Positions 1 to 64,000 are shown, counted from the first letter of the stretch. The stretch: DNA of 64,000 nucleotides from Salinisphaera sp. Q1T1-3 (GCF_003602005.1 NZ_QZWD01000006.1:124001-188000), one strand, 5' to 3'. Notes: a model not told the origin generated them from the sequence alone. Translations and numbers: made by a program.

Positions 1-1
1 C

Positions 2-2656
2 CGTGAAGAACGGGCCCGCGAGCGTGCCGCCAAGAAGGCCGAAACCAGCGAGACAGCTACGGCCGAAGCGCCCAGCGACATCCAGGTCAAGTTCAAGAAC
101 GGCCAGTCCGCCGAGCTGGACCGGGACCGTCTCCAGCGCGTGATCGCCGAGGCCTGCGAGGGGATCGACGGCGTCACCGCCCAGACTGTCTTCGACGACA
201 CGCTCAAAAACGCCTACGACGGCATCACCGAGGACGAGCTGTCCACAGCGCTCATCCTGTCGGCCCGCCAGCGTCTGGAAGCCGAGCCCAACTACGGCAG
301 CACGGCGGCCCGCCTGCTCATGGACAAGCTGCGCCACGAAGCGCTGACGTTCCTGGCGGGCGGCGAAGTCATCTACGCCACGCATGCCGAAATGCGCGAG
401 CAGTATGCGAGCTATTTCGCCGACTATATCCATCGCGGCGTGCACCACGAGCTGCTGGATCCGCGTCTGGCCGAGTACGACCTCGACCAGCTCGGCAAGG
501 CGCTGATCGCCGATCGCGATCTCGAGTTCACCTATCTCGGCCTGCAGACGCTCTACGATCGCTACTTCATCCATCAGAACAACGTGCGCTTCGAGCTGCC
601 GCAGGCGTTCTACATGCGTGTGGCGATGGGCCTGGCGATCAACGAGATCGAGCGCGAAGAAAAAGCCATCGAGTTCTACAAGCTGCTCTCTTCGTTCGAC
701 TTCATGAGCAGCACGCCCACGCTGTTCAACTCCGGTACCCTGCGCCCGCAGCTGTCCTCCTGCTATCTCACCTCGGTGGACGACGATCTGCACGGCATCT
801 ACGAGGCGGTCCAGGACAACGCACTGTTGTCGAAATTCGCCGGCGGTCTGGGCAACGACTGGACGCCGGTGCGGGCCATGGGCGCCCACATCAAGGGCAC
901 CAACGGCAAGAGCCAGGGCGTCGTGCCGTTCTTGAAGGTGGTCAACGATACGGCCGTGGCCGTGAACCAGGGCGGCAAGCGCAAGGGCGCGGTCTGTGCC
1001 TATCTGGAAACCTGGCACAAGGACATCGAGGAATTCCTCGATCTGCGCAAGAACACCGGTGACGACCGGCGGCGCTGCCACGACATGAACACCGCGAACT
1101 GGATCCCGGATCTGTTCGTCAAGCGCGTGCTGAACGACGAGCCGTGGACGCTGTTCTCGCCCAACGACGTGCCCGAACTGCACGATCTGACCGGCCGCGC
1201 CTTCCAGGAGGCCTACGAGGCCTACGAGCGCAAGGCGGAAGCCGGCGAGATCACGAACTTCAAGACCATCCAGGCCGTCACCCTGTGGCGCAAGATGCTC
1301 TCCATGCTGTTCGAAACGGGCCACCCGTGGTTCACCTTCAAGGACCCGTGCAACCTGCGGTCCCCGCAGCAGCACAAGGGCGTGGTGCACAGCTCGAATC
1401 TCTGCACCGAGATCACGCTGAACACCGCGCCCGGCAAGGAAATCGCGGTCTGCAACCTGGGCTCGGTGAACCTGCCGCAGCATATCGAGAACGGTGTCCT
1501 GAACACCGAAAAGCTCGAGGCGACCATCAACACCGCCATGCGCATGCTCGATAACGTCATCGAGTACAACTACTACAGCGTCAAGACCGCCCGGGACTCC
1601 AACCTGCGCCATCGCCCCGTGGGCATGGGCCTGATGGGCTTCCAGGACGCCCTCTACAAGCTGAAACTGCCCTACGAGTCGGACGAGGCCGTCGCGTTCG
1701 CCGATCGCTCCATGGAACAGATCAGCTACTACGCCATCCAGGCCTCCACCAACCTGGCCGAAGAGCGGGGCGCCTACAGCACGTTCAAGGGCAGCCTGTG
1801 GGATCAGGGCATCCTGCCGATCGATTCCATCAAGCTGCTGCGCGAGAACCGTGGCGCCGAATACCTCGACCAGGACGAGTCGCAGACGCTGGATTGGGAG
1901 ACCCTGCGGGCTCGCGTGCAGCAGGTGGGCATGCGCAACTCCAACTGCATGGCCATCGCCCCGACGGCGACCATCGCCAACATCACCGGCGTGTCGCAGT
2001 CCATCGAGCCGACGTATCAGAACCTGTACGTCAAATCGAACCTGTCGGGCGAGTTCACCGTCGCCAACCCCTATCTGGTCGAAGACCTCAAGGCACGCGG
2101 CCTGTGGGACCAGGTCATGGCCAACGACCTGAAGTATTACGACGGCTCCGTCCAGGCCATCGACCGCATCCCGGACGAACTCAAGGTGCTCTATAAATGC
2201 GCCTTCGAGATCGACCCGCGCTGGCTGGTGGAATCCGGTTCGCGGCGCCAGAAGTGGCTGGACCAGGCCCAGAGCCTGAACCTTTACATGGCCGAACCCT
2301 CGGGCCGCAAGCTGGACGAGCTCTACAAGCTCGCCTGGAAGAAAGGCCTGAAGACCACCTACTACCTGCGCACCATGGGGGCGACGCACACCGAGAAATC
2401 TACCATCTCGGATCATCGCCTGAACGCCGTGGCCAACGGCGGCAAGGGCTCGGGCGGTGGCCACACGGCCGGTAGCGGCAACGGCGGCAGCCCCGCGGCC
2501 AGCAGCACCGGCGGCGGCGCCAGCGGGCACGCGGCGAGCGGCAACGGGGCCAGCGCCCGGTCGACGGCGAGTGCCGCCAGCCCGGCGCCGGCGGCGGCCC
2601 CGGTCGCCCCCATGGCCTGTGCCATCGACGACCCGGACTGCGAGGCCTGTCAGTAA
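2..2656 (+). CDS. nrdA: Ribonucleoside-diphosphate reductase, large (alpha) subunit, 5' end outside window
   Basis: Class I ribonucleotide reductase catalytic subunit, which reduces NDPs to dNDPs. The frame is open from base 2, so the true start lies left of the window; the GTG at 140 falls inside an ATP-cone domain and is not the start. The ATP cone (allosteric site) is encoded at about 90-330. Catalytic residues are visible: the first redox Cys at 761-763 (context SSCYLTS), Asn-x-Cys-x-Glu at 1397-1411 (NLCTE), the second redox Cys at 1451-1453, and the radical-transfer Tyr pair at 2360-2365 (TTYYLRT). A Gly/Ser/Ala-rich flexible linker (about 2440-2600) leads to a C-terminal tail ending CEACQ, which should carry the thioredoxin-exchangeable cysteines. 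nrdB follows 90 bp downstream on the same strand. Confidence 0.97.
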
Positions 2657-2692
2657 GACAGTCGGGCCGGCGCTTGCCGCCGGCCCACTGTC
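2657..2692 (+). other. Intercistronic stem-loop between nrdA and nrdB
   Basis: Immediately after the nrdA stop there is a long GC-rich inverted repeat. GACAGT pairs with ACTGTC outside, and GGGCCGGCG pairs with CGCCGGCCC inside, around a short loop. There is no T-run, so it is more likely an RNA-processing or partial attenuation element that sets the nrdA:nrdB ratio than a full terminator. The function is inferred. Confidence 0.5.
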
Positions 2693-2746
2693 ATCGACAC
2701 CCGCGTTCTAAACCGTAATTAAAGCAGCACACGACAGGAACCCATC

Positions 2747-3946
<1,200 letters not shown>

Positions 3947-3999
3947 TTAATCTCGTTATGGATGCTTAATTGTGAAATAACAATCCGAGGAGATCACTG

Positions 4000-4869
4000 A
4001 TGCCGTCTAGCGAACAAATAAGTGCGAGTAGAAAGTTGTTGCAGAACCCCTACGCATACCTAGACGACATCGGTGGATTCTCGGCACTCCCGGTGACTTC
4101 GAAGGGAGCGAAAAAACAGGCTGATAGAGAGACGATCAAAACATCCTTGGCCAAGCTCCGGAACGATATCTCGGTCGGCAAGCGACTTTCAGATAACGAA
4201 ATAGCGCTGGCAGCTAGATGGGCCCATAAGCAAATTTGGCAAAGTAGAGATCTAATTTGGGGGACGAACTTACCCAAGGATCGGGCAGAAATGATCAATG
4301 CTGCCGAGCTTCTTGGACTGATTGGCTATAGGGTTAATCGCGAGAAAGTGCTTGGCCAATTTATGGTCGGCGGGCAACGCGCCGAAGTGGCCGGGATCTT
4401 GGATCGGGATAATGAGGAGGTTCATATTTCCCCGATGTTTGATCCCGAGGTGTGTAATTTTACGCTCGCTCATGAGGTAGGGCATGTATTGCTTCATGAA
4501 GGTACAGGATTGCATCGTGATCGTGCGCTAGATGGTACCTCTTCCAAACTTCGGCGAGTTGGCATCGAGTATGAGGCTGACAAGTTTGCCAGCTATTTTT
4601 TAATGCCCGAGAAAACACTAAAAGCGAAATTCAAAAAATTCTTTGGCACCGAACTTTTCGTCATTAATGAAGTAACAGCTTTTGCGTTTCAAAGAGATAC
4701 GGTTTCAGCTTTTAAAAGTCAACATGCTTCAATAAGAGCGCTTGCTCGTAAGCTTGCCTCTGCCGAATCTTACGATGGGAAAAGGTTCAATTCTTTAGCT
4801 GCGCAGTTTGGAGTGTCGGTGGAGGCAATGGCGATAAGGATGGAAGAATTGAACTTGGTGCAATACTAG
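4000..4869 (+). CDS. ImmA/IrrE-family metallopeptidase
   Basis: 289 aa predicted zinc metallopeptidase. The HEVGH motif is at residues 158-162, with a downstream glutamate at 192 in EYEADKFASYFLMP as likely third ligand. This is the usual M78/ImmA arrangement. The C-terminal stretch LAAQFGVSVEAMAIRMEEL resembles the usual ImmA tail. About 90 N-terminal residues before the peptidase core are not recognised. ImmA-type proteins commonly cleave phage or mobile-element repressors or act with Xre antitoxins, but no Xre partner is encoded next to it. GAGGAG lies 7 nt before the ATG. The gene is clearly AT-richer than nrdAB, which suggests horizontal origin, and it converges on the unknown pair 4980-6561. 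Confidence 0.85.
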   Translation: MPSSEQISASRKLLQNPYAYLDDIGGFSALPVTSKGAKKQADRETIKTSLAKLRNDISVGKRLSDNEIALAARWAHKQIWQSRDLIWGTNLPKDRAEMINAAELLGLIGYRVNREKVLGQFMVGGQRAEVAGILDRDNEEVHISPMFDPEVCNFTLAHEVGHVLLHEGTGLHRDRALDGTSSKLRRVGIEYEADKFASYFLMPEKTLKAKFKKFFGTELFVINEVTAFAFQRDTVSAFKSQHASIRALARKLASAESYDGKRFNSLAAQFGVSVEAMAIRMEELNLVQY

Positions 4870-4919
4870 GAAGTTCCGAGTAAGCATCAGGCTGTCGGCC
4901 TTCACAATCAGTCTATAAC

Positions 4920-4955
4920 TTTTTACTGGCTAATATTGAGAAATAGCCGGTAAAG
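4920..4955. terminator. Hairpin between convergent genes
   Basis: TTTACTGGCTA pairs with TAGCCGGTAAA (one mismatch) around an 11-nt loop, midway between the convergent stops at 4869 and 4980. There is no clear T-run on either side, so a terminator role rests on position and stem only. Confidence 0.35.
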
Positions 4956-4979
4956 GTGGTGCCGATATCTTACGTGCTG

Positions 4980-5519
4980 TTACCTTTTGACCTTTTGTCT
5001 TTTTTTTGAGAGAAAACGGTATGATTTTGCGCGACTACTTTTTTGCCGCTGTTTAGCATGATCACGCCTCAGTATGTCGGCAGGTGCGACTGCAATTAAC
5101 AACGTAATTAACTGTAAGCCGGTAAGGATTAACAAGCTGGTATAGGATATACCGCGAAGAAGCTGGACCTGCGCCCTAAGCCACGGTATTTGTTCCAATA
5201 AAGGCTTTAGCACACTCAGCAGAAGTGCGACAGCAACTATCAGAGCCGCAAAAAAAATTGGTTGAATGAGCTTTTTGAGCCGTATCTCATCGCGGAGCGA
5301 GGTTTGCTCGTCAGAATGCCTAGCGGCTCTCGTTAGAATTTCCGGGTATATGATTGCTAGCCATGCTCCCATGACGCCGAACACTATCGCGGATGTATTA
5401 CGAAGTGCTGCGTAAAGGGGCATTTGTTCCGACATAGGAATATGGCGTCCATACCAGTATGCGATAGCAGCGATGGCTGCCCCTATGGTTATGCCCACTA
5501 GTAGATGACGGAAAGCCAT
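4980..5519 (-). CDS. Four-helix membrane protein of unknown function
   Basis: 179 aa. Hydrophobic segments at about 7-24, 37-57, 89-107 and 123-146 suggest four transmembrane helices, followed by a strongly basic C-terminal tail (Arg/Lys-rich, last 30 residues) that would face the cytoplasm. No family is recognised. It begins 7 bp after the stop of the upstream 344-aa gene on the same strand, so the two are almost certainly co-transcribed and may act together. Base composition is lower in GC than the window average. A small membrane protein paired with a larger soluble protein on an island is a common layout for phage-defence pairs, but no defence family is identified. Confidence 0.75.
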   Translation of the reverse strand: MAFRHLLVGITIGAAIAAIAYWYGRHIPMSEQMPLYAALRNTSAIVFGVMGAWLAIIYPEILTRAARHSDEQTSLRDEIRLKKLIQPIFFAALIVAVALLLSVLKPLLEQIPWLRAQVQLLRGISYTSLLILTGLQLITLLIAVAPADILRRDHAKQRQKSSRAKSYRFLSKKRQKVKR

Positions 5520-5526
5520 GTTCTGG

Positions 5527-6561
5527 TCAGTCTAAGAGATCAAGCATGCGCCGGCGGGTTCTCACTAGTTCGCTAAGCAGGGATCGGGAATTAACTACTT
5601 CCTCATTTGCTCGTTGAACCTCGATGTCGAATTTGTCGCGAGCAAGGCTATTACCGAACCATCGCGGTACTTGCTCACCCCGCATTATCACCCCAACATC
5701 TATCCACTTGCTGTCTCCGTCGGCGTCTTCTTCCCGCCATTGTTCGATAATGCCTTCTAGTTCGTCCTGCGTCGGCTGGTAGTCTATTTCGTACCGAACG
5801 TGATGAGTTTGCTGAATTTCCTGGGGTTCGCTAATACCAAAAGCGGTTAATAGGGTGCCCCATGGGTCTAAGTGATCGTCCACATAGGGTTCGAGCGCAT
5901 TCTTTTTGATGAGGCGTCGAATATGCGCTTGGTTATCTCGGATATACTCGAGCTCCCCGGGCTTCCGGACGGGCTGTGATCGGAACCGCGGCCAAAAATG
6001 CTCAGGTTCGTCAGCGTCGTCGAAGGCGTATCCTAATATCTCGTGCTCTTCGTGGTTATCTTTATTGACGACTGTATAGCTGGAAAACTTAGCCATAAAA
6101 TCATTTAGATAGCGGTAAAGATTTCTTCGGCCGTTCATCCTATTTCTGAAGCGAATAGTCGCGTAGACATTGCGCGCCGGAACAAACCAAAAATAGGTAG
6201 CAAAACCGGGGATGCTATTTTCAGGGATATCAGAGAACTGTACCTCAGTATTCCCGACGGCTTGTCTAGCAAGCACGCTTGGTATTGACCCATCAACGCT
6301 TGGAACTTCATTCCAAGTGACTAATAGAAAGTCGCCGGTTACGTCATCGGATACTAGGTCGAAGCAATAAGTCGGCATGCCGTCGTCGGAATCGTCGACC
6401 TCGAATGTGCACGTTTCGCCGAGTGCAAGCCCTCCTTCGTGAACCCATGTATGAAGCTGGCTCAAGATATCCGAAATATCACCGAAAGCTGCCTCATCTT
6501 CACCGGTTTTGTAATAGCCGCATTCGGTTATTTCGTAAAATCGAACACTTATTTCTTCCAC
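5527..6561 (-). CDS. Unknown 344-aa soluble protein, first gene of a two-gene unit
   Basis: 344 aa, acidic, with no membrane segment or signal peptide. The N-terminal half looks alpha/beta, with several aromatic-rich strands (YFWFVPARNVYATIRFRNR at about 132-150). The C-terminal third is charged and helical (TQDELEGIIEQWREED; RANEEVVNSRSLLSELVRT). I do not recognise the family. It lies directly upstream of the membrane protein at 4980-5519 with a 7-bp gap, in an AT-richer segment bordered by an ImmA-type peptidase and an IS3 remnant. An accessory, possibly anti-phage, role is an inference from context only. Confidence 0.75.
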   Translation of the reverse strand: MEEISVRFYEITECGYYKTGEDEAAFGDISDILSQLHTWVHEGGLALGETCTFEVDDSDDGMPTYCFDLVSDDVTGDFLLVTWNEVPSVDGSIPSVLARQAVGNTEVQFSDIPENSIPGFATYFWFVPARNVYATIRFRNRMNGRRNLYRYLNDFMAKFSSYTVVNKDNHEEHEILGYAFDDADEPEHFWPRFRSQPVRKPGELEYIRDNQAHIRRLIKKNALEPYVDDHLDPWGTLLTAFGISEPQEIQQTHHVRYEIDYQPTQDELEGIIEQWREEDADGDSKWIDVGVIMRGEQVPRWFGNSLARDKFDIEVQRANEEVVNSRSLLSELVRTRRRMLDLLD

Positions 6562-6686
6562 GACGTGTTGGCCCCTTCCCCTAGATAGTGCAGAAAGGAT
6601 AGTGGCTCAGGTTACATTGTGGTTCAAGCGGATAGAGAGGCTGATGGGGTCAGATTGAGCTAGCCCGGCTCCCACGGACAGGTCAA

Positions 6687-6842
6687 TCAAGCAAAAGCCT
6701 GATGCGTTTCCTCCACTTCTAGCGGTGTTCGGTAACCCGGCGTTTGATGGATGCACTGGCGGTTATAGAACACCTCGATATATTCGAAGATCGCGGTACG
6801 AGCCGCTTGGCGGCTGGCAAACACGCGACGATCGATGAGCTC
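6687..6842 (-). pseudogene. IS3-family transposase (OrfB) C-terminal remnant
   Basis: Read on the minus strand, an open stretch of about 51 codons ends in TGA at 6687. It encodes the conserved C-terminus of IS3-type DDE transposases, for example IEVFYNRQCIHQTPGYRTPL, the usual end of the integrase core. The rest of the transposase is absent, so this is a deletion relic. It marks the right flank of the AT-rich island. Confidence 0.85.
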
Positions 6843-7085
6843 GGGAATAATAGGGGTCAGACCCCTAAAAAAACCTCGGGAGTAAGTTGTTGATGCCTCG
6901 ATTGACCGGCGGCTGGTAGCCCGTCAATCGGGAAGATTTGCGGGCTTTTTCAGCAGCCTCCTAAAAAACCTATAGTCAGGTCGGCTGATCTGGTCCGGCT
7001 TTATTTCGAAGCCGATAAATCGATCTCGTCGAGGTTAAGCCCGCGAATACAACCTGACAAAGCGATGGTCGAAGGCCTCGATGTC
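6843..7085. other. Non-coding segment with palindromes next to the IS3 remnant
   Basis: No gene seen. It holds a perfect palindrome around GGGGTCAGACCCC (about 6854-6866) and a hairpin ATTGAC...GTCAAT (6901-6928), then the tract GGGCTTTTTCAGCAGCCTCC, which resembles insertion-sequence end debris. The DUF4105 gene ends at 7086. Confidence 0.4.
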
Positions 7086-8957
7086 CTAGAAAAAGTGCCG
7101 AAACGACAGCTGGCAGTCGGCTTGCCCTTGCGCGTTCCAGCTTTCGTACTCGCAGCGTGCCCGGAGTGCGTTGTTGCGCGATACCGGCAGGTTGGCGCTC
7201 AGGCCGGCACGCGTTCGATGGAATCCTTGGGCGAAATAACGCTGTGATAGCTCGAGGCCCCATTGCACCGTGGGCGTGATCCATAGCGCCCCGGCGTTGG
7301 CGCCCAGGCCGGTCCCGAACGTTGGCTCTTGGGTCGCGACGGTTTCCAGGCGTGCGGCCGCAAAGACGTAAGGCACCACGTCACCCACGCGCCAGGACAA
7401 CCCCGGGCCACCGTCCAGGTACAGGCCCAGCTGGCGGGTCGAGCCCGCCGGCGTTTGCTCGAGGCCGCTGTCCACAAACCACGATATCGGCTTGAAGAAA
7501 GTGCCACGCGGGGCAATCGAGCGGATATTGACCAGTCCGAGACGTTCCAGCTCGATGTCGCCGTTGTCGTAGGCCCGCAGCTTTAAATCCAGGCCCTGAA
7601 TACCGGCGCCTGTGGGGAAACCCTGGGGACGGTCGAGTACGTCGTGGTAGGTCATGCGAAACCCGAACTCGCCGTACGAAGCGCCGTCGATACGCCCGCC
7701 GGCCAGCGAGATCAGATGCGTGGCATGGCCTTTTTCGGGCGGCGCCGGTGGTGTCGCGGGCGCGGCCGCCGGCGCCGGATTCCTTTGTATCGCACGCAGC
7801 AAGGCCAGACTGTCATGCGCGGTGCTCTTATCGCGCTGGCGCGTGCGCCCATCGACGCGTAATGCTTGATACGCCACCTGGGCCACCCGGTGACGTGCCG
7901 CCGGTCGCAGATCCTGAAACGCCGGCGTTTCCAGCAATCCGGTATTCCGGGTCAGTCGCTTGGTCAGTGCCCGCTCGGAAGAACTCAATGGGTCTGCGTA
8001 CCGCTGCAGCGTGTGGATCTTGGACGGCCGGTAATGGTTGTCGCTGACTAGGCCCGCATCAACGAGGGTACGAATGGTATGGACCGGCAGCTCGGCAAAT
8101 CGCTGGCCGGCCAGCAGCGGTAAATCCGGACGCGCGACGTGAATCAGCTCAAGCAGGCGAAACGAGCAGTTCTCGTCGAAGAAGAAGTAATCGAAATTGA
8201 CCCCGCGCAACTCCCAGAGATGCCGAACCAGCCAGTCGAGTGCGTCGTGATCCAGGTTCAACGGGTATTCCCATATATCCCGGTTTTCGATGAACCCGTA
8301 TCGATGGATCGTTTCGACGTAAGAATTGACCGAGAACCGGCCCGGATAACCGCCGACCAGGCCGCGCCAGACATAAAGCGCCGAGCCGTCTGCGCCCGTC
8401 GACTGGGCGGAGAAATTGATGGCCCGAGAGAGATACGCCGATTCGGGCTTGGCCGAGGCGTCGAGTCGGAGCAGGGTATGGCCGAACATCGATGAAGGGC
8501 TATTCAGATACGCGGCCGGAAAAACCATTACGAGCCGCCCGATCGGCATGCGATCCCGCCAGTCCTGGTAGTCGGTGCAATGGGCGAGCGCATCGGTCGT
8601 GTCCCAGCCAAGTTGTGTGGCCACGAATTTGTAGCGTGCTGGATACCGGCATCGCGCCGGGCTGTCGGGCTTGGCCAGGGCCTGGATGGTGGCGGCTAGC
8701 TCGTCGGCCGCGTTGGTGGCGCCATCGGACGCCAGGAAAAAGTTCGGGTCGTCCACATAGCTTTCGCCCACGCCGCGCAGCGTCGCGCCGGGGTTGTAAT
8801 GCAACAGCGCCTGCCAACGCGGTGTATCAGCCAGGCGCGCAATCGTTGCGGTATCGGGCATGGCCTGGGCGCTATCGCGCGCTGCCGCGGAAGAGGATAT
8901 GCACACGCTGGCTGTGACCCCGACCAGGCCCAGCGCGAACCAGCACAAAAAACGCAT
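7086..8957 (-). CDS. DUF4105 (Lnb N-terminal domain) outer-envelope protein
   Basis: 623 aa exported protein with an N-terminal signal peptide (FALGLVGVTASVCISSSAAA). The middle part has the DUF4105 / Lnb-like signature SPSSMFGHTLLRLD (about residue 155) and HxxYGFIENRDIWEYPL. In Gram-positives the related Lnb domain takes part in lipoprotein N-acyl transfer; in proteobacteria the role is unknown. The last 200 residues alternate polar and aromatic residues and end in Phe (LSFRHFF), suggesting an outer-membrane beta-barrel-like C-terminus. It lies downstream of the DUF3015 gene on the same strand, a pairing often seen in gammaproteobacteria, with a terminator-like hairpin between them. Confidence 0.85.
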   Translation of the reverse strand: MRFLCWFALGLVGVTASVCISSSAAARDSAQAMPDTATIARLADTPRWQALLHYNPGATLRGVGESYVDDPNFFLASDGATNAADELAATIQALAKPDSPARCRYPARYKFVATQLGWDTTDALAHCTDYQDWRDRMPIGRLVMVFPAAYLNSPSSMFGHTLLRLDASAKPESAYLSRAINFSAQSTGADGSALYVWRGLVGGYPGRFSVNSYVETIHRYGFIENRDIWEYPLNLDHDALDWLVRHLWELRGVNFDYFFFDENCSFRLLELIHVARPDLPLLAGQRFAELPVHTIRTLVDAGLVSDNHYRPSKIHTLQRYADPLSSSERALTKRLTRNTGLLETPAFQDLRPAARHRVAQVAYQALRVDGRTRQRDKSTAHDSLALLRAIQRNPAPAAAPATPPAPPEKGHATHLISLAGGRIDGASYGEFGFRMTYHDVLDRPQGFPTGAGIQGLDLKLRAYDNGDIELERLGLVNIRSIAPRGTFFKPISWFVDSGLEQTPAGSTRQLGLYLDGGPGLSWRVGDVVPYVFAAARLETVATQEPTFGTGLGANAGALWITPTVQWGLELSQRYFAQGFHRTRAGLSANLPVSRNNALRARCEYESWNAQGQADCQLSFRHFF

Positions 8958-8977
8958 CGCTACCTGCCACTAGACAT

Positions 8978-9010
8978 AAAAAACCCTGCCAAGGCGAATG
9001 CCTGGCAGGG
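8978..9010 (-). terminator. Rho-independent terminator after the DUF3015 gene
   Basis: On the minus strand CCCTGCCA and TGGCAGGG form an 8-bp stem (8984-9010) followed directly by six T residues. It sits between the DUF3015 stop (9039) and the DUF4105 start (8957), so it probably attenuates read-through rather than separating unrelated genes. Confidence 0.8.
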
Positions 9011-9038
9011 CGTGCATGGCCCGTTGGCCAACGCAGAT

Positions 9039-9521
9039 TTACGAGGCGTAAACCTTCAGGCGTTCATCCTGGCGCATGACGGAATCGATATGCGTCATCA
9101 CCTGCCCGGCATCGACATCCTGGCTCGGGAATACATCGGCAAAGTGTTGATGCATGACGGTATCAAAGTGGGCTCGGTCTTCCGGCTCAATGCCCATGGA
9201 TACCGACAAGGCTGTGAGCGCCTCGCCATGGCCCACGGCCATATCCTGTGCCACTTCCTCCAGCATGCCATTCATCGCCAGAAGGCTCTTGCCGTCGTAG
9301 GTCAGCGCGCCACTCGTGTCACAACCATTGGTACCGCTGGTCATACCGAACGTTGCGTTGCCCGAAGTCCCGTTCACCGTTGTGGCCAGCAAGTGCACGG
9401 GCAAGCCGCTCTTGCCCTCGAACAACAGATTACCCCAGCCGCAGCCGTCCCCGCCGGGGGCGACAGCACTAGCCGACGCGCTCATACCCAACAACGCGGC
9501 GCCTACCAGAATCTTTTTCAT
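9039..9521 (-). CDS. DUF3015 family periplasmic protein
   Basis: 160 aa with a clean signal peptide (MKKILVGAALLGMSASASA). The mature part begins GGDGCGWGNLLFEGKSG, the typical DUF3015 start, and contains TSGTNGCDTSGALTYDGKS. Function is unknown; the family is secreted or periplasmic. AGAGGGAG precedes the ATG with good spacing. It is the first gene of the DUF3015-DUF4105 pair. Confidence 0.88.
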   Translation of the reverse strand: MKKILVGAALLGMSASASAVAPGGDGCGWGNLLFEGKSGLPVHLLATTVNGTSGNATFGMTSGTNGCDTSGALTYDGKSLLAMNGMLEEVAQDMAVGHGEALTALSVSMGIEPEDRAHFDTVMHQHFADVFPSQDVDAGQVMTHIDSVMRQDERLKVYAS

Positions 9522-10092
9522 AACTCCCTCTTTATTTGATTAATAACCCCAGAAGGCCATGATCCCCATGTGCCTTTCGCCTGACGATAGCTTGGCCTCG
9601 TGCAGCACACAACACATAGTCTTCTGAGGGCACCACAATGCGTCAGAATTCAAATGCCATCAACGCTTTTCTACATCGTGTGGGAGTGACAATAATTGTG
9701 ACGTAAACGTAAATTATGGAATGTAATGGCCCGCAATCTAATTTCGCGTGTCGAGAATTCGGCATATTCGTCGCCGGTCGGCCGGCGACGTGCGGTTTGT
9801 TCATTCATGCTGGTTGCCCCATGCGTTGACGGATCAGGGCGTGGCTGCCTCTTTCGCAGCGTCATGAGATCAGCGTCGGCGTCGATTTTGGTCACTGCGC
9901 GGCTGCGACGATGTCGGGCGCCCTGGGTATAGGCCTATCGCGCATCGGCGCCGGCCGATGTTCGCGCGGGTGTCGATGGATTGGCCGCGCTGCGGTCTTG
10001 GCCGCCTTTCTTCGAGGGTGTGTCGACAGCGTTCTGCGTGGTCGCAGGAGATGCTACGGAATCGAACACGCCGGCCTGGTCAAGAAAATGGA
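9522..10092. other. Intergenic region without recognisable gene
   Basis: About 570 bp. The part next to 9521 must hold the DUF3015 promoter; AT-rich sequence with ACAATAATTGT lies at about 9690-9700. The short open frames here have no family resemblance or good start sites and are not supported as genes. Confidence 0.4.
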
Positions 10093-10611
10093 CTATACCG
10101 AGTTGGAGGGGATCAGGCCGGAGAGCGACAAAATGACGCCGCCGAGATACAGCCCCACTCCGAAGGAAATATGAGCGATCAGCGAGCGGATTCGTGCCGC
10201 ATTCGGGCGTGCGCTGTGTGAAGCCGCCAGCCCGGCGCCGAATGCCGGCTGCATGATCAAAAAGGGGGCGGCAACGGATAACCCGCCGACGATTAATGCA
10301 GGCAGAAGCGTTGGATCGCTCGCCCACTCAAGGCTGCACGCTATGAGGAGAATGGCCGCGAAGACGAGGCCTATTGCGTAATGGACGAGCCAACCAATGA
10401 GCGCTTCACTCGCCACGCGGGGCGAATCGGCGATGGCGGCGTGGCTGAATTGCCCGCGCGACATGTGTCCGATCCAGCGACCAACGAGGGCGTAATTCAG
10501 GCCGGGAATGCCGAAGATGCGCTGTTGCATCCAGGCACATGCATCCATGAATGCGGTGGCAGTTATGCCGATGGCGGTCGCGGCACCGAGCGCGGTCACG
10601 AGGTCGTGCAT
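10093..10611 (-). CDS. DUF2938 family membrane protein
   Basis: 172 aa integral membrane protein with four hydrophobic segments, starting MHDLVTALGAATAIGITAT and including GRWIGHMSRGQFSHAAIADSP, a stretch typical of DUF2938. The start at 10611 is preferred over the upstream start codon at 10725 because the first 38 codons of the longer frame are Arg/Lys-rich, unlike the family, and run through the operator region. Function is unknown. It is transcribed divergently from the MerR gene at 10744, which probably controls it. Confidence 0.85.
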   Translation of the reverse strand: MHDLVTALGAATAIGITATAFMDACAWMQQRIFGIPGLNYALVGRWIGHMSRGQFSHAAIADSPRVASEALIGWLVHYAIGLVFAAILLIACSLEWASDPTLLPALIVGGLSVAAPFLIMQPAFGAGLAASHSARPNAARIRSLIAHISFGVGLYLGGVILSLSGLIPSNSV

Positions 10612-10718
10612 GGGTCTGAAGTCTTTGCTTGTGTCGAGTTTCGCTCGCCTGAGCGCCGGTTGGGCAGTTCTTGTCTGGCGTCGGCGTTTACCGAGGCGCA
10701 GGGATAAGACACGATACG

Positions 10719-10738
10719 ACTTCAAGTTGACTTGAAGT
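10719..10738. promoter_or_regulatory. MerR/SoxR-type operator between divergent genes
   Basis: ACTTCAAGT-TG-ACTTGAAGT, a perfect 9-bp inverted repeat with a 2-bp centre, very like the SoxR operator core (CTCAAGTTAACTTGAG type). It ends 5 bp before the MerR ATG and lies about 110 bp upstream of the DUF2938 start. MerR-family regulators bind such dyads in long-spacer promoters. Confidence 0.8.
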
Positions 10739-10743
10739 CAAGC

Positions 10744-11154
10744 ATGCAACGGATCGATATTGGCGACGTGGTACGACGCTCGGGCGTGCCGGCCTCGACC
10801 CTTCGCTACTATGAATCGAAGAATTTGCTGAGCCCCGCCGGCCGGGCCGGACTGCGTCGATTATTCTCTGAAGATGTGTTTGAACGCCTTGCGCTGATAT
10901 CGCTCGGTCAACGAGCCGGCTTCTCACTGGATGAGATCGCTGCGATGTTTGATGCGAAGGGGCAGACGGCGATCGATCACGAACAATTGCGAATGAAGGC
11001 GGACGAATTGGACGAAACCATTCGCCAACTCTGCGCCATGCGAGATGGGCTGCGACATGCCGCGTCCTGCCCGGCGTCAACCCATATGGAATGCCCGACG
11101 TTTCGGCGTCTGATTCGATTGGCATCGGCTGACCGCGTACGCAAACAACGGTAA
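10744..11154 (+). CDS. MerR-family transcriptional regulator (SoxR-like operator)
   Basis: 136 aa. The N-terminal winged helix reads DIGDVVRRSGVPASTLRYYE, with LISLGQRAGFSLDEIAAMF in the second half, followed by a dimerisation helix and a C-terminal cysteine pair in HAASCPASTHMECPTFRRL. The spacing differs from the SoxR 2Fe-2S cluster (CxxCxC), so the signal may be a thiol oxidant or electrophile rather than SoxR-type redox cycling. The ATG at 10744 is chosen; the TTG at 10732 would lie within the operator palindrome. Probable target is the divergent DUF2938 gene and itself. Confidence 0.9.
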   Translation: MQRIDIGDVVRRSGVPASTLRYYESKNLLSPAGRAGLRRLFSEDVFERLALISLGQRAGFSLDEIAAMFDAKGQTAIDHEQLRMKADELDETIRQLCAMRDGLRHAASCPASTHMECPTFRRLIRLASADRVRKQR

Positions 11155-11300
11155 AGCCGCGCCAGAGTCCGTCCGGAATATGCCATCACAGGTGCATGGC
11201 ACCGTTTCTCGATTCAACGAGTTGCCAGTTTCAAACGAACAGTACGCACGCTGTCTCTGGCGTCTTTAGTAAACCGCGGCCTCTACGCGTGCCTGAACGA

Positions 11301-13001
11301 TCAGGACGCAGGTGACGGCGCCGTCATGTTCGATACATCCAGCTTTTCATTCCGGGTCCGGAAGATCGCGGCGCTTTTTTCCAGGTCCTGTGCCTGTTCA
11401 TTGAGGGCGCGGGCAGAGGCTGCGGATTCGTCGACCAGGGCGACGTTCTGTTGCCGCATTTCGTCCATCTGCGTGATGGCCACGCCCACCTGCTCGATTC
11501 CGGCACGTTGTTCACTGGCCGCTGTCGAGACGTCGTGCATCAACTGACTGGCACGCTGGATGGATTGAACGACCTCACCCATCGTCTCTCGCGTCTGATC
11601 AACCTCTGTCCCCCCGGTGTTGATACGCTCGCGGGATGACTGAATCAGCTGCTTGATCTGTTGCGCGGATTGTTTCGTGCTCTCGGACAACGCACGAACT
11701 TCGCCCGCCACGACCGCGAAACCGCGTCCGTGTTCACCGGCGCGCGCGGCCTCGACCGAGGCATTCAGTGCCAGCAGATTGGTCTGAAACGCGATATCGT
11801 CGATCACGCTGACGATCGTATTGATCTGTTCGGAGGACTCGCGGATCTGGCGCATCGTCTCGACCAGATCGCCAATCTGTTCGCCGCCCCGAGTGGCTGT
11901 ATGGGAGGCCTGGTCGGCCAGTTCCGAGGCGGCGCGGGCATTTTGCTCGCCGCTGGCCACCGTGGCGGTCAATTCCTCCATGCTGCTCGATGTCTGTTCG
12001 AGCGCGGCGGCCTGGGCTTCTGTGCGGTCTGCCAGTTTCCGGTTGCCCTCGGCGATGCTCGAAGTTGCCGGCGTGACCACCTCCATGCCTCGTTTCACGT
12101 CTTTGACGATGTTGATCAGGCTGTAGCGCATGACGTTAAGCGAACTCATCACGCGTCCGACCTCGTCAGTTTGATTCGCCTCGATCTTCGCCGTCAGGTT
12201 ACCGGCTGCAATCTGGCGACTGAGCGTCAGGGCCTCGCCCAGTGGCCGGGTGATATGCCGATTGAGTCGAACGGCCCAGCCAACGAGCGCCAGCGAAAAG
12301 ATACAGACCATTATACCGAGCCCCCACAGCATCCGATCATGAATTGGCCCGGCCGCCGTTTCTGTCCCAGACGGTACGTCCGATGGCGTCAGCCCCGTAT
12401 GTGCCGATGCGAGCTCAGACAGATGATGCGCCCCGTAGGCGCCCAGCAATGCAGTTGCCAAGAGCCCCAGAATGCCGACTGCGGCCATCAGCCCGAGTTG
12501 AAAGCCAAACGATACGTCGGTTAGACGGGCCAGACGGGCACGAAGCGAGTGCTCGCGTATCTCGCCCGAGGCCAGGTGTACACGTGGGGGCCGGCCTTCA
12601 CGCATCCGTGCGTATACGCGGGCTGCCTGATCTTTTTCGGTCGCGGTGGCGGCACGCCGAACGGAGGCATAGCCAACCGCTTCCCCGTTCTGGATGATCG
12701 GCATCACAGTCGCATGGACCCAGTAGAAGTCACCGTTCTTGCGCCGATTCTTCACGATGCCGGTCCAGGTTCGGCCGGCACGAATCGTTTCCCAAAAGTC
12801 GGCGAATGCCTCGGGTGGCATGTCCGGGTGGCGGATCATATTGTGCGGTGCGCTGGCCAGCTCGCCCCAGTCAAAGCCGCTGACTTCGACGAACGTGGGG
12901 TTGGCGTAGACGATATGACTGTCGAGGTCGGTCTGTGAAATCAGATACTGATGCTCGCCCAGCACATATTCGGTGTCAGTAACCGGCGTATTGAGCCTCA
13001 T
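11301..13001 (-). CDS. Aer-like methyl-accepting chemotaxis protein (PAS sensor)
   Basis: 566 aa. The N-terminus, [20 protein letters not shown] then [17 protein letters not shown], is a PAS domain of the Aer/energy-taxis type (residues 1-125) that would hold FAD or another redox cofactor in the cytoplasm. Two close hydrophobic segments (about 175-245) anchor the protein, followed by HAMP and a signalling coiled coil with the hairpin tip [20 protein letters not shown]. There is no periplasmic ligand domain. The start at 13001 has GGAGA 8 nt upstream. It stands alone, with no che genes nearby. Confidence 0.93.
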
Positions 13002-13488
13002 GCGTGTGTCTCCAGACAGAAACGAAAGCGCTCGACCGCGCCGATTCGTTTCATAACGGCCAGAGATGCGAATTCTTGAGGGTTTGTCGCTTAATCCGAA
13101 GGTGGCCCGTTTTTTCGAGCAGATCATGCTTGGCTCGACTAAAAAAGGGCTAATGGGCCGCTATATGCTGCATATTTTTTCTACGCGCGTAGTCGGTGCG
13201 TGAGCCGTTGAAAGGGTGGCCATCCATACTGGAATAAAGCGTCGGCGTCAGTACGGGGCGCGGTTTGTCCGCGCTTTGAATGCTTTCGAAGGCCTCATGG
13301 CCTGCCTTTTTTGTGATCCGCAATTTTATTGCTCTAAATGAAGTTTCGAGCGGCCATCAAATGCTTTGCTTGCGATCGCAGTGTTATAAAAGCCGCGAAA
13401 GACAATTTCCTACCCGCGCTGAAACAGCGTCAAACCGGCTGTAACGATACTTGATCCGGCCGGCATATATTTTAAGAGGTATGACTCT
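13002..13488. other. 487-bp intergenic region with a possible small RNA
   Basis: No protein gene seen. On the plus strand a GC hairpin, GCGCGG-TTTGT-CCGCGC (about 13259-13275), is followed by AGGCC-TCAT-GGCCT and CTTTTTT (13290-13312), which is terminator-like although no plus-strand coding gene precedes it. This would fit a short non-coding transcript ending at about 13312. Confidence 0.35.
13289..13313 (+). terminator. Orphan rho-independent terminator
   Basis: AGGCC / GGCCT stem with a 4-nt loop, then GCC and a run of six T residues. No open reading frame ends upstream on this strand. Confidence 0.5.
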
Positions 13489-13986
13489 GTGACGGATGAG
13501 GCACAGGACGCTGGTACGAAGCCGGCCCGACTTACTGATGAGCAAAAAGCGAAATTCCCGCTGATATCCCCCGAGCCGATCGATGATGTCGGGCAAACGC
13601 TAAAGGTATGCAGTTACCTCGTCATCGCGTTCGGTGTCGTGGCGTTGCTGACGGGGGGCTACAACATCATTTTCGGACCCGAAACAATTCGCTACAACGT
13701 GATTAAGGGGATGACATTCCCGCAGTTTCTACAAGCCTACCCGGGGCCGATCGCATCTCTCGGATTCATCGCAATTGCGCTGGGCCGTATGCTGGCGACC
13801 AAAGCCGATCAGATGCAGTTGGAATCATTCAACGAAACGCTCATAGAGACGCTCAGAGAAGAAGACATCGAAGCAGAAGACCTGGGCGATCAATACAAGC
13901 TGGATGTTTCAAAAAGAAAAGACGGCAATATCGAGATCGGGCTCGTCGATGTGTCACTTGCAGAGCCTCAAACTGGCGGCTCATAA
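13489..13986 (+). CDS. Two-helix membrane protein of unknown function
   Basis: 165 aa, GTG start; the nearby ATG at about 13481 is out of frame and closed. Two hydrophobic segments (about 43-65 and 88-104) separated by a short loop suggest a hairpin membrane anchor with a charged cytoplasmic C-terminal domain of about 60 residues rich in Glu/Asp/Lys (ETLREEDIEAEDLGDQYKLD). No family recognised. Stands alone between the chemoreceptor and the two-component genes. Confidence 0.65.
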   Translation: MTDEAQDAGTKPARLTDEQKAKFPLISPEPIDDVGQTLKVCSYLVIAFGVVALLTGGYNIIFGPETIRYNVIKGMTFPQFLQAYPGPIASLGFIAIALGRMLATKADQMQLESFNETLIETLREEDIEAEDLGDQYKLDVSKRKDGNIEIGLVDVSLAEPQTGGS

Positions 13987-14089
13987 GGCATAGTCGGCGT
14001 AGGCCGCGTGCTTCCAGGGCCGGGGCATGAAATCTTGAGCCGTGGCCGATCGAACTGGTGTTAGAAGCTGACGCAACCGTGTCAGTTTC

Positions 14090-15424
14090 TCAGACGTTGT
14101 GCGGCAGTGTAATCGTGACGCGTAGCCCCTGCGTTGAGAGGTTGTTGAGGACCAGATCGCCGCCGTGGGCGCGGACAATTGAGCGGGCAGCGCCGAGACC
14201 AAGGCCGACACCGCCGGTCCGCCTGTTGCGCGAGTTTTCCAGCCGGAAGAAAGGACGGAAAACGGCCGCTTGTTGATGGTGCGGGATGCCGGGGCCTGGG
14301 TCGTCGACGTACAGCCGTAGTTCGTGTTCCGTTTCATGTAGCGTGACGCGACCGCCGCGTCCGTATTTGACGGCGTTATCGATAACGTTGGTTAGCGCGC
14401 GCCGTATCGCATTTGGTCGTCCTTCTGCGATTTGGTGAGGAGGGCCGTCGAAAACGACGTTTGTGCTCGAGGCGGTGTCCTCGATCACCAGGTGAATGAG
14501 TTCGGACAGGTCGAAGCGGGTATGCGGTTCTGGATCGGTTTCATTGCGAAAGAAGCTGAGCGCGGCGTCGATCATGTGCTGCATTTCGTCGACGTCGCGG
14601 AATAGCCGGCTTTTCTGATCGGCATCTTCGATGAATTCGCCGCGCAGGCGCAGCCGAGTCAGTGGGGCGCGTAGATCGTGCGAGATCGCTGTGAGCATGT
14701 CGTTGCGATCGGTTACGAAGCGCTGGATGCGTTCTTGCATATGGTTGAAGGCTTCAATGACGACTCTGAACTCGCGGGGGCCGTGTGCTGGCATGGGATG
14801 CGCCTGGATATCGGTACTGAAACGATGTGCCGTATCGGCGGCCTGTTTCATGGGGCGCGCCAGGCGACGGCTGGCGAGAACGGCGACGACTAGTGTCGAA
14901 GCAAGTACGAATAGGCCAATGATGAAATAGCGGGTCGATTTATCGACGCCCCATAGGCGTTTGGTGGCGGTCAGAACCACCCAGGAACCGTCCGGTAGAT
15001 CCACCGCGAGATGGTAGGCCGAAAGCGGCTCGCCGGTCTTGCCGAGATCACGGGGCGTGAAGCCGGCTGCACGTGCCCGCGGCCGATCGAGTAGCTTGCG
15101 GATCGTTTGGGTACCGTCCATCGTGTGCTGGCGTGAGATGGGCAATGGCACGTGGGCTTCATCGGTATACCAAGCCACGGCCACCCGAGATGTAGAGGCC
15201 GCCGCGGCGAGTTGCCGCCGTTGCGCTTTCGGCATACGGCCGATCGTATGGACGATGGCGGCAGCACGTTCACCCAGGCCGCCTCCGGGAAAGTCAGGGC
15301 GTGCCCATATACCGGCTAGATTGACGAATGCCGCGTTCAGCACGATGCATATCGCGATTGCGATCACGATGTTGAACGCGATCCAGCCGGATAGCGTATC
15401 GAGTGCGCCGCATCGTATCTTCAC
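14090..15424 (-). CDS. Sensor histidine kinase (OmpR/EnvZ-type partner)
   Basis: 444 aa inner-membrane kinase. TM1 is at about 13-36, a periplasmic sensor region at about 40-160, TM2 at about 166-185, then HAMP, the HisKA H-box with His249 (TAISHDLRAPLTRLR), and a HATPase domain with N-box NVIDNAVKYG, G1 DDPGPGIP and G2 GGVGLGLGAA. Starts with GTG; GTGA overlaps the response-regulator stop by 4 bp, so translation is coupled. The ligand is unknown. Overall organisation matches EnvZ/RstB-type kinases. Confidence 0.93.
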   Translation of the reverse strand: MKIRCGALDTLSGWIAFNIVIAIAICIVLNAAFVNLAGIWARPDFPGGGLGERAAAIVHTIGRMPKAQRRQLAAAASTSRVAVAWYTDEAHVPLPISRQHTMDGTQTIRKLLDRPRARAAGFTPRDLGKTGEPLSAYHLAVDLPDGSWVVLTATKRLWGVDKSTRYFIIGLFVLASTLVVAVLASRRLARPMKQAADTAHRFSTDIQAHPMPAHGPREFRVVIEAFNHMQERIQRFVTDRNDMLTAISHDLRAPLTRLRLRGEFIEDADQKSRLFRDVDEMQHMIDAALSFFRNETDPEPHTRFDLSELIHLVIEDTASSTNVVFDGPPHQIAEGRPNAIRRALTNVIDNAVKYGRGGRVTLHETEHELRLYVDDPGPGIPHHQQAAVFRPFFRLENSRNRRTGGVGLGLGAARSIVRAHGGDLVLNNLSTQGLRVTITLPHNV

Positions 15425-16134
15425 GAGGAGCGCTCGACGGATACATCGAACACGTAGCCGCCGTTGCGCACTGTTCGGATGATGTGTGGATGTGTCGCGT
15501 CGACCTCTATCTTGCGGCGCAGCCGACTGACCTGCACATCAATGCTGCGATCAAAGGCATCGTGCAGTGGGCCGTGGGCAATGTTCATGAGTTCGTCGCG
15601 CGTGAGGACGCGCCGGGCATGCTCGGCGAAGGCGAGTAGCAGTTCGAACTCGCCGGCGGAAAGCGGCGTGAGTGTATTGTCGGCCGAGCGTAGCTCACGC
15701 CGGGCCAAATCCAGCTGCCAGCCGCTGAAATGCAGTCGAGGACGTGGCGTGGCGATGAAGGCGCCCTCGAACGACTGGCTTCGTCGCAGCACTGCCCGTA
15801 CGCGAGCGAGCAGCTCGTGGGCGTCGAACGGCTTGGTCACGTAGTCGTCGGCGCCGATCTCCAGGCCGATCACTCGATCGGTCGGGGCGTCGACGCCAGT
15901 GACCATGATGATCGGCAGCGCACGTGTCTGGCGCAGGCGACGACACAGGCTCAAGCCGTCCTCGCCGGGCAGCATCACGTCGAGAATAGCGAGATCATAG
16001 TGCGTCGACGCCAGACAGCGGTCCATTGCATCGCCATTGCCGGCGCTGTCTACGGCATAACCATAACGTTTGAAAAAACGCTGAATCAGGGTGCATATCT
16101 CGTCGTCGTCATCGACGATCAGAAGTCTGGGCAT
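15421..16134 (-). CDS. OmpR-family response regulator
   Basis: 237 aa. The receiver domain starts MPRLLIVDDDDEI, with the phospho-acceptor Asp52 in LAILDVMLPGEDG and the conserved Lys in VTKPFDAHELLARV. The winged-helix DNA-binding domain (RRELRSADNTLTPLSAGEF ... DVQVSRLRRKIE) ends with the usual RTVRNGGYVF. ATG at 16134 is chosen because it directly opens the receiver fold. First gene of the two-gene operon with the kinase. Targets are unknown; the divergent mlaA gene starts 220 bp away. Confidence 0.95.
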   Translation of the reverse strand: MPRLLIVDDDDEICTLIQRFFKRYGYAVDSAGNGDAMDRCLASTHYDLAILDVMLPGEDGLSLCRRLRQTRALPIIMVTGVDAPTDRVIGLEIGADDYVTKPFDAHELLARVRAVLRRSQSFEGAFIATPRPRLHFSGWQLDLARRELRSADNTLTPLSAGEFELLLAFAEHARRVLTRDELMNIAHGPLHDAFDRSIDVQVSRLRRKIEVDATHPHIIRTVRNGGYVFDVSVERSS

Positions 16135-16353
16135 GACGTTTGAACGGTAGGGCGTTTGATACGAGAGCGACCGGGCCGAGCATAAAAGAAAAACCGCAGC
16201 CAAATATTTCCCGGCTGAAACATCGTGTCGATGCGGTTACATCGCCGAGAACGCCGAGAAACAACGACTTCGTACAGTCGGCGGTGTGCCCGCGCATCTT
16301 GGAAAGAGCCTCGGTGCGCGATGCCATTCATTGTCGACTCGGATATTGCCGAC

Positions 16354-17082
16354 ATGCGCATTCGTTTGAATTTACTGCCTCACGTGCTGCTGCTCTGCGT
16401 GATGCCGTTGGCGGCTTGCGTACACAGTCCGCCATCGGCGCCCTGGGATCCGATCGAGCCGGTCAATCGCGGCGTGTTCAAGTTCAACCGTGTTGCCGAT
16501 AGATACGTCATCCGCCCAGTAGCTCAGGGGTACACGACAATCACGCCCGAGCCGATACGTGCCGGTGTCGGTAATTTTTTCGACAACTTGCATGCCCCGA
16601 TCGTAATGGCCAACAGCCTGTTGCAACTCAAATGGGGCAGCTTCAACGATGCGCTTGGCCGGTTCATGATCAACACGACGGCAGGCGTCGCCGGTCTAGT
16701 GGATGTCGCCACGCGGCTGGATATCGCGGACCCGGATGAAGACCTGGGGCAGACGCTCGGCCACTGGGGGCTGGGCGCTGGACCGTATCTGGTCCTGCCG
16801 TTTCTGGGGCCAAGCGGCGGTCGAGACTTGATTGGTTTTGTCGGGGATCGAGCCTGGGCGCCCGCCATCGGCGATATCGATGCCCTCGACGACGAGTATG
16901 GCTATGTCCCGCCTCTGCTGACAGGTCTGGATTTCATCGACGCGCGGGCGCGTCTTATGGACCTCGACTCGGTCTTGGACTCCCAGATTGATCCCTATGC
17001 CTTCGCCCGCGAATACTATCTACAACGACGCGATGACGAGGTGCACGATCGCCCGATTGATCGGCGATCGCCGCCGGACTGA
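16354..17082 (+). CDS. mlaA: MlaA/VacJ-family outer-membrane lipoprotein
   Basis: 242 aa. The signal peptide ends in a lipobox (MPLAAC), so the protein is a lipoprotein. The mature part has the MlaA core: DPIEPVNRGVFKFNRVADRY, FFDNLHAPIVMANSLLQ, INTTAGVAGLVDVA and GPYLVLPFLGPSGGRD. MlaA sits in the outer membrane with porins and removes mislocalised phospholipid for the Mla pathway. The ATG at 16354 starts the lipoprotein signal; an in-frame ATG at 16321 is possible. No other mla genes are adjacent. Confidence 0.93.
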   Translation: MRIRLNLLPHVLLLCVMPLAACVHSPPSAPWDPIEPVNRGVFKFNRVADRYVIRPVAQGYTTITPEPIRAGVGNFFDNLHAPIVMANSLLQLKWGSFNDALGRFMINTTAGVAGLVDVATRLDIADPDEDLGQTLGHWGLGAGPYLVLPFLGPSGGRDLIGFVGDRAWAPAIGDIDALDDEYGYVPPLLTGLDFIDARARLMDLDSVLDSQIDPYAFAREYYLQRRDDEVHDRPIDRRSPPD

Positions 17083-17225
17083 TTTTCGGGGGGCTATGCG
17101 CTAAAAAACGCGGGCCTTGAGCGTGAACCATGCCGGAATAGGGCCGGCTGGGGTTTGTAATCACAGACCCGGTGATCGATGTTCTATGATGCGCGCTCGT
17201 TGTAAATGAACGGCAGTTAGTGGCT

Positions 17226-17666
17226 ATGGCACGGTTCAGATCTCGTCCGGTTTTGATCGCGCTGGCGACATGCGTTTTATTGAGTGTGATGACATCTGCG
17301 GCGGCCGAATCTTCGGTGACGCAGCTCAGGGTTATTGACAAAAAAATCGGTGATGGCACGAAGGCGACGCCGGGAACACGCGTCACGGTCGATTACACCG
17401 GCTGGCTCTATGACGCGAATGCCAAGGATCATCGCGGCAAGAAATTCGATAGTTCGCGCGATCGTGGCCAGCCTTTAAGCTTCGAACTCGGCTTCGGCCG
17501 AGTGATCGATGGTTGGGATCGCGGCATCGCCGGAATGCGTGTCGGCGGCGAACGGACGCTGATCATCCCGCCCGATCTGGCCTACGGCGCCCAGGGCTCG
17601 GGCGGCTCGATTCCGCCGAATGCAACGCTGATCTTCGACGTTACGCTCGAGGATGTATTGCAGTAG
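17226..17666 (+). CDS. Periplasmic FKBP-type peptidyl-prolyl cis-trans isomerase
   Basis: 146 aa. A signal peptide (LIALATCVLLSVMTSAAA) precedes a single FKBP domain with the usual landmarks: VTVDYTGWLYD, GKKFDSSRDRGQPLSFELG, VIDGWDRGIAGMRVGGER, IPPDLAYG and IPPNATLIFDVTLEDV. It would catalyse proline isomerisation in the periplasm. The ATG at 17226 is preferred over the GTG at 17220. Monocistronic. Confidence 0.93.
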   Translation: MARFRSRPVLIALATCVLLSVMTSAAAESSVTQLRVIDKKIGDGTKATPGTRVTVDYTGWLYDANAKDHRGKKFDSSRDRGQPLSFELGFGRVIDGWDRGIAGMRVGGERTLIIPPDLAYGAQGSGGSIPPNATLIFDVTLEDVLQ

Positions 17667-17704
17667 TGCAGCCCTGCGATGCACCGGGCGTTGATCGGAC
17701 CGGC

Positions 17705-17765
17705 GCAATCAACGCTGACTTTTTCGGGTTTATGACGTGCGTGTGCGGCGGATCGGCTGTTTGAT
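17705..17765 (-). repeat. Relic of the B-type mobile repeat
   Basis: The stretch ACTTTTTCGGGTTTATGACG followed by TGCGTGTGCGGC matches, with a few changes, the B2 module found intact at 25430-25490 (minus orientation). Only about 50 bp remain. Confidence 0.5.
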
Positions 17766-17922
17766 GCCAATATGCCCATTGCGTGTTCTTCAGCCGTCGC
17801 GGCGCGGAGACGTACGAGAAGATGCCGTACGCGTAGCTTTGTCGAGTTCCGATCAGATCACTTGCCACTATGCGGGCGAATGCAGGAACAAATCATATTC
17901 TCGCGGCCCGACGCATATGCTG

Positions 17923-18237
17923 TCAGCGGTCATAGGGGCGCCCCGGTTTGTTATTGAGGCCCTTGTTGATAATCAGGCACACGCTCATCTGGAAAAATAT
18001 GTTGATCGCGCATGTCAGGTAGAAGAGGCCGCCGTAATAGAAGTAAGGGATAACGACAGCAATCTGATTGGCCCGGATCCATACATGAATAAAAAAAGCG
18101 TCCAGTGCTGCAAAAAGAAAACCGAACATGATCGCGGCGATGTAACCCGGGCCAGGGTTGGTGCGCTCGTGGTGTTGTAAGCCATTACCGGAACCTGATC
18201 GATGTTGCGGTCCGTTTGTTTCGTTCGATATCTTCAT
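17923..18237 (-). CDS. Small two-helix membrane protein, hypothetical
   Basis: 104 aa. Two hydrophobic stretches (YIAAIMFGFLFAALDAFFIH and a second at about 65-90, rich in Tyr/Phe/Leu) follow a polar N-terminus of about 30 residues. The amino-acid pattern looks like a true membrane hairpin, but there is no clear ribosome binding site and no recognised family, so it remains tentative. Confidence 0.45.
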   Translation of the reverse strand: MKISNETNGPQHRSGSGNGLQHHERTNPGPGYIAAIMFGFLFAALDAFFIHVWIRANQIAVVIPYFYYGGLFYLTCAINIFFQMSVCLIINKGLNNKPGRPYDR

Positions 18238-18443
18238 TTGATTTGTAAGTTCAAGCTTGATCGGTTCTTTTTTGAGATCCGCCAGCTTCGTTTGGCTGAC
18301 ATGTTCGTCGTTGATCGGTGCTCGAGAAAGCCATCCCTTGGCCGCTTATATGCTGAAGAGTTTGGCTTTTTTTCTTCGGGTTCGGTTTGTTCAAGAGCAT
18401 TGGCTTGATTGAGTTGCGTGCCAGCACGTCGCGAGGGGATTTA

Positions 18444-19373
18444 TTAGTGCCGCGAAAAAGACAGGCATTCACGCGATAGCCACTCAGCGAACGCGGCGGC
18501 CATTGGCGGCGGTTCACCGGTGGCCGGCATGAGCAATGCGTAGGACAGTGGCGATGGCAGGGCGAACCGGTCGCCAAACGGGCGCACGAGCACACCGCTT
18601 GCCAGTCGGTCGGCCGCCAGCACGCTGCTGGTCAGGGCAACGCCGCGGCCCGCGATCGCCTGATCCAGAGCCAGTCCGAACAACGAGAAACGCCGGTGTG
18701 TGCGCGCTGATACCGGCGCCGCACCGGCGGCATCGAGCCAGGCGCGCCAGTCGGGAAACAGGCTGGCCTGCGCCGATTCCCATGCCACGTGCAGCAGCGT
18801 GTGATGCGCGAGATCGGCGGGTTCGTCGAGCGGTGTGTTGCCAGCCAATAGTGCCGGTGAGCAGACCGGAAAGACGGTTTCGGTCATGAGCGGCTGAGTG
18901 CGCACGCCCGGCCATGGCCCTCGGCCGTAGCGAATGGCCAACTGGGCACTGCTGCTGTGCCATGCCGGCGCGATATGGGCCGCACTCGCATCGAGGGCGA
19001 GATCGATGCCCGGATTTTTGGCTTCGAAATCCGCCAGGCGCGGCAGCAGCCAGTGTTGAATGAGTGACGGTGCGGCGCTGACGGTGAGTTGCGGGGCAGC
19101 CGGTATGCTTGCTCGCGCGGCTTCGTAGCCCTGGGCCAGCGCGCGCAAGGCGTCGTCGGCCGCGCGGGCCAGTCGCATGCCACGCGGTGTGAGCTTCACG
19201 CCGTGGGCGTGTCGCTCGAATACCGCCGCCCCCAGATGTTGCTCGAGCGTCTTGACCTGGCGGCTGATCGCGCCCGGGGTCAGGTGCAACGCCTCGGCCG
19301 CGCTCTTGAAGCTCTCGTGGCGGGCCGCGAAGGTGAACGCGCGCAGGGCATTCAGCGGCAGATGCTCGATCAT
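18444..19373 (-). CDS. LysR-family transcriptional regulator (GcvA-like)
   Basis: 309 aa. The N-terminal helix-turn-helix reads LPLNALRAFTFAARHESFKS ... LTPGAISRQVKTLEQHLG, typical of the GcvA/AmpR branch, followed by a periplasmic-binding-protein-like effector domain (VSAAPSLIQHWLLPRLADF). The ATG at 19373 is chosen; the 72 codons upstream in frame do not look like LysR. The divergent EamA transporter 100 bp away is the likely target, a frequent arrangement for amino-acid or metabolite exporters. Confidence 0.93.
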   Translation of the reverse strand: MIEHLPLNALRAFTFAARHESFKSAAEALHLTPGAISRQVKTLEQHLGAAVFERHAHGVKLTPRGMRLARAADDALRALAQGYEAARASIPAAPQLTVSAAPSLIQHWLLPRLADFEAKNPGIDLALDASAAHIAPAWHSSSAQLAIRYGRGPWPGVRTQPLMTETVFPVCSPALLAGNTPLDEPADLAHHTLLHVAWESAQASLFPDWRAWLDAAGAAPVSARTHRRFSLFGLALDQAIAGRGVALTSSVLAADRLASGVLVRPFGDRFALPSPLSYALLMPATGEPPPMAAAFAEWLSRECLSFSRH

Positions 19374-19472
19374 GTGTTGCGTTTTTGTAAGCCTCGTCGA
19401 CCAGTTTAATCGTTTGCCGGCTTCGCGGCGGATTGCTCTGATGGGCTGCATGATCCAACCGAATTTGCGGAC

Positions 19473-20426
19473 ATGAGCCAACGAACGCCTGCCCGAGCAA
19501 CACACTGGACGCCGGAAACGCGTCGATCGATGGATATGTCGGGTAGCCTTTTGATGCTGCTGTTCTGCGTCGCGCTCGGGTTGCAGCAAGTGGCTATCAA
19601 AGCAGTGGCCGCGGATGTCGCGCCCCTGGCCCAGGTTGCCATTCGCTCAACACTGGCCGCGTTGCTGGTGGTGGCCGTGGCACGGTTGCGCGGTGTGCGA
19701 TGGGTTGATGCCCGGGCGGTGTTGGGGCCGGGGCTGGCGGTGGCGGCCGGCTTTGCCGCGGAATTCACCTTCATTGCGCTCGGCCTGGGCTATACGACGG
19801 CCTCGCATATGTCGGTGTTTCTCTACACTGCGCCGGTCTTCGCCGCACTCGGACTGCACTGGTGGGTGCCGGGCGAGCAGTTGTCGCCGCGTCACTGGGT
19901 CGGCATCGCGATCGCGTTCGGCGGGATGGTGCTGGCCATGGCGCCGGGCGGGAAAGCATCCGCGGGCCCCGCGCCGACCGCGTTGGTCGTGGGCGACATA
20001 CTGGGCATTCTGGCCGGTATGAGCTGGGCGGCGACGACGATCGTGATTCGCACCACACGGCTTTCCAGCCAGCGTCCGATCGTGACGCTGGCCTATCAAC
20101 TCGTTTTCGCCGGGCTGTCGCTTCTTGTCGTCGCCGGTCTGCTCGGCGATCTGTCGACCATGCGGCTCTCGCCGCTGGCCTGGGCCAGTCTGGCGTTTCA
20201 GACGCTGGGTATCTCGTTCGCGATGCTCCTGCTCTGGTTCGCGTTATTACGGCGTTATCTGGCCTCGCGGCTGGGCGTGTTCTCGTTTCTGTCGCCTGTC
20301 TTCGGTGTGATCTTTGGTGCGCTGCTGCTCGGGGAGACGCTGACGGCCTCGTTTGTTGCCGGGGGCGTGGCGATCATCGTCGGCATCGTGATCGTCAGCC
20401 TGCCGAGCGGGGCCGCGCGCGCCTGA
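19473..20426 (+). CDS. EamA/DMT-family transporter
   Basis: 317 aa with ten predicted membrane helices in two EamA repeats (first repeat about 22-150, second about 165-312). Motifs typical of the family include VAIKAVAADVAPLAQVAIRS and SFLSPVFGVIFGALLLGE. DMT exporters move amino acids or other small metabolites outward. The start could also be ATG 19530 (MDMSGSLLML). Divergent from the LysR gene. A B-type mobile repeat starts 7 bp after the stop codon. Confidence 0.9.
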   Translation: MSQRTPARATHWTPETRRSMDMSGSLLMLLFCVALGLQQVAIKAVAADVAPLAQVAIRSTLAALLVVAVARLRGVRWVDARAVLGPGLAVAAGFAAEFTFIALGLGYTTASHMSVFLYTAPVFAALGLHWWVPGEQLSPRHWVGIAIAFGGMVLAMAPGGKASAGPAPTALVVGDILGILAGMSWAATTIVIRTTRLSSQRPIVTLAYQLVFAGLSLLVVAGLLGDLSTMRLSPLAWASLAFQTLGISFAMLLLWFALLRRYLASRLGVFSFLSPVFGVIFGALLLGETLTASFVAGGVAIIVGIVIVSLPSGAARA

Positions 20427-20433
20427 TCGACTA

Positions 20434-20797
20434 GGGCCTGTAAACACGTCCCGCGTGCGCCGCGCCGGCGCTCATTTTTTGCAAGACAAGGCATCGAGCG
20501 CGTACGGCCGTCATTCTGGCGTCGCGAACGACAACGTCGGATTGCGCAAAAATGACCGCCGTTCCGTCGGGTTGCGCCCAAAAACCGGCCAGGCAAGGCG
20601 CATGACACCGGCCTCGGTCATTTCAAGGTCAAGCCATGCAACGCTGCGTGGCCGGTTTTGGGGCGGCCACCCGGTCACGTGCGACGTGTTATTAATCCGG
20701 CACCAAAACCGCTGACGACGTCAGCTGTTTTCAACGCCATCGAAAAATAAACGCCGGCACTTGTCCGTCTTTTTATTTTCAATGGCTTCACGGCCGG
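20434..20797 (+). mobile_element. B-type non-coding mobile repeat, copy 1 (composite)
   Basis: Begins TA|GGGCCTGT. It contains a B1 module (inverted repeat TCATTTTTTGCAA / TTGCGCAAAAATGA around the shared core of about 60 bp, 20473-20546), then a segment GGCAAGGCGCATGACACCGG that resembles the C element at 40642-40720, then a B2 module opening TGTTATTAATCCGGCACC with the palindromic CTGACGACGTCAG. Similarity to the other B copies stops at about 20797 (CTTCACGGCC), so the right end is lost. It contains no gene. Confidence 0.8.
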
Positions 20798-20834
20798 TGC
20801 TGGATGTCTGTTCCATTGACGGCCTCGAGACGCC

Positions 20835-21977
20835 TCAACCTGCGGGTGGGTCGATGCGCAGATGCAGATAGCGTTCGGCCTGTTCGGCGGCCCCGAGCGT
20901 GGCCCCCAATAGCGGCGCCTGGGCGCCAAAGGCTGTCTGCGTCATCTCGATCGGTCGGGGCAGGGCGTGGGATACGGCACGACGTAGCGCTTCGGCGAAT
21001 GCCGGGCTGTCGAAGACCCGGCCGGCAAACACGAGAGCGCCCGGATTCAGTGTGATGACCGTGTTGGCGATCGCTGCGGCGATGGCATCGATCACGGCCG
21101 TGGCGGTTGCATCCTGTGGCCGGGTATCGAACATCGAGATCAGTCTGTCGGTGTCGATCGATGAATCGGAAGGGGAGGCGATACCCAGTTCGATCAGGCG
21201 CTGTACGAGCGTCTGACCGGGCGCGAGACGATTGTGTCCAATTTCGCCGGCCAGCCCGTCAGCGCCGCGGTACAGCGCACCGTTGACGTGTATCGCAGCA
21301 CCGATACCGGCACCGATGAAGACATAGACAAAATTCGGCTGCCGCTGCATGAGGCCGATACGGCTTTCGGCGAAGGCTGCCCAGTTGACGTCGTTATCGA
21401 CATGCAAGGTCTCGGGAGCGCGGTCGAAGATGGCGCTGCCGACGTCGATGTGGCCCGCGGCGAACGGCGAATTGGGCATGTCGATCACGCGGCCGGTTCG
21501 TGGATCGACCGGGTCGGCGACAGAGCAGGTGACGGCCAGGCACTCGCCACTGGCGTGTCGATGCCCCTCGGCAACGAGCGTTCGGCTGGCGGCGACGAGC
21601 TGTTCGGTCGTCAGCGGCGTGCCCGATCGATCGATTCGTTCCCAGAGTACGCCGCGGGACAGATCGCAGACCCGCAGCCCGATCCAGTCATGATCCAGTG
21701 CCAGGCTCACGGTATGGCCGCGCGCACCTTGAATATCGTAGAGCTGCGGTGTCCGACCGCGTTGGCCGGGACAGGAGCCCGTCTCACGAATGAGATTGGC
21801 CTGTTGAAGCCGCCGTGCCGATTCGGAGGCCGTCGGACGGGATATGCCGATATTGGCCGACAAGCCGGCGCGCGAGGCCGGCCCGTGAACGCGCAGATAA
21901 TCGAAGCACTGTCGGTCGACGTCGGTGATCGCCGCCAGGCACGCATCGTCGGATCGCATCGGTTGGGCTGTCGTCAT
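20835..21977 (-). CDS. ROK-family transcriptional regulator
   Basis: 380 aa. The N-terminal winged helix-turn-helix (residues about 20-75: GPASRAGLSANIGISRPTAS) is followed by a ROK sugar-kinase-like domain with the phosphate and sugar motifs NDVNWAAFAESRIG and FVYVFIGAGIGAAIHVNG, then GADGLAGEIGHNRL. The typical zinc-binding cysteine cluster after GEIGH is missing (the sequence continues LAPGQTLVQRLIE), so metal binding is doubtful. Divergent from the DUF1479 gene, which it probably controls in response to a sugar. Confidence 0.9.
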   Translation of the reverse strand: MTTAQPMRSDDACLAAITDVDRQCFDYLRVHGPASRAGLSANIGISRPTASESARRLQQANLIRETGSCPGQRGRTPQLYDIQGARGHTVSLALDHDWIGLRVCDLSRGVLWERIDRSGTPLTTEQLVAASRTLVAEGHRHASGECLAVTCSVADPVDPRTGRVIDMPNSPFAAGHIDVGSAIFDRAPETLHVDNDVNWAAFAESRIGLMQRQPNFVYVFIGAGIGAAIHVNGALYRGADGLAGEIGHNRLAPGQTLVQRLIELGIASPSDSSIDTDRLISMFDTRPQDATATAVIDAIAAAIANTVITLNPGALVFAGRVFDSPAFAEALRRAVSHALPRPIEMTQTAFGAQAPLLGATLGAAEQAERYLHLRIDPPAG

Positions 21978-22050
21978 GACACTTTTGTCGCAATCGATGC
22001 CATAGAGGGTGACAGGTGGTGATGCCCGAGGCTATCGTCATCCATCATTA

Positions 22051-22065
22051 GTTAGCAGTGCTTAC
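22051..22065. promoter_or_regulatory. Candidate ROK operator
   Basis: GTTAGCA-G-TGCTTAC is an imperfect palindrome (6 of 7 positions) in the 103-bp gap between the divergent ROK and DUF1479 genes, 15 bp before the DUF1479 start codon. Position and symmetry suggest an operator; binding is not shown. Confidence 0.4.
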
Positions 22066-22080
22066 AAAAGGAGGGGGCAG

Positions 22081-23352
22081 ATGTCGGATCATGCAATGGC
22101 GGTTTCATCTGCCACATTGCCCGATGACCTATCGGGCGAGATTCGCGCGCTCAAAGCCGAGGCACGGGCACAGATCGGTGATGTTGAGGGGCTTTTTGCC
22201 GCCGTCTCGGACTTCATCGCGCAGGAAGTCGCCGACATCGAGGCGGTGCGCGCTGCCGGGGGTGATGTCTGGCCACAGATCGAGTACGCCGATATCGCCA
22301 ACGGCCGCGTGACGGATGCCCAGGTCCGCGATATCAAACGCCGGGGGTGTGCCGTCATTCGCAATCATTTCCCGCATGAACAAGCCGCCGCGTGGGATCG
22401 GCAGCTGGTGGCGTATCTGGACGATAATGATTTCGATCGCGTCTATCGCGGGCCCGGTGACGATTTCTTCGGCAGCCTGTCGGCCTCGCGGCCGCCGATC
22501 CTGCCGATCTACTGGTCGCATCCGCAGATGGAGGCACGCCAGCACGAACGCATGGCCGATGTGCAATCGTTCATGAATCGGCTTTGGGTACATGAGTCGG
22601 AAGGCCGGACCTGGTTCGACCCCGACCGCAATCTGCTCTATCCCGACCGGGTGCGTCGTCGCCCACCGGGCACGACCTCGAACGGTCTCGGTGCCCACGT
22701 GGACTCCGGCTCGGTGGAGCGCTGGCTTCATCCGGCCTATCAGAAAGTCTTTCGGCACGTGCTGAATCACGAATTCGACAAGTACAACCCATGGGATGCC
22801 GCCTGGCGGAGCGATATCGGTGAGTACGAAGGCTCGACGATGTGTTCGGCCTTTCGCACCTTCCAGGGCTGGACGGCACTGTCCGACATGCCGGCCGATC
22901 AGGGCGTGCTGCACACGGTGCCGATTCCGGCCGCCATGATTTATGTGCTGCTGCGGCCACTATTGTCGGATGTGCCGGCGGATTCGCTTTGCGGCGCGGC
23001 CCCGCATCAGGCGCTACCGATCAGCGAGGAATGGCATCCGCTGCTCATGCGTGCGCTGACCGGTGTACCGAAAATCAACGCCGGCGACTCGGTCTGGTGG
23101 CACTGCGACGTGATCCATGCCGTGGCACCGGTCACGGATCAGACCGGCTGGAGTAACGTGATCTATATCCCGGCTGCGCCGTGGTGTGATCGCAATGCCC
23201 GCTATGCGCAAAGCGTGGCGGAGGCCTTTACCGAAGGCCGCTCGCCGGATGATTTCCCCGAAGAACATTATGAAACAGCATGGAACGATCGCTTCGGACC
23301 GGCCGAGCTGAATGCCTACGGGCGTCGTGGTATGGGCCTTGGCGAGGCTTGA
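22081..23352 (+). CDS. DUF1479 family protein (YbiU-like, 2OG-oxygenase fold)
   Basis: 423 aa. Matches the YbiU/DUF1479 family in length and motifs: RRGCAVIRNHFPHEQAAAWD, GAHVDSGSVERWLHPAYQKV, HCDVIHAVAP. The HxD (AHVDS) and distal His (IHAVAP) fit a cupin-type Fe(II)/2-oxoglutarate oxygenase site, but the substrate is unknown. AAGGAGGGGG lies just upstream of ATG 22081, so this start is secure; the open frame extends upstream only by chance. Divergent from the ROK regulator, suggesting a link to carbohydrate use. Confidence 0.9.
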   Translation: MSDHAMAVSSATLPDDLSGEIRALKAEARAQIGDVEGLFAAVSDFIAQEVADIEAVRAAGGDVWPQIEYADIANGRVTDAQVRDIKRRGCAVIRNHFPHEQAAAWDRQLVAYLDDNDFDRVYRGPGDDFFGSLSASRPPILPIYWSHPQMEARQHERMADVQSFMNRLWVHESEGRTWFDPDRNLLYPDRVRRRPPGTTSNGLGAHVDSGSVERWLHPAYQKVFRHVLNHEFDKYNPWDAAWRSDIGEYEGSTMCSAFRTFQGWTALSDMPADQGVLHTVPIPAAMIYVLLRPLLSDVPADSLCGAAPHQALPISEEWHPLLMRALTGVPKINAGDSVWWHCDVIHAVAPVTDQTGWSNVIYIPAAPWCDRNARYAQSVAEAFTEGRSPDDFPEEHYETAWNDRFGPAELNAYGRRGMGLGEA

Positions 23353-23425
23353 GCCCGAAGAATGCCGGCGGCCATCCGGAGAAAACAGCCGCGCGGCATG
23401 ATCGGTCGTGGCGCCCGCCAGGAGA

Positions 23426-23465
23426 GGCGTCCGGTGCTTCGAGGGTGGCGAAAGCACCGGGCGCC
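23426..23465. terminator. Bidirectional terminator-like hairpin
   Basis: GGCGTCCGGTGCTT pairs with AAGCACCGGGCGCC (one mismatch) between the convergent DUF1479 and aldo/keto reductase genes. Strong GC stem without T-run. Confidence 0.5.
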
Positions 23466-23497
23466 TCGCCGCGCCGTGCGACCGATCGGATGACCGG

Positions 23498-24349
23498 TTA
23501 CTGGAAGACCGGAAAAGCGCTGGCCTCGCCGTAGTCCTCGATCGGCGCCATGTTCTTCAAGGTTTCCATGTCCTTGTCGGCGATGACGAAGTCGACGTCG
23601 GCGTTGTTCTTCATGTGGTCCGGGTTGGCCGTCTTGGGCAACGGCAGCAGGCCGAGCTGCAGGTCATAGCGGATACACAGCTGCGGAATGGACACGCCGT
23701 ACTGCTTGGCCATCTCGGCGATCTGTTCATTCTTGAACAACTCGCCGTGTCCGACCGGTGAATAGGCTTCGACCAGCAGCCCCTTGTCCTGCGAATACTG
23801 GATCAGATCCCAGGGCGTATTGCTGACATGCGCCAGGATCTGATTGACCACCGGTTTGACCGTGCAGGACGACAGAATGTTGTCGATATCCTGCGCCGCG
23901 AAGTTGGACAGACCGATCGCCCGGATCTTGCCGGCTTTGTGGGCATCCTCGAGTGCGCGCCATGCCTCGCGATTGCCTTCGAAGAAACGGTCCGAGCTGC
24001 CGAAGTGGTCCCAGGGCTGCGGGCTGTGGATGATCATCAGATCGATATGATCCAGGCCCATCTTTTCCAGCGATTCATCGATGGCTTCAGCGGCCCCGGC
24101 GTAGTCCTTGTATCGGGCAGCGAGCTTGGTCGTGACGAAGATTTCGTCGCGGCTGACACCGCTGGCCTTGATGCCGGCAGCCACCTCGCCTTCATTGCCG
24201 TAGTCCTGGGCGGTATCGATGTGTCGATAGCCGATCTTCACGGCCTCCTTGACCGCATTCTCGGCATCATTGCCCTCGATGAGCCATGTGCCGAGCCCGA
24301 TCTTCGGGACGTCCACACCGTTGGCAAGCGTAAAGGTCTCTTTAATCAT
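23498..24349 (-). CDS. Aldo/keto reductase
   Basis: 283 aa NAD(P)H-dependent oxidoreductase. The catalytic tetrad is visible: Asp and Tyr in HIDTAQDYGNE, Lys in FVTTKLAARY, His in LMIIHSPQP. The family signatures GYRHIDTAQDYGNE and IGLSNF are present. It resembles the small bacterial 2,5-diketo-gluconate reductase-type AKRs; the substrate is unknown. ATG 24349 is chosen since GAGG lies 6 nt upstream; ATG 24352 is too close to it. The long in-frame upstream extension crosses a mobile repeat and is not coding. Confidence 0.93.
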   Translation of the reverse strand: MIKETFTLANGVDVPKIGLGTWLIEGNDAENAVKEAVKIGYRHIDTAQDYGNEGEVAAGIKASGVSRDEIFVTTKLAARYKDYAGAAEAIDESLEKMGLDHIDLMIIHSPQPWDHFGSSDRFFEGNREAWRALEDAHKAGKIRAIGLSNFAAQDIDNILSSCTVKPVVNQILAHVSNTPWDLIQYSQDKGLLVEAYSPVGHGELFKNEQIAEMAKQYGVSIPQLCIRYDLQLGLLPLPKTANPDHMKNNADVDFVIADKDMETLKNMAPIEDYGEASAFPVFQ

Positions 24350-24515
24350 CATGATCCTCGGTGTTCCAGATGAACTCTGCATCGACACGGCTCCGGCGCG
24401 GGGCGACGCGAAGCGTCGTGACCAAGGCCCGGACCCGATATGGATGGCACTTTTAAAAAAGCTGGCTGCGCCGAATGCACAAATCAAGTCCCCGGGCGCG
24501 TCAGCGTGATGCCGA

Positions 24516-24783
24516 GGGTCTGTTGATGTTTCGTGCGAGTGCCTTTTCGTCAAGAGGCCGCAGTGTGTCCAGCAAGGCGCGAGTTGCCGATCGTGGCGTG
24601 CCACGATCAAGGCTCGCAACGCCGCCGGGCGGGATTTGTGGCCCAACCCTTGGGGACAAGTGTTGTTTTGCGGCAATCCAGCGTTCTAGCACGCTGGCGC
24701 AGAACGACACGCTATGCGTGCTATGCCTCGTCTTGCCACAAAACAGCACTTGGCGCGGACTCGCACGAAACATCAACAGGCCC
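24516..24783. mobile_element. A-type non-coding mobile repeat, copy 1
   Basis: 268 bp with about 24-bp terminal inverted repeats (GGGTCTGTTGATGTTTCGTG on the left, the complement of GGGCCTGTTGATGTTTCGTG on the right, one mismatch). TA follows on the right; the left TA is changed to GA. Inside are ATCGTGGCGTGCCACGAT (perfect palindrome) and the shared core flanked by GTTGTTTTGCGGCAA (24662-24676) / TTGCCACAAAACAGC (24733-24747). No coding capacity. It ends inside the stop codon of the cytochrome b561 gene. Confidence 0.88.
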
Positions 24784-25352
24784 TAGCGTATGCGATCGAG
24801 CGTTCTGTCGCGCAGGACGGCGTGGTGATAAAGCGCCGCGCCCGCGTGGCCGAGCGCTAAAAACAGCAGGCCCCAGGCCATTGTGCTGTGCAGCAGATCC
24901 GCCGGGGCTTCGAGAAACAGCATTTCGCGTTCTGCGCTCGGGATCCAGCGCACGCCCCAGACCGCCATACCGTGCCCGGAGGCCCAGGCCCGCAGAATCG
25001 CGGTGCCGGGAATCAAGAGCGTGAGCATGTTCAAGGTGATGTGCCCGGCACGGGCCAGATGACCGGTCCACGTACCGGGTTGCGTCGGGCGCATCCCCAG
25101 GGCGCGCATTCGCCAACCCCAGGCCAGTCTTGCCAGCATCAATCCGAAGACGGTCAGGCCCACCAGCCCGTGCGGCGCGACCGAGGACAGGGCCCGCGTG
25201 GCTGGGGTATCGCCCACCCAACGCCATGACAGCACCGTCGTGAACTGCATCAGCAATAGTACGGCGACCGCCCAGTGCAACCACCGCGTGACGGTGCCGT
25301 AGCGAGCCGGCCGATCCGCCCATCGACCCTGTCCTCGCCGGGACGTGCTCAT
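24783..25352 (-). CDS. Cytochrome b561 family protein (first copy)
   Basis: 189 aa, four transmembrane helices with the expected haem-ligand histidines: VTRWLHWAVAVLLL, VAPHGLVGLTVF and LLHSTMAWGLLFLALGHAGA, then LYHHAVLRDRTL. CybB-type b561 proteins pass electrons from the quinone pool, for example to superoxide or to partner oxidoreductases. The stop TAG is made of the TA target site and the first base of the adjacent mobile repeat, so the original C-terminus may have been altered by insertion. A second b561 gene lies at 53724. Confidence 0.9.
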   Translation of the reverse strand: MSTSRRGQGRWADRPARYGTVTRWLHWAVAVLLLMQFTTVLSWRWVGDTPATRALSSVAPHGLVGLTVFGLMLARLAWGWRMRALGMRPTQPGTWTGHLARAGHITLNMLTLLIPGTAILRAWASGHGMAVWGVRWIPSAEREMLFLEAPADLLHSTMAWGLLFLALGHAGAALYHHAVLRDRTLDRIR

Positions 25353-25417
25353 CGACCGGCGCTCGCGACGACAGAGCACATCGAAGTCGGTTGCGATCGT
25401 ACAGCCATGTGCCCTCT

Positions 25418-25650
25418 TTTATTAACCCGGCCTAAAAATAGATGATTTTTCGGGTTGATAACGCGCGTGTGCGACAGCACGCGCGCCACGGCCAACGGCC
25501 GTGAAGCCGTTGAAAATAAAAAGACGGACAAGGGCCGGCGTTTCTTTCGATGGCGTTGAAAACAGCTGACGTCGTCAGCTGTTTTGGTGCCGGATTAATA
25601 TTACGACAAGTCTCCCGCATGCGCCGGTCATTCTATCGTCGTGTGCGGGC
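25418..25650 (-). mobile_element. B-type mobile repeat, copy 2 (B2 module, degenerate ends)
   Basis: On the minus strand it opens ATTAATCCGGCACC and contains the 12-bp-arm hairpin AAACAGCTGAC-GAC-GTCAGCTGTTT (25558-25584), then the conserved AATAAAAAGACGGACAAG (25516-25533), the palindromic CCACGGCCAACGGCCGTG (25487-25504) and CCCGAAAAATCATCTATTTT. Both outer ends are eroded, and a decayed B1 part continues to about 25650. Confidence 0.75.
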
Positions 25651-25863
25651 CTCAGGGCAGCTTCCATTGGGCCCAATCGATTGCCGTTGCCGTCACGAGA
25701 ATCGGTCGCGCGTCGGGCAAGATGGACCGATGGCCCGAGGCGCCGCGTGCTGTCCGGTGCGATGTCGACGCGCAGTGGCTCGTGGGAGAGTTTTCGCCGG
25801 TGCTCGCGGTTCGCCACATCGGCTATATTGCCCCAAGGCGTCCGAGTCGGCGGGGATGAAGGG

Positions 25864-26817
25864 ATGGGGCGACGCAGACGAAAACAGGGCCGTGGATTCG
25901 AACGGATCGCCGGGGCGCCGTGGCCGGCCGGAATCATGGTCGGCATCATCGGGTTTGTCACGATCCGTTACGGCATCAGCTGGGTGCTCTACAGTTACGG
26001 GGATCCGTATCTCGATTCGATGGCGGATGCCATCCGCGATGAGGGATTCGGCGGGATGGCCTGGCTGGTCCTGGGCGTATGCTGGGCAGGTGCCTTGATA
26101 TCGTTCGTATCGGATCGGCTGCCATCGCGATCGGCGCCGCACAAACGATCACCGGCCCCGCGGCGAAGACGACGCCGCCGAACCGCCGCTTCGTCAACAT
26201 CCCGACAGGGGCCCACGTCCTCGGCCGACGCATCGGCCTCAGAATCTCGATCGCCGCTCCTGTCGACCGCTGTGCCGAATGAACCGGCGCCCGTGACGAA
26301 CCACAATATCGCGAACCTGAGTTGGCAGCAGTTCGAGCAACTGGTCGCGGCGAGCTTTCGTCGAAAGGGCTTCGTGGCGACGCTGACCGCCGATGGCGCG
26401 GACGAGGGCGTTGATATCGTCCTGACAGAACGCGACAACGTCCTGCTCGTCCAGTGCAAGCATTGGGCCGCCCGGCCGGTCGGCGTGAATATCGTCCGCG
26501 AGTTGTTCGGCGTCATGCATGCCAAGACTGCCCGCAAGGCGATATTGGCCACATCCGGCCTGTTGACGCCCGATGCGCATCGGTTCTGTCGCGAGAATTC
26601 GATTCATTGCATCGACGCCGAGGCCCTGCCGTCGTTCATCGATCCCGCGGCGATGCCGCCGCAGCATGAAATCGTCGGCAATCGGTCTGATCTCTGTCCG
26701 TTGTGTGGCGCGGCCATGGTGACCCGGACCGCCAGTCGGTCCGGCCGCCGCTTGCGGGGTTGCTCTCGTTTCCCGGCCTGCAAGGGCACGCGGTCGACCA
26801 CAGCCGCGTCTGTCTGA
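25864..26817 (+). CDS. Mrr-like restriction endonuclease with membrane anchor and zinc finger
   Basis: 317 aa. Two N-terminal hydrophobic segments (about 21-42 and 64-83), then a basic/Ser-rich linker (about 90-140), an Mrr-cat PD-(D/E)xK nuclease domain (about 150-255: LSWQQFEQLVAASFRRKGF, Asp184 in EGVDIVL, Gln197-x-Lys199 in VQCKHW), and a C-terminal topoisomerase-type C4 zinc ribbon (CPLC ... GCSRFPACKG). This matches the membrane-anchored DUF2034/Mrr nucleases. They may act on modified or foreign DNA, but a housekeeping role is also possible. No methylase neighbour. ATG 25864 is preferred to the upstream frame. Confidence 0.88.
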   Translation: MGRRRRKQGRGFERIAGAPWPAGIMVGIIGFVTIRYGISWVLYSYGDPYLDSMADAIRDEGFGGMAWLVLGVCWAGALISFVSDRLPSRSAPHKRSPAPRRRRRRRTAASSTSRQGPTSSADASASESRSPLLSTAVPNEPAPVTNHNIANLSWQQFEQLVAASFRRKGFVATLTADGADEGVDIVLTERDNVLLVQCKHWAARPVGVNIVRELFGVMHAKTARKAILATSGLLTPDAHRFCRENSIHCIDAEALPSFIDPAAMPPQHEIVGNRSDLCPLCGAAMVTRTASRSGRRLRGCSRFPACKGTRSTTAASV

Positions 26818-27309
26818 CTCGGTGCGCTGGGTGCGCTGATCGTCGCCGGAGGCGCGCCGCGGCTGCCACAAGCCACAGCGGATGCCACCTTGATCGGGTG
26901 TGTCGACAGCTCATCGACGCGATGCCGGCTGTGCGAGGGCGCGCTGCGCATGCCGGCAATACCCTGACGCTATTTCAGGCCATGGGTGTTGGACATTGGT
27001 CTTAGCGAACTCGGGAGGCAGGTCGTTTCTTTCGCCCGTGGTGCCTGAGTTGGCGTGGTTTCGGCCGGTCGATAAGCAATATGTATCGGCCCGCATGGCA
27101 GTGGTATTGGTCGCCGGCCTTCGTGCGCTGCTACCCATGACGTGAAGCGCCGTGATGGCCCGAAGACCAGTGGCATGGTCGACGTCGATAGCCCGATCGA
27201 GCCGGTTAGGGATCGATGCGCCAAGCGGGGCCTGCGCGGCGCTGGTTCGACAATTAAAACAAACGGCCGACTCGAGCATGTTTCGGTCGTCGCCAGAGGA
27301 GAAAGATTC
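26818..27309. other. Intergenic region without recognisable gene
   Basis: About 490 bp between the nuclease and the PEP-CTERM-like gene. Frames here are shadows without start sites or family likeness. No repeat of the A or B type seen. Confidence 0.4.
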
Positions 27310-27981
27310 ATGCGATATACCGATGTGATTCGCCGCGGCATGGGCGTGGTTGCTGCCTTGGGGCTGGGCACGATGAGCGCGCACGCCAGCGTGATCGGGT
27401 TCGATACGCCGGCCGATTTCTCGGGAGCGCCTTATCAGGTGACTCTCGGTGAAACCGCTGATGCCGGTTATGTATTCGATCGTTTCCTGTTCGACCCGGC
27501 GGCCGGACGCGACGGCGGCTCGTCACCCGGCGTGGCGACGCTGGGCAGTGCCCTGATATCGGCCTCGCCGATCGCCGCCGATACGTTGAATACCTACCTC
27601 GAAGGCACATCGATCCGCGACGACATGGTCTTCGGCGGCCCGTTCGAGGCCTTCGATGAGCCCGCCCAGGCGCTGACCGACGACGACTTCGCGTTTCTGG
27701 GGTTCAAGTTCCTGCTCGAGGACGGCACGCACTTCGGTTATGCCGAGCTGAGCGATTTCACCCTGAAACGGTTCGCTTATCAATCGACGCCGGATACCGC
27801 CATCACGACGGGGGCGGCCATCGACCAGCGGCTGCCGGGGCATGACGTCAATCCGGTTCCGACGCCGGCGGGCGTGTGGTTCTTCGGCGCCGGCATCGCA
27901 CTCATCGGCTGGGCGCGGTGGCGCAAGCGCGGGGCGCCGTACGGCGGGTCGTCTGACCTGTTGGGCCCGGTGCCGGTCTGA
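27310..27981 (+). CDS. Exported protein with PEP-CTERM-like (VPxPAxVW) sorting tail
   Basis: 223 aa. A signal peptide (VVAALGLGTMSAHA) is followed by an unknown beta-rich domain (VIGFDTPADFSGAPYQVTLG ... GFKFLLEDGTHFGYAELSDF), then a C-terminal motif VPTPAGVWFFGAGIALIGWA and basic residues (RWRKRG). That tripartite end is the proteobacterial PEP-CTERM/VPLPA variant, normally cut by an exosortase-type system in bacteria that make exopolysaccharide. AGAGGAGA precedes ATG 27310, which excludes the longer upstream frame. Confidence 0.85.
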   Translation: MRYTDVIRRGMGVVAALGLGTMSAHASVIGFDTPADFSGAPYQVTLGETADAGYVFDRFLFDPAAGRDGGSSPGVATLGSALISASPIAADTLNTYLEGTSIRDDMVFGGPFEAFDEPAQALTDDDFAFLGFKFLLEDGTHFGYAELSDFTLKRFAYQSTPDTAITTGAAIDQRLPGHDVNPVPTPAGVWFFGAGIALIGWARWRKRGAPYGGSSDLLGPVPV

Positions 27982-28038
27982 AGGCCAAGCACCGACACAC
28001 GAACCATCAATACGCGGCTCAGCGAACGGGAGAGCGCC

Positions 28039-30765
28039 ATGACACGATTCGACAAGACGAGACGACGGGTTCTCAAGTGGGCCGGTGGGGGGCTCGCCGG
28101 CCTGGCGGCCACGCGCCTGACCGGGCCATTCGAGTGGATCAATACCGCTCGGGCCTCGGCAGGCGGCCATCCGGGCATCGATCCGCGAGCACCGTCCGGA
28201 CTGCTCACGGATCTGTTGAGCGATCCACTGGGTATCCGTGTCACCGATCACCAGCCGAGGTTGTCCTGGATCGTCCCGGCGCTCGGCCCCGTACCGACGC
28301 AGGCGGCGTATCGGGTCCAGATCGGGCGGACCCAAAGCGGTATCGCGGCCGGCCGAGATCTGGTCTGGGACAGCGGGCGCGTCGAATCCGATGTCTCGAC
28401 CGGCGTTGTCTACGGCGGGCCGTCGTTGGCACCGAACACGGTCTATTACTGGCGGGTTCGGACGTGGCAGAAACACGGCCATGCCTCGATGTGGTCGGCG
28501 CCGCAGCGCGTGGTCACGGAGATGGGCGACGGCTGGACCGGAACGCCCATCTGGGCGCCGACAGTCGCCGCGGAACCCGATCAGGACATCGACCCCAACG
28601 ACTGGTTGCTGGCGCGTACCGAATTCCAGATCGACGGCCGGGTGCAGTCGGCCTGGATTCAGGCCAGCGCGCGATCGCCCGAGGCGGCACGTCAGTATGT
28701 CTATCGGCTCGCGGTCAATGAGGCGTTCGCCGGGGTCGGGCCAGTGCGTTCGTTCGACCCGGAAACTGAGACGCGTTATCACACACACGACATCACGGGC
28801 CTGCTCAAGGTTGGCGCGAACGTGGTCTCGGCGTTCTGTTACACGGCCGAGGATCATGCTTTTCTGGCGGATATCGTCGTGGTCTATGAAGATGGCCGAC
28901 GTCAGGTGATCGGGACCGGCGACGATTGGCGGGTGCGTCTGGCCGGGGGCTGGCGGCCGCCGAACGGGTTTTTCGGCGGTTTCTATGAAGCCCCGCAGGA
29001 ATATATCGATGCACGGGCCGAGCCGGTCGGCTGGCGTCGTCCCGGTTTCGACGATTCGGCATGGGAGACCCCGGCTAGAGCGATGTCCTTGCCCGGACTC
29101 ACGCCGAGCTGGGACGAGAACATCGCTTGCATACCGCGCCGGCCGCAAAGCGCGACTCAGCTGGAAGCAGGCCGCTGGCTGATCGACATGGGCCGGGAAG
29201 TCGTGGCCGGTCTCAGTCTGACCGTCACTGCCCAGGCGGGACAACGCGTGACCGTTCGCCTTGGCGAGGAACGCACGGCCGATGGCGGTGCACGCTACGA
29301 ATTGCGCTCCGGGCCGGTCTATGAAGAGGTCTGGACGCTGCGCGACGGCCGACAGCATCTCGCGCACTGGGGGTATCGGGCGTTCCGCTGGATCGAGCTG
29401 ATCACCGATCCCGGGCTGGATGTCACCAGCGGGCTGCAGGCACACGTACTGCGCAAGCCATGGACCGACGGTCTCGCCCACTTTGCCAGTTCCAACCGCG
29501 ATCTGGATCGGGTCTGGGAATTCTGTCGATACACGATCGAAGCGCTGCGGATGAATGTCTACGAAGACACGCCGACCCGCGAGCGCGAGCCCTATGCCGG
29601 CGACGCCGTGATCAATCAGCTGTCCGAATACAACACCCAGCGTTCCTATGCGCTGGCGCGTTATTCGACGTCCTATCTCGCACGCCGCCCGACCTGGCCG
29701 ACCGAGTACCACGTGATGACCGCGATCACCACGTGGCGCGATTATCTGGCCACGGGCGACGATGCCAATCTGGCAGCCGACTACGATCTGTTGGTCGAGC
29801 GACAGCTCACCGAATATCTGGATTCAGATGGCCTGGTCGACAAGTCGCCCGGCGAATACTATCGCTTCCCGCGGGACCTGGTGGACTGGCCCCGGGGGTA
29901 TCGCGACGACTACGTCTTCACGGATGTGAATACGGTCATCAACGCCTGGCAATATGCGGCCTACGAGGCGTTATCGAACATCGCCGGCGTTCTCGGCCAC
30001 GGCCGGGACCAGCACCGCTTCGCCGCGATGGCACGCCGTCTGCAGCATCGACTGAACAGCGAACTGATCGCCGGCAACGGCGCCTATTTCGATGGACGCG
30101 ACACCACGCATCAGTCGCAACACGCCACCGCGTTTCCGCTGGCGCTCGGGGTCACCCGTGGCGAGGCTCGGCAGGCGGCCGGGCAATGGCTGGCCGGCCA
30201 GCCCATGAAGGCCAACGTGTACGGGGCCCAGCTGGTTCTCGATGCTCTCTACAACGTGAACCAGGCCGAATCGGCGCTGGCGCTGCTCACCAGCCGCGAT
30301 ACCTTTTCATGGCTGCACATGATGGATGACCTCGGGGCCACGATCACGCCCGAGGCCTGGGACCCATCCATGACGGACAATATCTCGTTCTCCCATGCCT
30401 GGGGCAGTGCCCCGGTGAACACGGTGATGCGGTATATCGCCGGGGTCACGCCGGCCGCACCGGGTGCGGCCCGACTGCGGATTGCACCACAACCGGCCGG
30501 CCTGAACTGGTTTAAGGCCCGGGTGCCGACGATACGCGGGCCGGTCTCGGTTGCGTTCCAGCGCGGTGGGCGTCAATTGCTGGAGATCACGTTGCCGCCG
30601 AACACGGAATCGACGATCGAGCTTGATCTGTCCCAGTTTGACGATATCCCGGCGCACCGTCTGAAAGTGCTGGCGCGGGGCTACCGTCCCCGGACCACGG
30701 TCGGGCACGGCATGCTCACGGTGGCCAATGCCTTGCCCGGTACGCTGGTGGTTCTGGCGCATTAG
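28039..30765 (+). CDS. Alpha-L-rhamnosidase, glycoside hydrolase family 78
   Basis: 908 aa. The N-terminus is a Tat signal (TRRRVLKWAGGGLAGLAATR). Domains follow the GH78 order: an N-terminal Fn3-like domain (GIRVTDHQPRLSWIVPA), accessory beta-sandwiches, an (alpha/alpha)6 barrel (from about 490) and a C-terminal beta domain. The catalytic loop TPTREREPYAGDA contains the Glu expected as general acid. It would release terminal rhamnose from polysaccharides or glycosides outside the cytoplasm. Starts 57 bp after the PEP-CTERM-like gene, so co-transcription is possible. Confidence 0.93.
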   Translation: MTRFDKTRRRVLKWAGGGLAGLAATRLTGPFEWINTARASAGGHPGIDPRAPSGLLTDLLSDPLGIRVTDHQPRLSWIVPALGPVPTQAAYRVQIGRTQSGIAAGRDLVWDSGRVESDVSTGVVYGGPSLAPNTVYYWRVRTWQKHGHASMWSAPQRVVTEMGDGWTGTPIWAPTVAAEPDQDIDPNDWLLARTEFQIDGRVQSAWIQASARSPEAARQYVYRLAVNEAFAGVGPVRSFDPETETRYHTHDITGLLKVGANVVSAFCYTAEDHAFLADIVVVYEDGRRQVIGTGDDWRVRLAGGWRPPNGFFGGFYEAPQEYIDARAEPVGWRRPGFDDSAWETPARAMSLPGLTPSWDENIACIPRRPQSATQLEAGRWLIDMGREVVAGLSLTVTAQAGQRVTVRLGEERTADGGARYELRSGPVYEEVWTLRDGRQHLAHWGYRAFRWIELITDPGLDVTSGLQAHVLRKPWTDGLAHFASSNRDLDRVWEFCRYTIEALRMNVYEDTPTREREPYAGDAVINQLSEYNTQRSYALARYSTSYLARRPTWPTEYHVMTAITTWRDYLATGDDANLAADYDLLVERQLTEYLDSDGLVDKSPGEYYRFPRDLVDWPRGYRDDYVFTDVNTVINAWQYAAYEALSNIAGVLGHGRDQHRFAAMARRLQHRLNSELIAGNGAYFDGRDTTHQSQHATAFPLALGVTRGEARQAAGQWLAGQPMKANVYGAQLVLDALYNVNQAESALALLTSRDTFSWLHMMDDLGATITPEAWDPSMTDNISFSHAWGSAPVNTVMRYIAGVTPAAPGAARLRIAPQPAGLNWFKARVPTIRGPVSVAFQRGGRQLLEITLPPNTESTIELDLSQFDDIPAHRLKVLARGYRPRTTVGHGMLTVANALPGTLVVLAH

Positions 30766-30807
30766 CTTGGGATGGGGATGTCGCCGGCACGGCCCGGCGG
30801 CGGTCTC

Positions 30808-30836
30808 GCCGGCCGGCGCGCACGTGGCCGGCCGGC
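30808..30836 (+). terminator. Terminator-like hairpin after GH78 gene
   Basis: GCCGGCCGGC, a 9-nt loop, GCCGGCCGGC, then TTTA, 43 bp after the rhamnosidase stop. Strong stem, weak T-run. Confidence 0.45.
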
Positions 30837-30877
30837 TTTAGGACCGGTCGCTTCGATTTCGCGCGCGGCGGACACGC

Positions 30878-31405
30878 CTAGCACTCTCGTTCGGCGCGAG
30901 ACGAGCGGTGGAGCCGGGCGATGGTCACGAGGTTGGTGATCAGAATCAGCGATTCGGCCAGCGTGCCGCCGAGCGAGCCGATGAGCAGGTTGCTGATGAC
31001 CCAGCAGAAGGCGGCGGCAGCCAGCATCCAGCGCATCGTCGGGCCGTCGTGCATGAACATGCCGTAGGTGCCGATCAGGCCGGCGGCCAGGGCCCAGGCA
31101 TCACGCGGTGCGGACCAGGTGATGAGTGCGGCCACGAGTGTCGCGCCCGCCATGGCGAGCATGACCGACCAATGTTGCTTGTAGCGTCTCACGAGGTGCA
31201 CGCGCAGCACGATGAGGGCCGCGATCGCCGCCGCTGCCCAGCTGCGGAACAGGGCGAACTGCAGTGCGAAGGCCACGTTGGCAAACAGCAGCAGAACGAA
31301 GAGCCGGTCGTCGCGCTTGTTGGCGAAACCGGCGACACAGAGCGCCAGCGCGATCAGGCCGAAGCCCTGGCCGGCCCACCAACGGATCGATGGATAGTCG
31401 AGCAC
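30878..31405 (-). CDS. YgjV-family inner-membrane protein
   Basis: 175 aa, about six short hydrophobic helices (QGFGLIALALCVAGFANKRD at the start, typical of the YgjV family; also RSWAAAAIAALIVLRVHLVRR). Function unknown. The GTG at 31405 is chosen because AGGAG lies 9 nt upstream; the frame is open further upstream but without a site. Follows the chemoreceptor gene on the same strand after 134 bp. Confidence 0.8.
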   Translation of the reverse strand: MLDYPSIRWWAGQGFGLIALALCVAGFANKRDDRLFVLLLFANVAFALQFALFRSWAAAAIAALIVLRVHLVRRYKQHWSVMLAMAGATLVAALITWSAPRDAWALAAGLIGTYGMFMHDGPTMRWMLAAAAFCWVISNLLIGSLGGTLAESLILITNLVTIARLHRSSRAEREC

Positions 31406-31539
31406 GTGGCGTGTCTCCTGCTGAGGTCGGCTCGCGACGTTGCCCGAAGCCCGCGAACCGATCAAGCGCGGCGCGGCGAGACGCGATCAGCCGGTATCCG
31501 GCCGGCCGACGCGTCCTGGCGCCGCTGCCGCGAACGGTG

Positions 31540-33375
31540 TCATGCCGGCGGGCGGGCGGGGTCGGGGTCAGCCTGTTCCCGAAGCCGAAAGGCCGCGACC
31601 GTATCGGCGAGCGCCCGGGCCTGCTGGTTGAGGGCACTGCTGGCGGCGGTCGATTCCTCGACCATGGCCGCGTTCTGTTGTGTGGTGCTGTCGAGCTGCG
31701 CGACAGCGGTGTTGATCTCGCTGATGCCCTGCGACTGCTCGCCGGCGGCATTGTTGAGTTCGTCGAGCATGCCGCTGACCTGTTCGATCTGCGCCATGAT
31801 TTCCTGCATGGCCCGGTCGGTGGCCTCGACTTCGGCGACACCGGTTTCGGTCTGTTCGGTCGACTGGTCGATCAATGTCTTGATCTGCGTGGCCGATTCG
31901 GTGCTGCGATCGGCGAGCTTGCGCACCTCCTGGGCAACGACGGCGAAACCGCGACCATACTCGCCGGCTCGGGCGGCTTCCACGGACGCATTCAGGGCCA
32001 GTAGATTAGTCTGGAAGGCGATATCGTCGATCAGATCCAGGATGCCGCGGATCTGCCCCGCCGAGCCCTTGAGGCTCTGCATCGCCGCGCTGACACTGGC
32101 CATGCGCTGGCTGCCCTTGTGGGCCGTTTCCACCGTCTGGCGCGCGGTGCCACTGGCGGTCTCGGCCAGGCTCGCCGATTGGCGGGCCGTGCTGGACAGC
32201 TGCTCGACCGCCGCGGCGGATTCCTCCAGGCTGGCGGCGGCCGCCTCGGAACGCCGGGACAGCTCATGGTTGCCCTGGGCGATCTCATCGGCGGCCGAGC
32301 TGACTGTGGCTGAGCTGTCCCGAACCTCGAGCAGCACCCGATTGATGCGTTCGGCAAAGGCATTGAAGGCCGTGGCGATGCCGGCGATTTCGTCGTGACC
32401 GTGAACCGTGAGTCGTTGCGACAGATCGCCGTCGCCGGAGGCAATGTCCTGCATGGCGACTTGTACACGTCGCAGGCGACGAAAACCCGGTGTCAGCAGA
32501 GCCCAGAGTACCAGCACCGCCAGCAGTGCGGTCACCACGAAACCGGCGGACATGATCCAGACGAACTGCGACAGGCCGGCCAGTGTCTCGTGCTTGTCGG
32601 CGACCACCACGAGCGTCCAGTGGCTGTCCGGGACATGCTGGGCCGTCACGTAGGCTGCTCGGTCGCCGAGCGTGACTGGCGTCATGCCATCGCTTCGCGC
32701 CGCGTTCGACAGCCAGCTCGGCGTGAACAGGGACGCGATCTGGGTGGCCGGGTGCAGCACGCGATCCATCTCCGGATGCGCGATCAGCGTGCCCTGGTCG
32801 TTGACCAGAAAAGCATAACCGCTCGGCGTGGGCTTGATGGCATCCACGATCGTCGTGACTTCGGTGAGCTGGATATCGGCGCTCAGAACAGCCTCGAGAC
32901 GGCCCGCTTTTTCGATCGGCATCGACAGCGACAGCGCGAGTGCGTGAGAGCTCTCGTCCATGTACGGCTTGTTGACGACCAGGGTTCCGGCATTCTTGGC
33001 GTTGCGATACCAGGGGCGCTGTGTGGGGTCGAAACCGTCGGGCGGGGTCCAGTTCTGGCCCGAAATGAACCGCCCATCCGGGAAGCCGGCATAGACCATC
33101 GAGAAATGGCTGGCATGCTCGATCAGGGCCATGTCCCGTGCCAGATGCGTCGTGTCGAAGCGGCCGTGAAGCGCGCCGAGCAACCGTTTCTGCGTGCCCA
33201 GCCAGTTCGCGATAGCGCGGCTGTTGTCGTTGGCCAGGTTCTGCATCTTCTGGGTTGCGCTGGCGAGGTAGTCCGCTTTCAGCGCGAACCAGCTGATCGC
33301 CCCGATACTGGATAACGAAAGCATGAACAGGACGATGCAGATCGCCAGGATACGGGTACGAAAAGAAAGACGCAT
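31540..33375 (-). CDS. Methyl-accepting chemotaxis protein with periplasmic Cache domain
   Basis: 611 aa. TM1 at about 10-30, a dCache-type ligand domain in the periplasm (about 35-265: [47 protein letters not shown]), TM2 at about 275-295, HAMP, then the methyl-accepting coiled coil with tip [20 protein letters not shown]. The PWY and NDxGxLIAH motifs are usual for Cache receptors of amino acids or small carboxylates. ATG 33375 is preferred to TTG 33384. Confidence 0.93.
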
Positions 33376-33558
33376 GGGAATCAACGGGTAGCCACGAGCC
33401 GGTAGGTATCGACCGGGCCAGCGGATTCTTGAGGCCCTGGCTACGGGACATCAGGGCGTTGGATCGTGCGACTTTCGTCAGGCACACGACGGGCGCCGCA
33501 TTTCAGGGCACGGTATCGATGTAATACGGCCGGGCTTCGTGTCGGCGCGTGTTGTCTT

Positions 33559-34314
33559 TCAGCGTGCGGTGATCCGCTTGATGAGGCGCTCGGCCAGATC
33601 CGCGTAACGACGATCGAAATGATGGCCGCCGGGCAGGCCGGCGACATCGAAGCCGGCGGCGACCAGTTCGTCGCAGATCGCTTGCGGATCCGTCACGCCG
33701 TAGAGACAGCTGGTGCGCGCGGCCGGCAGGCGTCGTGCCTCGGGCATCACGGCCCGGCCCTCGGGCCCCAGCCCGATCCACGACAGCAGGTGGTACCCGA
33801 AGGTGATATGGCTGGCCAGACCGAGCAACACGATTCGCTGTACATGGGCCTGTGTGGCTGCGGGCAGGCGATTGTAGAGAAACGGCATGACATCGGCCCC
33901 GCGTGAATAACCGATCAGCACGACGCGTGACCGGTGCCAACGGCGCCGATAGGTCTGGATGACCCGGTCGAGGTCGGCCGCGGCTCTGGCGGGATCATTC
34001 ACGTGCCAGTAATAGCGCAACGAATCCCAGCCGATGACCGGATAGCCGGCCCGAGCCAGCGACTGGCCCACGGCCTTGTCCAGCCCGGCCCAGCCGCCGT
34101 CGCCGGAGAGCATGACGACAAGCGTGTCATCGGTGGTCGGCGTCGTGTCCTGTGGCGGGGGCGGCGGATAGACCATCAGCGGCAGGTCGGCCACGGCCGG
34201 TGCCGGTGTCTCGCCGCCGGGATGAAAGACACAGCCGGGGGCACCGACGAGAATCGCCACGAGGCCCAGCAGCCAGGCGCCACGCTCGACAATAAATCGC
34301 ATGTTCATCGTCAT
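33559..34314 (-). CDS. acvB: AcvB/VirJ-type serine hydrolase (lysyl-phosphatidylglycerol hydrolase candidate)
   Basis: 251 aa exported protein, possibly a lipoprotein (LVGAPGC). It holds one VirJ domain with an alpha/beta-hydrolase core: nucleophile Ser in VVLIGYSRGADVMPF, oxyanion GDGGWAGLDK, and a late His in GGHHFDRRYADLAERL. In Agrobacterium AcvB is a periplasmic hydrolase of lysyl-PG and is encoded with the synthase LpiA. Here it follows mprF with a 25-bp gap, which strongly supports the same role. Agrobacterium AcvB has an extra N-terminal half; this protein is the short form. Confidence 0.85.
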   Translation of the reverse strand: MTMNMRFIVERGAWLLGLVAILVGAPGCVFHPGGETPAPAVADLPLMVYPPPPPQDTTPTTDDTLVVMLSGDGGWAGLDKAVGQSLARAGYPVIGWDSLRYYWHVNDPARAAADLDRVIQTYRRRWHRSRVVLIGYSRGADVMPFLYNRLPAATQAHVQRIVLLGLASHITFGYHLLSWIGLGPEGRAVMPEARRLPAARTSCLYGVTDPQAICDELVAAGFDVAGLPGGHHFDRRYADLAERLIKRITAR

Positions 34315-34339
34315 CCCGGTTCGATCGGCAGAGGCGGCG

Positions 34340-36928
34340 TCAGCTGTCGGTGAGTATGCGCCGATACCCGCCGGCGATGAGGGCGGCGATATCCAGCTGC
34401 AGGCTCGACAGACGTGTATCCGGCGGATAGGCCAGATACATCGAATGCCAGACCGGATGCCATTTGTTCTTGAAGGCGCGCAGCCCCTTGTAGTTGTAGA
34501 AACGATTGCCGTGCTCGTAGGCCAGCCGGGCAAGCTGCTCGGCCGGTCGGGCCCAGGGCGTATCGCCCACGCCGGCCAGCGGTGCCATGCCGAGCGAGAA
34601 CCAGCGATAGCCCGCGGCCTGTGCTTCCTGCATGAGCCGGACGAACAGGAAATCCATGGTGCCGCCGGGCGCGGTTTCGAGGTGCCGCATCAGATCGATC
34701 GAGTATTCCTCGAGGTGGCCATAGCTCGGCAGAATGCTGGCAAAGGCGAGCAATCGCCCGTTGGCGTCGCGGACCACCGCGATCGGGGCCCGAGCCAGAT
34801 AATCGCGATCGAAATTGCCGAGCGAGAACGTCTTCTCGGCGGCTTTCTCGCCGAGCCAGTCATCGGAGACTGCAGCCAGCTGGTTCATGAACCCCGTGCT
34901 GAAGGGCGGCGCTGTAATCTCGAAGGTCAGCCCCAGACGATGCCCGCGATTGATCGCGCCGCGCTTGTCTTCGTTGCGTTTGCCGGTCATCGAGAAGGCC
35001 GCGAGATCGACCCGTGCGATCTCGCCGAGCTTGAACAACACGAACCCGTGGTCGAGATAGGCCGACAGATCGTCCGGGCCGACCTGATAGAACACCGGCG
35101 TGCACTGCATGTCGTCGGCGAGCTGGCGGAATTCACCGATCGCCGTGCGTCGTGCCGCCGTATCGCCGGCCGGATCGGACAGCGCGATGAGCCGGTTACG
35201 GATCGCGCGATAGCCGATCATCGCCTGCCCGTCGGCGCCGTAGAACAGTGTCTTGTCGCCCAGCAGCATGAGATGGGAATAGGGGGTCGACCCGTGGGAC
35301 GTCAGCCAGGCGACCAGGGCATCGAGATCGGCGGGCGCCGGCCGTGCCAGCTGCGGCGTCGGCCAGCGTGGCCAGGTCCAGATCACCAGCACGATCACGC
35401 TGATAAGAGCCACGAAGGCGCCCCGTTCGAAACGCGGGGCATGGGCGCCGAAGCCGAAGTGCAATGGATCGACCGCATGGCCCTGATAAAGCGCATGGCC
35501 GAGCAGCAGATAACCGACCAGGGCGGCCAGCAGCGTGCCGGTCCAGGGCCAGGCACCGACCTGTTGGGCCAGACTGCCGTGGCGGTCGAACGTTGCCCGA
35601 CTCATGTACAGCAGGCTTGCGACCACCAGCAGCAACAGGCTGGTGCCCCAGTCCAGGCCCCGGGTCAGGCCGAACAGCGCGCCGGCGATCAGCAGGCCGA
35701 TCGACAGCCACAGGGATTGACGCAGTCGCAGTGACAGGCCCCGGGCGGTCATGATCAACGTCAGGCCGATGACCACGCTGGCCAGATGCGTGATTTCGAC
35801 CGCCGGCAGGGGCACCCAGTGCGACAGGATGCGGGTACGAGAGAGCAGGTTCGGAAAGGCCGCCCCGGCCAGCAGCACGATGCCGGCACCGGCGGTCAGC
35901 GCCGAGAGCAGGCGGAGCCCGAGATCCACCGCCTGACCCACCGGCCAGGCGAGGACCGAGACGAGCGGATGTGCCCTGAGGGTCGCGGCCAGACGGGAAC
36001 GGGCCAGCGCGTTCGCACCCAGAAACAGCGCGGCGATCAGCGGCACGAGGTAATAGGCGAAGCGAAACAGCACGAGTGCGGCCACGGCGGTCTCGGTCGC
36101 TGCCCCGTGTGCGGCGAGCAGGCCGACGAGCGTGGCATCGAATACGCCGAGGCCGCCGGGGAGAAAACTCAGCATGCCGAGCGTGGCCGCCAGCACGAAG
36201 GCGGCGGCGACCGCGGCCGGCGTGAGTGAGACGCCCAGCGCCTCGACACAGCCCCACAGCACGGCGGCTGCCAGGAGCCATTCGCCGATCGAGGCACACA
36301 CGAATCCGACAGTCTGTAGCGGGGTGAGGCGTTCGATCGCCGCCAGTCGGCCGATGCGCAGCAGGGGCGTCATGGCCAGCAACAGATAGAGCGGCAGATA
36401 ACAGGCGATCACGACCAGAGCCGTCATGACCAGCCACACGGGAACCGGCGTGGCCGCGAGAATAGCCGGTCGGGTGATCAGCGTGATAAGAGCGAGCGTC
36501 GACAGACCCAGCGCCGAGGCCGTGGCCACGAGGCCGGCATAGCGCACCGCGGCGCCCGAGTCCACGCCGTCCCCGGTGACGAGCAGCACCCGCAGCCCGG
36601 AACCCGTCAGCCCGGACAGGCTGACCACGTTGTTGATCCCGCTGGCCATCAGGCCCACGCGCAGCCCGGCGCCGATGCCGCGTCGATAGCCGATCACCCG
36701 GGCCGCGAGCAGGTCGTAGGTGCCGATCGCGGCACTGGCGATCAGCCCGCCCAATCCCAGCAGGAACAGATGCAGCGGCGGCACGGCCGCCAGCTCGTGC
36801 TGAATGCTGCGCAGGTTGATGTGTCGGGCTTCCAGCACCAGCAGGCCGACGACGGCGAAGATCAGAACGAACGGCAGCACACGGCGTAGTCCCTGCGCGA
36901 TGGATCTGGTTTCAGCGATGTCTGACAT
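34340..36928 (-). CDS. mprF: Bifunctional lysylphosphatidylglycerol flippase/synthetase MprF
   Basis: 862 aa. The N-terminal flippase has about fourteen membrane helices (residues about 15-545, including SLSGLTGSGLRVLLVTG and FLPGGLGVFDATLVGLLAAH). The C-terminal DUF2156 GNAT-type domain (about 560-862) has LTSHGSTPYSHLMLLGDKTL, ENxx-type ISLxxFAxxxPSxGxLEEYSID as LAFASILPSYGHLEEYSIDL, and KNKWHPVWHSMYLAYPP. It transfers lysine (or alanine) from tRNA to phosphatidylglycerol and flips the product, lowering envelope negative charge. ATG 36928 opens the first helix. Operon partner: acvB. Confidence 0.93.
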   Translation of the reverse strand: MSDIAETRSIAQGLRRVLPFVLIFAVVGLLVLEARHINLRSIQHELAAVPPLHLFLLGLGGLIASAAIGTYDLLAARVIGYRRGIGAGLRVGLMASGINNVVSLSGLTGSGLRVLLVTGDGVDSGAAVRYAGLVATASALGLSTLALITLITRPAILAATPVPVWLVMTALVVIACYLPLYLLLAMTPLLRIGRLAAIERLTPLQTVGFVCASIGEWLLAAAVLWGCVEALGVSLTPAAVAAAFVLAATLGMLSFLPGGLGVFDATLVGLLAAHGAATETAVAALVLFRFAYYLVPLIAALFLGANALARSRLAATLRAHPLVSVLAWPVGQAVDLGLRLLSALTAGAGIVLLAGAAFPNLLSRTRILSHWVPLPAVEITHLASVVIGLTLIMTARGLSLRLRQSLWLSIGLLIAGALFGLTRGLDWGTSLLLLVVASLLYMSRATFDRHGSLAQQVGAWPWTGTLLAALVGYLLLGHALYQGHAVDPLHFGFGAHAPRFERGAFVALISVIVLVIWTWPRWPTPQLARPAPADLDALVAWLTSHGSTPYSHLMLLGDKTLFYGADGQAMIGYRAIRNRLIALSDPAGDTAARRTAIGEFRQLADDMQCTPVFYQVGPDDLSAYLDHGFVLFKLGEIARVDLAAFSMTGKRNEDKRGAINRGHRLGLTFEITAPPFSTGFMNQLAAVSDDWLGEKAAEKTFSLGNFDRDYLARAPIAVVRDANGRLLAFASILPSYGHLEEYSIDLMRHLETAPGGTMDFLFVRLMQEAQAAGYRWFSLGMAPLAGVGDTPWARPAEQLARLAYEHGNRFYNYKGLRAFKNKWHPVWHSMYLAYPPDTRLSSLQLDIAALIAGGYRRILTDS

Positions 36929-37228
36929 GTATCGAATGCGATCACGATCGTGATCGACCCGGTGCGATCTATGGCTGGAAAAATACGGCGTGGCTCCATG
37001 CCAAGGCAATACCGTCGGTCGCCTTGTACAGACCGCCTGGCGCTTGCCTGATCAACGCGCACCGACCGCGTCACGTGCGGCATGTGGCCACGGCGCTGCG
37101 ACGAGGAAATGCAAGTTTTCTTTAATTACAAAACACGCCAATTAGGTCGCATGGCGGCCAGCGGGCAGGCGGCCTAGCCTTGGATGCATCAGGCCGACCG
37201 TCGGGGTGGCCGCGTTTCCTGGAAGGCC

Positions 37229-38503
37229 ATGCGTACGCCAATCTATAAAATGCTGTATGTCCAGGTGCTGGTCGCCATCGCGATCGGCGTGGTTCTGGGC
37301 GTGATCCAGCCGGACCTGTCGGTCCAGCTCAAGCCGTTGGGTGATGCCTTCATCGCCCTGATCAAGATGATCATCGGCCCGGTCATCTTCTGTACGGTCG
37401 TCACCGGCATCGCCGGCATGACCGACCTGAAGGAAATGGGCCGGGTCGGCGGCAAGGCGCTGCTCTATTTCGAGGTCGTCTCGACGTTCGCCCTGTGTCT
37501 CGGTCTGATCGCCGGGCACCTGTTGCATCCGGGGGCCGGTTTCAATGTCGATCCGGCCACGCTGGATACGAGCGTGATCGCGAAATACACCACCGGCGCC
37601 GAGTCGCACGGCATGGTGGATTTCCTGATGAGCATCATTCCGCACACGTTCTTCTCCGGCTTCACCGAAGGCAATATCCTGCAGATTCTGTTGATCTCGA
37701 TCCTCACCGGGGCCGCGCTGGCCCAGCTCGGAGACAAGGGCGAGGGCATCGTGGCGGGTATCAGCAGTGCCACGCGCGTGTTCTTCAAGATCGTGCACTA
37801 CATCACCCGGCTGGCGCCCATCGGCGCCTTCGGCGCGATCGCGTTCACCGTGGGCAAGTACGGCGTGCATTCCTTGTTGCCGATGTTCAAGCTGGTGGGC
37901 AGTTTCTATCTCACCGCGCTCGTCTTCGTGCTCGTGGTACTGGGTGTGGTCGCCCGACTGGCCGGTTTCCGGATTCTGGCTTTCATTCGCTATATCCGCG
38001 AGGAGCTACTGATCGTGCTGGGCACGAGTTCCTCCGAAGCGGCCCTGCCGATGTTGATCGAAAAGCTCGAGCGTGCCGGCTGCTCGCGCAAGGTCGTCGG
38101 TCTGGTCGTACCGACCGGGTATTCGTTCAATTTGGATGGGACGAACATCTACATGACGCTGGCCGTGTTGTTCATCGCTCAGGCCACGAACGTCGATCTC
38201 AGCCTCGTCGATCAATTGACGATTCTGCTCGTGGCCATGCTGACATCGAAGGGTGCGTCCGGGGTCACCGGTGCCGGTTTCATCACCCTGGCGGCGACGC
38301 TGGCCGTGGTCCCGCAGCTCTCGGTCGCCGGCATGGTGCTGATTCTGGGTGTCGATCGTTTCATGAGCGAATGCCGGGCACTGACCAATTTCGTCGGCAA
38401 CGGGGTGGCGACCATCGTGATCGCGGCGTGGGAGAAATCGCTGGATCGTGCCCGGCTGGAACAGGCGATGCGCGGCGAGTTGACGACACAGCCTGTGGCT
38501 TGA
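37229..38503 (+). CDS. dctA: C4-dicarboxylate transporter DctA
   Basis: 424 aa sodium/proton-coupled symporter of the DAACS (glutamate-transporter) family for succinate, fumarate and malate. Hallmarks: [20 protein letters not shown], the serine-rich re-entrant loop [29 protein letters not shown], and [25 protein letters not shown] is just upstream of ATG 37229. Monocistronic; no dctBD two-component genes nearby. Confidence 0.96.
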
Positions 38504-38604
38504 GAAGCGCCGGCAAACGCGCCGTAGACCCTTCACCGCCGCCCCATCGCCGAGGCCGGTGGGTGGGGGGTATCTCGCCGAGACTGCGGACCGCTCGATC
38601 GGTC

Positions 38605-40107
38605 TCAGATGTAACGCACGTCCGTCATCATGCCGTCGGCCATATGGATATCGTTGTGACAGTGCAGCATCCAGCGGCCCGGCGGCGAACTCGCCTTGAA
38701 GAACCAGGTGGCCGTACCGCCTTTGGCCGGTACCAGAGTCGTGTCCTTGGGCAGCGGCTGGCCCAGCGACTGACCGTTGAGCGCAACCAGATGAAAGACA
38801 TGGCCATGCAGGTGCATCGGATGGGCCATGTCGGTCGGGTTGGTGAAATGCACGAGGACCCGATCGTCGCGGTGGACATCGATCGGTCGGGTATCCGGCC
38901 AGGTCCGGCCATTGATTGTCCAGTTGCCGGCGCCGCGCGCGCCTTCACCCAGCGCCAGATGCGCGTCGACATCGATCGGCCCGGGCACGACGGGGTGTTG
39001 TAACGGCCCGGCATCGCCAGCCTGCAGATAGGTGAACCAGTCTTCGCCACGCAGCGACTGGGCGGGGCGCTCGGGGGTGGCCTGCGCCATGCCCGGTGTG
39101 TGTACGACGACCGACTGGCCGATGGCCTGGCCGTCGTCGGCGATGGCTTCGACGAGCCAGGCGCCCGGTCGGGTGATATCGAGCCAGGCGTCGTAGCGTT
39201 CGGCCACGCCGACGCGCAGGGCATCGACCGTGACCGGGCGCGGCAGGGGGTTGCCGTCGCTATGGGTCACGCGCAGTTGATGGCCACCGGCCGCGATGTA
39301 GTGCGTGATCGTGGGGCTGGCGTTGAGGATCCGCAGCCGCACGCGCTGGCCGACCCGGGCCTCGATCGGCTTCGTACGGGGCCAGGTCGCGCCGTTGATG
39401 CAACGCGCGAGATAGGCCACTTCGTCGCCCATGGCGTGGGCGCTGGCCTTGTCGGACGCGGTCATGTCGGCCATTTCCGGTGCGCCCATCGGCGCGACCA
39501 TGTGGGCATGGCTGGCATCATGCAGTGCGGCATTGAAGCTCGTCATGTCCGGTACGTCGTGAAATACGAGTACTGCTTCCACGTCGGCCGGTTGTTCGTT
39601 CGGATCATCGACGATGAACGCGCCGAACAGTCCGCGCGGATTCTGGGGGGCCACATGGCTGTGATACCACCGAAATCCCGGCGGCCCCGGAGTGAATTCG
39701 TAGATGAACTCGCCGCCGTCGGGTATCGGGGCCTGGGTGACGTTCGGGACGCCGTCCATGGCATTGGGCAGGATCATGCCGTGCCAGTGAATCGTGGACG
39801 GACCGCCGCTGCGGTTGATGTAGCGTGCCCGGAATCGTTGTCCGTGGCGCACGCGGAGCAGCGGGCCGGGAATCTGTCCGTTGAAGGCCAGGCCGTCGAA
39901 GGTCACGTTCGGGGTCGGCGAGAAGGTATGCGGTCGCGATGTCAGCGTGACATCGACGACGTCGCGCTCGGCTGCCCGGGCGTCCATGGGCGACAACAAG
40001 CCAATGCTCATCGTGCTCAAACCGCCGAATAACAGCCCCTTGAGAATCTCGCGCCGTCTCACTGGCAATCGCCGCCCCGTACCGTCGATAGCGCAATGAT
40101 ATGACAT
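38605..40107 (-). CDS. Multicopper oxidase (Tat-exported)
   Basis: 500 aa. The Tat signal is RRREILKGLLFGG. The four copper-ligand motifs are all present: HWHG (TIHWHGMILP), HSH (RWYHSHVAP), HPMHLHGHVFHL and HCHNDIHMADGMM. The last Met is the axial type-1 ligand region. A His/Met-rich segment (ASHAHMVAPMGAPEMADM) in the middle is reminiscent of copper-tolerance oxidases (CopA/CueO), so Cu(I) oxidation in the periplasm is likely. No copper transporter neighbours. Confidence 0.92.
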   Translation of the reverse strand: MSYHCAIDGTGRRLPVRRREILKGLLFGGLSTMSIGLLSPMDARAAERDVVDVTLTSRPHTFSPTPNVTFDGLAFNGQIPGPLLRVRHGQRFRARYINRSGGPSTIHWHGMILPNAMDGVPNVTQAPIPDGGEFIYEFTPGPPGFRWYHSHVAPQNPRGLFGAFIVDDPNEQPADVEAVLVFHDVPDMTSFNAALHDASHAHMVAPMGAPEMADMTASDKASAHAMGDEVAYLARCINGATWPRTKPIEARVGQRVRLRILNASPTITHYIAAGGHQLRVTHSDGNPLPRPVTVDALRVGVAERYDAWLDITRPGAWLVEAIADDGQAIGQSVVVHTPGMAQATPERPAQSLRGEDWFTYLQAGDAGPLQHPVVPGPIDVDAHLALGEGARGAGNWTINGRTWPDTRPIDVHRDDRVLVHFTNPTDMAHPMHLHGHVFHLVALNGQSLGQPLPKDTTLVPAKGGTATWFFKASSPPGRWMLHCHNDIHMADGMMTDVRYI

Positions 40108-40254
40108 TCAGAAAATGGTGATATTACGTCGCCGATATTCGTCACGCTCGGGCAGGCGCGCGCCCTGGGCGTTGATGACCGTCGAGATGCGGTCGCGTGG
40201 CTCGCAGCGTGGGTGTTGTCGTGTTGCAAGACAAGCAACGCTCAGGCCCAGCTC

Positions 40255-40597
40255 GGGCCTGTCTACAGGTCCCGCGTGCGTCGCGCCGGTGATCATTTTT
40301 TGCAAGACAAGGCATCGGGCGCGTACGGCCGTCATTCTGGCGTCGCGAACGACAACGCCGGATTGCGCAAAAAATGACCGCCGTCCCGTCGGGTTGCGCG
40401 CGACGTGTTATGAATCCGGCACCAGAACAGCTGACGACGTCAGCTGTTTTCAACGCCATCGAAAGAAACGCCGGCCCTTGTCCGTCTTTTTATTTTCAAT
40501 GGCTTCACGGCCGTTGGCCGTGGCGCGCGTGCTGTCGCATACGCGCGTTATCAACCCGAAAAATCATCTATTTTTAGGCCGGGTTAATAACAGGCCC
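40255..40597 (+). mobile_element. B-type mobile repeat, copy 3 (complete)
   Basis: 343 bp from GGGCCTGTCTACAGG to AACAGGCCC|TA. The B1 module has an inverted repeat TCATTTTTTGC / GCGCAAAAAATGA enclosing the core (GACAAGGCATCGGGCG ... CGCCGGATT). The B2 module opens TGTTATGAATCCGGCACC with hairpin AACAGCTGAC-GAC-GTCAGCTGTT and ends GCCGGGTTAATAACAGGCCC, complementary to its own start. A fragment of another copy (TTGCAAGACAAGCAACGC ... CAGGCCC, about 40224-40250) abuts it on the left. No genes. Confidence 0.85.
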
Positions 40598-40598
40598 T

Positions 40599-40853
40599 AA
40601 CCCGATCCGCGCGGGTCGGGTCGCTGCCCGAAATCGTGATCCGGCAAGGTACATGGCGCCGGCCCGGTCATGCCAAGGCCAAGCTGCGCAACGCCGCAAG
40701 GGCGTGGCTCCGGGCGTCACCCGAAGGGCCGGAGCGCTTCCTGCAATCCGGCGTTGCCGCTTGCTTGTGTCGCATAGCGACACCGGGCTCCGGCCGTCTT
40801 GTCTTGCACGACGAGCCGCCGGCGTGACTCACGCGGATCGGGTCAACAGGCCC
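40599..40853. mobile_element. C-type mobile repeat next to B copy 3
   Basis: About 255 bp. The left end AACCCGATCCGCG is complementary to the right end CGCGGATCGGGT, which then runs into CAACAGGCCC. The core, GCAATCCGGCGTTGCCGCTT ... GTCTTGTCTTGC, is the same unit as in the A and B elements, and GGCAAGGTACATGGCGCCGG matches part of B copy 1. It appears to be a third branch of the same superfamily, with its left terminus overwritten by B copy 3. Confidence 0.65.
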
Positions 40854-40987
40854 TGGCTGGCCTGCCGGCGCGATGCGTATCAGGCCAGCGGCCGGCCGGG
40901 AGGCCAGCCCCGACATTCCGACGCCATGCCGGAGACGGCGTCGAACGAATGCGCGATCGGGGCAGCGGTGGCGAACCGGCCGGTGAA
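40854..40987. other. Spacer downstream of the His-rich gene
   Basis: No gene seen between the C-type repeat and the stop codon of the His-rich gene. Confidence 0.4.
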
Positions 40988-41347
40988 TCAGCCCTGCACC
41001 ACTTCCACCGGGCCGTGGTCGTCGCAATGATCCCCGTGCGGGTGGTGCAGATGCCCATCCACCAGATAGTCGACGTGGTCGCCGTGCGGCACCGGTTCGT
41101 GTCCACAACCCGGGCCGTGGACATGCCCGTCGTCGTGGCCGTTGCAGGCATGGCCCTGGGTGCAGTCGGCGGGATTCCTGTCCGTGACTTCAATGACGTG
41201 CTCGTCGACGTGGTCCCCGTGCGGATGATGCAGGTGCCCGTCGTGCAGATAGTCGACGTGACCATCGTGTTTGATCGCGGTATGGCCGCAATCCGGGCCG
41301 TGTTCGTGGGGGTGGTTGCCGTGCTGGGTGGCGTCGCAGTCGGTCAT
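40988..41347 (-). CDS. Histidine-rich metal-binding protein with internal duplication
   Basis: 119 aa, about one quarter His, with many Asp/Gly and scattered Cys; no signal peptide seen. Two tandem units are obvious: HDGHVDYLHDGHLHHPHGDH followed by VDEH, and HGDHVDYLVDGHLHHPHGDH followed by CDDH. Such sequences bind Zn(II), Ni(II) or Cu(II) and may store or buffer metal. It starts 1 bp after the ArsR-family stop codon, so the two are co-translated, and metal-dependent control is likely. The ATG at 41347 is chosen. Confidence 0.85.
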   Translation of the reverse strand: MTDCDATQHGNHPHEHGPDCGHTAIKHDGHVDYLHDGHLHHPHGDHVDEHVIEVTDRNPADCTQGHACNGHDDGHVHGPGCGHEPVPHGDHVDYLVDGHLHHPHGDHCDDHGPVEVVQG

Positions 41348-41348
41348 G

Positions 41349-41675
41349 TCATGACTCCCGGGATGTGAATCCTTGATGTTCCTCGGCGTGTTCCAGTGCA
41401 TTGGCAATCAGCTGGAACACATGATCGTCGGCTATGGAATAGACGGCCGACTGGCCCTCGCGCCGGCGCGAAACGAGGCGTGCCTGGCGCAGCACCTTCA
41501 GGCGTGCCGACACGGTCCCGATACGCTCCTCGCTGGCCTCGGCCAGACGCGTCACCGAACTGGCACCGTGGGCCAGCTGTGTCAGTGTCCGCAGGCGTGC
41601 CGGGTCAGCCAGCGCGTGGAAGATCGCGGCGGCTTCCATGAGTTGGGGCTCGTCGTAGTCCTGTTGCATATCCAT
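41349..41675 (-). CDS. ArsR/SmtB-family metalloregulator
   Basis: 108 aa winged-helix repressor (AAIFHALADPARLRTLTQLA, then SVTRLAEASEERIGTVSARL, KVLRQARLVSRRREGQSAVY). The helix after the wing has DDHVFQLIANALEHAEEHQ, with a DxHxx...HxxH arrangement like the alpha-5 zinc site of SmtB/CzrA. Derepression by zinc or a similar metal is therefore likely. ATG at 41675; the palindrome at 41681 lies just upstream. First gene of the pair with the His-rich protein. Confidence 0.92.
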   Translation of the reverse strand: MDMQQDYDEPQLMEAAAIFHALADPARLRTLTQLAHGASSVTRLAEASEERIGTVSARLKVLRQARLVSRRREGQSAVYSIADDHVFQLIANALEHAEEHQGFTSRES

Positions 41676-41680
41676 CTTTT

Positions 41681-41692
41681 GTTCTAAAGAAC
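41681..41692. promoter_or_regulatory. Palindromic operator candidate for ArsR/SmtB
   Basis: GTTCT-AA-AGAAC, a perfect dyad 5 bp upstream of the ArsR-family start in an AT-rich promoter region. Position suggests autoregulation by blocking transcription or translation start. Confidence 0.5.
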
Positions 41693-41911
41693 GATAGAAT
41701 GATTGAGTTTTAGAGTCAAGGCGACGGAGAGGCGTTCTACCCAATCGTTCCGGGCAATGCGTTTTCGCCGGTGTCGTTGGTTCCCGGTGATGCCGGTTCG
41801 ATGGCGCGTCCGCATTCGGCGGGCAACCGGCAGGCGGTCGGGGCGGCCGCGCCGCTGGACGGGCTCGACCGGCGGCAGCCTCGCCCCATGGTGCCGGCTG
41901 TCGGCCCGGGT

Positions 41912-43042
41912 TCAATCCCAGTCGGCGGGTTTACCCATGTCATTGGACGGCAGTGCCGATCCGAACCGGAACTGCACCGGGCGCTCGGCCGGGGTCAGGC
42001 ATTCGATAGCAAATCGACGCAGCCGAGACTCGAGATCGGTCGGCGCGTGGCCGTCGATGGTCACCACGAAGGCTTTCAGGCGACCATCGTCGCCAAGTCG
42101 TACCGCGGCTTCCGAGACGCCGTCGTGCGCGGCGAGCAGACCGGCGATGTGCGTTGGATAGACATTGATGCCGCCGACCTGAACGGCATGATCATGGCGC
42201 CCGTCGAGCGCGATTCGACGGGTGTCGATGGCTCGGATCCGGTCGGGCAATGCGACGAGCTGGCCGTCGCGATCGCGTAGCGATAGCCCATCGTCGTGTT
42301 GCGCGAGCTGCCAGCGCGGCAACAGCGCATAGCCGGCCTGCGGCACGTCACGAAGGCCGACGGCGCTGGTTTCCGATGTGCCGTAGACATCGACGAGCCG
42401 GGACAGGCCGCTGGCGAGCAGGGTCTGGCCGACGTTCGAATCCAGTGGGCCGCCTGAGTTGATACCGATGACGCCGTTCGGCCAGTCGCGACGAAAGCGA
42501 GACAGGGCGGCCCAGTGTTCGGGTACTCCCACGATGAGATCGTCGGGACGCAGCTCGGGCAGGGCCGTGATCTGCCCGTCGATGACCGGCACATCGAGCG
42601 CGACCGGCAATAGTGCGGTCCAGACCAGACCGTAGAGATGATCGGCCGGGACGAGCGCGATGATGCGCCCGGCGGTTGTAAAGTGCTGGGCCAGCGTTTC
42701 GGCTTCCGCCCACAGTTCGGCCACGGCATGGGAATGGCGTTGCGGGGCGCCGGTCGAGCCCGATGTGTGCACGGTGAGTCGTTCGACGGGCGTCCGGTCG
42801 AGTCCTTCGGCCCAATCGTCGAGACTGTCCGCGGCGTTGATATCGAACACGATATCGCTCAGCTCGAACATTTCGCCGAGCGCGGCGGCCACGCCCATCC
42901 GCTCGAGCGAGTCCAGTGGCGCGTCCACTGGCCTGTCGTCCGGTCTCTCCGCGGGCTGGCCGCGCAATCGCTGGATTTCTCGTTGCATCACGGCGGCCGT
43001 GATCCGGCGGATCGCGGTATGCGGTAGCGCGCGAACGGTCAT
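41912..43042 (-). CDS. pcl: p-Coumaroyl-CoA-ligase-like AMP-forming enzyme (PYP chromophore activation)
   Basis: 376 aa member of the ANL (acyl-CoA synthetase) superfamily, shorter than the usual 500-550 aa. Motifs: the P-loop TVHTSGSTGAPQRHSH, ALVPADHLYGLVWTALLP, A5 VYGTSETSAVG, the hinge region HDHAVQVGGINVYP and a terminal catalytic Lys in NDMGKPADW, so it is complete. Short ligases of this type (pCL) make p-coumaroyl-CoA for photoactive yellow protein in Halorhodospira and Rhodobacter. It is the third gene of the PYP operon, starting 1 bp after the diguanylate cyclase stop, which makes this role much more likely than fatty-acid activation. No tyrosine ammonia-lyase gene is seen in the window. 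Confidence 0.82.
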   Translation of the reverse strand: MTVRALPHTAIRRITAAVMQREIQRLRGQPAERPDDRPVDAPLDSLERMGVAAALGEMFELSDIVFDINAADSLDDWAEGLDRTPVERLTVHTSGSTGAPQRHSHAVAELWAEAETLAQHFTTAGRIIALVPADHLYGLVWTALLPVALDVPVIDGQITALPELRPDDLIVGVPEHWAALSRFRRDWPNGVIGINSGGPLDSNVGQTLLASGLSRLVDVYGTSETSAVGLRDVPQAGYALLPRWQLAQHDDGLSLRDRDGQLVALPDRIRAIDTRRIALDGRHDHAVQVGGINVYPTHIAGLLAAHDGVSEAAVRLGDDGRLKAFVVTIDGHAPTDLESRLRRFAIECLTPAERPVQFRFGSALPSNDMGKPADWD

Positions 43043-43043
43043 G

Positions 43044-44321
43044 TCAGGAGGCCACGACCCGGTCGCGTCCGCCATGCTTGGCCTCGTAAAGCCGGCGGTC
43101 GGCAATCGCGATGAGATCATCGCTCGACCCGTCCGTCTCGCCCATCTCGGCACAGCCAAAACTGGCGGTGACCGCGATTCGGGCACCGGGTACAGCAACG
43201 GTCATGCCGGCGATGCGCTGGCGCAGCGTTTCTGCCATCTCGGTGGTTTCGGTCAATGAACAGTCCGGGACCAGCAGCGCGAATTCCTCACCGCCCAGAC
43301 GCGCGAACACGCCGCGTTCCGGCGCATGTTCGAGGCCGAGCCGCGCAACGCGCTTGAGCACGGCATCGCCGGTCGGATGGCCGTGGGCGTCGTTCAGCGC
43401 CTTGAAGTCGTCCAGATCGAGAATGATCAACGACATCGGCCGGCCTTGCGACGTGCATCGGACGCGTTCGCGCTCCAGCGTCTTCTGGAACTGCATGCGG
43501 TTGGTTGCGCCGGTCAGGTAGTCGCGCGTGAGAAGCTCGACCAGATCGTCGGGCTTTCCGCCGGGTTTCGGCACGTCGCGCAGGACGAGCGAAAACGCGC
43601 GGTCGTCCTCGTCTTCTGCCTCGGCTCGGGCGACGAGCAGGCGTTGGCACCAGTAGCGCTGGCCGTCGGCGCGTGTCTCCCATCCTTCGAACAGATGCCA
43701 GCCGTTGCGTGTCGCCAGCGCGAGCTGGTCGGTGATGGAAAGCGGCGTCTGCCCCATGCTCTGGGCGCGTGACAGGATGGCTTCCACCGAGCCGCCGATG
43801 ACATCGGCGGCCTCGTAGCCGGTCTGACGCGTAAACGAGGTGTTGGCCGCCAGTACGATACCGTTGAGATCGACGGTGAGCAGGGCATGATCGTTGATCT
43901 CGTCGATCAGGGCCGAGAACCACGTATCGGCCTGTCGCAGCCGATACTCCTGAGACACCTGTGCGCTGATGTCGCTGAGCGTGGCGATCAGCTGATTCGG
44001 CGCGCGCTTGACCAGCGTGCAGGACAGCACCCGAGGGTCGCCGCCGACGTTTCGGCGTCCCAGATCCACGAAAATGCGGTGCCCGTCGCAGATCGTGCCG
44101 AAATCCGCCGCGAAGCCTTCGACGAAATTACGCAGTTCCGGCGCATGTTTCTCGGTGGCGAGAAAAAAATTCTCGACCCCGTCGGCGCCGGCCAGCGGCA
44201 ACAGATGCTTCATCGCATTCGGGTTGATCATCCCGATGTGGCCCGTCTCATCGAGCTCGATGAGCCCGAACGGGCAGGCATACATGAAGCCGAGAAGTTC
44301 GTTATCGTCCGATATGGCCAT
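43044..44321 (-). CDS. PAS-PAS-GGDEF diguanylate cyclase, PYP operon
   Basis: 425 aa soluble protein. The N-terminal PAS (about 8-120: ACPFGLIELDETGHIGMINP) is itself distantly PYP-like but has no Cys at the chromophore position. A second PAS follows (about 130-250: LLTVDLNGIVLAANTSFTRQ), then GGDEF (about 265-425) with DYLTGATNRMQF, LDDFKALNDAHGHPTGD and the active-site ARLGGEEFALLVP. GGEEF is intact; an RxxD inhibitory site is not evident. It should make c-di-GMP from GTP. Encoded 13 bp after the PYP gene and 1 bp before the ligase gene, it is the probable output of the light sensor. Confidence 0.92.
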   Translation of the reverse strand: MAISDDNELLGFMYACPFGLIELDETGHIGMINPNAMKHLLPLAGADGVENFFLATEKHAPELRNFVEGFAADFGTICDGHRIFVDLGRRNVGGDPRVLSCTLVKRAPNQLIATLSDISAQVSQEYRLRQADTWFSALIDEINDHALLTVDLNGIVLAANTSFTRQTGYEAADVIGGSVEAILSRAQSMGQTPLSITDQLALATRNGWHLFEGWETRADGQRYWCQRLLVARAEAEDEDDRAFSLVLRDVPKPGGKPDDLVELLTRDYLTGATNRMQFQKTLERERVRCTSQGRPMSLIILDLDDFKALNDAHGHPTGDAVLKRVARLGLEHAPERGVFARLGGEEFALLVPDCSLTETTEMAETLRQRIAGMTVAVPGARIAVTASFGCAEMGETDGSSDDLIAIADRRLYEAKHGGRDRVVAS

Positions 44322-44334
44322 GCCTGGTGGCAGG

Positions 44335-44706
44335 TCAGCGCTCGACGAGAACGTAGCGGCGCGCCACGTCGCGGGATTGCAGCAGGCGCAGCCGGACCCG
44401 GGTCGGGCGCATCCGCAGCGTCAGCACGAACGGCACGATCTCGTCCAGATCGGGTTCGTCCTCGAAACGCTGGGCGACCATGAAATTGTTCATGCATTGA
44501 CCGATCGTGGAGAAGAATGGCGCATCGATTACAAGGGCCGGATCGATGCCGGACAGTCGTTGTTCGGCCGCGTTGTAGACGTCGGCACGCGTATCCGGCC
44601 GCAGGCCGATGACGCCGAAATCGAGGGCATCGCAGGCCTCGTGCGTCATCTGTTCCAGCTCGATCAACTGAACGGTCTCGAAAGTCGGTTGCGAAGCGGC
44701 GCTCAT
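44335..44706 (-). CDS. pyp: Photoactive yellow protein (PYP), blue-light receptor
   Basis: 123 aa PAS-fold protein. Aligned with Halorhodospira halophila PYP it keeps, at a constant offset of +2, Tyr44 (Tyr42), Glu48 (Glu46, in DVYNAAE) and Cys71 (Cys69, in STIGQCMNN), the residues that hydrogen-bond and covalently bind p-coumaric acid; Ser52 replaces Thr50 and Ile54 replaces Arg52. Other shared stretches are LDFGVIGL, GxDPxxVIxxxFF and the Met99 region RMRPTRVRLRL (Met100 in PYP). Length and fold match the single-domain PYPs. It is the first gene of a three-gene operon with a diguanylate cyclase and a coumaroyl-CoA-ligase-like enzyme, which fits chromophore supply and signalling. The promoter should lie in 44707-44799. 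Confidence 0.92.
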   Translation of the reverse strand: MSAASQPTFETVQLIELEQMTHEACDALDFGVIGLRPDTRADVYNAAEQRLSGIDPALVIDAPFFSTIGQCMNNFMVAQRFEDEPDLDEIVPFVLTLRMRPTRVRLRLLQSRDVARRYVLVER

Positions 44707-44799
44707 GCGTTGTCCACAGGCTTGGCGAAATGCTCAGCTGGCGAGCTTAATCGACCCGTCGGCCCGGCGGCTAGCCGGTCGGGGCCAACGATCGCCCTA

Positions 44800-45108
44800 G
44801 GGCCTGTTGATGTGTCTGCGAGCGCCTTTTCGTCGAGAGACCGCCGTGTGTCCGGCAAGGCGCGAGTTGCCGATCGTGGCGTGCCACGATCAAGGCTCGC
44901 AACGCCGCCGGGCGCCCATCGTCGATTTTTCATGGGCGGCCCAACCCGAAGGGACAAGCGCCCCAAAATCAAGAACACGACGGCAATCCAGCGTTGTCGC
45001 CCGCGGGTGCAGAATAACGGCACGGCGCGTGCTACGCCTCGTCTTGCCGCCCATCGTCAATTTCAGGGCGCGCTTGGCGCGGACTCGCACGAAACCTCAA
45101 CACGCCCC
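44800..45108. mobile_element. A-type mobile repeat, copy 2
   Basis: 309 bp, starting TA|GGGCCTGTTGATGTGTC and ending GAAACCTCAACACGCCCC. It includes GATCGTGGCGTGCCACGATC, CCGAAGGGACAAGCG and the shared core GGCAATCCAGCGTTGTCG ... GCTACGCCTCGTCTTGCC. It separates the PYP operon promoter (44707-44799) from the Nudix gene. No coding capacity. Confidence 0.88.
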
Positions 45109-45132
45109 AGGGACGTGGTCCAGCGTCGGCGG

Positions 45133-45510
45133 TCAGGCTGCGTCGTACCGGGATTCACAGAATCGCTGTACGGCCGGCGCCATTCGATGACGATCGGCAA
45201 TCGCGATCCAGTCGAGTGCCGTGATCTCGGCCATCGGCGTGGGCGTGTCCAGCAGCCGGCCGGTAAAGCAATACAGCGTGACCGTGTCGTGCGAATCCAG
45301 TGCCGGTCCGTCCACGGTCATCAGATGCTGGACCGAGTCCGCGGCAATCGCCGTACCGAGTTCTTCGTGAATTTCGCGATGCAGCGCCGCCTGCGGACTC
45401 TCGCCGGGCTCGATCTTGCCGCCAGCGAAATAATAGTGGCTGTTGTCGCGTACGCGAACCAGAAGCAGCTTGTCGTTTTCTTCGATGACCAGGCAGGCAC
45501 AGTGAATCAT
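45133..45510 (-). CDS. Nudix hydrolase
   Basis: 125 aa. The Nudix box GX5EX7REUXEEXGU is complete: GGKIEPGESPQAALHREIHE then ELGT. It hydrolyses nucleoside diphosphate derivatives; the substrate is unknown. ATG 45510 (MIHCACLVIEENDKLLLVRV) begins the fold; the longer frame from 45555 is less likely. Same strand as the PYP operon but separated from it by an A-type repeat. Confidence 0.9.
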   Translation of the reverse strand: MIHCACLVIEENDKLLLVRVRDNSHYYFAGGKIEPGESPQAALHREIHEELGTAIAADSVQHLMTVDGPALDSHDTVTLYCFTGRLLDTPTPMAEITALDWIAIADRHRMAPAVQRFCESRYDAA

Positions 45511-46285
45511 GATATATCGCCTCGTTTCGGCTGCTGCCATGGCCGCCGGTTGCACTCGGCCGTCAGGTTTCGACCAATTTGAGCTTATTGTGCAATTCCC
45601 GGCCAGACCAGTTCGCCGAATGCCGAAAGCGTGACCATGAAAATAACGAGGCGCGTTGTACCATGGCGCAGCTCAAGGGCAAAGCGGAAGTACCGATCAA
45701 AGTGCCGGACACTGCCCGTGGCACGCTCGGGACAAGCCAGCGCTTTCGATCAAAACGATACCGCTTTTGCCTACGACGACACGTGACGAGCCGTTTCCGG
45801 CTGTGCCGATATACAACCCGCGGAGGCCCGTGACTTCGACAGCTGGGCGGTTGTCCATATCAATCCCGGTAATGCGGTCAGCGATGGGCCAGAGTGCATC
45901 CCTTGACGACAGGCCCCAAGAGCGACCGGCCGGGGCGTCGAGTCGTTATCGACACGGGCGCGATCACTCCGGCACCAGAAACCGCGGCGCCTGTCAGCTG
46001 TTTGCAACGTCATCGCGCGATCGCGTCGGCACCTTTCTGTCCGGGATGTCCAATGGCGCCACGTTCGGTGCCTGCGGCAGATATGTATTCACATGCCTGT
46101 GTCATTCCTCCGAAGGTCCATTTGTTTGTCCCGGGTCGAGCGCCCGCAATGGCCGTCGCGTGCGCAGGCAGGCATGGTCGGTAGGCCGATATACCGAGGG
46201 GCGCCGAGTGGTGGGCTGCGTGCCGGCGGATGCGACAGGGCCAGGCCGTCGCTTCGGTACGGATTCGACAACGAAGGAGAGGGCG
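45511..46285. other. Intergenic region containing a decayed B repeat
   Basis: About 775 bp. The GDPD frame stays open leftward to about 45656, but without a start site or family likeness. The part 45972-46130 resembles a B2 module in plus orientation: TCCGGCACCAGAAACCG, CTGTCAGCTGTTTGCAACG, TTTCTGTCCGGGATGTCCAA, then CACATGCCTGTGTCATTCC. It is too eroded to show clear ends. Nothing recognisable in 45511-45970. Confidence 0.45.
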
Positions 46286-47350
46286 ATGCGCCACGACGAT
46301 GAGGACAAGGCAGCACGCGCGATACCGGAGCAGGCGGTGATTGCCCATCGCGGTGCATCGCGCGATGCGCCCGAGGCCACTCGAGCGGCGTATCTGCTGG
46401 CCCGGGATCTCGGTGCCGATTATCTCGAAGCCGATCTGCAGCGCACGCGAGACGGACACCTGATTGTGCTTCACGACACGACGCTCGAACGCACGACCGA
46501 TATCGAAACGGTATTTCCGGAGCGCGTGGCCGACCCGGTCAGCACGTTCAGCCTCGCCGAGATCAAGCAGCTCGATGCCGGTTCCTGGTTCAACAAGGCA
46601 CATCCCAGCCGGGCCCGGCCCGGCTATGCGGGGTTGCAGATCCTGACCCTCGACGAGTTGCGCGAAATCGCGGAAAGCGGAACGCATCAGCCGGGACTTT
46701 ATCTGGAAACCAAGGCGCCGGAATTGTTTCCCGGTATCGAAGCCGAGCTGGCCGACTATCTGCGCAGACACGGCTGGATCGGCGACGATGCCCGCCGGGC
46801 ACCCACGGATTTCGACCGCGAAGCGCACGTGGCGGTTGGTTATTCGGCCGGGCGTGTGGTGTTGCAGACATTTGCTCGGGATAGCCTGGCCCAACTTGCC
46901 GAGCGAATGCCGGATACGCCGAAGATTCTATTGCTCGGCCTCGGCGGCAAGCAGGGTATCGCGGCGGATGAATCGATCGTGCAACGCGCGGACGAACCCG
47001 ATGCCGTGTTTCGGGCGCGTTGCACGGTAGCCTCAAGCGAGGCCTATGATGCATTTCTCGACTACGCGGTCGCTCGCGGCGCGATCGGTGTCGGTGCTTC
47101 GACCGTCCGGACCGATCTCGATTCAGTCTATAGCTATGCCGATCTGGCCCGGCCCTGGATGATTGCGCATGTCCATCGGCGTGGCCTGCACTTGCACGTT
47201 TATACGCTGGATCACGCCACGGATTTTCAGCGGTACATCGAGCGAGGTGTGGACGGTGTTTTCACCAACGATCCGTTGGCGCTATGCCAGTTCGTGGACA
47301 GATCGCCGGCCGAGACGATCGAAACGATACTCGCCCGCCACGGTCACTGA
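46286..47350 (+). CDS. Glycerophosphodiester phosphodiesterase
   Basis: 354 aa cytoplasmic-type GDPD (no signal peptide). TIM-barrel motifs: VIAHRGASRDAPEATRAAYL with the catalytic HRG, LEADLQRTRDGHLIVLHD with metal-binding Glu/Asp and second His, YLETKAPELFP, and the C-terminal GVDGVFTNDPL. It cleaves glycerophosphodiesters to sn-glycerol-3-phosphate and an alcohol. ATG 46286 has AAGGAGAG upstream. Length fits the longer GlpQ-like group. Confidence 0.93.
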   Translation: MRHDDEDKAARAIPEQAVIAHRGASRDAPEATRAAYLLARDLGADYLEADLQRTRDGHLIVLHDTTLERTTDIETVFPERVADPVSTFSLAEIKQLDAGSWFNKAHPSRARPGYAGLQILTLDELREIAESGTHQPGLYLETKAPELFPGIEAELADYLRRHGWIGDDARRAPTDFDREAHVAVGYSAGRVVLQTFARDSLAQLAERMPDTPKILLLGLGGKQGIAADESIVQRADEPDAVFRARCTVASSEAYDAFLDYAVARGAIGVGASTVRTDLDSVYSYADLARPWMIAHVHRRGLHLHVYTLDHATDFQRYIERGVDGVFTNDPLALCQFVDRSPAETIETILARHGH

Positions 47351-47676
47351 CCGCCATATCGGCACCTCGTCGCTGCGGTAACCGCGCGGTTTCGGATCGC
47401 GAGCCGATGGCGCTCGGTCATCGCCGTGATTATCGTGTCGAGCAGCCGGTTGGCGATCAGACTCTCGATAAGATCGGGCGTGACCAGACCGCCCTTGCGT
47501 CCGCGCTCGGGCGTTGCGCCCGGCTTGATAAATCGACGAACCATCGACCATCGGTCGTATGGGTTCGGATTGACGTTGTCGTGAGTCCGGAGACGCCGAG
47601 TATGTCGATGATTTGAAAGCCTGTATCCAGCATCGAAGCTGGCGCCGCGTCAGGCGTGATTCGATGGCAATGCGCG
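47351..47676. other. Intergenic region without recognisable gene
   Basis: About 325 bp between the GDPD and GGDEF genes. Short frames on the minus strand lack family likeness. No A/B repeat. Confidence 0.35.
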
Positions 47677-49395
47677 ATGCGACTTTTCGTTATATTGATC
47701 GTGATGCGTGATTGCCGTCGACATTCCGCTCTATTCTTGAGACTGGCCGTTGTGCCGGGTGTGGCTGTCGTCTTGGTGATGATGCTCAGCGGCCTGGTCT
47801 GCTACAGCTTCTACCAGCAGTTGACGGAGGCGCGACGCGGCAACGTCGAGATGAGTCGGCTGCATCGTGTATTGACAGCGGCGTATTGGCTCAGCGCAGA
47901 GCGCGGGCCGGCCAATGTGGCCATGACCGCTGATGCGACCCGCCGGGCGGCTGCGAAAGCCGAGCTGGCGCAAGCCCGCAACCAGACTGACCTGGCCCTG
48001 TCGCGCCTCGTTGACCTGCCCGACAGCCAGGCGTTGCAGGCGCGTCTGAGCGGTGCGCGTGCCGCCGTCGACCGTGTCGTCGACACGGCCCCGTCGCAAC
48101 GCACGCTGGCCGACCTGCAGGATGCGATCGATGGCATGGCTGCCACTTCGGCTGCGTTTCAGGACCGGATTCATGCAGTCGCATCCGCCATTATCAAACG
48201 TATGCACACCCTGGCATCGCCCGTCCGTCTGGCTGTGGGGCTGAGTACGTTCCGCAATCGGGCCGGCCTGCTCGGTTCAATGCTCATCGCGCCCATCAAC
48301 ATGCGTCGTAACCTGCCACCGGCCAATCGCACGCGTGTGAATCAATTGATCGGCGAAATCAACGCCGACTGGGATCAATTGCAATTCCATGTCGGTCTGG
48401 AATCCGAAGAGGCTGCCGTCTTCGACGCTTGGCGGAATCGAACCCGAGAACGCTACATGACGCATGGCCTAGCGTTGGTCGAAAACACGGTGCGTCAGCT
48501 ACAGGAGGCCGAGTACACCACGCTTAACGCGGCGGACTTCACTGCCCGGTATGTTCTGGCGATGCAGCCGGTCGAGATCTGGCGCCATCGATTCTTCGAA
48601 ATCCTCGAGCATCGCTATGCTGAAAAGGCCCGCCGTGCGTGGCGGCATCTGGTGACGGTTATAAGCGCTGCGCTCGCCATAATGGTGGTTGCATTCCTGG
48701 CGATCGGGCGAATCTACTGGCGCCTGCAATATCCCTTTTTGCACGTCAGTCGAGATGTCGTGGAGCTGGCCCACGACAGGATTTTCCGAGCGCGTGATCG
48801 ACCGCCCCATGATAAGGCGCTCACGCCGTTGTTTGATGCGGTGGATATATTGGCCGATCGGCTCGCGGAGCGGCGCGCCGTCACGCACCAACTCCGCCAG
48901 CTGGCCGATATGGACAGCCTGACCGATCTTCTGAATCGGCGTGCATTCGAGCGGCAGGCCCGGCAATGGCTGGCTGGATACCCGAATGAGCCGATATCGC
49001 TCATCTCGCTGGATATCGATCACTTCAAGCAGATCAATGACCGATACGGGCATCTCGCGGGCGACCGGGTGCTGTGCGAGCTGGCGAACGTGCTGCAAGG
49101 GCTGACGACCGATGATGTGATTGCATCGCGCTTCGGCGGCGATGAGTTTGCGGTGCTGATTCGAGCCGGTTGGGCACGGTCGCAGGCTATCGCGGGCCAG
49201 CTGCAAACCGCGGTTCGTGGGCTCGAGGTGGGCACGGATGACGACGTCACGATCGACGTGGCAGTCAGTATCGGTATCGCCGAAGCGACGAGTTCGGATC
49301 TATCATCCTTGATGCATGCCGCCGATGAGCAGCTATACGCGGCGAAAACGCAAGGTCGTGACTGTATCCGAACCACGGGCGGCGGGCCGGTTTGA
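47677..49395 (+). CDS. Membrane-bound diguanylate cyclase with NIT-like periplasmic domain
   Basis: About 572 aa. TM1 (about 17-40) and TM2 (about 325-348) enclose a mainly helical periplasmic domain (about 45-320: RRGNVEMSRLHRVLTAAYWL, SERGPANVAM, NRAGLLGSMLIAPINMRRN). The SAERGP and NRAG stretches recall nitrate/nitrite-sensing NIT domains, but this is only suggestive. After a short HAMP-like linker comes GGDEF: DSLTDLLNRRAF, LDIDHFKQINDRYGHLAGD, ASRFGGDEFAVLIR. Start uncertain: ATG 47677, ATG 47704 or GTG 47656. Confidence 0.88.
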   Translation: MRLFVILIVMRDCRRHSALFLRLAVVPGVAVVLVMMLSGLVCYSFYQQLTEARRGNVEMSRLHRVLTAAYWLSAERGPANVAMTADATRRAAAKAELAQARNQTDLALSRLVDLPDSQALQARLSGARAAVDRVVDTAPSQRTLADLQDAIDGMAATSAAFQDRIHAVASAIIKRMHTLASPVRLAVGLSTFRNRAGLLGSMLIAPINMRRNLPPANRTRVNQLIGEINADWDQLQFHVGLESEEAAVFDAWRNRTRERYMTHGLALVENTVRQLQEAEYTTLNAADFTARYVLAMQPVEIWRHRFFEILEHRYAEKARRAWRHLVTVISAALAIMVVAFLAIGRIYWRLQYPFLHVSRDVVELAHDRIFRARDRPPHDKALTPLFDAVDILADRLAERRAVTHQLRQLADMDSLTDLLNRRAFERQARQWLAGYPNEPISLISLDIDHFKQINDRYGHLAGDRVLCELANVLQGLTTDDVIASRFGGDEFAVLIRAGWARSQAIAGQLQTAVRGLEVGTDDDVTIDVAVSIGIAEATSSDLSSLMHAADEQLYAAKTQGRDCIRTTGGGPV

Positions 49396-49442
49396 GACCG
49401 TCTCGGCACGACGATGCTTTCTCGGAAGCGCGGTCGCCGGCC

Positions 49443-51005
49443 TCAGTCAAGGCGCAGCAGTGTCGGTAGTGCCAAGCTGATGCCGACAATACAGACGAAC
49501 CATGCCACGAGCGTGATGATCGACGGCCAGTGCAGATCCAGACGCGGCGAGATGGGCCGAGCGCGGCTGCGCGCCGGGCGGCTGACCAACCCGGCGACGA
49601 GCCAGCAGGCCACCGCGCCCGTGACGTTCCACCAGAACCAGAACAGCGCGGGGACAAACAGCCACAGCGCGACGTTCAGTGCCACGCCGCTCACCAGACC
49701 GGCATTGGCGCCGCGGGCATCGATGCGCGGCCACAGGATCGCCGAAACGAAGGTCGCGAGGATCGGGCCGAAGAAGACCGAGCCGATCTTGTTGATCGCC
49801 TCGATGATGGTATCGGCGATATGGCCGGTGAGAAAGGCCAGCCCCAGGCAGACCGCGCCCCAGAACAGCGTGGCCAGATGCGAGGCACGCATGTAGGTTG
49901 CCGAGTCGACCTGGCGACCGCGAAAGACGAGATCCTCCACGCTGGCGGCCGACAACGAATTGATGGCCGAGCTGACCGAAGACATTGCTGCCGAGAAGAT
50001 CGCGACAATGAGCAGCCCGGTCAGCCCGGCGGGAAGTTCCTGGCGGATGAACACCGGGACCAGCAGGTCGGGATCGTTGGCCGGTACATGCGTGCCGAAG
50101 GCCGGAACCTGCGTCGCCAGGGTGCCCAGCACAAGACCCATCACGCAGTAACAGAGCGTGACCGGGAAACGCAGGAGTCCGTTGGCCAGTAGTGTGCGAC
50201 GTACCGTGGTGGCATCGCGGGCCGACAACAGACGCTGGGCCTGCGATTGGTCGGCGCCGTAATAGGACACATACAGAAACAGTCCGCCGACGAGCATCGG
50301 CCAGAAGCCGAAACCGGCCTCATCGCCGAGGCCCCAGTCGGAGAAATTCACGGCCACGAGTCGGGCCGGGTCCACGTGGTCGACGAAAGCCTGCCAGCCG
50401 CCGAGCCGGGCGAGGCCGACGCCCAGACAGGCCACCAGCCCGATCACCAGCAGCCCCATCTGGATGGCATCGCCATAGACCACGGCCTTCATGCCGCCGA
50501 GATAGCAATAGATCAGCGTGACCAGCCCGATCACCAGCACCGTCAGCCACAGCGGCATGTCGAGGGCGTGCGTGAGGATCAGGGCCACGGCGTAGAGCAT
50601 CACGCTGGTGGCAAAGGCGCGCGAGAGCTGGAAGACGACAGACAGCAGGCGCTGGGTGCTCGGGCCGAAACGTTGTTCCAGAAACCCGTAGATGCTGACC
50701 ACGCCCGCCGCATACAGCGTGGGGAAGAAACAGACGATCAGAAACGCCATCGCCAGCGGCACGGCGAACTCGTAGGCCAGCCACACCAGCCCGCCGCCCT
50801 CGCGCATGCCGGTGAAAGCGGGCGCGGATATGAAGCTCGCCGAGGACAGCTGCGTGGCGGCTGCCGACAGGGCCAGCACGAACCAGCCGAAGCCACGGTC
50901 ACCGAGAAAGTACTGAGTGCCGGAGGCGTTGCTCTGCAGCCGATGGCCGAGCCACAGAAAACCGCCGAGATAAACAAAGATGACAGCGTAGTCGATCCAG
51001 CTCAT
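49443..51005 (-). CDS. Sodium:solute symporter (SSS family)
   Basis: 520 aa, about thirteen membrane helices. The start MSWIDYAVIFVYLGGFLWLG and SAAATQLSSASFISAPAF are typical of the SGLT-like SSS family, with YVSYYGADQSQAQRLLSARD and IFSAAMSSVSSAINSLSAAS in the sodium-site regions. The substrate may be a sugar, sialic acid or other organic solute; no enzyme genes next to it narrow this down. An A-type repeat ends 60 bp upstream of the start codon and may carry or replace promoter elements. Confidence 0.92.
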   Translation of the reverse strand: MSWIDYAVIFVYLGGFLWLGHRLQSNASGTQYFLGDRGFGWFVLALSAAATQLSSASFISAPAFTGMREGGGLVWLAYEFAVPLAMAFLIVCFFPTLYAAGVVSIYGFLEQRFGPSTQRLLSVVFQLSRAFATSVMLYAVALILTHALDMPLWLTVLVIGLVTLIYCYLGGMKAVVYGDAIQMGLLVIGLVACLGVGLARLGGWQAFVDHVDPARLVAVNFSDWGLGDEAGFGFWPMLVGGLFLYVSYYGADQSQAQRLLSARDATTVRRTLLANGLLRFPVTLCYCVMGLVLGTLATQVPAFGTHVPANDPDLLVPVFIRQELPAGLTGLLIVAIFSAAMSSVSSAINSLSAASVEDLVFRGRQVDSATYMRASHLATLFWGAVCLGLAFLTGHIADTIIEAINKIGSVFFGPILATFVSAILWPRIDARGANAGLVSGVALNVALWLFVPALFWFWWNVTGAVACWLVAGLVSRPARSRARPISPRLDLHWPSIITLVAWFVCIVGISLALPTLLRLD

Positions 51006-51065
51006 GCATCCCCCTGGGACTACGATTGACTATAACCGCGCGTTGACACGGTTCGGAAATCGCTA

Positions 51066-51314
51066 GGGCCTGTTGATGTTTCGTTCGAGAGCCTTTTCGT
51101 CGAGAGACCGCTGTGTGTCCGGCAAGGCTCGCAACGCCGCCGGGCGCCCATCGTCGATTTTTCATGGACGGCCCACCCCGAAGGGACAAGCGCTGTTTTG
51201 CGGCAAGACAAGGCGTAGTGCGCGTCGTGCGGCCATTCTGCACCAGCGGGCTACGACGCTGGATTGCCGCAAAACAGCGCTTGGCGCGGACTCGCACGAA
51301 ACCTCAACACGCCC
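51066..51314. mobile_element. A-type mobile repeat, copy 3 (core inverted)
   Basis: 249 bp with TA on both sides: TA|GGGCCTGTTGATGTTTCG ... GCGTGTTGAGG-complement ... CCC|TA. The core (51207-51263) is flanked by a perfect 17-bp inverted repeat, GCGCTGTTTTGCGGCAA (51190-51206) and its complement (51264-51280), and it runs in the opposite direction to the cores of copies 1, 2 and 4. The right end truncates the gene fragment 51317-51425. Confidence 0.9.
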
Positions 51315-51316
51315 TA

Positions 51317-51425
51317 GCCGGGCCCGGTTGCGCGAATAGACAAAGATCACGTCATGGCCACAGCGTGCCCACAGCCGATCGCGTGTCGCGCCCATTCGGC
51401 CCGACCCCAGAATGCCGATCTTCAT
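51317..51425 (-). pseudogene. Truncated F420-/NADP-dependent oxidoreductase, N-terminal fragment
   Basis: Encodes MKIGILGSGRMGATRDRLWA then RCGHDVIFVYSRN, the Rossmann-fold start (GxGxxG) of the NADP oxidoreductase, coenzyme F420-dependent family. After about 36 codons it runs straight into the right end of A-type copy 3. No continuation is found on the other side of the element, so the rest of the gene has been deleted. Confidence 0.85.
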
Positions 51426-51743
51426 CTCAAGACGCTTCGTTGGTTTGCGTGCGTTCGGACGTCTCGGTTCTTACGAGTGTAATCGATGCTCGGTCATCTC
51501 GCCTAGGCCGGCCTGCGAACCGTTGTGGGAAGACGCCCGGACCGGCCACGAGACGATTGTCGCGTCTTCCGATCGAGCGCATCATCGAGACAGGTGGACA
51601 CAACGAGGGACAAGGGATGAGCTCGATGCCGGGCGTCGGATGTGCCGCGGTCGCCGGCCCTGCCGGACCACGGTCGGGCGCCGGTGTGGTGTCGTTCTCG
51701 CGCGAGGCGCGGATCGCGGCGGGCCGGTCGTGGAGTGGTTGTC
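51426..51743. other. Intergenic region before the DUF3601 gene
   Basis: About 320 bp without a supportable gene. It must contain the promoter of the DUF3601-GGDEF genes on the plus strand. Confidence 0.35.
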
Positions 51744-52043
51744 GTGGCCGGTGACGATCCGGGACGCCCTGCGGGGCTCGATGACGAATACCGGCATCTG
51801 CGACAGGGCAGTCGCTACCGCGTCGTGCGGGCGTTCGTCGACTACGACTGGATCACGCATCCGATCGGTGAAGTCTGGGTGTTCGAGGGCAGTCACTTCG
51901 TGCCGTACCACGACGGTTTGTCGTTGTTTGTCGTCATCGACGGCCGATCGCGACAGGTTCGCCTGCAGGCCAGCGCGGCCGAGCAGGCGCACATCATCGA
52001 TGCATTCGACAAATATCTCGTGCCGTGTGATGGCCGGGGGTGA
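51744..52043 (+). CDS. DUF3601 family protein
   Basis: 99 aa. Conserved DUF3601 features: YRHLRQGSRYRVVRAFVDYD, HPIGEVWVFEGSHFVPYHDG and LSLFVVIDGRSRQVRLQASA. Small beta-rich fold, function unknown. GTG 51744 is chosen since GGAG lies 8 nt before it; codons further upstream are Arg-rich and do not look native. The GGDEF gene starts 138 bp downstream. Confidence 0.8.
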   Translation: MAGDDPGRPAGLDDEYRHLRQGSRYRVVRAFVDYDWITHPIGEVWVFEGSHFVPYHDGLSLFVVIDGRSRQVRLQASAAEQAHIIDAFDKYLVPCDGRG

Positions 52044-52181
52044 TCCGACGCTCGGCCCGCCGTGGCGGTGTCCGTGTGACAACGGGCACACGGACCGCCG
52101 GCTTGTGCCGACGTGTCCAAGCCGAGCCAACCTGTCTTGGGCCGTCTTGGATTTTGCGTCGGGCCAGCAGCCGAGCGCGCG

Positions 52182-53351
52182 ATGATGCTTGACCAACAGA
52201 CGCTGTATCTGTCGGCCATCGTGAGCCGCCTCGCATTTCTCGTGGTTTTCGTGGTGATCATCGTCGGCCAGCCTCGAGAACGACACCTCTGGTGCTGGCT
52301 CATCGCGCTGTTGAGTGCGGCGCTGGGTTTGATGATGCTATATCGCGCATCGATACCAGCGCTGGGCTACAGCATCGGCTGCGGTCTGATTCTGCTGAGC
52401 CTGTTCTTCTCCTGGTGCGGCGTACGCTACTTCTATGGCCGGCGCCCACGTGGCGCGCACGCGGTGCTGTGTCTGTTCGGGCCGCTACTGCTGCATATCG
52501 GATGCCTCGTTGTCGGCGCACCAGCGCATGTCGCACTGTCGCCGCTTTACCTGGCCAGCGCGCTCATCGCGCTGCTGATTGTCGTGGAGGTCGTGACCTC
52601 GCCCGACAAGCGATTGATCACCCAGTACGTGATCGCGGCGGCGTATTTCGGATATGGCCTCGGATTCCTCCAGCAGGGGTTGACCTTGCTGATTAATGCT
52701 TCGACACCGGTCGGCCTGAACAACACCAATGAAGCTCTCGCGCTGTTCGATCAGGTGGGTAGCATCATGGTCTATTTCGCTTACATCGCCATGTCCACCG
52801 AGCGCGCCAATCGACAGCTCGCCATTCAGGCCGAGACCGATCCGCTGACCGGGCTGCGTAATCGGCGTGGTGGCCAACGTGCCTTGCATGAAATCGAGCT
52901 CGTACCGGAGACAACGAGCGTGCTCGTCGGCGATCTCGACCATTTCAAACGCATCAACGACCGGCTGGGCCATGATCAGGGGGATCGCGTGCTGTGCCTA
53001 CTCGCCGCACGGCTGACGCGCGGTGCCCGGCGCGCGGACGTGATCGTGCGCTGGGGCGGCGAGGAGTTTCTGCTGGTGTTGCCGAATACCGATCGACACG
53101 GGGCCATGCAGATCGCCGAGCGGATTCGCGAGACCGTGATGAACGAGCCCTTCGACATGGCCGAGGTCCCGTTGCCGGTCACGATCAGCATCGGCGTGGC
53201 TACGCTCAAGGCCGAGGACGCCGATATCGAAGCCGCGATCAAACGCGCCGATGCCGCGCTGTACTGCGCCAAGCAGAGCGGGCGCAACCGTGTCTGTACG
53301 TCCGACGAGCGCTCGGAACGCGATACGGCCAAGACAGATCGCGACGAGTGA
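52182..53351 (+). CDS. Membrane diguanylate cyclase (seven-helix type)
   Basis: 389 aa. The N-terminal 200 residues form about six or seven hydrophobic helices (SAIVSRLAFLVVFVVIIVGQ, LWCWLIALLSAALGLMM and so on), an integral membrane sensor without large periplasmic loops. GGDEF follows: DPLTGLRNRRGGQ, LDHFKRINDRLGHDQGD, VRWGGEEFLLVLPNTDRHGA. It should make c-di-GMP. ATG 52182 or 52185. A B-type repeat begins 4 bp after the stop codon. Confidence 0.92.
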   Translation: MMLDQQTLYLSAIVSRLAFLVVFVVIIVGQPRERHLWCWLIALLSAALGLMMLYRASIPALGYSIGCGLILLSLFFSWCGVRYFYGRRPRGAHAVLCLFGPLLLHIGCLVVGAPAHVALSPLYLASALIALLIVVEVVTSPDKRLITQYVIAAAYFGYGLGFLQQGLTLLINASTPVGLNNTNEALALFDQVGSIMVYFAYIAMSTERANRQLAIQAETDPLTGLRNRRGGQRALHEIELVPETTSVLVGDLDHFKRINDRLGHDQGDRVLCLLAARLTRGARRADVIVRWGGEEFLLVLPNTDRHGAMQIAERIRETVMNEPFDMAEVPLPVTISIGVATLKAEDADIEAAIKRADAALYCAKQSGRNRVCTSDERSERDTAKTDRDE

Positions 53352-53355
53352 ATTA

Positions 53356-53724
53356 GGGCCTGTTATTAATCCGGCACCAAAACAGCTGACGACGTCAGCT
53401 GTTTTCAACGCCATCGAAAAATAGACGCCGACACTTGTTCGTCTTTTTATTTTCAATGGCTTCACGGCCGTTGGCCGTGGCGCGCGTGCTTTGGCACACG
53501 CGCGTTATCAACCCGAAAAATCATCTATTTTTATGCCGGGTTAATAACACTTCGCACGTGACCGCATTACCGGTTTTTGGACGCAACCCGATGGGACGGC
53601 GGTCATTTTTGCGCAATCGGCGTTGTCGTTCGTGACGCCAGAATGATGGCCGTACGCGCCCGATGCCTTGTCTTGCAAAAAAATCAGAGCCGGCGCGGCG
53701 CACGCGGGACGTGTTAACGGGCCT
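53356..53724. mobile_element. B-type mobile repeat, copy 4
   Basis: 369 bp, TA|GGGCCTGTTATTAATCC ... GTTAACGGGCCT|TA. Here the B2 module comes first and the B1 module second in reverse, the opposite module order to copies 1 and 3. It contains the AAACAGCTGAC-GAC-GTCAGCTGTTT hairpin, CCACGGCCAACGGCCGTGG-type palindrome and the shared core (GCGCAATCGGCGTTGTCG ... CCTTGTCTTGC). Its right border forms part of the stop codon of the second cytochrome b561 gene. Confidence 0.87.
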
Positions 53725-54260
53725 TAGGTCATCCGAGCCAGGGTATCGTCGCGGCGAATGATGAGGTGATACAGCGCACCGCTGATATGCACCAGTATCA
53801 GAACCAGAATCGTCCAGCCCAGGAACCCGTGTATCTCGCCGAGTATCGGCGCCCAGGTCGATGACTTACCGATGGGGGAGGCGATCGGCAACACGCCGAA
53901 CCAGTCGAAGGCATAGCCGTGGGCGTTGGTCAGCAGAAATCCCACGATCGGCTGCGCGATCAGCGCGAGATACAGCAGCCACTGCGAGAGGCCCGCGGCA
54001 ATGGCCTGGACAAGCGGAATGCCGGCCGGTTTTTCCGGCACGGTGGTCAGAAAACGTACACAGAGCCGCGCGAGCATCAGCCAGAGCACCGTGAAACCGA
54101 GCGATTCGTGCCAGAAGTACACATCGGCCGAGACGTCAGACTTGACCAGGCCGGTGAGAAAGCCAAGCGGCAACACGAAGAACACGAACACGGCAACCAG
54201 CCAGTGAAAGGCCTTGGCCGCCGGATGATAGGGCGGCCGGGCGTTGACGTGATCGGGCAT
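53724..54260 (-). CDS. Cytochrome b561 family protein (second copy)
   Basis: 178 aa, four membrane helices with haem-ligand His residues in AAKAFHWLVAVFVFF, FWHESLGFTVLWLML, LGEIHGFLGWTILVL and HISGALYHLIIRRDDTL. This is the CybB type, closer to the classical E. coli form than the copy at 24783. AAGGAGG precedes ATG 54260, so the open frame further upstream is not used. The stop TAA consists of the TA target site and the first base of B-type copy 4. Confidence 0.92.
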   Translation of the reverse strand: MPDHVNARPPYHPAAKAFHWLVAVFVFFVLPLGFLTGLVKSDVSADVYFWHESLGFTVLWLMLARLCVRFLTTVPEKPAGIPLVQAIAAGLSQWLLYLALIAQPIVGFLLTNAHGYAFDWFGVLPIASPIGKSSTWAPILGEIHGFLGWTILVLILVHISGALYHLIIRRDDTLARMT

Positions 54261-54334
54261 GGCGCCTCCTTTCGGTGTTCCGGTTATCGTCTGTCTTGAC
54301 GCTATCAGAACCACGCAGACCACGTTACCGCCCC

Positions 54335-54515
54335 GACATGACAAACAGATGCCTTCACGGCGTGGAAACGCGCGGATGCGAACCCCGGCGGCGTTTTGCC
54401 ACCCCGGGCCGAAGCCATCGAGAACAAATGTCGGACAGGCCCGGCATCTATTTTTCGATGACGTGGCAAACAGCTGACAAGCCCAGCTGTTTGGGTATCG
54501 GATCAATCAATGCCC
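54335..54515 (-). repeat. Decayed B-type repeat
   Basis: In minus-type orientation, GAAGCCATCGAGAACAAATG, TCGGACAGGCCCGGCATCTA, TTTTTCGATGACGTGGCAAA and CAGCTGAC...CAGCTGTTTGGGTATCGGATC follow the B2 module of copy 2 step by step, with many substitutions. The left part (from about 54335) is barely recognisable. An old copy. Confidence 0.6.
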
Positions 54516-54609
54516 TCGCCGCGAGCAGCGTCCGGTACCGGTTCAGTCTGAGGCCCGTTTCATCCGTCGAGCATGAGCCACCCGATTGTCATCGTTCCCG
54601 AGCTCCTGC

Positions 54610-55791
54610 ATGTCCCGACCCGACCGGCGTTCCTTCTGCCTGGTGAGTCTTGCGTTTCTGATCGTGATGCTCGGCACCAGCCTGCCGACCCCGCTGTATC
54701 CACTCTACGCGCAGCAGATGGGGTTCTCGCGCATCATCATCACCGTCATCTTCGCCGTGTACGCGATCGGCGTGATCGCGGCGCTGATTGGTTTCGGCAG
54801 TTGGTCGGACCAGCTCGGCCGCAAGCGGCTGCTGATCGGCGGGCTGGGCCTGGCCGTGATCAGCGATATCGTGTTCCTGTGCAGCGGCGATCTCACGCTG
54901 CTGCTCGTCGCCCGGCTGTTCTCGGGCTTTTCGGCCGGCATCTTTACCGGCACGGCCACCGTGGCCATCATCGAGCAGGCCCCGCCCGCCTGGCAGAAGG
55001 GCGCCACGCTGACCGCGACGGTGACCAATGTGATGGGCCTGGGGCTCGGCCCTTTCGTGGGTGGCCTGCTCGCTCAATACGGGCCGATGCCGCTGATGTT
55101 GCCGTTCGCCCTGCATCTGCTGTGTGCGGTCCTTGCGGTGATCGGCGTGACACGCGTGCCCGAGACCGTAGACCGACCGGCGCATGTGCGATTGCATCGA
55201 CAACGACTTGCCGTGCCGGATAGCGTGCGCGGCGTCTTCATCCCCGCGGCCATCGCCGGGTTTGCCGGCACCGCGGTGCTCGGGCTGTTCACTGCGGCCG
55301 CGCCGTCTTTCGTGCGTGAGTTGCTCGGTATTCAGAACCTCGCCGTCGTGGGGGGCGTGGTCATCACGTTGTTCATCGCCTCGGCCATGGGCCAGGCGCT
55401 GTTGCGGTTCGTGCCCGAGCGCCATCGTCTGACCGGCGGCTGCGTGGTGCTGGCCCTGGGAGTGGCCCTGGTCGGGGCGAGCATCGGCTTCGCCTCATTG
55501 GGACTGATGCTGCTCGGCGCTACGGTCTCGGGCCTCGGACAGGGCATCACGCTGCGGGCCGGGCTCGGCGAAGTCGTCGCCCAGGCACCGGCCCGCCGCA
55601 AGGGCGAGATCACGTCCACCTACTTTGTCGTGATCTATGTGGCCATCTCCCTGCCGGTCGTCGGCCTCGAGGCGCTATCGATGCTGATCGGCCTGACGGC
55701 GGCGGGTGTCCTCTTCGCCGCGCTCGATGCCGTCCTGGCGTTGGCGGCGCGTTCGTTGCTGGTGCGTCGTCGTGCGCAGGGCAAGGCCTGA
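54610..55791 (+). CDS. Major facilitator superfamily transporter
   Basis: 393 aa, twelve membrane helices. Motif A between TM2 and TM3 is GSWSDQLGRKRLLIGG. N-terminal SLPTPLYPLYAQQMGFSRII and GLGLGPFVGGLLAQYGP in TM5 (motif C-like) suggest a drug/metabolite proton antiporter. Substrate unknown. ATG 54610 follows the preferred length; TTG 54586 is less likely. Convergent with psiE. Confidence 0.9.
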   Translation: MSRPDRRSFCLVSLAFLIVMLGTSLPTPLYPLYAQQMGFSRIIITVIFAVYAIGVIAALIGFGSWSDQLGRKRLLIGGLGLAVISDIVFLCSGDLTLLLVARLFSGFSAGIFTGTATVAIIEQAPPAWQKGATLTATVTNVMGLGLGPFVGGLLAQYGPMPLMLPFALHLLCAVLAVIGVTRVPETVDRPAHVRLHRQRLAVPDSVRGVFIPAAIAGFAGTAVLGLFTAAAPSFVRELLGIQNLAVVGGVVITLFIASAMGQALLRFVPERHRLTGGCVVLALGVALVGASIGFASLGLMLLGATVSGLGQGITLRAGLGEVVAQAPARRKGEITSTYFVVIYVAISLPVVGLEALSMLIGLTAAGVLFAALDAVLALAARSLLVRRRAQGKA

Positions 55792-55828
55792 AACCGGGGG
55801 TCTGGTCGGCGGCGGGCAGGCCGCCGAA

Positions 55829-56335
55829 TCAGCCGCGGTCATCGTGCTGGCGGTGCGGTGGCAGCATGGCTTCGCTGCGTCGCAACAACAGCAGGGCCAC
55901 GACCAGCACGAGAATGAGCCCCGACAGCGCGCCGAGCTCGATCACGAAGTGGTTGAACTGCATGACGTGGGCATCCTCGGACTCCGCGAACTGGGCCGTG
56001 AGCACAAAGATCCGGCGTATGGCCGCAATCAGCCCGACGAACAGGAAAGGTTCCAGTACCAGCGTTCCCGCCGTATACGACACCTGGACCGTATAAAGCA
56101 GTTCCACGATCAGCATCACCAGCAGCAGGCGGCCGAGCAGGGTCACGATGTTCAGGGTGAAATGCGCGGGGTCCAGTGTCTGGACAAAATCGACGACGCT
56201 GTAGCCGAGATATCCCAGAGCGATCAGCCCGAGCAGCGCACCGAGGGCGATATAGATCAGTTGCTCCAGCCATTCGAAGCCGCGAGCAACCCAGCGACGG
56301 TGTCCGGATCTGGGCGTGGGATGATGATCGGTCAT
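55829..56335 (-). CDS. psiE: PsiE-family phosphate-starvation-inducible protein
   Basis: 168 aa with four membrane helices (LIYIALGALLGLIALGYLGY; HFTLNIVTLLGRLLLVMLIV; TLVLEPFLFVGLIAAIRRIF; LGALSGLILVLVVALLLLRR). The ELLYTVQVSYTAG and EPFLFVGLIAAIRR stretches are characteristic of the family. In E. coli PsiE is induced by phosphate limitation; the molecular function is unknown. No Pho box was recognised here. Confidence 0.9.
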   Translation of the reverse strand: MTDHHPTPRSGHRRWVARGFEWLEQLIYIALGALLGLIALGYLGYSVVDFVQTLDPAHFTLNIVTLLGRLLLVMLIVELLYTVQVSYTAGTLVLEPFLFVGLIAAIRRIFVLTAQFAESEDAHVMQFNHFVIELGALSGLILVLVVALLLLRRSEAMLPPHRQHDDRG

Positions 56336-56702
56336 GGGAGCATTCCGGCAGTGTATTCAGACAATGTCGCGCGCCTCGGTCGTCCGCTTCAATGTGTCGG
56401 CCGCGTCCCGGGCCGGCAGGGCAACCGCCCGGTTCGCGTGTCGCCGAACCAACAGTCGCCTGGCGGGGCGAATGGTCGACGTCGCTCGATATGGCGCGGA
56501 GCCCGGACAAGCCGATCGCGGGCCACCGTCCAATCGATTGATGGGGCATGGCTTTTCGTCGTTCGCGGCATAACGACGGCCGTACCGGATTTCGGCGTCG
56601 ACCGGTCTGATGCCCGATCCGGCACTGCAACGACAAAACGTTCGGGCCGGCGCAATGCCCGTGCTACGTTGCTGGATAATACTTTAGTCTAATGAATTTC
56701 TC
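56336..56702. other. Intergenic region without recognisable gene
   Basis: About 365 bp between the divergent psiE and SDR genes. The last 20 bp before 56703 are AT-rich (ATACTTTAGTCTAATGAATT) and probably hold the SDR promoter. No A/B repeat. Confidence 0.35.
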
Positions 56703-57521
56703 ATGAGTCGTCTGGATCAACGCATTGCCGTAGTGACCGGTGCCGCCACCGGTATCGGCCGAGCCACGGCCCTCGAGTTCGCGCGCGAAGGCGCGCTCGT
56801 CATTGGCGCCGATGTCGATACCGATGCACTGGCCGAGACCCGGCAGGCCATCGTGGATATCGGCGGCCGGGCCGAAACGCTGTTTCTCGACGTGGCCGAC
56901 GAAGACAGCGTGACCACGTTCGCAGCACAGCTGCGCGAGACGCACGGACATATCGACGTGCTGTTCAACAACGCCGGCGTCGACCAGGAAGGCGGCCCGC
57001 TGCACGAATACCCGACTGAGCTGTTCGATCGTATCCTGTCGGTGGATCTACGGGGTACCTTCCTCGTCAGCAAACATCTGATTCCGCTGATGCTCGATGC
57101 CGGCGGCTCGATCATCAACGTTTCGTCCATGTCCGGGCTGGCCGCCGACCTGGATCGCTCCGGCTACAACGCCGCCAAGGGGGGCGTCACCAATCTGACC
57201 AAGGCGATGTCCATCGACTACGGGCGCCACGGCATTCGCGCCAATGCCATCTGTCCCGGCACGATCGAAACGCCGCTGGTCGATTCGCTGGCCGGGAGCG
57301 AAGACGAAGCATCCGGCCAGCAGTTCCGCGACGCCCAGAAATGGGTGACCCCGCTCGGTCGGCTCGGCACCCCGCGCGAAATGGCCCGTGTCGCCGTGTT
57401 CCTGGCCTCGGACGACAGCGCGTTCGTCACCGGCGAATCCATCCTCGCCGACGGCGGCGTCATGGCCTATACCTGGCCGGGCAAGATGTTATTCGAATCC
57501 GGCTGGAAACCGGCATCCTGA
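56703..57521 (+). CDS. Short-chain dehydrogenase/reductase
   Basis: 272 aa. Classical SDR: the cofactor motif TGAATGIG, DVDTDALAE (Asp after beta-2, suggesting NAD preference), NNAG, catalytic Ser in INVSSMSGLAA and YNAAK. C-terminal RLGTPREMARVAVFLASDDS and TGESILADGG are standard. The C-terminal tail MAYTWPGKMLFESGW is an extension. Substrate unknown. Confidence 0.92.
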   Translation: MSRLDQRIAVVTGAATGIGRATALEFAREGALVIGADVDTDALAETRQAIVDIGGRAETLFLDVADEDSVTTFAAQLRETHGHIDVLFNNAGVDQEGGPLHEYPTELFDRILSVDLRGTFLVSKHLIPLMLDAGGSIINVSSMSGLAADLDRSGYNAAKGGVTNLTKAMSIDYGRHGIRANAICPGTIETPLVDSLAGSEDEASGQQFRDAQKWVTPLGRLGTPREMARVAVFLASDDSAFVTGESILADGGVMAYTWPGKMLFESGWKPAS

Positions 57522-57680
57522 CCCTGACTCGCATGCCCATATGGCTCGCACGCTTGATCTGATCGTCGACGGGCTGAAGGTTGCCCGAGGCCGGCCCGCA
57601 GGCGGCAGCAGACGGCCAGAAGTGGACTCTCTAAATAGTAGAGGCGCAACCGCAACTTTGATCCCTCTGGGCATGGCTTT

Positions 57681-58600
57681 AGGAGGGTGTTTACATAAAA
57701 CGTCGAGTCAGCCGAGTCAGCCGAGTCAGCCGAGTCAGCCGAGTCAGTCGAGTCAGTCGAGCCGCGAGTATGCGAGCTTGCGTAAGCCAGACCCGGGTTT
57801 CGGCCACGTCGGTGCGGTGATCATGGTGCATCACCAAGCATCGAGCGCGCTCGATCCAAGCGTGGGTGCGCCACCACCCAGCGCTTGGGCAGTACCACGG
57901 AGGGCTTGCGCGACTGTGCCTGGGTTAAAGGATCCGGCTGACCGGGCACCGCTCAACGCCCGACGGTCGCATTCCGTGGATGCCGCACGATCTCGATATT
58001 CAGATCATGGGTCAGGGTTTGCGCACAACGGCCCGCGTAGCCGTTGTCGGCAGACACGGTTTGCAGGCTCGGATATTTGGTCATCGCGTCGGCCATGACC
58101 GGATGCGCGCTGGCGCGATCCTGCACGCTGGCGGCGGTCACACTGATGGCCAGCATCAAACCAAGCGTATCGACCACGACATGCCGCTTGCGACCTTTGA
58201 CCTTCTTGCCGGCGTCATACCCCGTATCGCCGCCTTGCGGCGAGCCCCGTGTAGATTGGGCATCGATGACCGAGGCGCTGGGCGCGACGTCACGACCGGC
58301 GCGGGCGCGCCACTATGCGCGGAGCCGATCGTGCATGGCTTCGAACCGACCCTGGGCCACCCAGCGCCGGAACGTGCGATAGACATTCTGCCAAGGCGGA
58401 AAATCGGCCGGTAGCATCATGCGCCAGGCGCAGCCCGTGCGCACCACATAACAGCAGGCATCAACCAGCAGGCGCCGCGGATAGGCCGGCGGCTTGCCTC
58501 GACCTGTCACTTCGAAGAGATCGGCGACCCGGGCCCATTCGGCGTCGGTCAACGAACTGGGATAACGATTGGATGACGCCAGCGCCCGGTGACCGGGCGT
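57681..58600 (-). pseudogene. Decayed IS5-family transposase
   Basis: Minus-strand fragments in order: N-terminal RYPSSLTDAEWARVADLFEV then RRLLVDACCYVVRTGCAWRM (to about 58313), an in-frame TAG after MHDRLRA, the DDE core ASVIDAQSTRGSPQGGDTGY ... KKVKGRKRHVVVDTLGLMLA (to 57953), a TGA after PRNATVGR, then in shifted frames VVLPKRWVV (about 57905) and HHDHRTDVAETRVWLTQARI (about 57800). At least two nonsense changes and two frameshifts make it inactive. The end GGAGGGTGTTTACAT (57681-57695) looks like an IS terminus; the other end is not located. Confidence 0.85.
57704..57757. repeat. Six 9-bp tandem repeats
   Basis: CGAGTCAGC x4 then CGAGTCAGT x2, followed by a degraded unit. Read on the minus strand in the transposase frame they encode repeated Leu-Thr-Arg at the protein C-terminus. 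Too short and irregularly placed to be a CRISPR. Confidence 0.95.
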
Positions 58601-58836
58601 ATAGCCATAACGGCTTGAGTATCCGGCTGGACCTCAGCTTGTTTTTCCGCCGTCTGCGCGTGAGAGTGGCCGCGAAGGCAGGCGGCCGTGGCGATGTGTC
58701 CGTTCGAGATTGCCCGTGACCGAGTATCGAAGGCATCCGGCAGCTGCGCATCGCGAATCCGTTGGGGATCGATTGAGCCGAGCTGTGTGGACGTCGGTAT
58801 GGGGTTGCCGCGGCGTTCATCTCGGCGGCCCTGGCT
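58601..58836. other. Spacer between the transposase relic and the WG-repeat gene
   Basis: No gene or known repeat recognised. Confidence 0.35.
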
Positions 58837-60537
58837 TTACTCGACAGCGGCGGGCGATGTCTCGTTCGAGGAAGCGGGTTGTTGTGGTGTATCGCGGAAC
58901 GGGCGGCCGGTTGCCAGATCGATGTAGAAGTCGATCTTTCGGCCGTCCTCGGTCAGCCTTACGCGGCCGGTGTCGTCGATGGTCTCGTAAGTTGGCGCGA
59001 TGACGGGTTGGCCGGTCGTCATGTCGAGCAGGCCCTTGCGAGCACGCCCGTGTGTTTCGGGTGAATCAGTGCGCCAGTAGGCCACGGTATCCGGTGTGAC
59101 CGGGGCCCTGGAGAGAGCGACGTTCGTCTTCCGAAAGACCCAGCGCCGTGCCTGAATATCGTAGATCCCGTCACGCCCTTGTTGGTCCTTGCCGAGGAAC
59201 CAGCGCGTATCCGGCGTTTGTGGATAGACTTTGGCCATGGGCAGCCGGGCGAAGTCCAGATTCGGCCCGAGTACGCCGTAGGGTTTGTTCAAACGAAACA
59301 GGACCTTGCCGTTGTCGTGCACGGTGTAGATGCCGGCCCGCGGCTGCCACTCGGGCGCCCACTGACCGTCGGCGTCGAAGAAGAAAGTCAACGTGGGCGG
59401 GATCTCGGCATCGGACCGATGAACCTGCGCCGCCAGAAGGAACCACGGGCTGTTGCCCAGCGGTTGCAGAAAGCCGATATGGCCGACCAGATCCGCCGGC
59501 GTGACACGCTGGCCGTCGGGGAATTGATAATCCGGCAGTGTTTTCGGCAGCGGCCGGGACAGATCCGGCCACACATAGAACCGGCCGGCGTCGTCCTCAA
59601 AAAGATCCGGAAGCGGGAGCGTGACGGTATGGCCGTTGATGTTTCGAACGGGCAGGCGTTTGCGCGCGGTGAAAACGACGTCGTCGACCGGCCGGCCGTC
59701 GGGCCGCAATCGTCGATGACGTGCACCATCGATGCGTTGCAGGAATGTGTCGTCGGCCAGTCGGGCCACAACGTCCCGGGCCACGGCCAGGAGCGTGTGT
59801 GTCTCGGTGACCTTATACAGCGTCTTGTCGACCAACAGATGGCCGTCGTCCCAGCCGTCGACTCGGATGTCGTGCGGCGTGTGTCGGTCGGGCGTCCAGC
59901 GTTGTTCCCAGTACGAGTGGCCTTCGCCGATATTGACGTCGGATCGATCGCTGCTATAGAGCGTTCGGCCGGTTCGCGGGTTGGTGATCCGCCAGGTCGC
60001 GCGCGGTACGTCGGTCACGAGCCACGGCCCGGAATGGTGGGTACTCAGGATGTTGAATGTCGGCAGCACGCGCCAGTCCGAAATACGCCACCAGGCGTTG
60101 TATTCCTCCTTGGTGATCACCAACGGTACGCTGGCCTTGTCCAGCAATTCGATGGCCGCGTAGCGCGTTGGGACGATGAGCTGGCCGTCGGCGTCGGCCA
60201 CGCCCCATTGGTCTTCGGCCTTGGCGACCGGCGCGAGGCCGTGACGGCCCGGCCGGGCATCGACGAAGCGCGGCGAAACCAGCACCCGGCCGTCAGGGCG
60301 GGCGAGACCGAAGTGGCCATCCTCTCCACGCCACGGGATCAGGCGTTGCTCGTCGGCCTGGCGTGTCGTGGTGGCGTCATCGCAGCCCGGCAGCAGGAAG
60401 CAGACCGTCAACAGCCATGCCCAGACAAAAACTTGTCGTCGAAGCCCCGATCCGGCGTCGCCCGACCGGTCAGACGAATCGATTGGCGTATCGCGTTGAG
60501 ACGATGGCCGGCACGGTGATTTCGAAAGGACGGCCAC
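58837..60537 (-). CDS. WG-repeat lipoprotein
   Basis: About 566 aa. Following a long N-terminal leader there is a lipoprotein signal (VFVWAWLLTVCFLLPGC) at about residues 38-55. Downstream, WG/KWG-like repeats can be seen (EDGHFGLARPDGRVLVSPRF, EDQWGVADADGQLIVPTRYA, RKGLLDMTTGQPVIAPTYET), giving a beta-propeller-like envelope protein; partner unknown. Start uncertain: GTG 60537 lies 2 bp after the upstream stop codon, while ATG 60585 overlaps that gene; neither has a strong ribosome site. Third gene of the IgaA-like operon. Confidence 0.75.
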   Translation of the reverse strand: MAVLSKSPCRPSSQRDTPIDSSDRSGDAGSGLRRQVFVWAWLLTVCFLLPGCDDATTTRQADEQRLIPWRGEDGHFGLARPDGRVLVSPRFVDARPGRHGLAPVAKAEDQWGVADADGQLIVPTRYAAIELLDKASVPLVITKEEYNAWWRISDWRVLPTFNILSTHHSGPWLVTDVPRATWRITNPRTGRTLYSSDRSDVNIGEGHSYWEQRWTPDRHTPHDIRVDGWDDGHLLVDKTLYKVTETHTLLAVARDVVARLADDTFLQRIDGARHRRLRPDGRPVDDVVFTARKRLPVRNINGHTVTLPLPDLFEDDAGRFYVWPDLSRPLPKTLPDYQFPDGQRVTPADLVGHIGFLQPLGNSPWFLLAAQVHRSDAEIPPTLTFFFDADGQWAPEWQPRAGIYTVHDNGKVLFRLNKPYGVLGPNLDFARLPMAKVYPQTPDTRWFLGKDQQGRDGIYDIQARRWVFRKTNVALSRAPVTPDTVAYWRTDSPETHGRARKGLLDMTTGQPVIAPTYETIDDTGRVRLTEDGRKIDFYIDLATGRPFRDTPQQPASSNETSPAAVE

Positions 60538-60539
60538 GG

Positions 60540-61007
60540 CTAGGGCGTGAAAGACGAGGGCTGGCCGGCCGGTTCGCTGGCGCATCGGGATGATGGTGGC
60601 AGTGCGATGAAGCGCGCACAAACACTGCCGGCCACCGTCGCCAGGGGGAGCAGTATGACGCCGTTGAGTGCTTGGACATCCGCATCGATCAAGGCCTCGC
60701 CGGCGATTTGTCCCAGCCAACCCAGTGCGCCACACAGCGCGCCAAGCCCCCAGCGGCTGGTGTGCTCACCGTGTTCTCGAACCATGCCGTAAAGCAGGCC
60801 GGCGATCAGGGCGGCAGGGCCGGCGAACCCATAACTGAAGATGGAGAAGAACAGCCAGCCGCCGATCACATCGCTGGCTTCGGTGGCGTCGATGGCCAGC
60901 GGCACGATAACGATCAGCGCGGTACCCAGCGGCGGACCGACGGCGGCGAATCGCCAGGTACAGGATATGACGCGACGCCATGCCCCCGGTCGGCGCAGGC
61001 CGTTCAT
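60540..61007 (-). CDS. Small membrane protein of IgaA-like operon, unknown
   Basis: 155 aa with about four hydrophobic segments (AVGPPLGTALIVIVPLAIDA, VIGGWLFFSIFSYGFAGPAA, WGLGALCGALGWLGQIAGEA, LNGVILLPLATVAGSVCARF). No family recognised. The start ATGA overlaps the stop of the IgaA-like frame, so translation is coupled; the stop precedes the WG-repeat start by 2 bp. Confidence 0.72.
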   Translation of the reverse strand: MNGLRRPGAWRRVISCTWRFAAVGPPLGTALIVIVPLAIDATEASDVIGGWLFFSIFSYGFAGPAALIAGLLYGMVREHGEHTSRWGLGALCGALGWLGQIAGEALIDADVQALNGVILLPLATVAGSVCARFIALPPSSRCASEPAGQPSSFTP

Positions 61008-62286
61008 CGCGACTCGATCCACTGTACGACGTTGGCACGCCGATCGCGCCAACGAAACAGATCCACCAGGGTCCAGCAGCCGTGGTGAATCACGATGCCG
61101 ACGAGCCCGACGAAGCCGAGCGCGGCGGGCAGCTGGTCGAGCCAGGGCAGCGATGCGATCACCGCTTCGGGCATGGTCAGTGTCTCCGTGGCCTGTGTAT
61201 CGTTAAGAATCGCCACGGCGAGCGTGACCGTTGCGAGTACCGCCGCGGCGGCATGACCCCACCAGTGCACCGGCGAAAACGGCGGAGTTCGTCGTAGCGC
61301 GATACCGGGCCGTGGGCGACGACGTCGCCTCGATCCGTAACCATGACATCGACCGTTTCCGGCGTGCGGTGGCGCAGGGCCTCGAGCCACTGGCCGGGAT
61401 ATTTCAGGGCCACGTTGCCGATGATGGGGACCGGCCGGTTGCTGTACACGCCCGAGAGCCGCGGTTTGACGGCCCCGGTCGACAGCAATCGGGTATATGC
61501 GCTGGCGCGCTCATCCCAGAGCGCCTCAAGGCCGGGCACGTCTTCGGGCTGCTCGGCGACGATCACGCGGCCGTGCAGCCGGTACAGCCGATCTCCGTGT
61601 TCGGGCGGCTTGAATCCCGCGCTCGGCAGGCAGCCCAGGATGCCCAGGGCCAGCGGCACACAGCCGATCGCGAACCAGAACGGATGCAGGCTCGGCGCGG
61701 CCAGCATGATGATCAACGCGCCGAGACACAGAAAACACATCGCGAACGTGCGCACGCAGCCGGACTCCAGGCCGAGGCTGGCCATCCGCAGCTCGTGATC
61801 GACACCGCGCTCTTGTGTCTCGTCCAGGATTCGAACCTGCTGGTCCGGGGGGATCGTACGCCCGTCGGTCTCGATGGCATCGCGCGTATCGACCAGTGTC
61901 GGCAGGATCGGCTGCCCGTTCAGCTCGACGACCAGCGCCTTGTCGCGCGTCCGTACGATCCGGGCCGTACATACCGTATCGAGCGCCGGACTCATGCTGT
62001 CGTGAACGAGTACCCACAGATCGCCGATATAGAGTCGTCGATCAGACACGTTGCCCTGAACGAGCTGGCATTCACCGATGATCTCATGGACGTGGTCATT
62101 GAGCGGGTCGTCGACAGGATAGGCGAGCGCCAGGGCCAGTTTTTCGCGCGCGGTCAGCCGGACGGCGTCGCCTTCGTCTTCATTTTCGGCCAGCTGTCGT
62201 GAGGCATCCGCGTTGCGGGTATAGCGCACCCGTAACATGACGCCGCTGATCATGAGCAGGACGGCGGCGAACGCAAGAAAACCCAT
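61004..62286 (-). pseudogene. IgaA/UmoB-family membrane protein interrupted by a frameshift
   Basis: N-terminal TM (MGFLAFAAVLLMISGVMLRV), a cytoplasmic domain with KALVVELNGQPI and DQQVRILDETQERGVDHEL that line up with IgaA, a central TM pair (MCFLCLGALIIMLAAPS; WFAIGCVPLALGILGCLPS) and VALKYPGQWLEALRHRTPET. The first frame runs to 61177 with an Arg-rich nonsense tail, but in the -1 frame FSPVHWWGHAAAAVLATVTL and FVGLVGIVIHHGCWTLVDLF continue the IgaA pattern to 61004. The shift maps to a TTTT run (61276-61279). IgaA restrains Rcs signalling in enterics; no Rcs genes are visible here. It may be a sequencing error, a real mutation or programmed slippage. Confidence 0.72.
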
Positions 62287-62574
62287 GGACCCTCGATGCC
62301 GGGCCGGTCCCGGGACTGGATTGCAACAATCGACCGCTCTGTATAACGCGCGGGCGGGCCCGATCCAAGTATCCTTCGTCCGCAATCTGGTCGGGCACAC
62401 GGGATGTGATACGGCCGGTCTCGCGATATCCGTCACCGCGATGACCCGCGTCGGGCCGCCCGTCGGCTGCATGCGCGTGTGATTTGCTTGTGCCGTTTTC
62501 TGATTGGCGACGCTTGCGATCCCCGCGTGATGCGCGACCCGGCGATATCCCAGTGCCGACCGATGGAGTCTGCC

Positions 62575-62796
62575 GATGAGCAGCACGCAGACCCGGGCCG
62601 ATGGTCATGCCGCACGCGACGACGTGTTTGCCGGGCCGTGACCGGATACGGCCACGGGCTGGTTCGAACAGGCCCGAGCCATCGGCGACCGGCTGGCCGA
62701 AGACGCCGTGGCCCGGGACCGGGCCGGTCATCCGCCGCATGCCGAGATCGATCGGCTCAAGCAGGCCGGACTGGTCACGTTGCTGGCCCCGGCCAA
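62575..62796 (+). pseudogene. Acyl-CoA dehydrogenase-like (SfnB/DszC family), N-terminal fragment
   Basis: Starts MSSTQTRADGHAARDDVF, stops at TGA 62638-62640, and continues one frame over from 62645 as GWFEQARAIGDRLAED then RDRAGHPPHAEIDRLKQAGL and VTLLAPAKG, the helical N-terminus of DszC/SfnB-type flavin enzymes. It runs into A-type copy 4 at 62797. The rest of the protein (about 300 codons) is missing; the C-terminus reappears at 63105. Confidence 0.85.
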
Positions 62797-63104
62797 GGGT
62801 CTGTTGATGTTTCGTGCGAGCGCCTTTTCGTCGAGAGACCGCCGTGTGTCCGGCAAGGCGCGAGTCGCCGATCGTGGCGTGCCACGATCCAGACTGGCAA
62901 CGCCGCAGGGCGCCCATCGTCGATTTTTCATGGGCGGCCCTACCCGAAGGGACAAGCGCCCCAAAATCAAAAACACGACGGCAATACAGCGTTCTAGCAG
63001 GCTGGCGCAGAATGACACGCTATGCCTGCTACGCCTCGTCTTGCCGCCCATTGTCAATTTCAGGGCGCGCTTGGCGCGGGCTCGCACGAAACATCAACAG
63101 GCCC
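62797..63104. mobile_element. A-type mobile repeat, copy 4
   Basis: 308 bp, GGGTCTGTTGATGTTTCGTG ... CACGAAACATCAACAGGCCC|TA. Terminal repeats match over about 24 bp with one mismatch. Contains CGATCGTGGCGTGCCACGAT, CCGAAGGGACAAGCG and the shared core GGCAATACAGCGTTCTAGCA. It sits inside the remains of an acyl-CoA dehydrogenase-like gene. Confidence 0.9.
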
Positions 63105-63269
63105 TATGACGTGATCGGGGCGCGGGCCAGCGCGAACCGCGACGGGTTCGATATCTACTGGCGCAACCTGCGCACCCACAGCCTGCAAGACCCGGTCGCC
63201 TATAAACGCGTCGAAGTCGGGCGCTTCGCGCTGCTGGACGAAGTGCCCGAACCGACCTGGTACACCTGA
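63105..63269 (+). pseudogene. Acyl-CoA dehydrogenase-like (SfnB/DszC family), C-terminal fragment
   Basis: In frame from the TA border: YDVIGARASANRDGFDIYWR, NLRTHSLQDPVAYKRVEVG, then EPTWYT and TGA. This equals the family C-terminus and parallels the intact neighbour (LDRYWRNVRVHTLHDPVRWK). Together with 62575-62796 it is one gene that lost its middle at the repeat insertion site. Confidence 0.88.
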
Positions 63270-63288
63270 GCACGGGCGATCGCGAACG

Positions 63289-63322
63289 CCCCGGAAGCCG
63301 TCTTGCGTGGCGGTTTCCGGGG
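63289..63322. terminator. Hairpin between convergent genes
   Basis: CCCCGGAAGCCG pairs with CGGTTTCCGGGG (mostly perfect) between the broken dehydrogenase and its convergent relative. Likely bidirectional terminator; no T-run. Confidence 0.5.
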
Positions 63323-63358
63323 CGGCCAGCCGCAAGGGCTTTGTAGCCCAGGCGAATG

Positions 63359-64000
63359 TCAGATCGCGCCGTGGCGAGGTGGCTTGATGTCGTTGAGGTA
63401 GTAATTGCCGATGGCGGCATATTTCCAGCGCACCGGGTCGTGCAGTGTATGGACCCGAACGTTGCGCCAGTAGCGGTCCAGGCCGTACTCGGCCAGCGTG
63501 GAACGTGTGCCGGCCAGTTCATGCAGCTTGTTGGCCGCGGCCAGCCCAGCTTCCGTACCCCAGGCCCGCGCCTCGGCGACCGCGATCGATGCCTGGGCGA
63601 CCGTGTCGTCCTTTGGCGCCTGCATTGCCCGATCCACCGCCCGGCCGGCGCGCGCCAGCAATGCGTCCGCAGTATTCAGGCGCAGTGTCAGGTCGCCGAT
63701 GGCGGCGATCGTGTACGGATCTTCGGCCGCCGTATCGCAGCCGCTGTCGATCCACGGCCGTGACCGGGTCTGTACGAAGGCGATCGTCTCGTTCAACGCG
63801 CCACGGCCGATGCCGATATCGATCGCGGCATGGCTGATCTGGCCGAGCGGGCCCATGCTCGTTGGCTGCTCGAAGGATTCGTGGAAGGGCACGATGGCCG
63901 CCGGATCGACCCGGGCCTGTTCGAATACGGTCGTCCCACTGCCGGTGGTGCGCTGGCCGAAGCTGGACCAGTCGTCGATCAGGGCGACGCCCGGCGTGTC
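63359..64000 (-). CDS. SfnB/DszC-family acyl-CoA dehydrogenase-like monooxygenase, 5' end outside window
   Basis: At least 213 aa; the frame is open through base 64000 (GVALIDDWSSFGQRTTGSGT, then EQARVDPAAIVPFHESF). The visible part is the central beta domain end and C-terminal helical domain (SHAAIDIGIGRGALNETIAF, KLHELAGTRSTLAEYGLDRY, WRNVRVHTLHDPVRWK). FMN-dependent relatives (DszC, SfnB, DmoC) oxidise organosulfur compounds with FMNH2. It is a paralogue of the broken gene at 62575-63269 on the other strand, which suggests a sulfur-assimilation cluster to the right. Confidence 0.88.
   Translation of the reverse strand, partial: DTPGVALIDDWSSFGQRTTGSGTTVFEQARVDPAAIVPFHESFEQPTSMGPLGQISHAAIDIGIGRGALNETIAFVQTRSRPWIDSGCDTAAEDPYTIAAIGDLTLRLNTADALLARAGRAVDRAMQAPKDDTVAQASIAVAEARAWGTEAGLAAANKLHELAGTRSTLAEYGLDRYWRNVRVHTLHDPVRWKYAAIGNYYLNDIKPPRHGAI

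Follow-up and report, generated by a model that had tools for sequence, protein, structure and literature searches.

For more than 20 years pCL, the ligase that accompanies photoactive yellow protein (PYP), has been known as the coumaroyl-CoA ligase of this photoreceptor. In H. halophila the genes form a pyp-pcl-tal operon, and the PYP of the locus described here likewise has a ligase of its own within its operon; here, however, a cyclase gene sits between PYP and ligase, and there is no tyrosine ammonia-lyase (TAL) in either the operon or the genome. PYP can also be tied to the enzymes of c-di-GMP metabolism, as in Ppd of Thermochromatium tepidum, a single fused protein with the arrangement PYP-phytochrome-GGDEF-EAL, whereas in the present locus the genes are separate and there is no phytochrome. 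In Indioceanicola profundi, a pyp-pcl-tal-pyp-GGDEF operon has a clade C PYP beside a diguanylate cyclase (DGC) of the same family as the one found here, and a ligase of the same clade as ours with an Asp-Ser carrier domain; it differs from our locus in its second, clade A-like PYP and its ammonia-lyase.

Among 113 pyp operons, 29 have a GGDEF gene and 42 have a pCL (PMC12826048). Clade C of the family is marked by the loss of Phe92, Phe96 and Trp119 and the retention of Met100; it is found mostly in Burkholderiales, is frequently linked to GGDEF proteins, has no biochemically characterised member, and has already been proposed to connect light to c-di-GMP (PMC9664959). Here, we examine a window of 64,000 nucleotides from Salinisphaera sp. 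Q1T1-3 (GCF_003602005.1, NZ_QZWD01000006.1:124001-188000), in which positions are counted from the first letter. The three-gene unit that it contains itself belongs to this published type, a clade C PYP and a DGC together with a pCL. What is new relative to the first-pass annotation of the same DNA is the genome-wide lack of an ammonia-lyase and the presence in the ligase of an acyl carrier protein (ACP) domain.

The three-gene unit and its surroundings

All three genes lie on the minus strand. The PYP gene (123 aa, 44335-44706) is followed after 13 bp by that of a PAS-GGEEF DGC (425 aa, 43044-44321) and, after a further 1 bp, by pCL (376 aa, 41912-43042, with its ATG at 43042); the reading frames, coordinates and spacings of the first-pass annotation were correct on rechecking. 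A consensus scan revealed no convincing promoter or terminator for the unit. The neighboring genes encode an ArsR-like regulator, a Nudix hydrolase, a multicopper oxidase, transporters and, at 47656, a second GGDEF protein, and none of them has an evident functional tie to the unit.

The photoreceptor

The sole NCBIfam match of the 123-aa protein is TIGR02373 (photo_yellow; 3.8e-13), with a score of 49.6 bits that lies below the curated cut-off of 143 bits. Since no more than about 20% of PYP homologs are found by this model (PMC9664959), the missed cut-off does not bar membership of the family. The best 33 PDB sequence matches of the protein are all PYP or PYP-derived, and the same is true of the top 38 PDB fold matches of its AlphaFold model (pLDDT 88), which come ahead of any other PAS domain. 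The family is defined by Cys69, Tyr42 and Glu46, whose spacing is conserved (PMC9664959), and these residues of H. halophila PYP correspond to Tyr44, Glu48 and Cys71 here, in an alignment that is free of gaps up to Cys71. The codon of this cysteine, the predicted site of chromophore attachment from its alignment to Cys69, occupies 44494-44496 on the minus strand. Across 14 PYP relatives the Tyr, the Glu and the Cys are invariant, as is the stretch CMNNFM.AQRFEDE that starts at Cys71. The identification made by the first-pass annotation, including the residues at 44, 48 and 71, is thus confirmed: sequence and fold searches place the protein nearest to PYP and to no other PAS family, and the idea of a generic PAS domain that resembles PYP by chance is rejected by the TIGR02373, PDB sequence and leading fold matches, which are to PYP or PYP-derived proteins. 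By these comparisons the first protein of the unit is a photoactive yellow protein, with a predicted bound p-coumarate and a predicted photocycle.

In the numbering of H. halophila, Tyr42, Glu46, Cys69 and Met100 are kept in the pocket (Met100 as Met99), and the changes are Thr50 to Ser, Arg52 to Ile, Ala67 to Gly69, Pro68 to Gln70, Phe92 to Val91, Phe96 to Leu95 and Trp119 to Tyr118. With Val91, Leu95, Tyr118 and Met99 the protein is, judged by its sequence, a member of clade C. The first-pass annotation had drawn attention to Ser52 and Ile54 in place of Thr50 and Arg52 as a possible cause of altered color and photocycle rate; the residues were read correctly, but little significance can be attached to them because both positions are variable in the PYP family (PMC12826048). 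The more unusual changes are Ala67 to Gly69, Pro68 to Gln70, Phe96 to Leu95 and Trp119 to Tyr118. As in the published clade C associations with GGDEF proteins, a single-domain PYP that has lost Phe92, Phe96 and Trp119 and kept Met100 is followed by a PAS-GGDEF cyclase, and the clade C protein of Caballeronia SBC1 is 51% identical to the PYP described here. Our protein differs from the published members in belonging to a subclade of Salinisphaera and alphaproteobacterial sequences in which position 68 is Gln, and in sharing its transcription unit with a ligase gene.

The cyclase and the conservation of gene order

The GGDEF domain of the DGC (residues 266-421; PF00990, 127.5 bits) has the active-site motif RLGGEEF, which bears out the earlier description of an intact GGEEF cyclase, and the GGEEF active site is intact in every complete DGC of the compared loci. 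One PAS domain occupies residues 146-250 (PAS_9, 31.8 bits); residues 1-127 are conserved and give weak PAS matches that do not reach a firm assignment. By a motif check, the RxxD product-inhibition site, an optional feature of diguanylate cyclases, is absent from this DGC and from its subclade, unlike in published clade C loci: it is present in the outgroup DGCs of Caballeronia, Rhizobium and Methylobacterium, and also in those of Lichenicoccus, Indioceanicola and Polymorphobacter.

Thirteen of the 14 named relatives, members of Salinisphaera, Sphingomonas, Devosia and Rhodobacteraceae, have the three genes side by side in this order; the remaining one, Lichenicoccus, has a PYP-DGC arrangement. 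Plasmid records reveal the PYP-DGC-pCL order also in Rhizobium, Methylobacterium and Sphingomonas insulae; in Caballeronia, Indioceanicola and Polymorphobacter PYP and DGC adjoin and the ligase is elsewhere or absent. In all the loci examined bar one, the clade C PYP is directly followed by a DGC of the same family, and this includes loci from which pCL is absent or in which it lies elsewhere (L045, L058, L052, L057 and L060); the exception is a Comamonadaceae plasmid (L059), in which PYP has no adjoining DGC. Over 21 loci the pairwise identities of the three proteins are correlated (r 0.93-0.95). As expected, this fits genes that have been inherited together, but a shared species history yields the same pattern.

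The ligase and its N-terminal domain

The best NCBIfam model of the ligase is TIGR02372 (266.3 bits, the next model reaching 54), and in our tree the pCLs of pyp operons, the present one included, form a single clade with a support of 100/99; the earlier assignment to the PYP-type ligases is upheld by both. The score falls below the curated equivalog cut-off of 334.7, so coumarate specificity is not asserted, and we infer coumarate as the substrate from membership of the clade. The ANL adenylation core (41912-42778, minus strand) is delimited by an alignment of 17 relatives and an AMP-binding_C Pfam match; in this alignment it has the P-loop TSGSTG (residues 93-98), the motifs YGTSET and GRxDxAVQVGG and the catalytic Lys371. 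The core begins at the P-loop, and the approximately 88 residues that precede it differ from the N-terminus of an ordinary ligase.

A profile of 19 pCL N-termini, which includes pCLs from TAL operons and one sequence above the TIGR02372 cut-off, was compared with the PDB, and the best 60 matches listed were nearly all ACPs (best E 8.5e-6), their serine in register with that of the profile. The 19-row alignment used for the PDB and Pfam profile searches has some insert residues missing in several rows, and a realignment of the exact N-termini gave the same Asp-Ser result: in 24 diverse, exact pCL N-termini, no column other than those of Asp44 and Ser45 of the present ligase is fully invariant. 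Of the 19 N-termini, 6 are matched by Pfam PP-binding (best 0.0033) and a few by ACP models of NCBIfam. Searched alone, the domain of the present ligase has no Pfam match; its model is helical (pLDDT 80), and its fold matches are nearly all carrier proteins, with probabilities up to 0.97 but E of at least 0.18. Since TIGR02372 is matched even by isolated pCL N-termini (down to 5.5e-21), the carrier domain belongs to the family behind that model. The view of pCL as a normal CoA ligase whose N-terminus is nothing special is rejected by the ACP profile matches and the invariant Asp-Ser. On profile and alignment evidence, the first 88 or so residues of pCL (42779-43042, minus strand) form an ACP domain, in which Ser45, within an LDSL motif, is the predicted site of phosphopantetheine attachment; its codon lies at 42908-42910 on the minus strand, and the residue is aligned to the DSL serine of the ACPs in the PDB. 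The first-pass annotation had p-coumarate activated as the CoA ester. This is now doubtful, as the N-terminal ACP domain with its invariant Asp-Ser suggests that the acyl group is loaded on a phosphopantetheine arm which the ligase itself carries.

Searches of the genome with PF01648, PF17837 and TIGR00516 recognised no phosphopantetheinyl transferase. Fatty-acid synthesis requires such an enzyme, so its apparent absence is probably a fault of the search and not a biological fact.

In related genomes the ligases next nearest to pCL are those of aryl-polyene-type clusters. TIGR02372 is also the nearest model of the aryl-polyene-type ligases examined, covering their core but not their N-terminus, and at 16 of 26 loci a search with the profile of pCL N-termini picks out a separate ACP gene next to the ligase. 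A branch with a support of 93/84 splits other acyl-CoA ligases from pCL and the aryl-polyene ligases, and in this tree a sister relation of pCL to the ApeH-type ligases is moderately supported. ApeH adenylates 4-hydroxybenzoate and loads it onto an ACP without a CoA-thioester (PMC8253772). The ApeH system thus resembles pCL in a core nearest to TIGR02372, in an ACP partner and in a phenolic acid substrate; it differs in that the ACP is a separate gene, the substrate is 4-hydroxybenzoate, the product feeds polyene synthesis and there is no PYP. This can be read simply: pCL would be an ApeH-like ligase to which the carrier has become fused, and the comparison makes the loading of coumarate without CoA likely. 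PYP accepts various thioesters by transthioesterification, including thiophenyl esters, and for this reason an ACP thioester is a chemically plausible donor (PMC6273459). In the literature open to search, we found no published link of PYP to an acyl carrier or to phosphopantetheine on its ligase.

Supply of the chromophore

The genome, which is 99.97% complete, has no match to PF00221, the family of tyrosine, phenylalanine and histidine ammonia-lyases, and the usual route to p-coumarate is therefore missing. PF00221 is likewise without a match in 14 of the 16 distinct genomes that carry the unit; the exceptions are Devosia, with one such gene, and Lichenicoccus, with two, one of them adjoining a separate pCL. 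A loss of ammonia-lyase specific to the module in Salinisphaera is unsupported, as PF00221 is missing from all 14 genomes of the genus. The first-pass annotation, which had noted the lack of a TAL in the window, called the unit complete and left coumarate to come from elsewhere in the genome or from outside. The first of these sources falls away, as the PF00221 search revealed no tyrosine ammonia-lyase elsewhere in the genome, and for the same reason "complete" was too strong a word. With no ammonia-lyase, the chromophore must be either supplied externally or made by another route, and it probably comes from outside the cell. Uptake of coumarate has been suggested for some PYP bacteria (PMC12826048). 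The genome also encodes a protein of the tannase/feruloyl-esterase family, which is a hint, and only that, of access to plant phenolics.

Proposed mechanism and alternatives

Taken as a whole, we consider it somewhat probable that the locus is a blue-light input module for c-di-GMP, in which the ligase loads its own ACP and the acyl group is transferred to Cys71. The substrate that the ligase would adenylate is p-coumarate or a closely related hydroxycinnamate; lacking an ammonia-lyase to produce it, the cell would draw on its surroundings. The acyl group would then pass to the phosphopantetheine arm on Ser45 of the ligase's own ACP domain, and not to free CoA, and from there by transthioesterification to Cys71 of PYP. 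Light would isomerise the chromophore, PYP would alter the activity of the DGC, and the level of c-di-GMP would follow blue light; if the two proteins touch, our guess is that the N-terminal PAS-like region of the DGC is the probable point of contact. The identities of PYP and DGC, the carrier domain, the conserved gene unit and the lack of PF00221 enzymes are what was observed; the successive steps of this scheme, the nature of the ligand, the sign of the light effect and the contact between the two proteins are what we infer, and the step from light to c-di-GMP is a reasonable one. For the ligase, we put forward tentatively, as a serious possibility that falls just short of probable, that pCL is a self-loading carrier-protein ligase that delivers the chromophore to PYP without free CoA, and that here, with scavenged coumarate, the cyclase would need a plant-type phenolic as well as blue light in order to respond.

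The established view would instead have pCL make free p-coumaroyl-CoA that acylates PYP, with the ACP-like domain as a structural relic or a substrate-binding cap and the rest as proposed above. The H. halophila enzyme is described as a coumaroyl-CoA ligase (PMC12826048; PMC6273459), holo-PYP has reportedly been obtained by co-expression (PMC12826048, citing Kyndt 2003; PMC6273459), and since thiophenyl esters and other simple thioesters are also accepted by PYP (PMC6273459), a carrier is not strictly needed. A relic, however, would not retain Asp-Ser, the one pair in this domain that never varies among 24 diverse pCLs, and a diverged homologue without the P-loop motif (L048) lacks the Ser motif too. 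Of the ligases compared, the nearest are those of ApeH type, which adjoin a free ACP and load ACP directly (PMC8253772). We regard the free-CoA route as possible but somewhat doubtful. It is very unlikely, in our estimation, that PYP binds some other phenolic, attached as a thioester and synthesised by the cell itself from a precursor such as chorismate, which would render the system self-sufficient and perhaps differently colored. Such a ligand would accord with the missing ammonia-lyase, with the subclade's pocket changes Pro68 to Gln and Ala67 to Gly and with the use of 4-hydroxybenzoate by the related ApeH ligases (PMC8253772). Yet the ligase falls in one clade with the pCLs of TAL-containing pyp operons, and the Tyr42/Glu46 pocket is kept. 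Moreover, 4-hydroxybenzoate lacks a double bond that light could isomerise.

The coupling of photoreceptor to cyclase could also be more apparent than real: PYP and DGC would be co-transcribed, but PYP would control gene expression or some other target, with the DGC either constitutive or sensing something else through its own PAS domain. That the DGC has such a domain, that no PYP-DGC interaction is known for clade C and that the Comamonadaceae PYP has no adjoining DGC are all consistent with this. It is set against the direct succession of clade C PYP and this DGC family in every other locus examined, even where no pCL adjoins, and against the Idiomarina PYP, which affects biofilm and for which a GGDEF partner has been proposed (PMC9664959; PMC12826048); we therefore judge it unlikely and prefer the module in which PYP acts on the cyclase.

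Significance

The compact and contiguous three-gene version of the unit occurs in culturable genera, Salinisphaera and Sphingomonas, and could give access to the biochemistry both of clade C and of the path from PYP to c-di-GMP. The lack of an ammonia-lyase leads to a directly testable claim, namely that light sensing here relies on an external phenolic. If the ACP domain is functional, then its implications are wider: the standard account of how a textbook photoreceptor acquires its chromophore, through free coumaroyl-CoA, would need revising, and the heterologous production of holo-PYP would depend on a phosphopantetheinyl transferase.

Carrier domains, a possible hydroxycinnamate supply and neighbouring genes

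Phosphopantetheinyl transferase, which would be needed for the carrier arm on the PYP-type coumarate ligase (pCL), is a requirement of fatty-acid synthesis; none of 14 Salinisphaera genomes (the window's own and 13 others) matched acpS (TIGR00516), and PF01648 and PF17837 had no match in the window's genome. That genome also encodes a tannase/feruloyl-esterase family protein (G000:C57:19539-20885; 340 bits), which could possibly supply hydroxycinnamates from plant material. Within the window, a 139-aa protein rich in histidine and aspartate and without a Pfam match (40988-41407, minus strand) adjoins an ArsR-like regulator (41349-41837) and looks like a metal-handling protein.

Other PYP arrangements and their annotation

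In the related Salinisphaera genome G007 a second PYP, of clade A-like type, is accompanied by a pCL of its own (L062, 4774-6394), in which the Asp-Ser carrier domain is present; this genome, too, contains no ammonia-lyase. On an Indioceanicola profundi plasmid (L057, 3337-8482), two PYPs of different clades lie in one stretch and have a single pCL and a single ammonia-lyase in common, with the cyclase coming next. Both the TSGSTG P-loop and the Asp-Ser carrier motif are missing from a diverged pCL-like protein of genome G436 (L048, 1351-2643), as though the two functions had been lost jointly.

In three plasmid records, NZ_CP049159 (L052, 8621-8989), NZ_CP048421 (L056, 2321-2683) and NZ_CP071131 (L060, 6138-6527), clade C PYPs carry the annotation 'phosphonate transporter', a misleading label that conceals these PYPs from searches.
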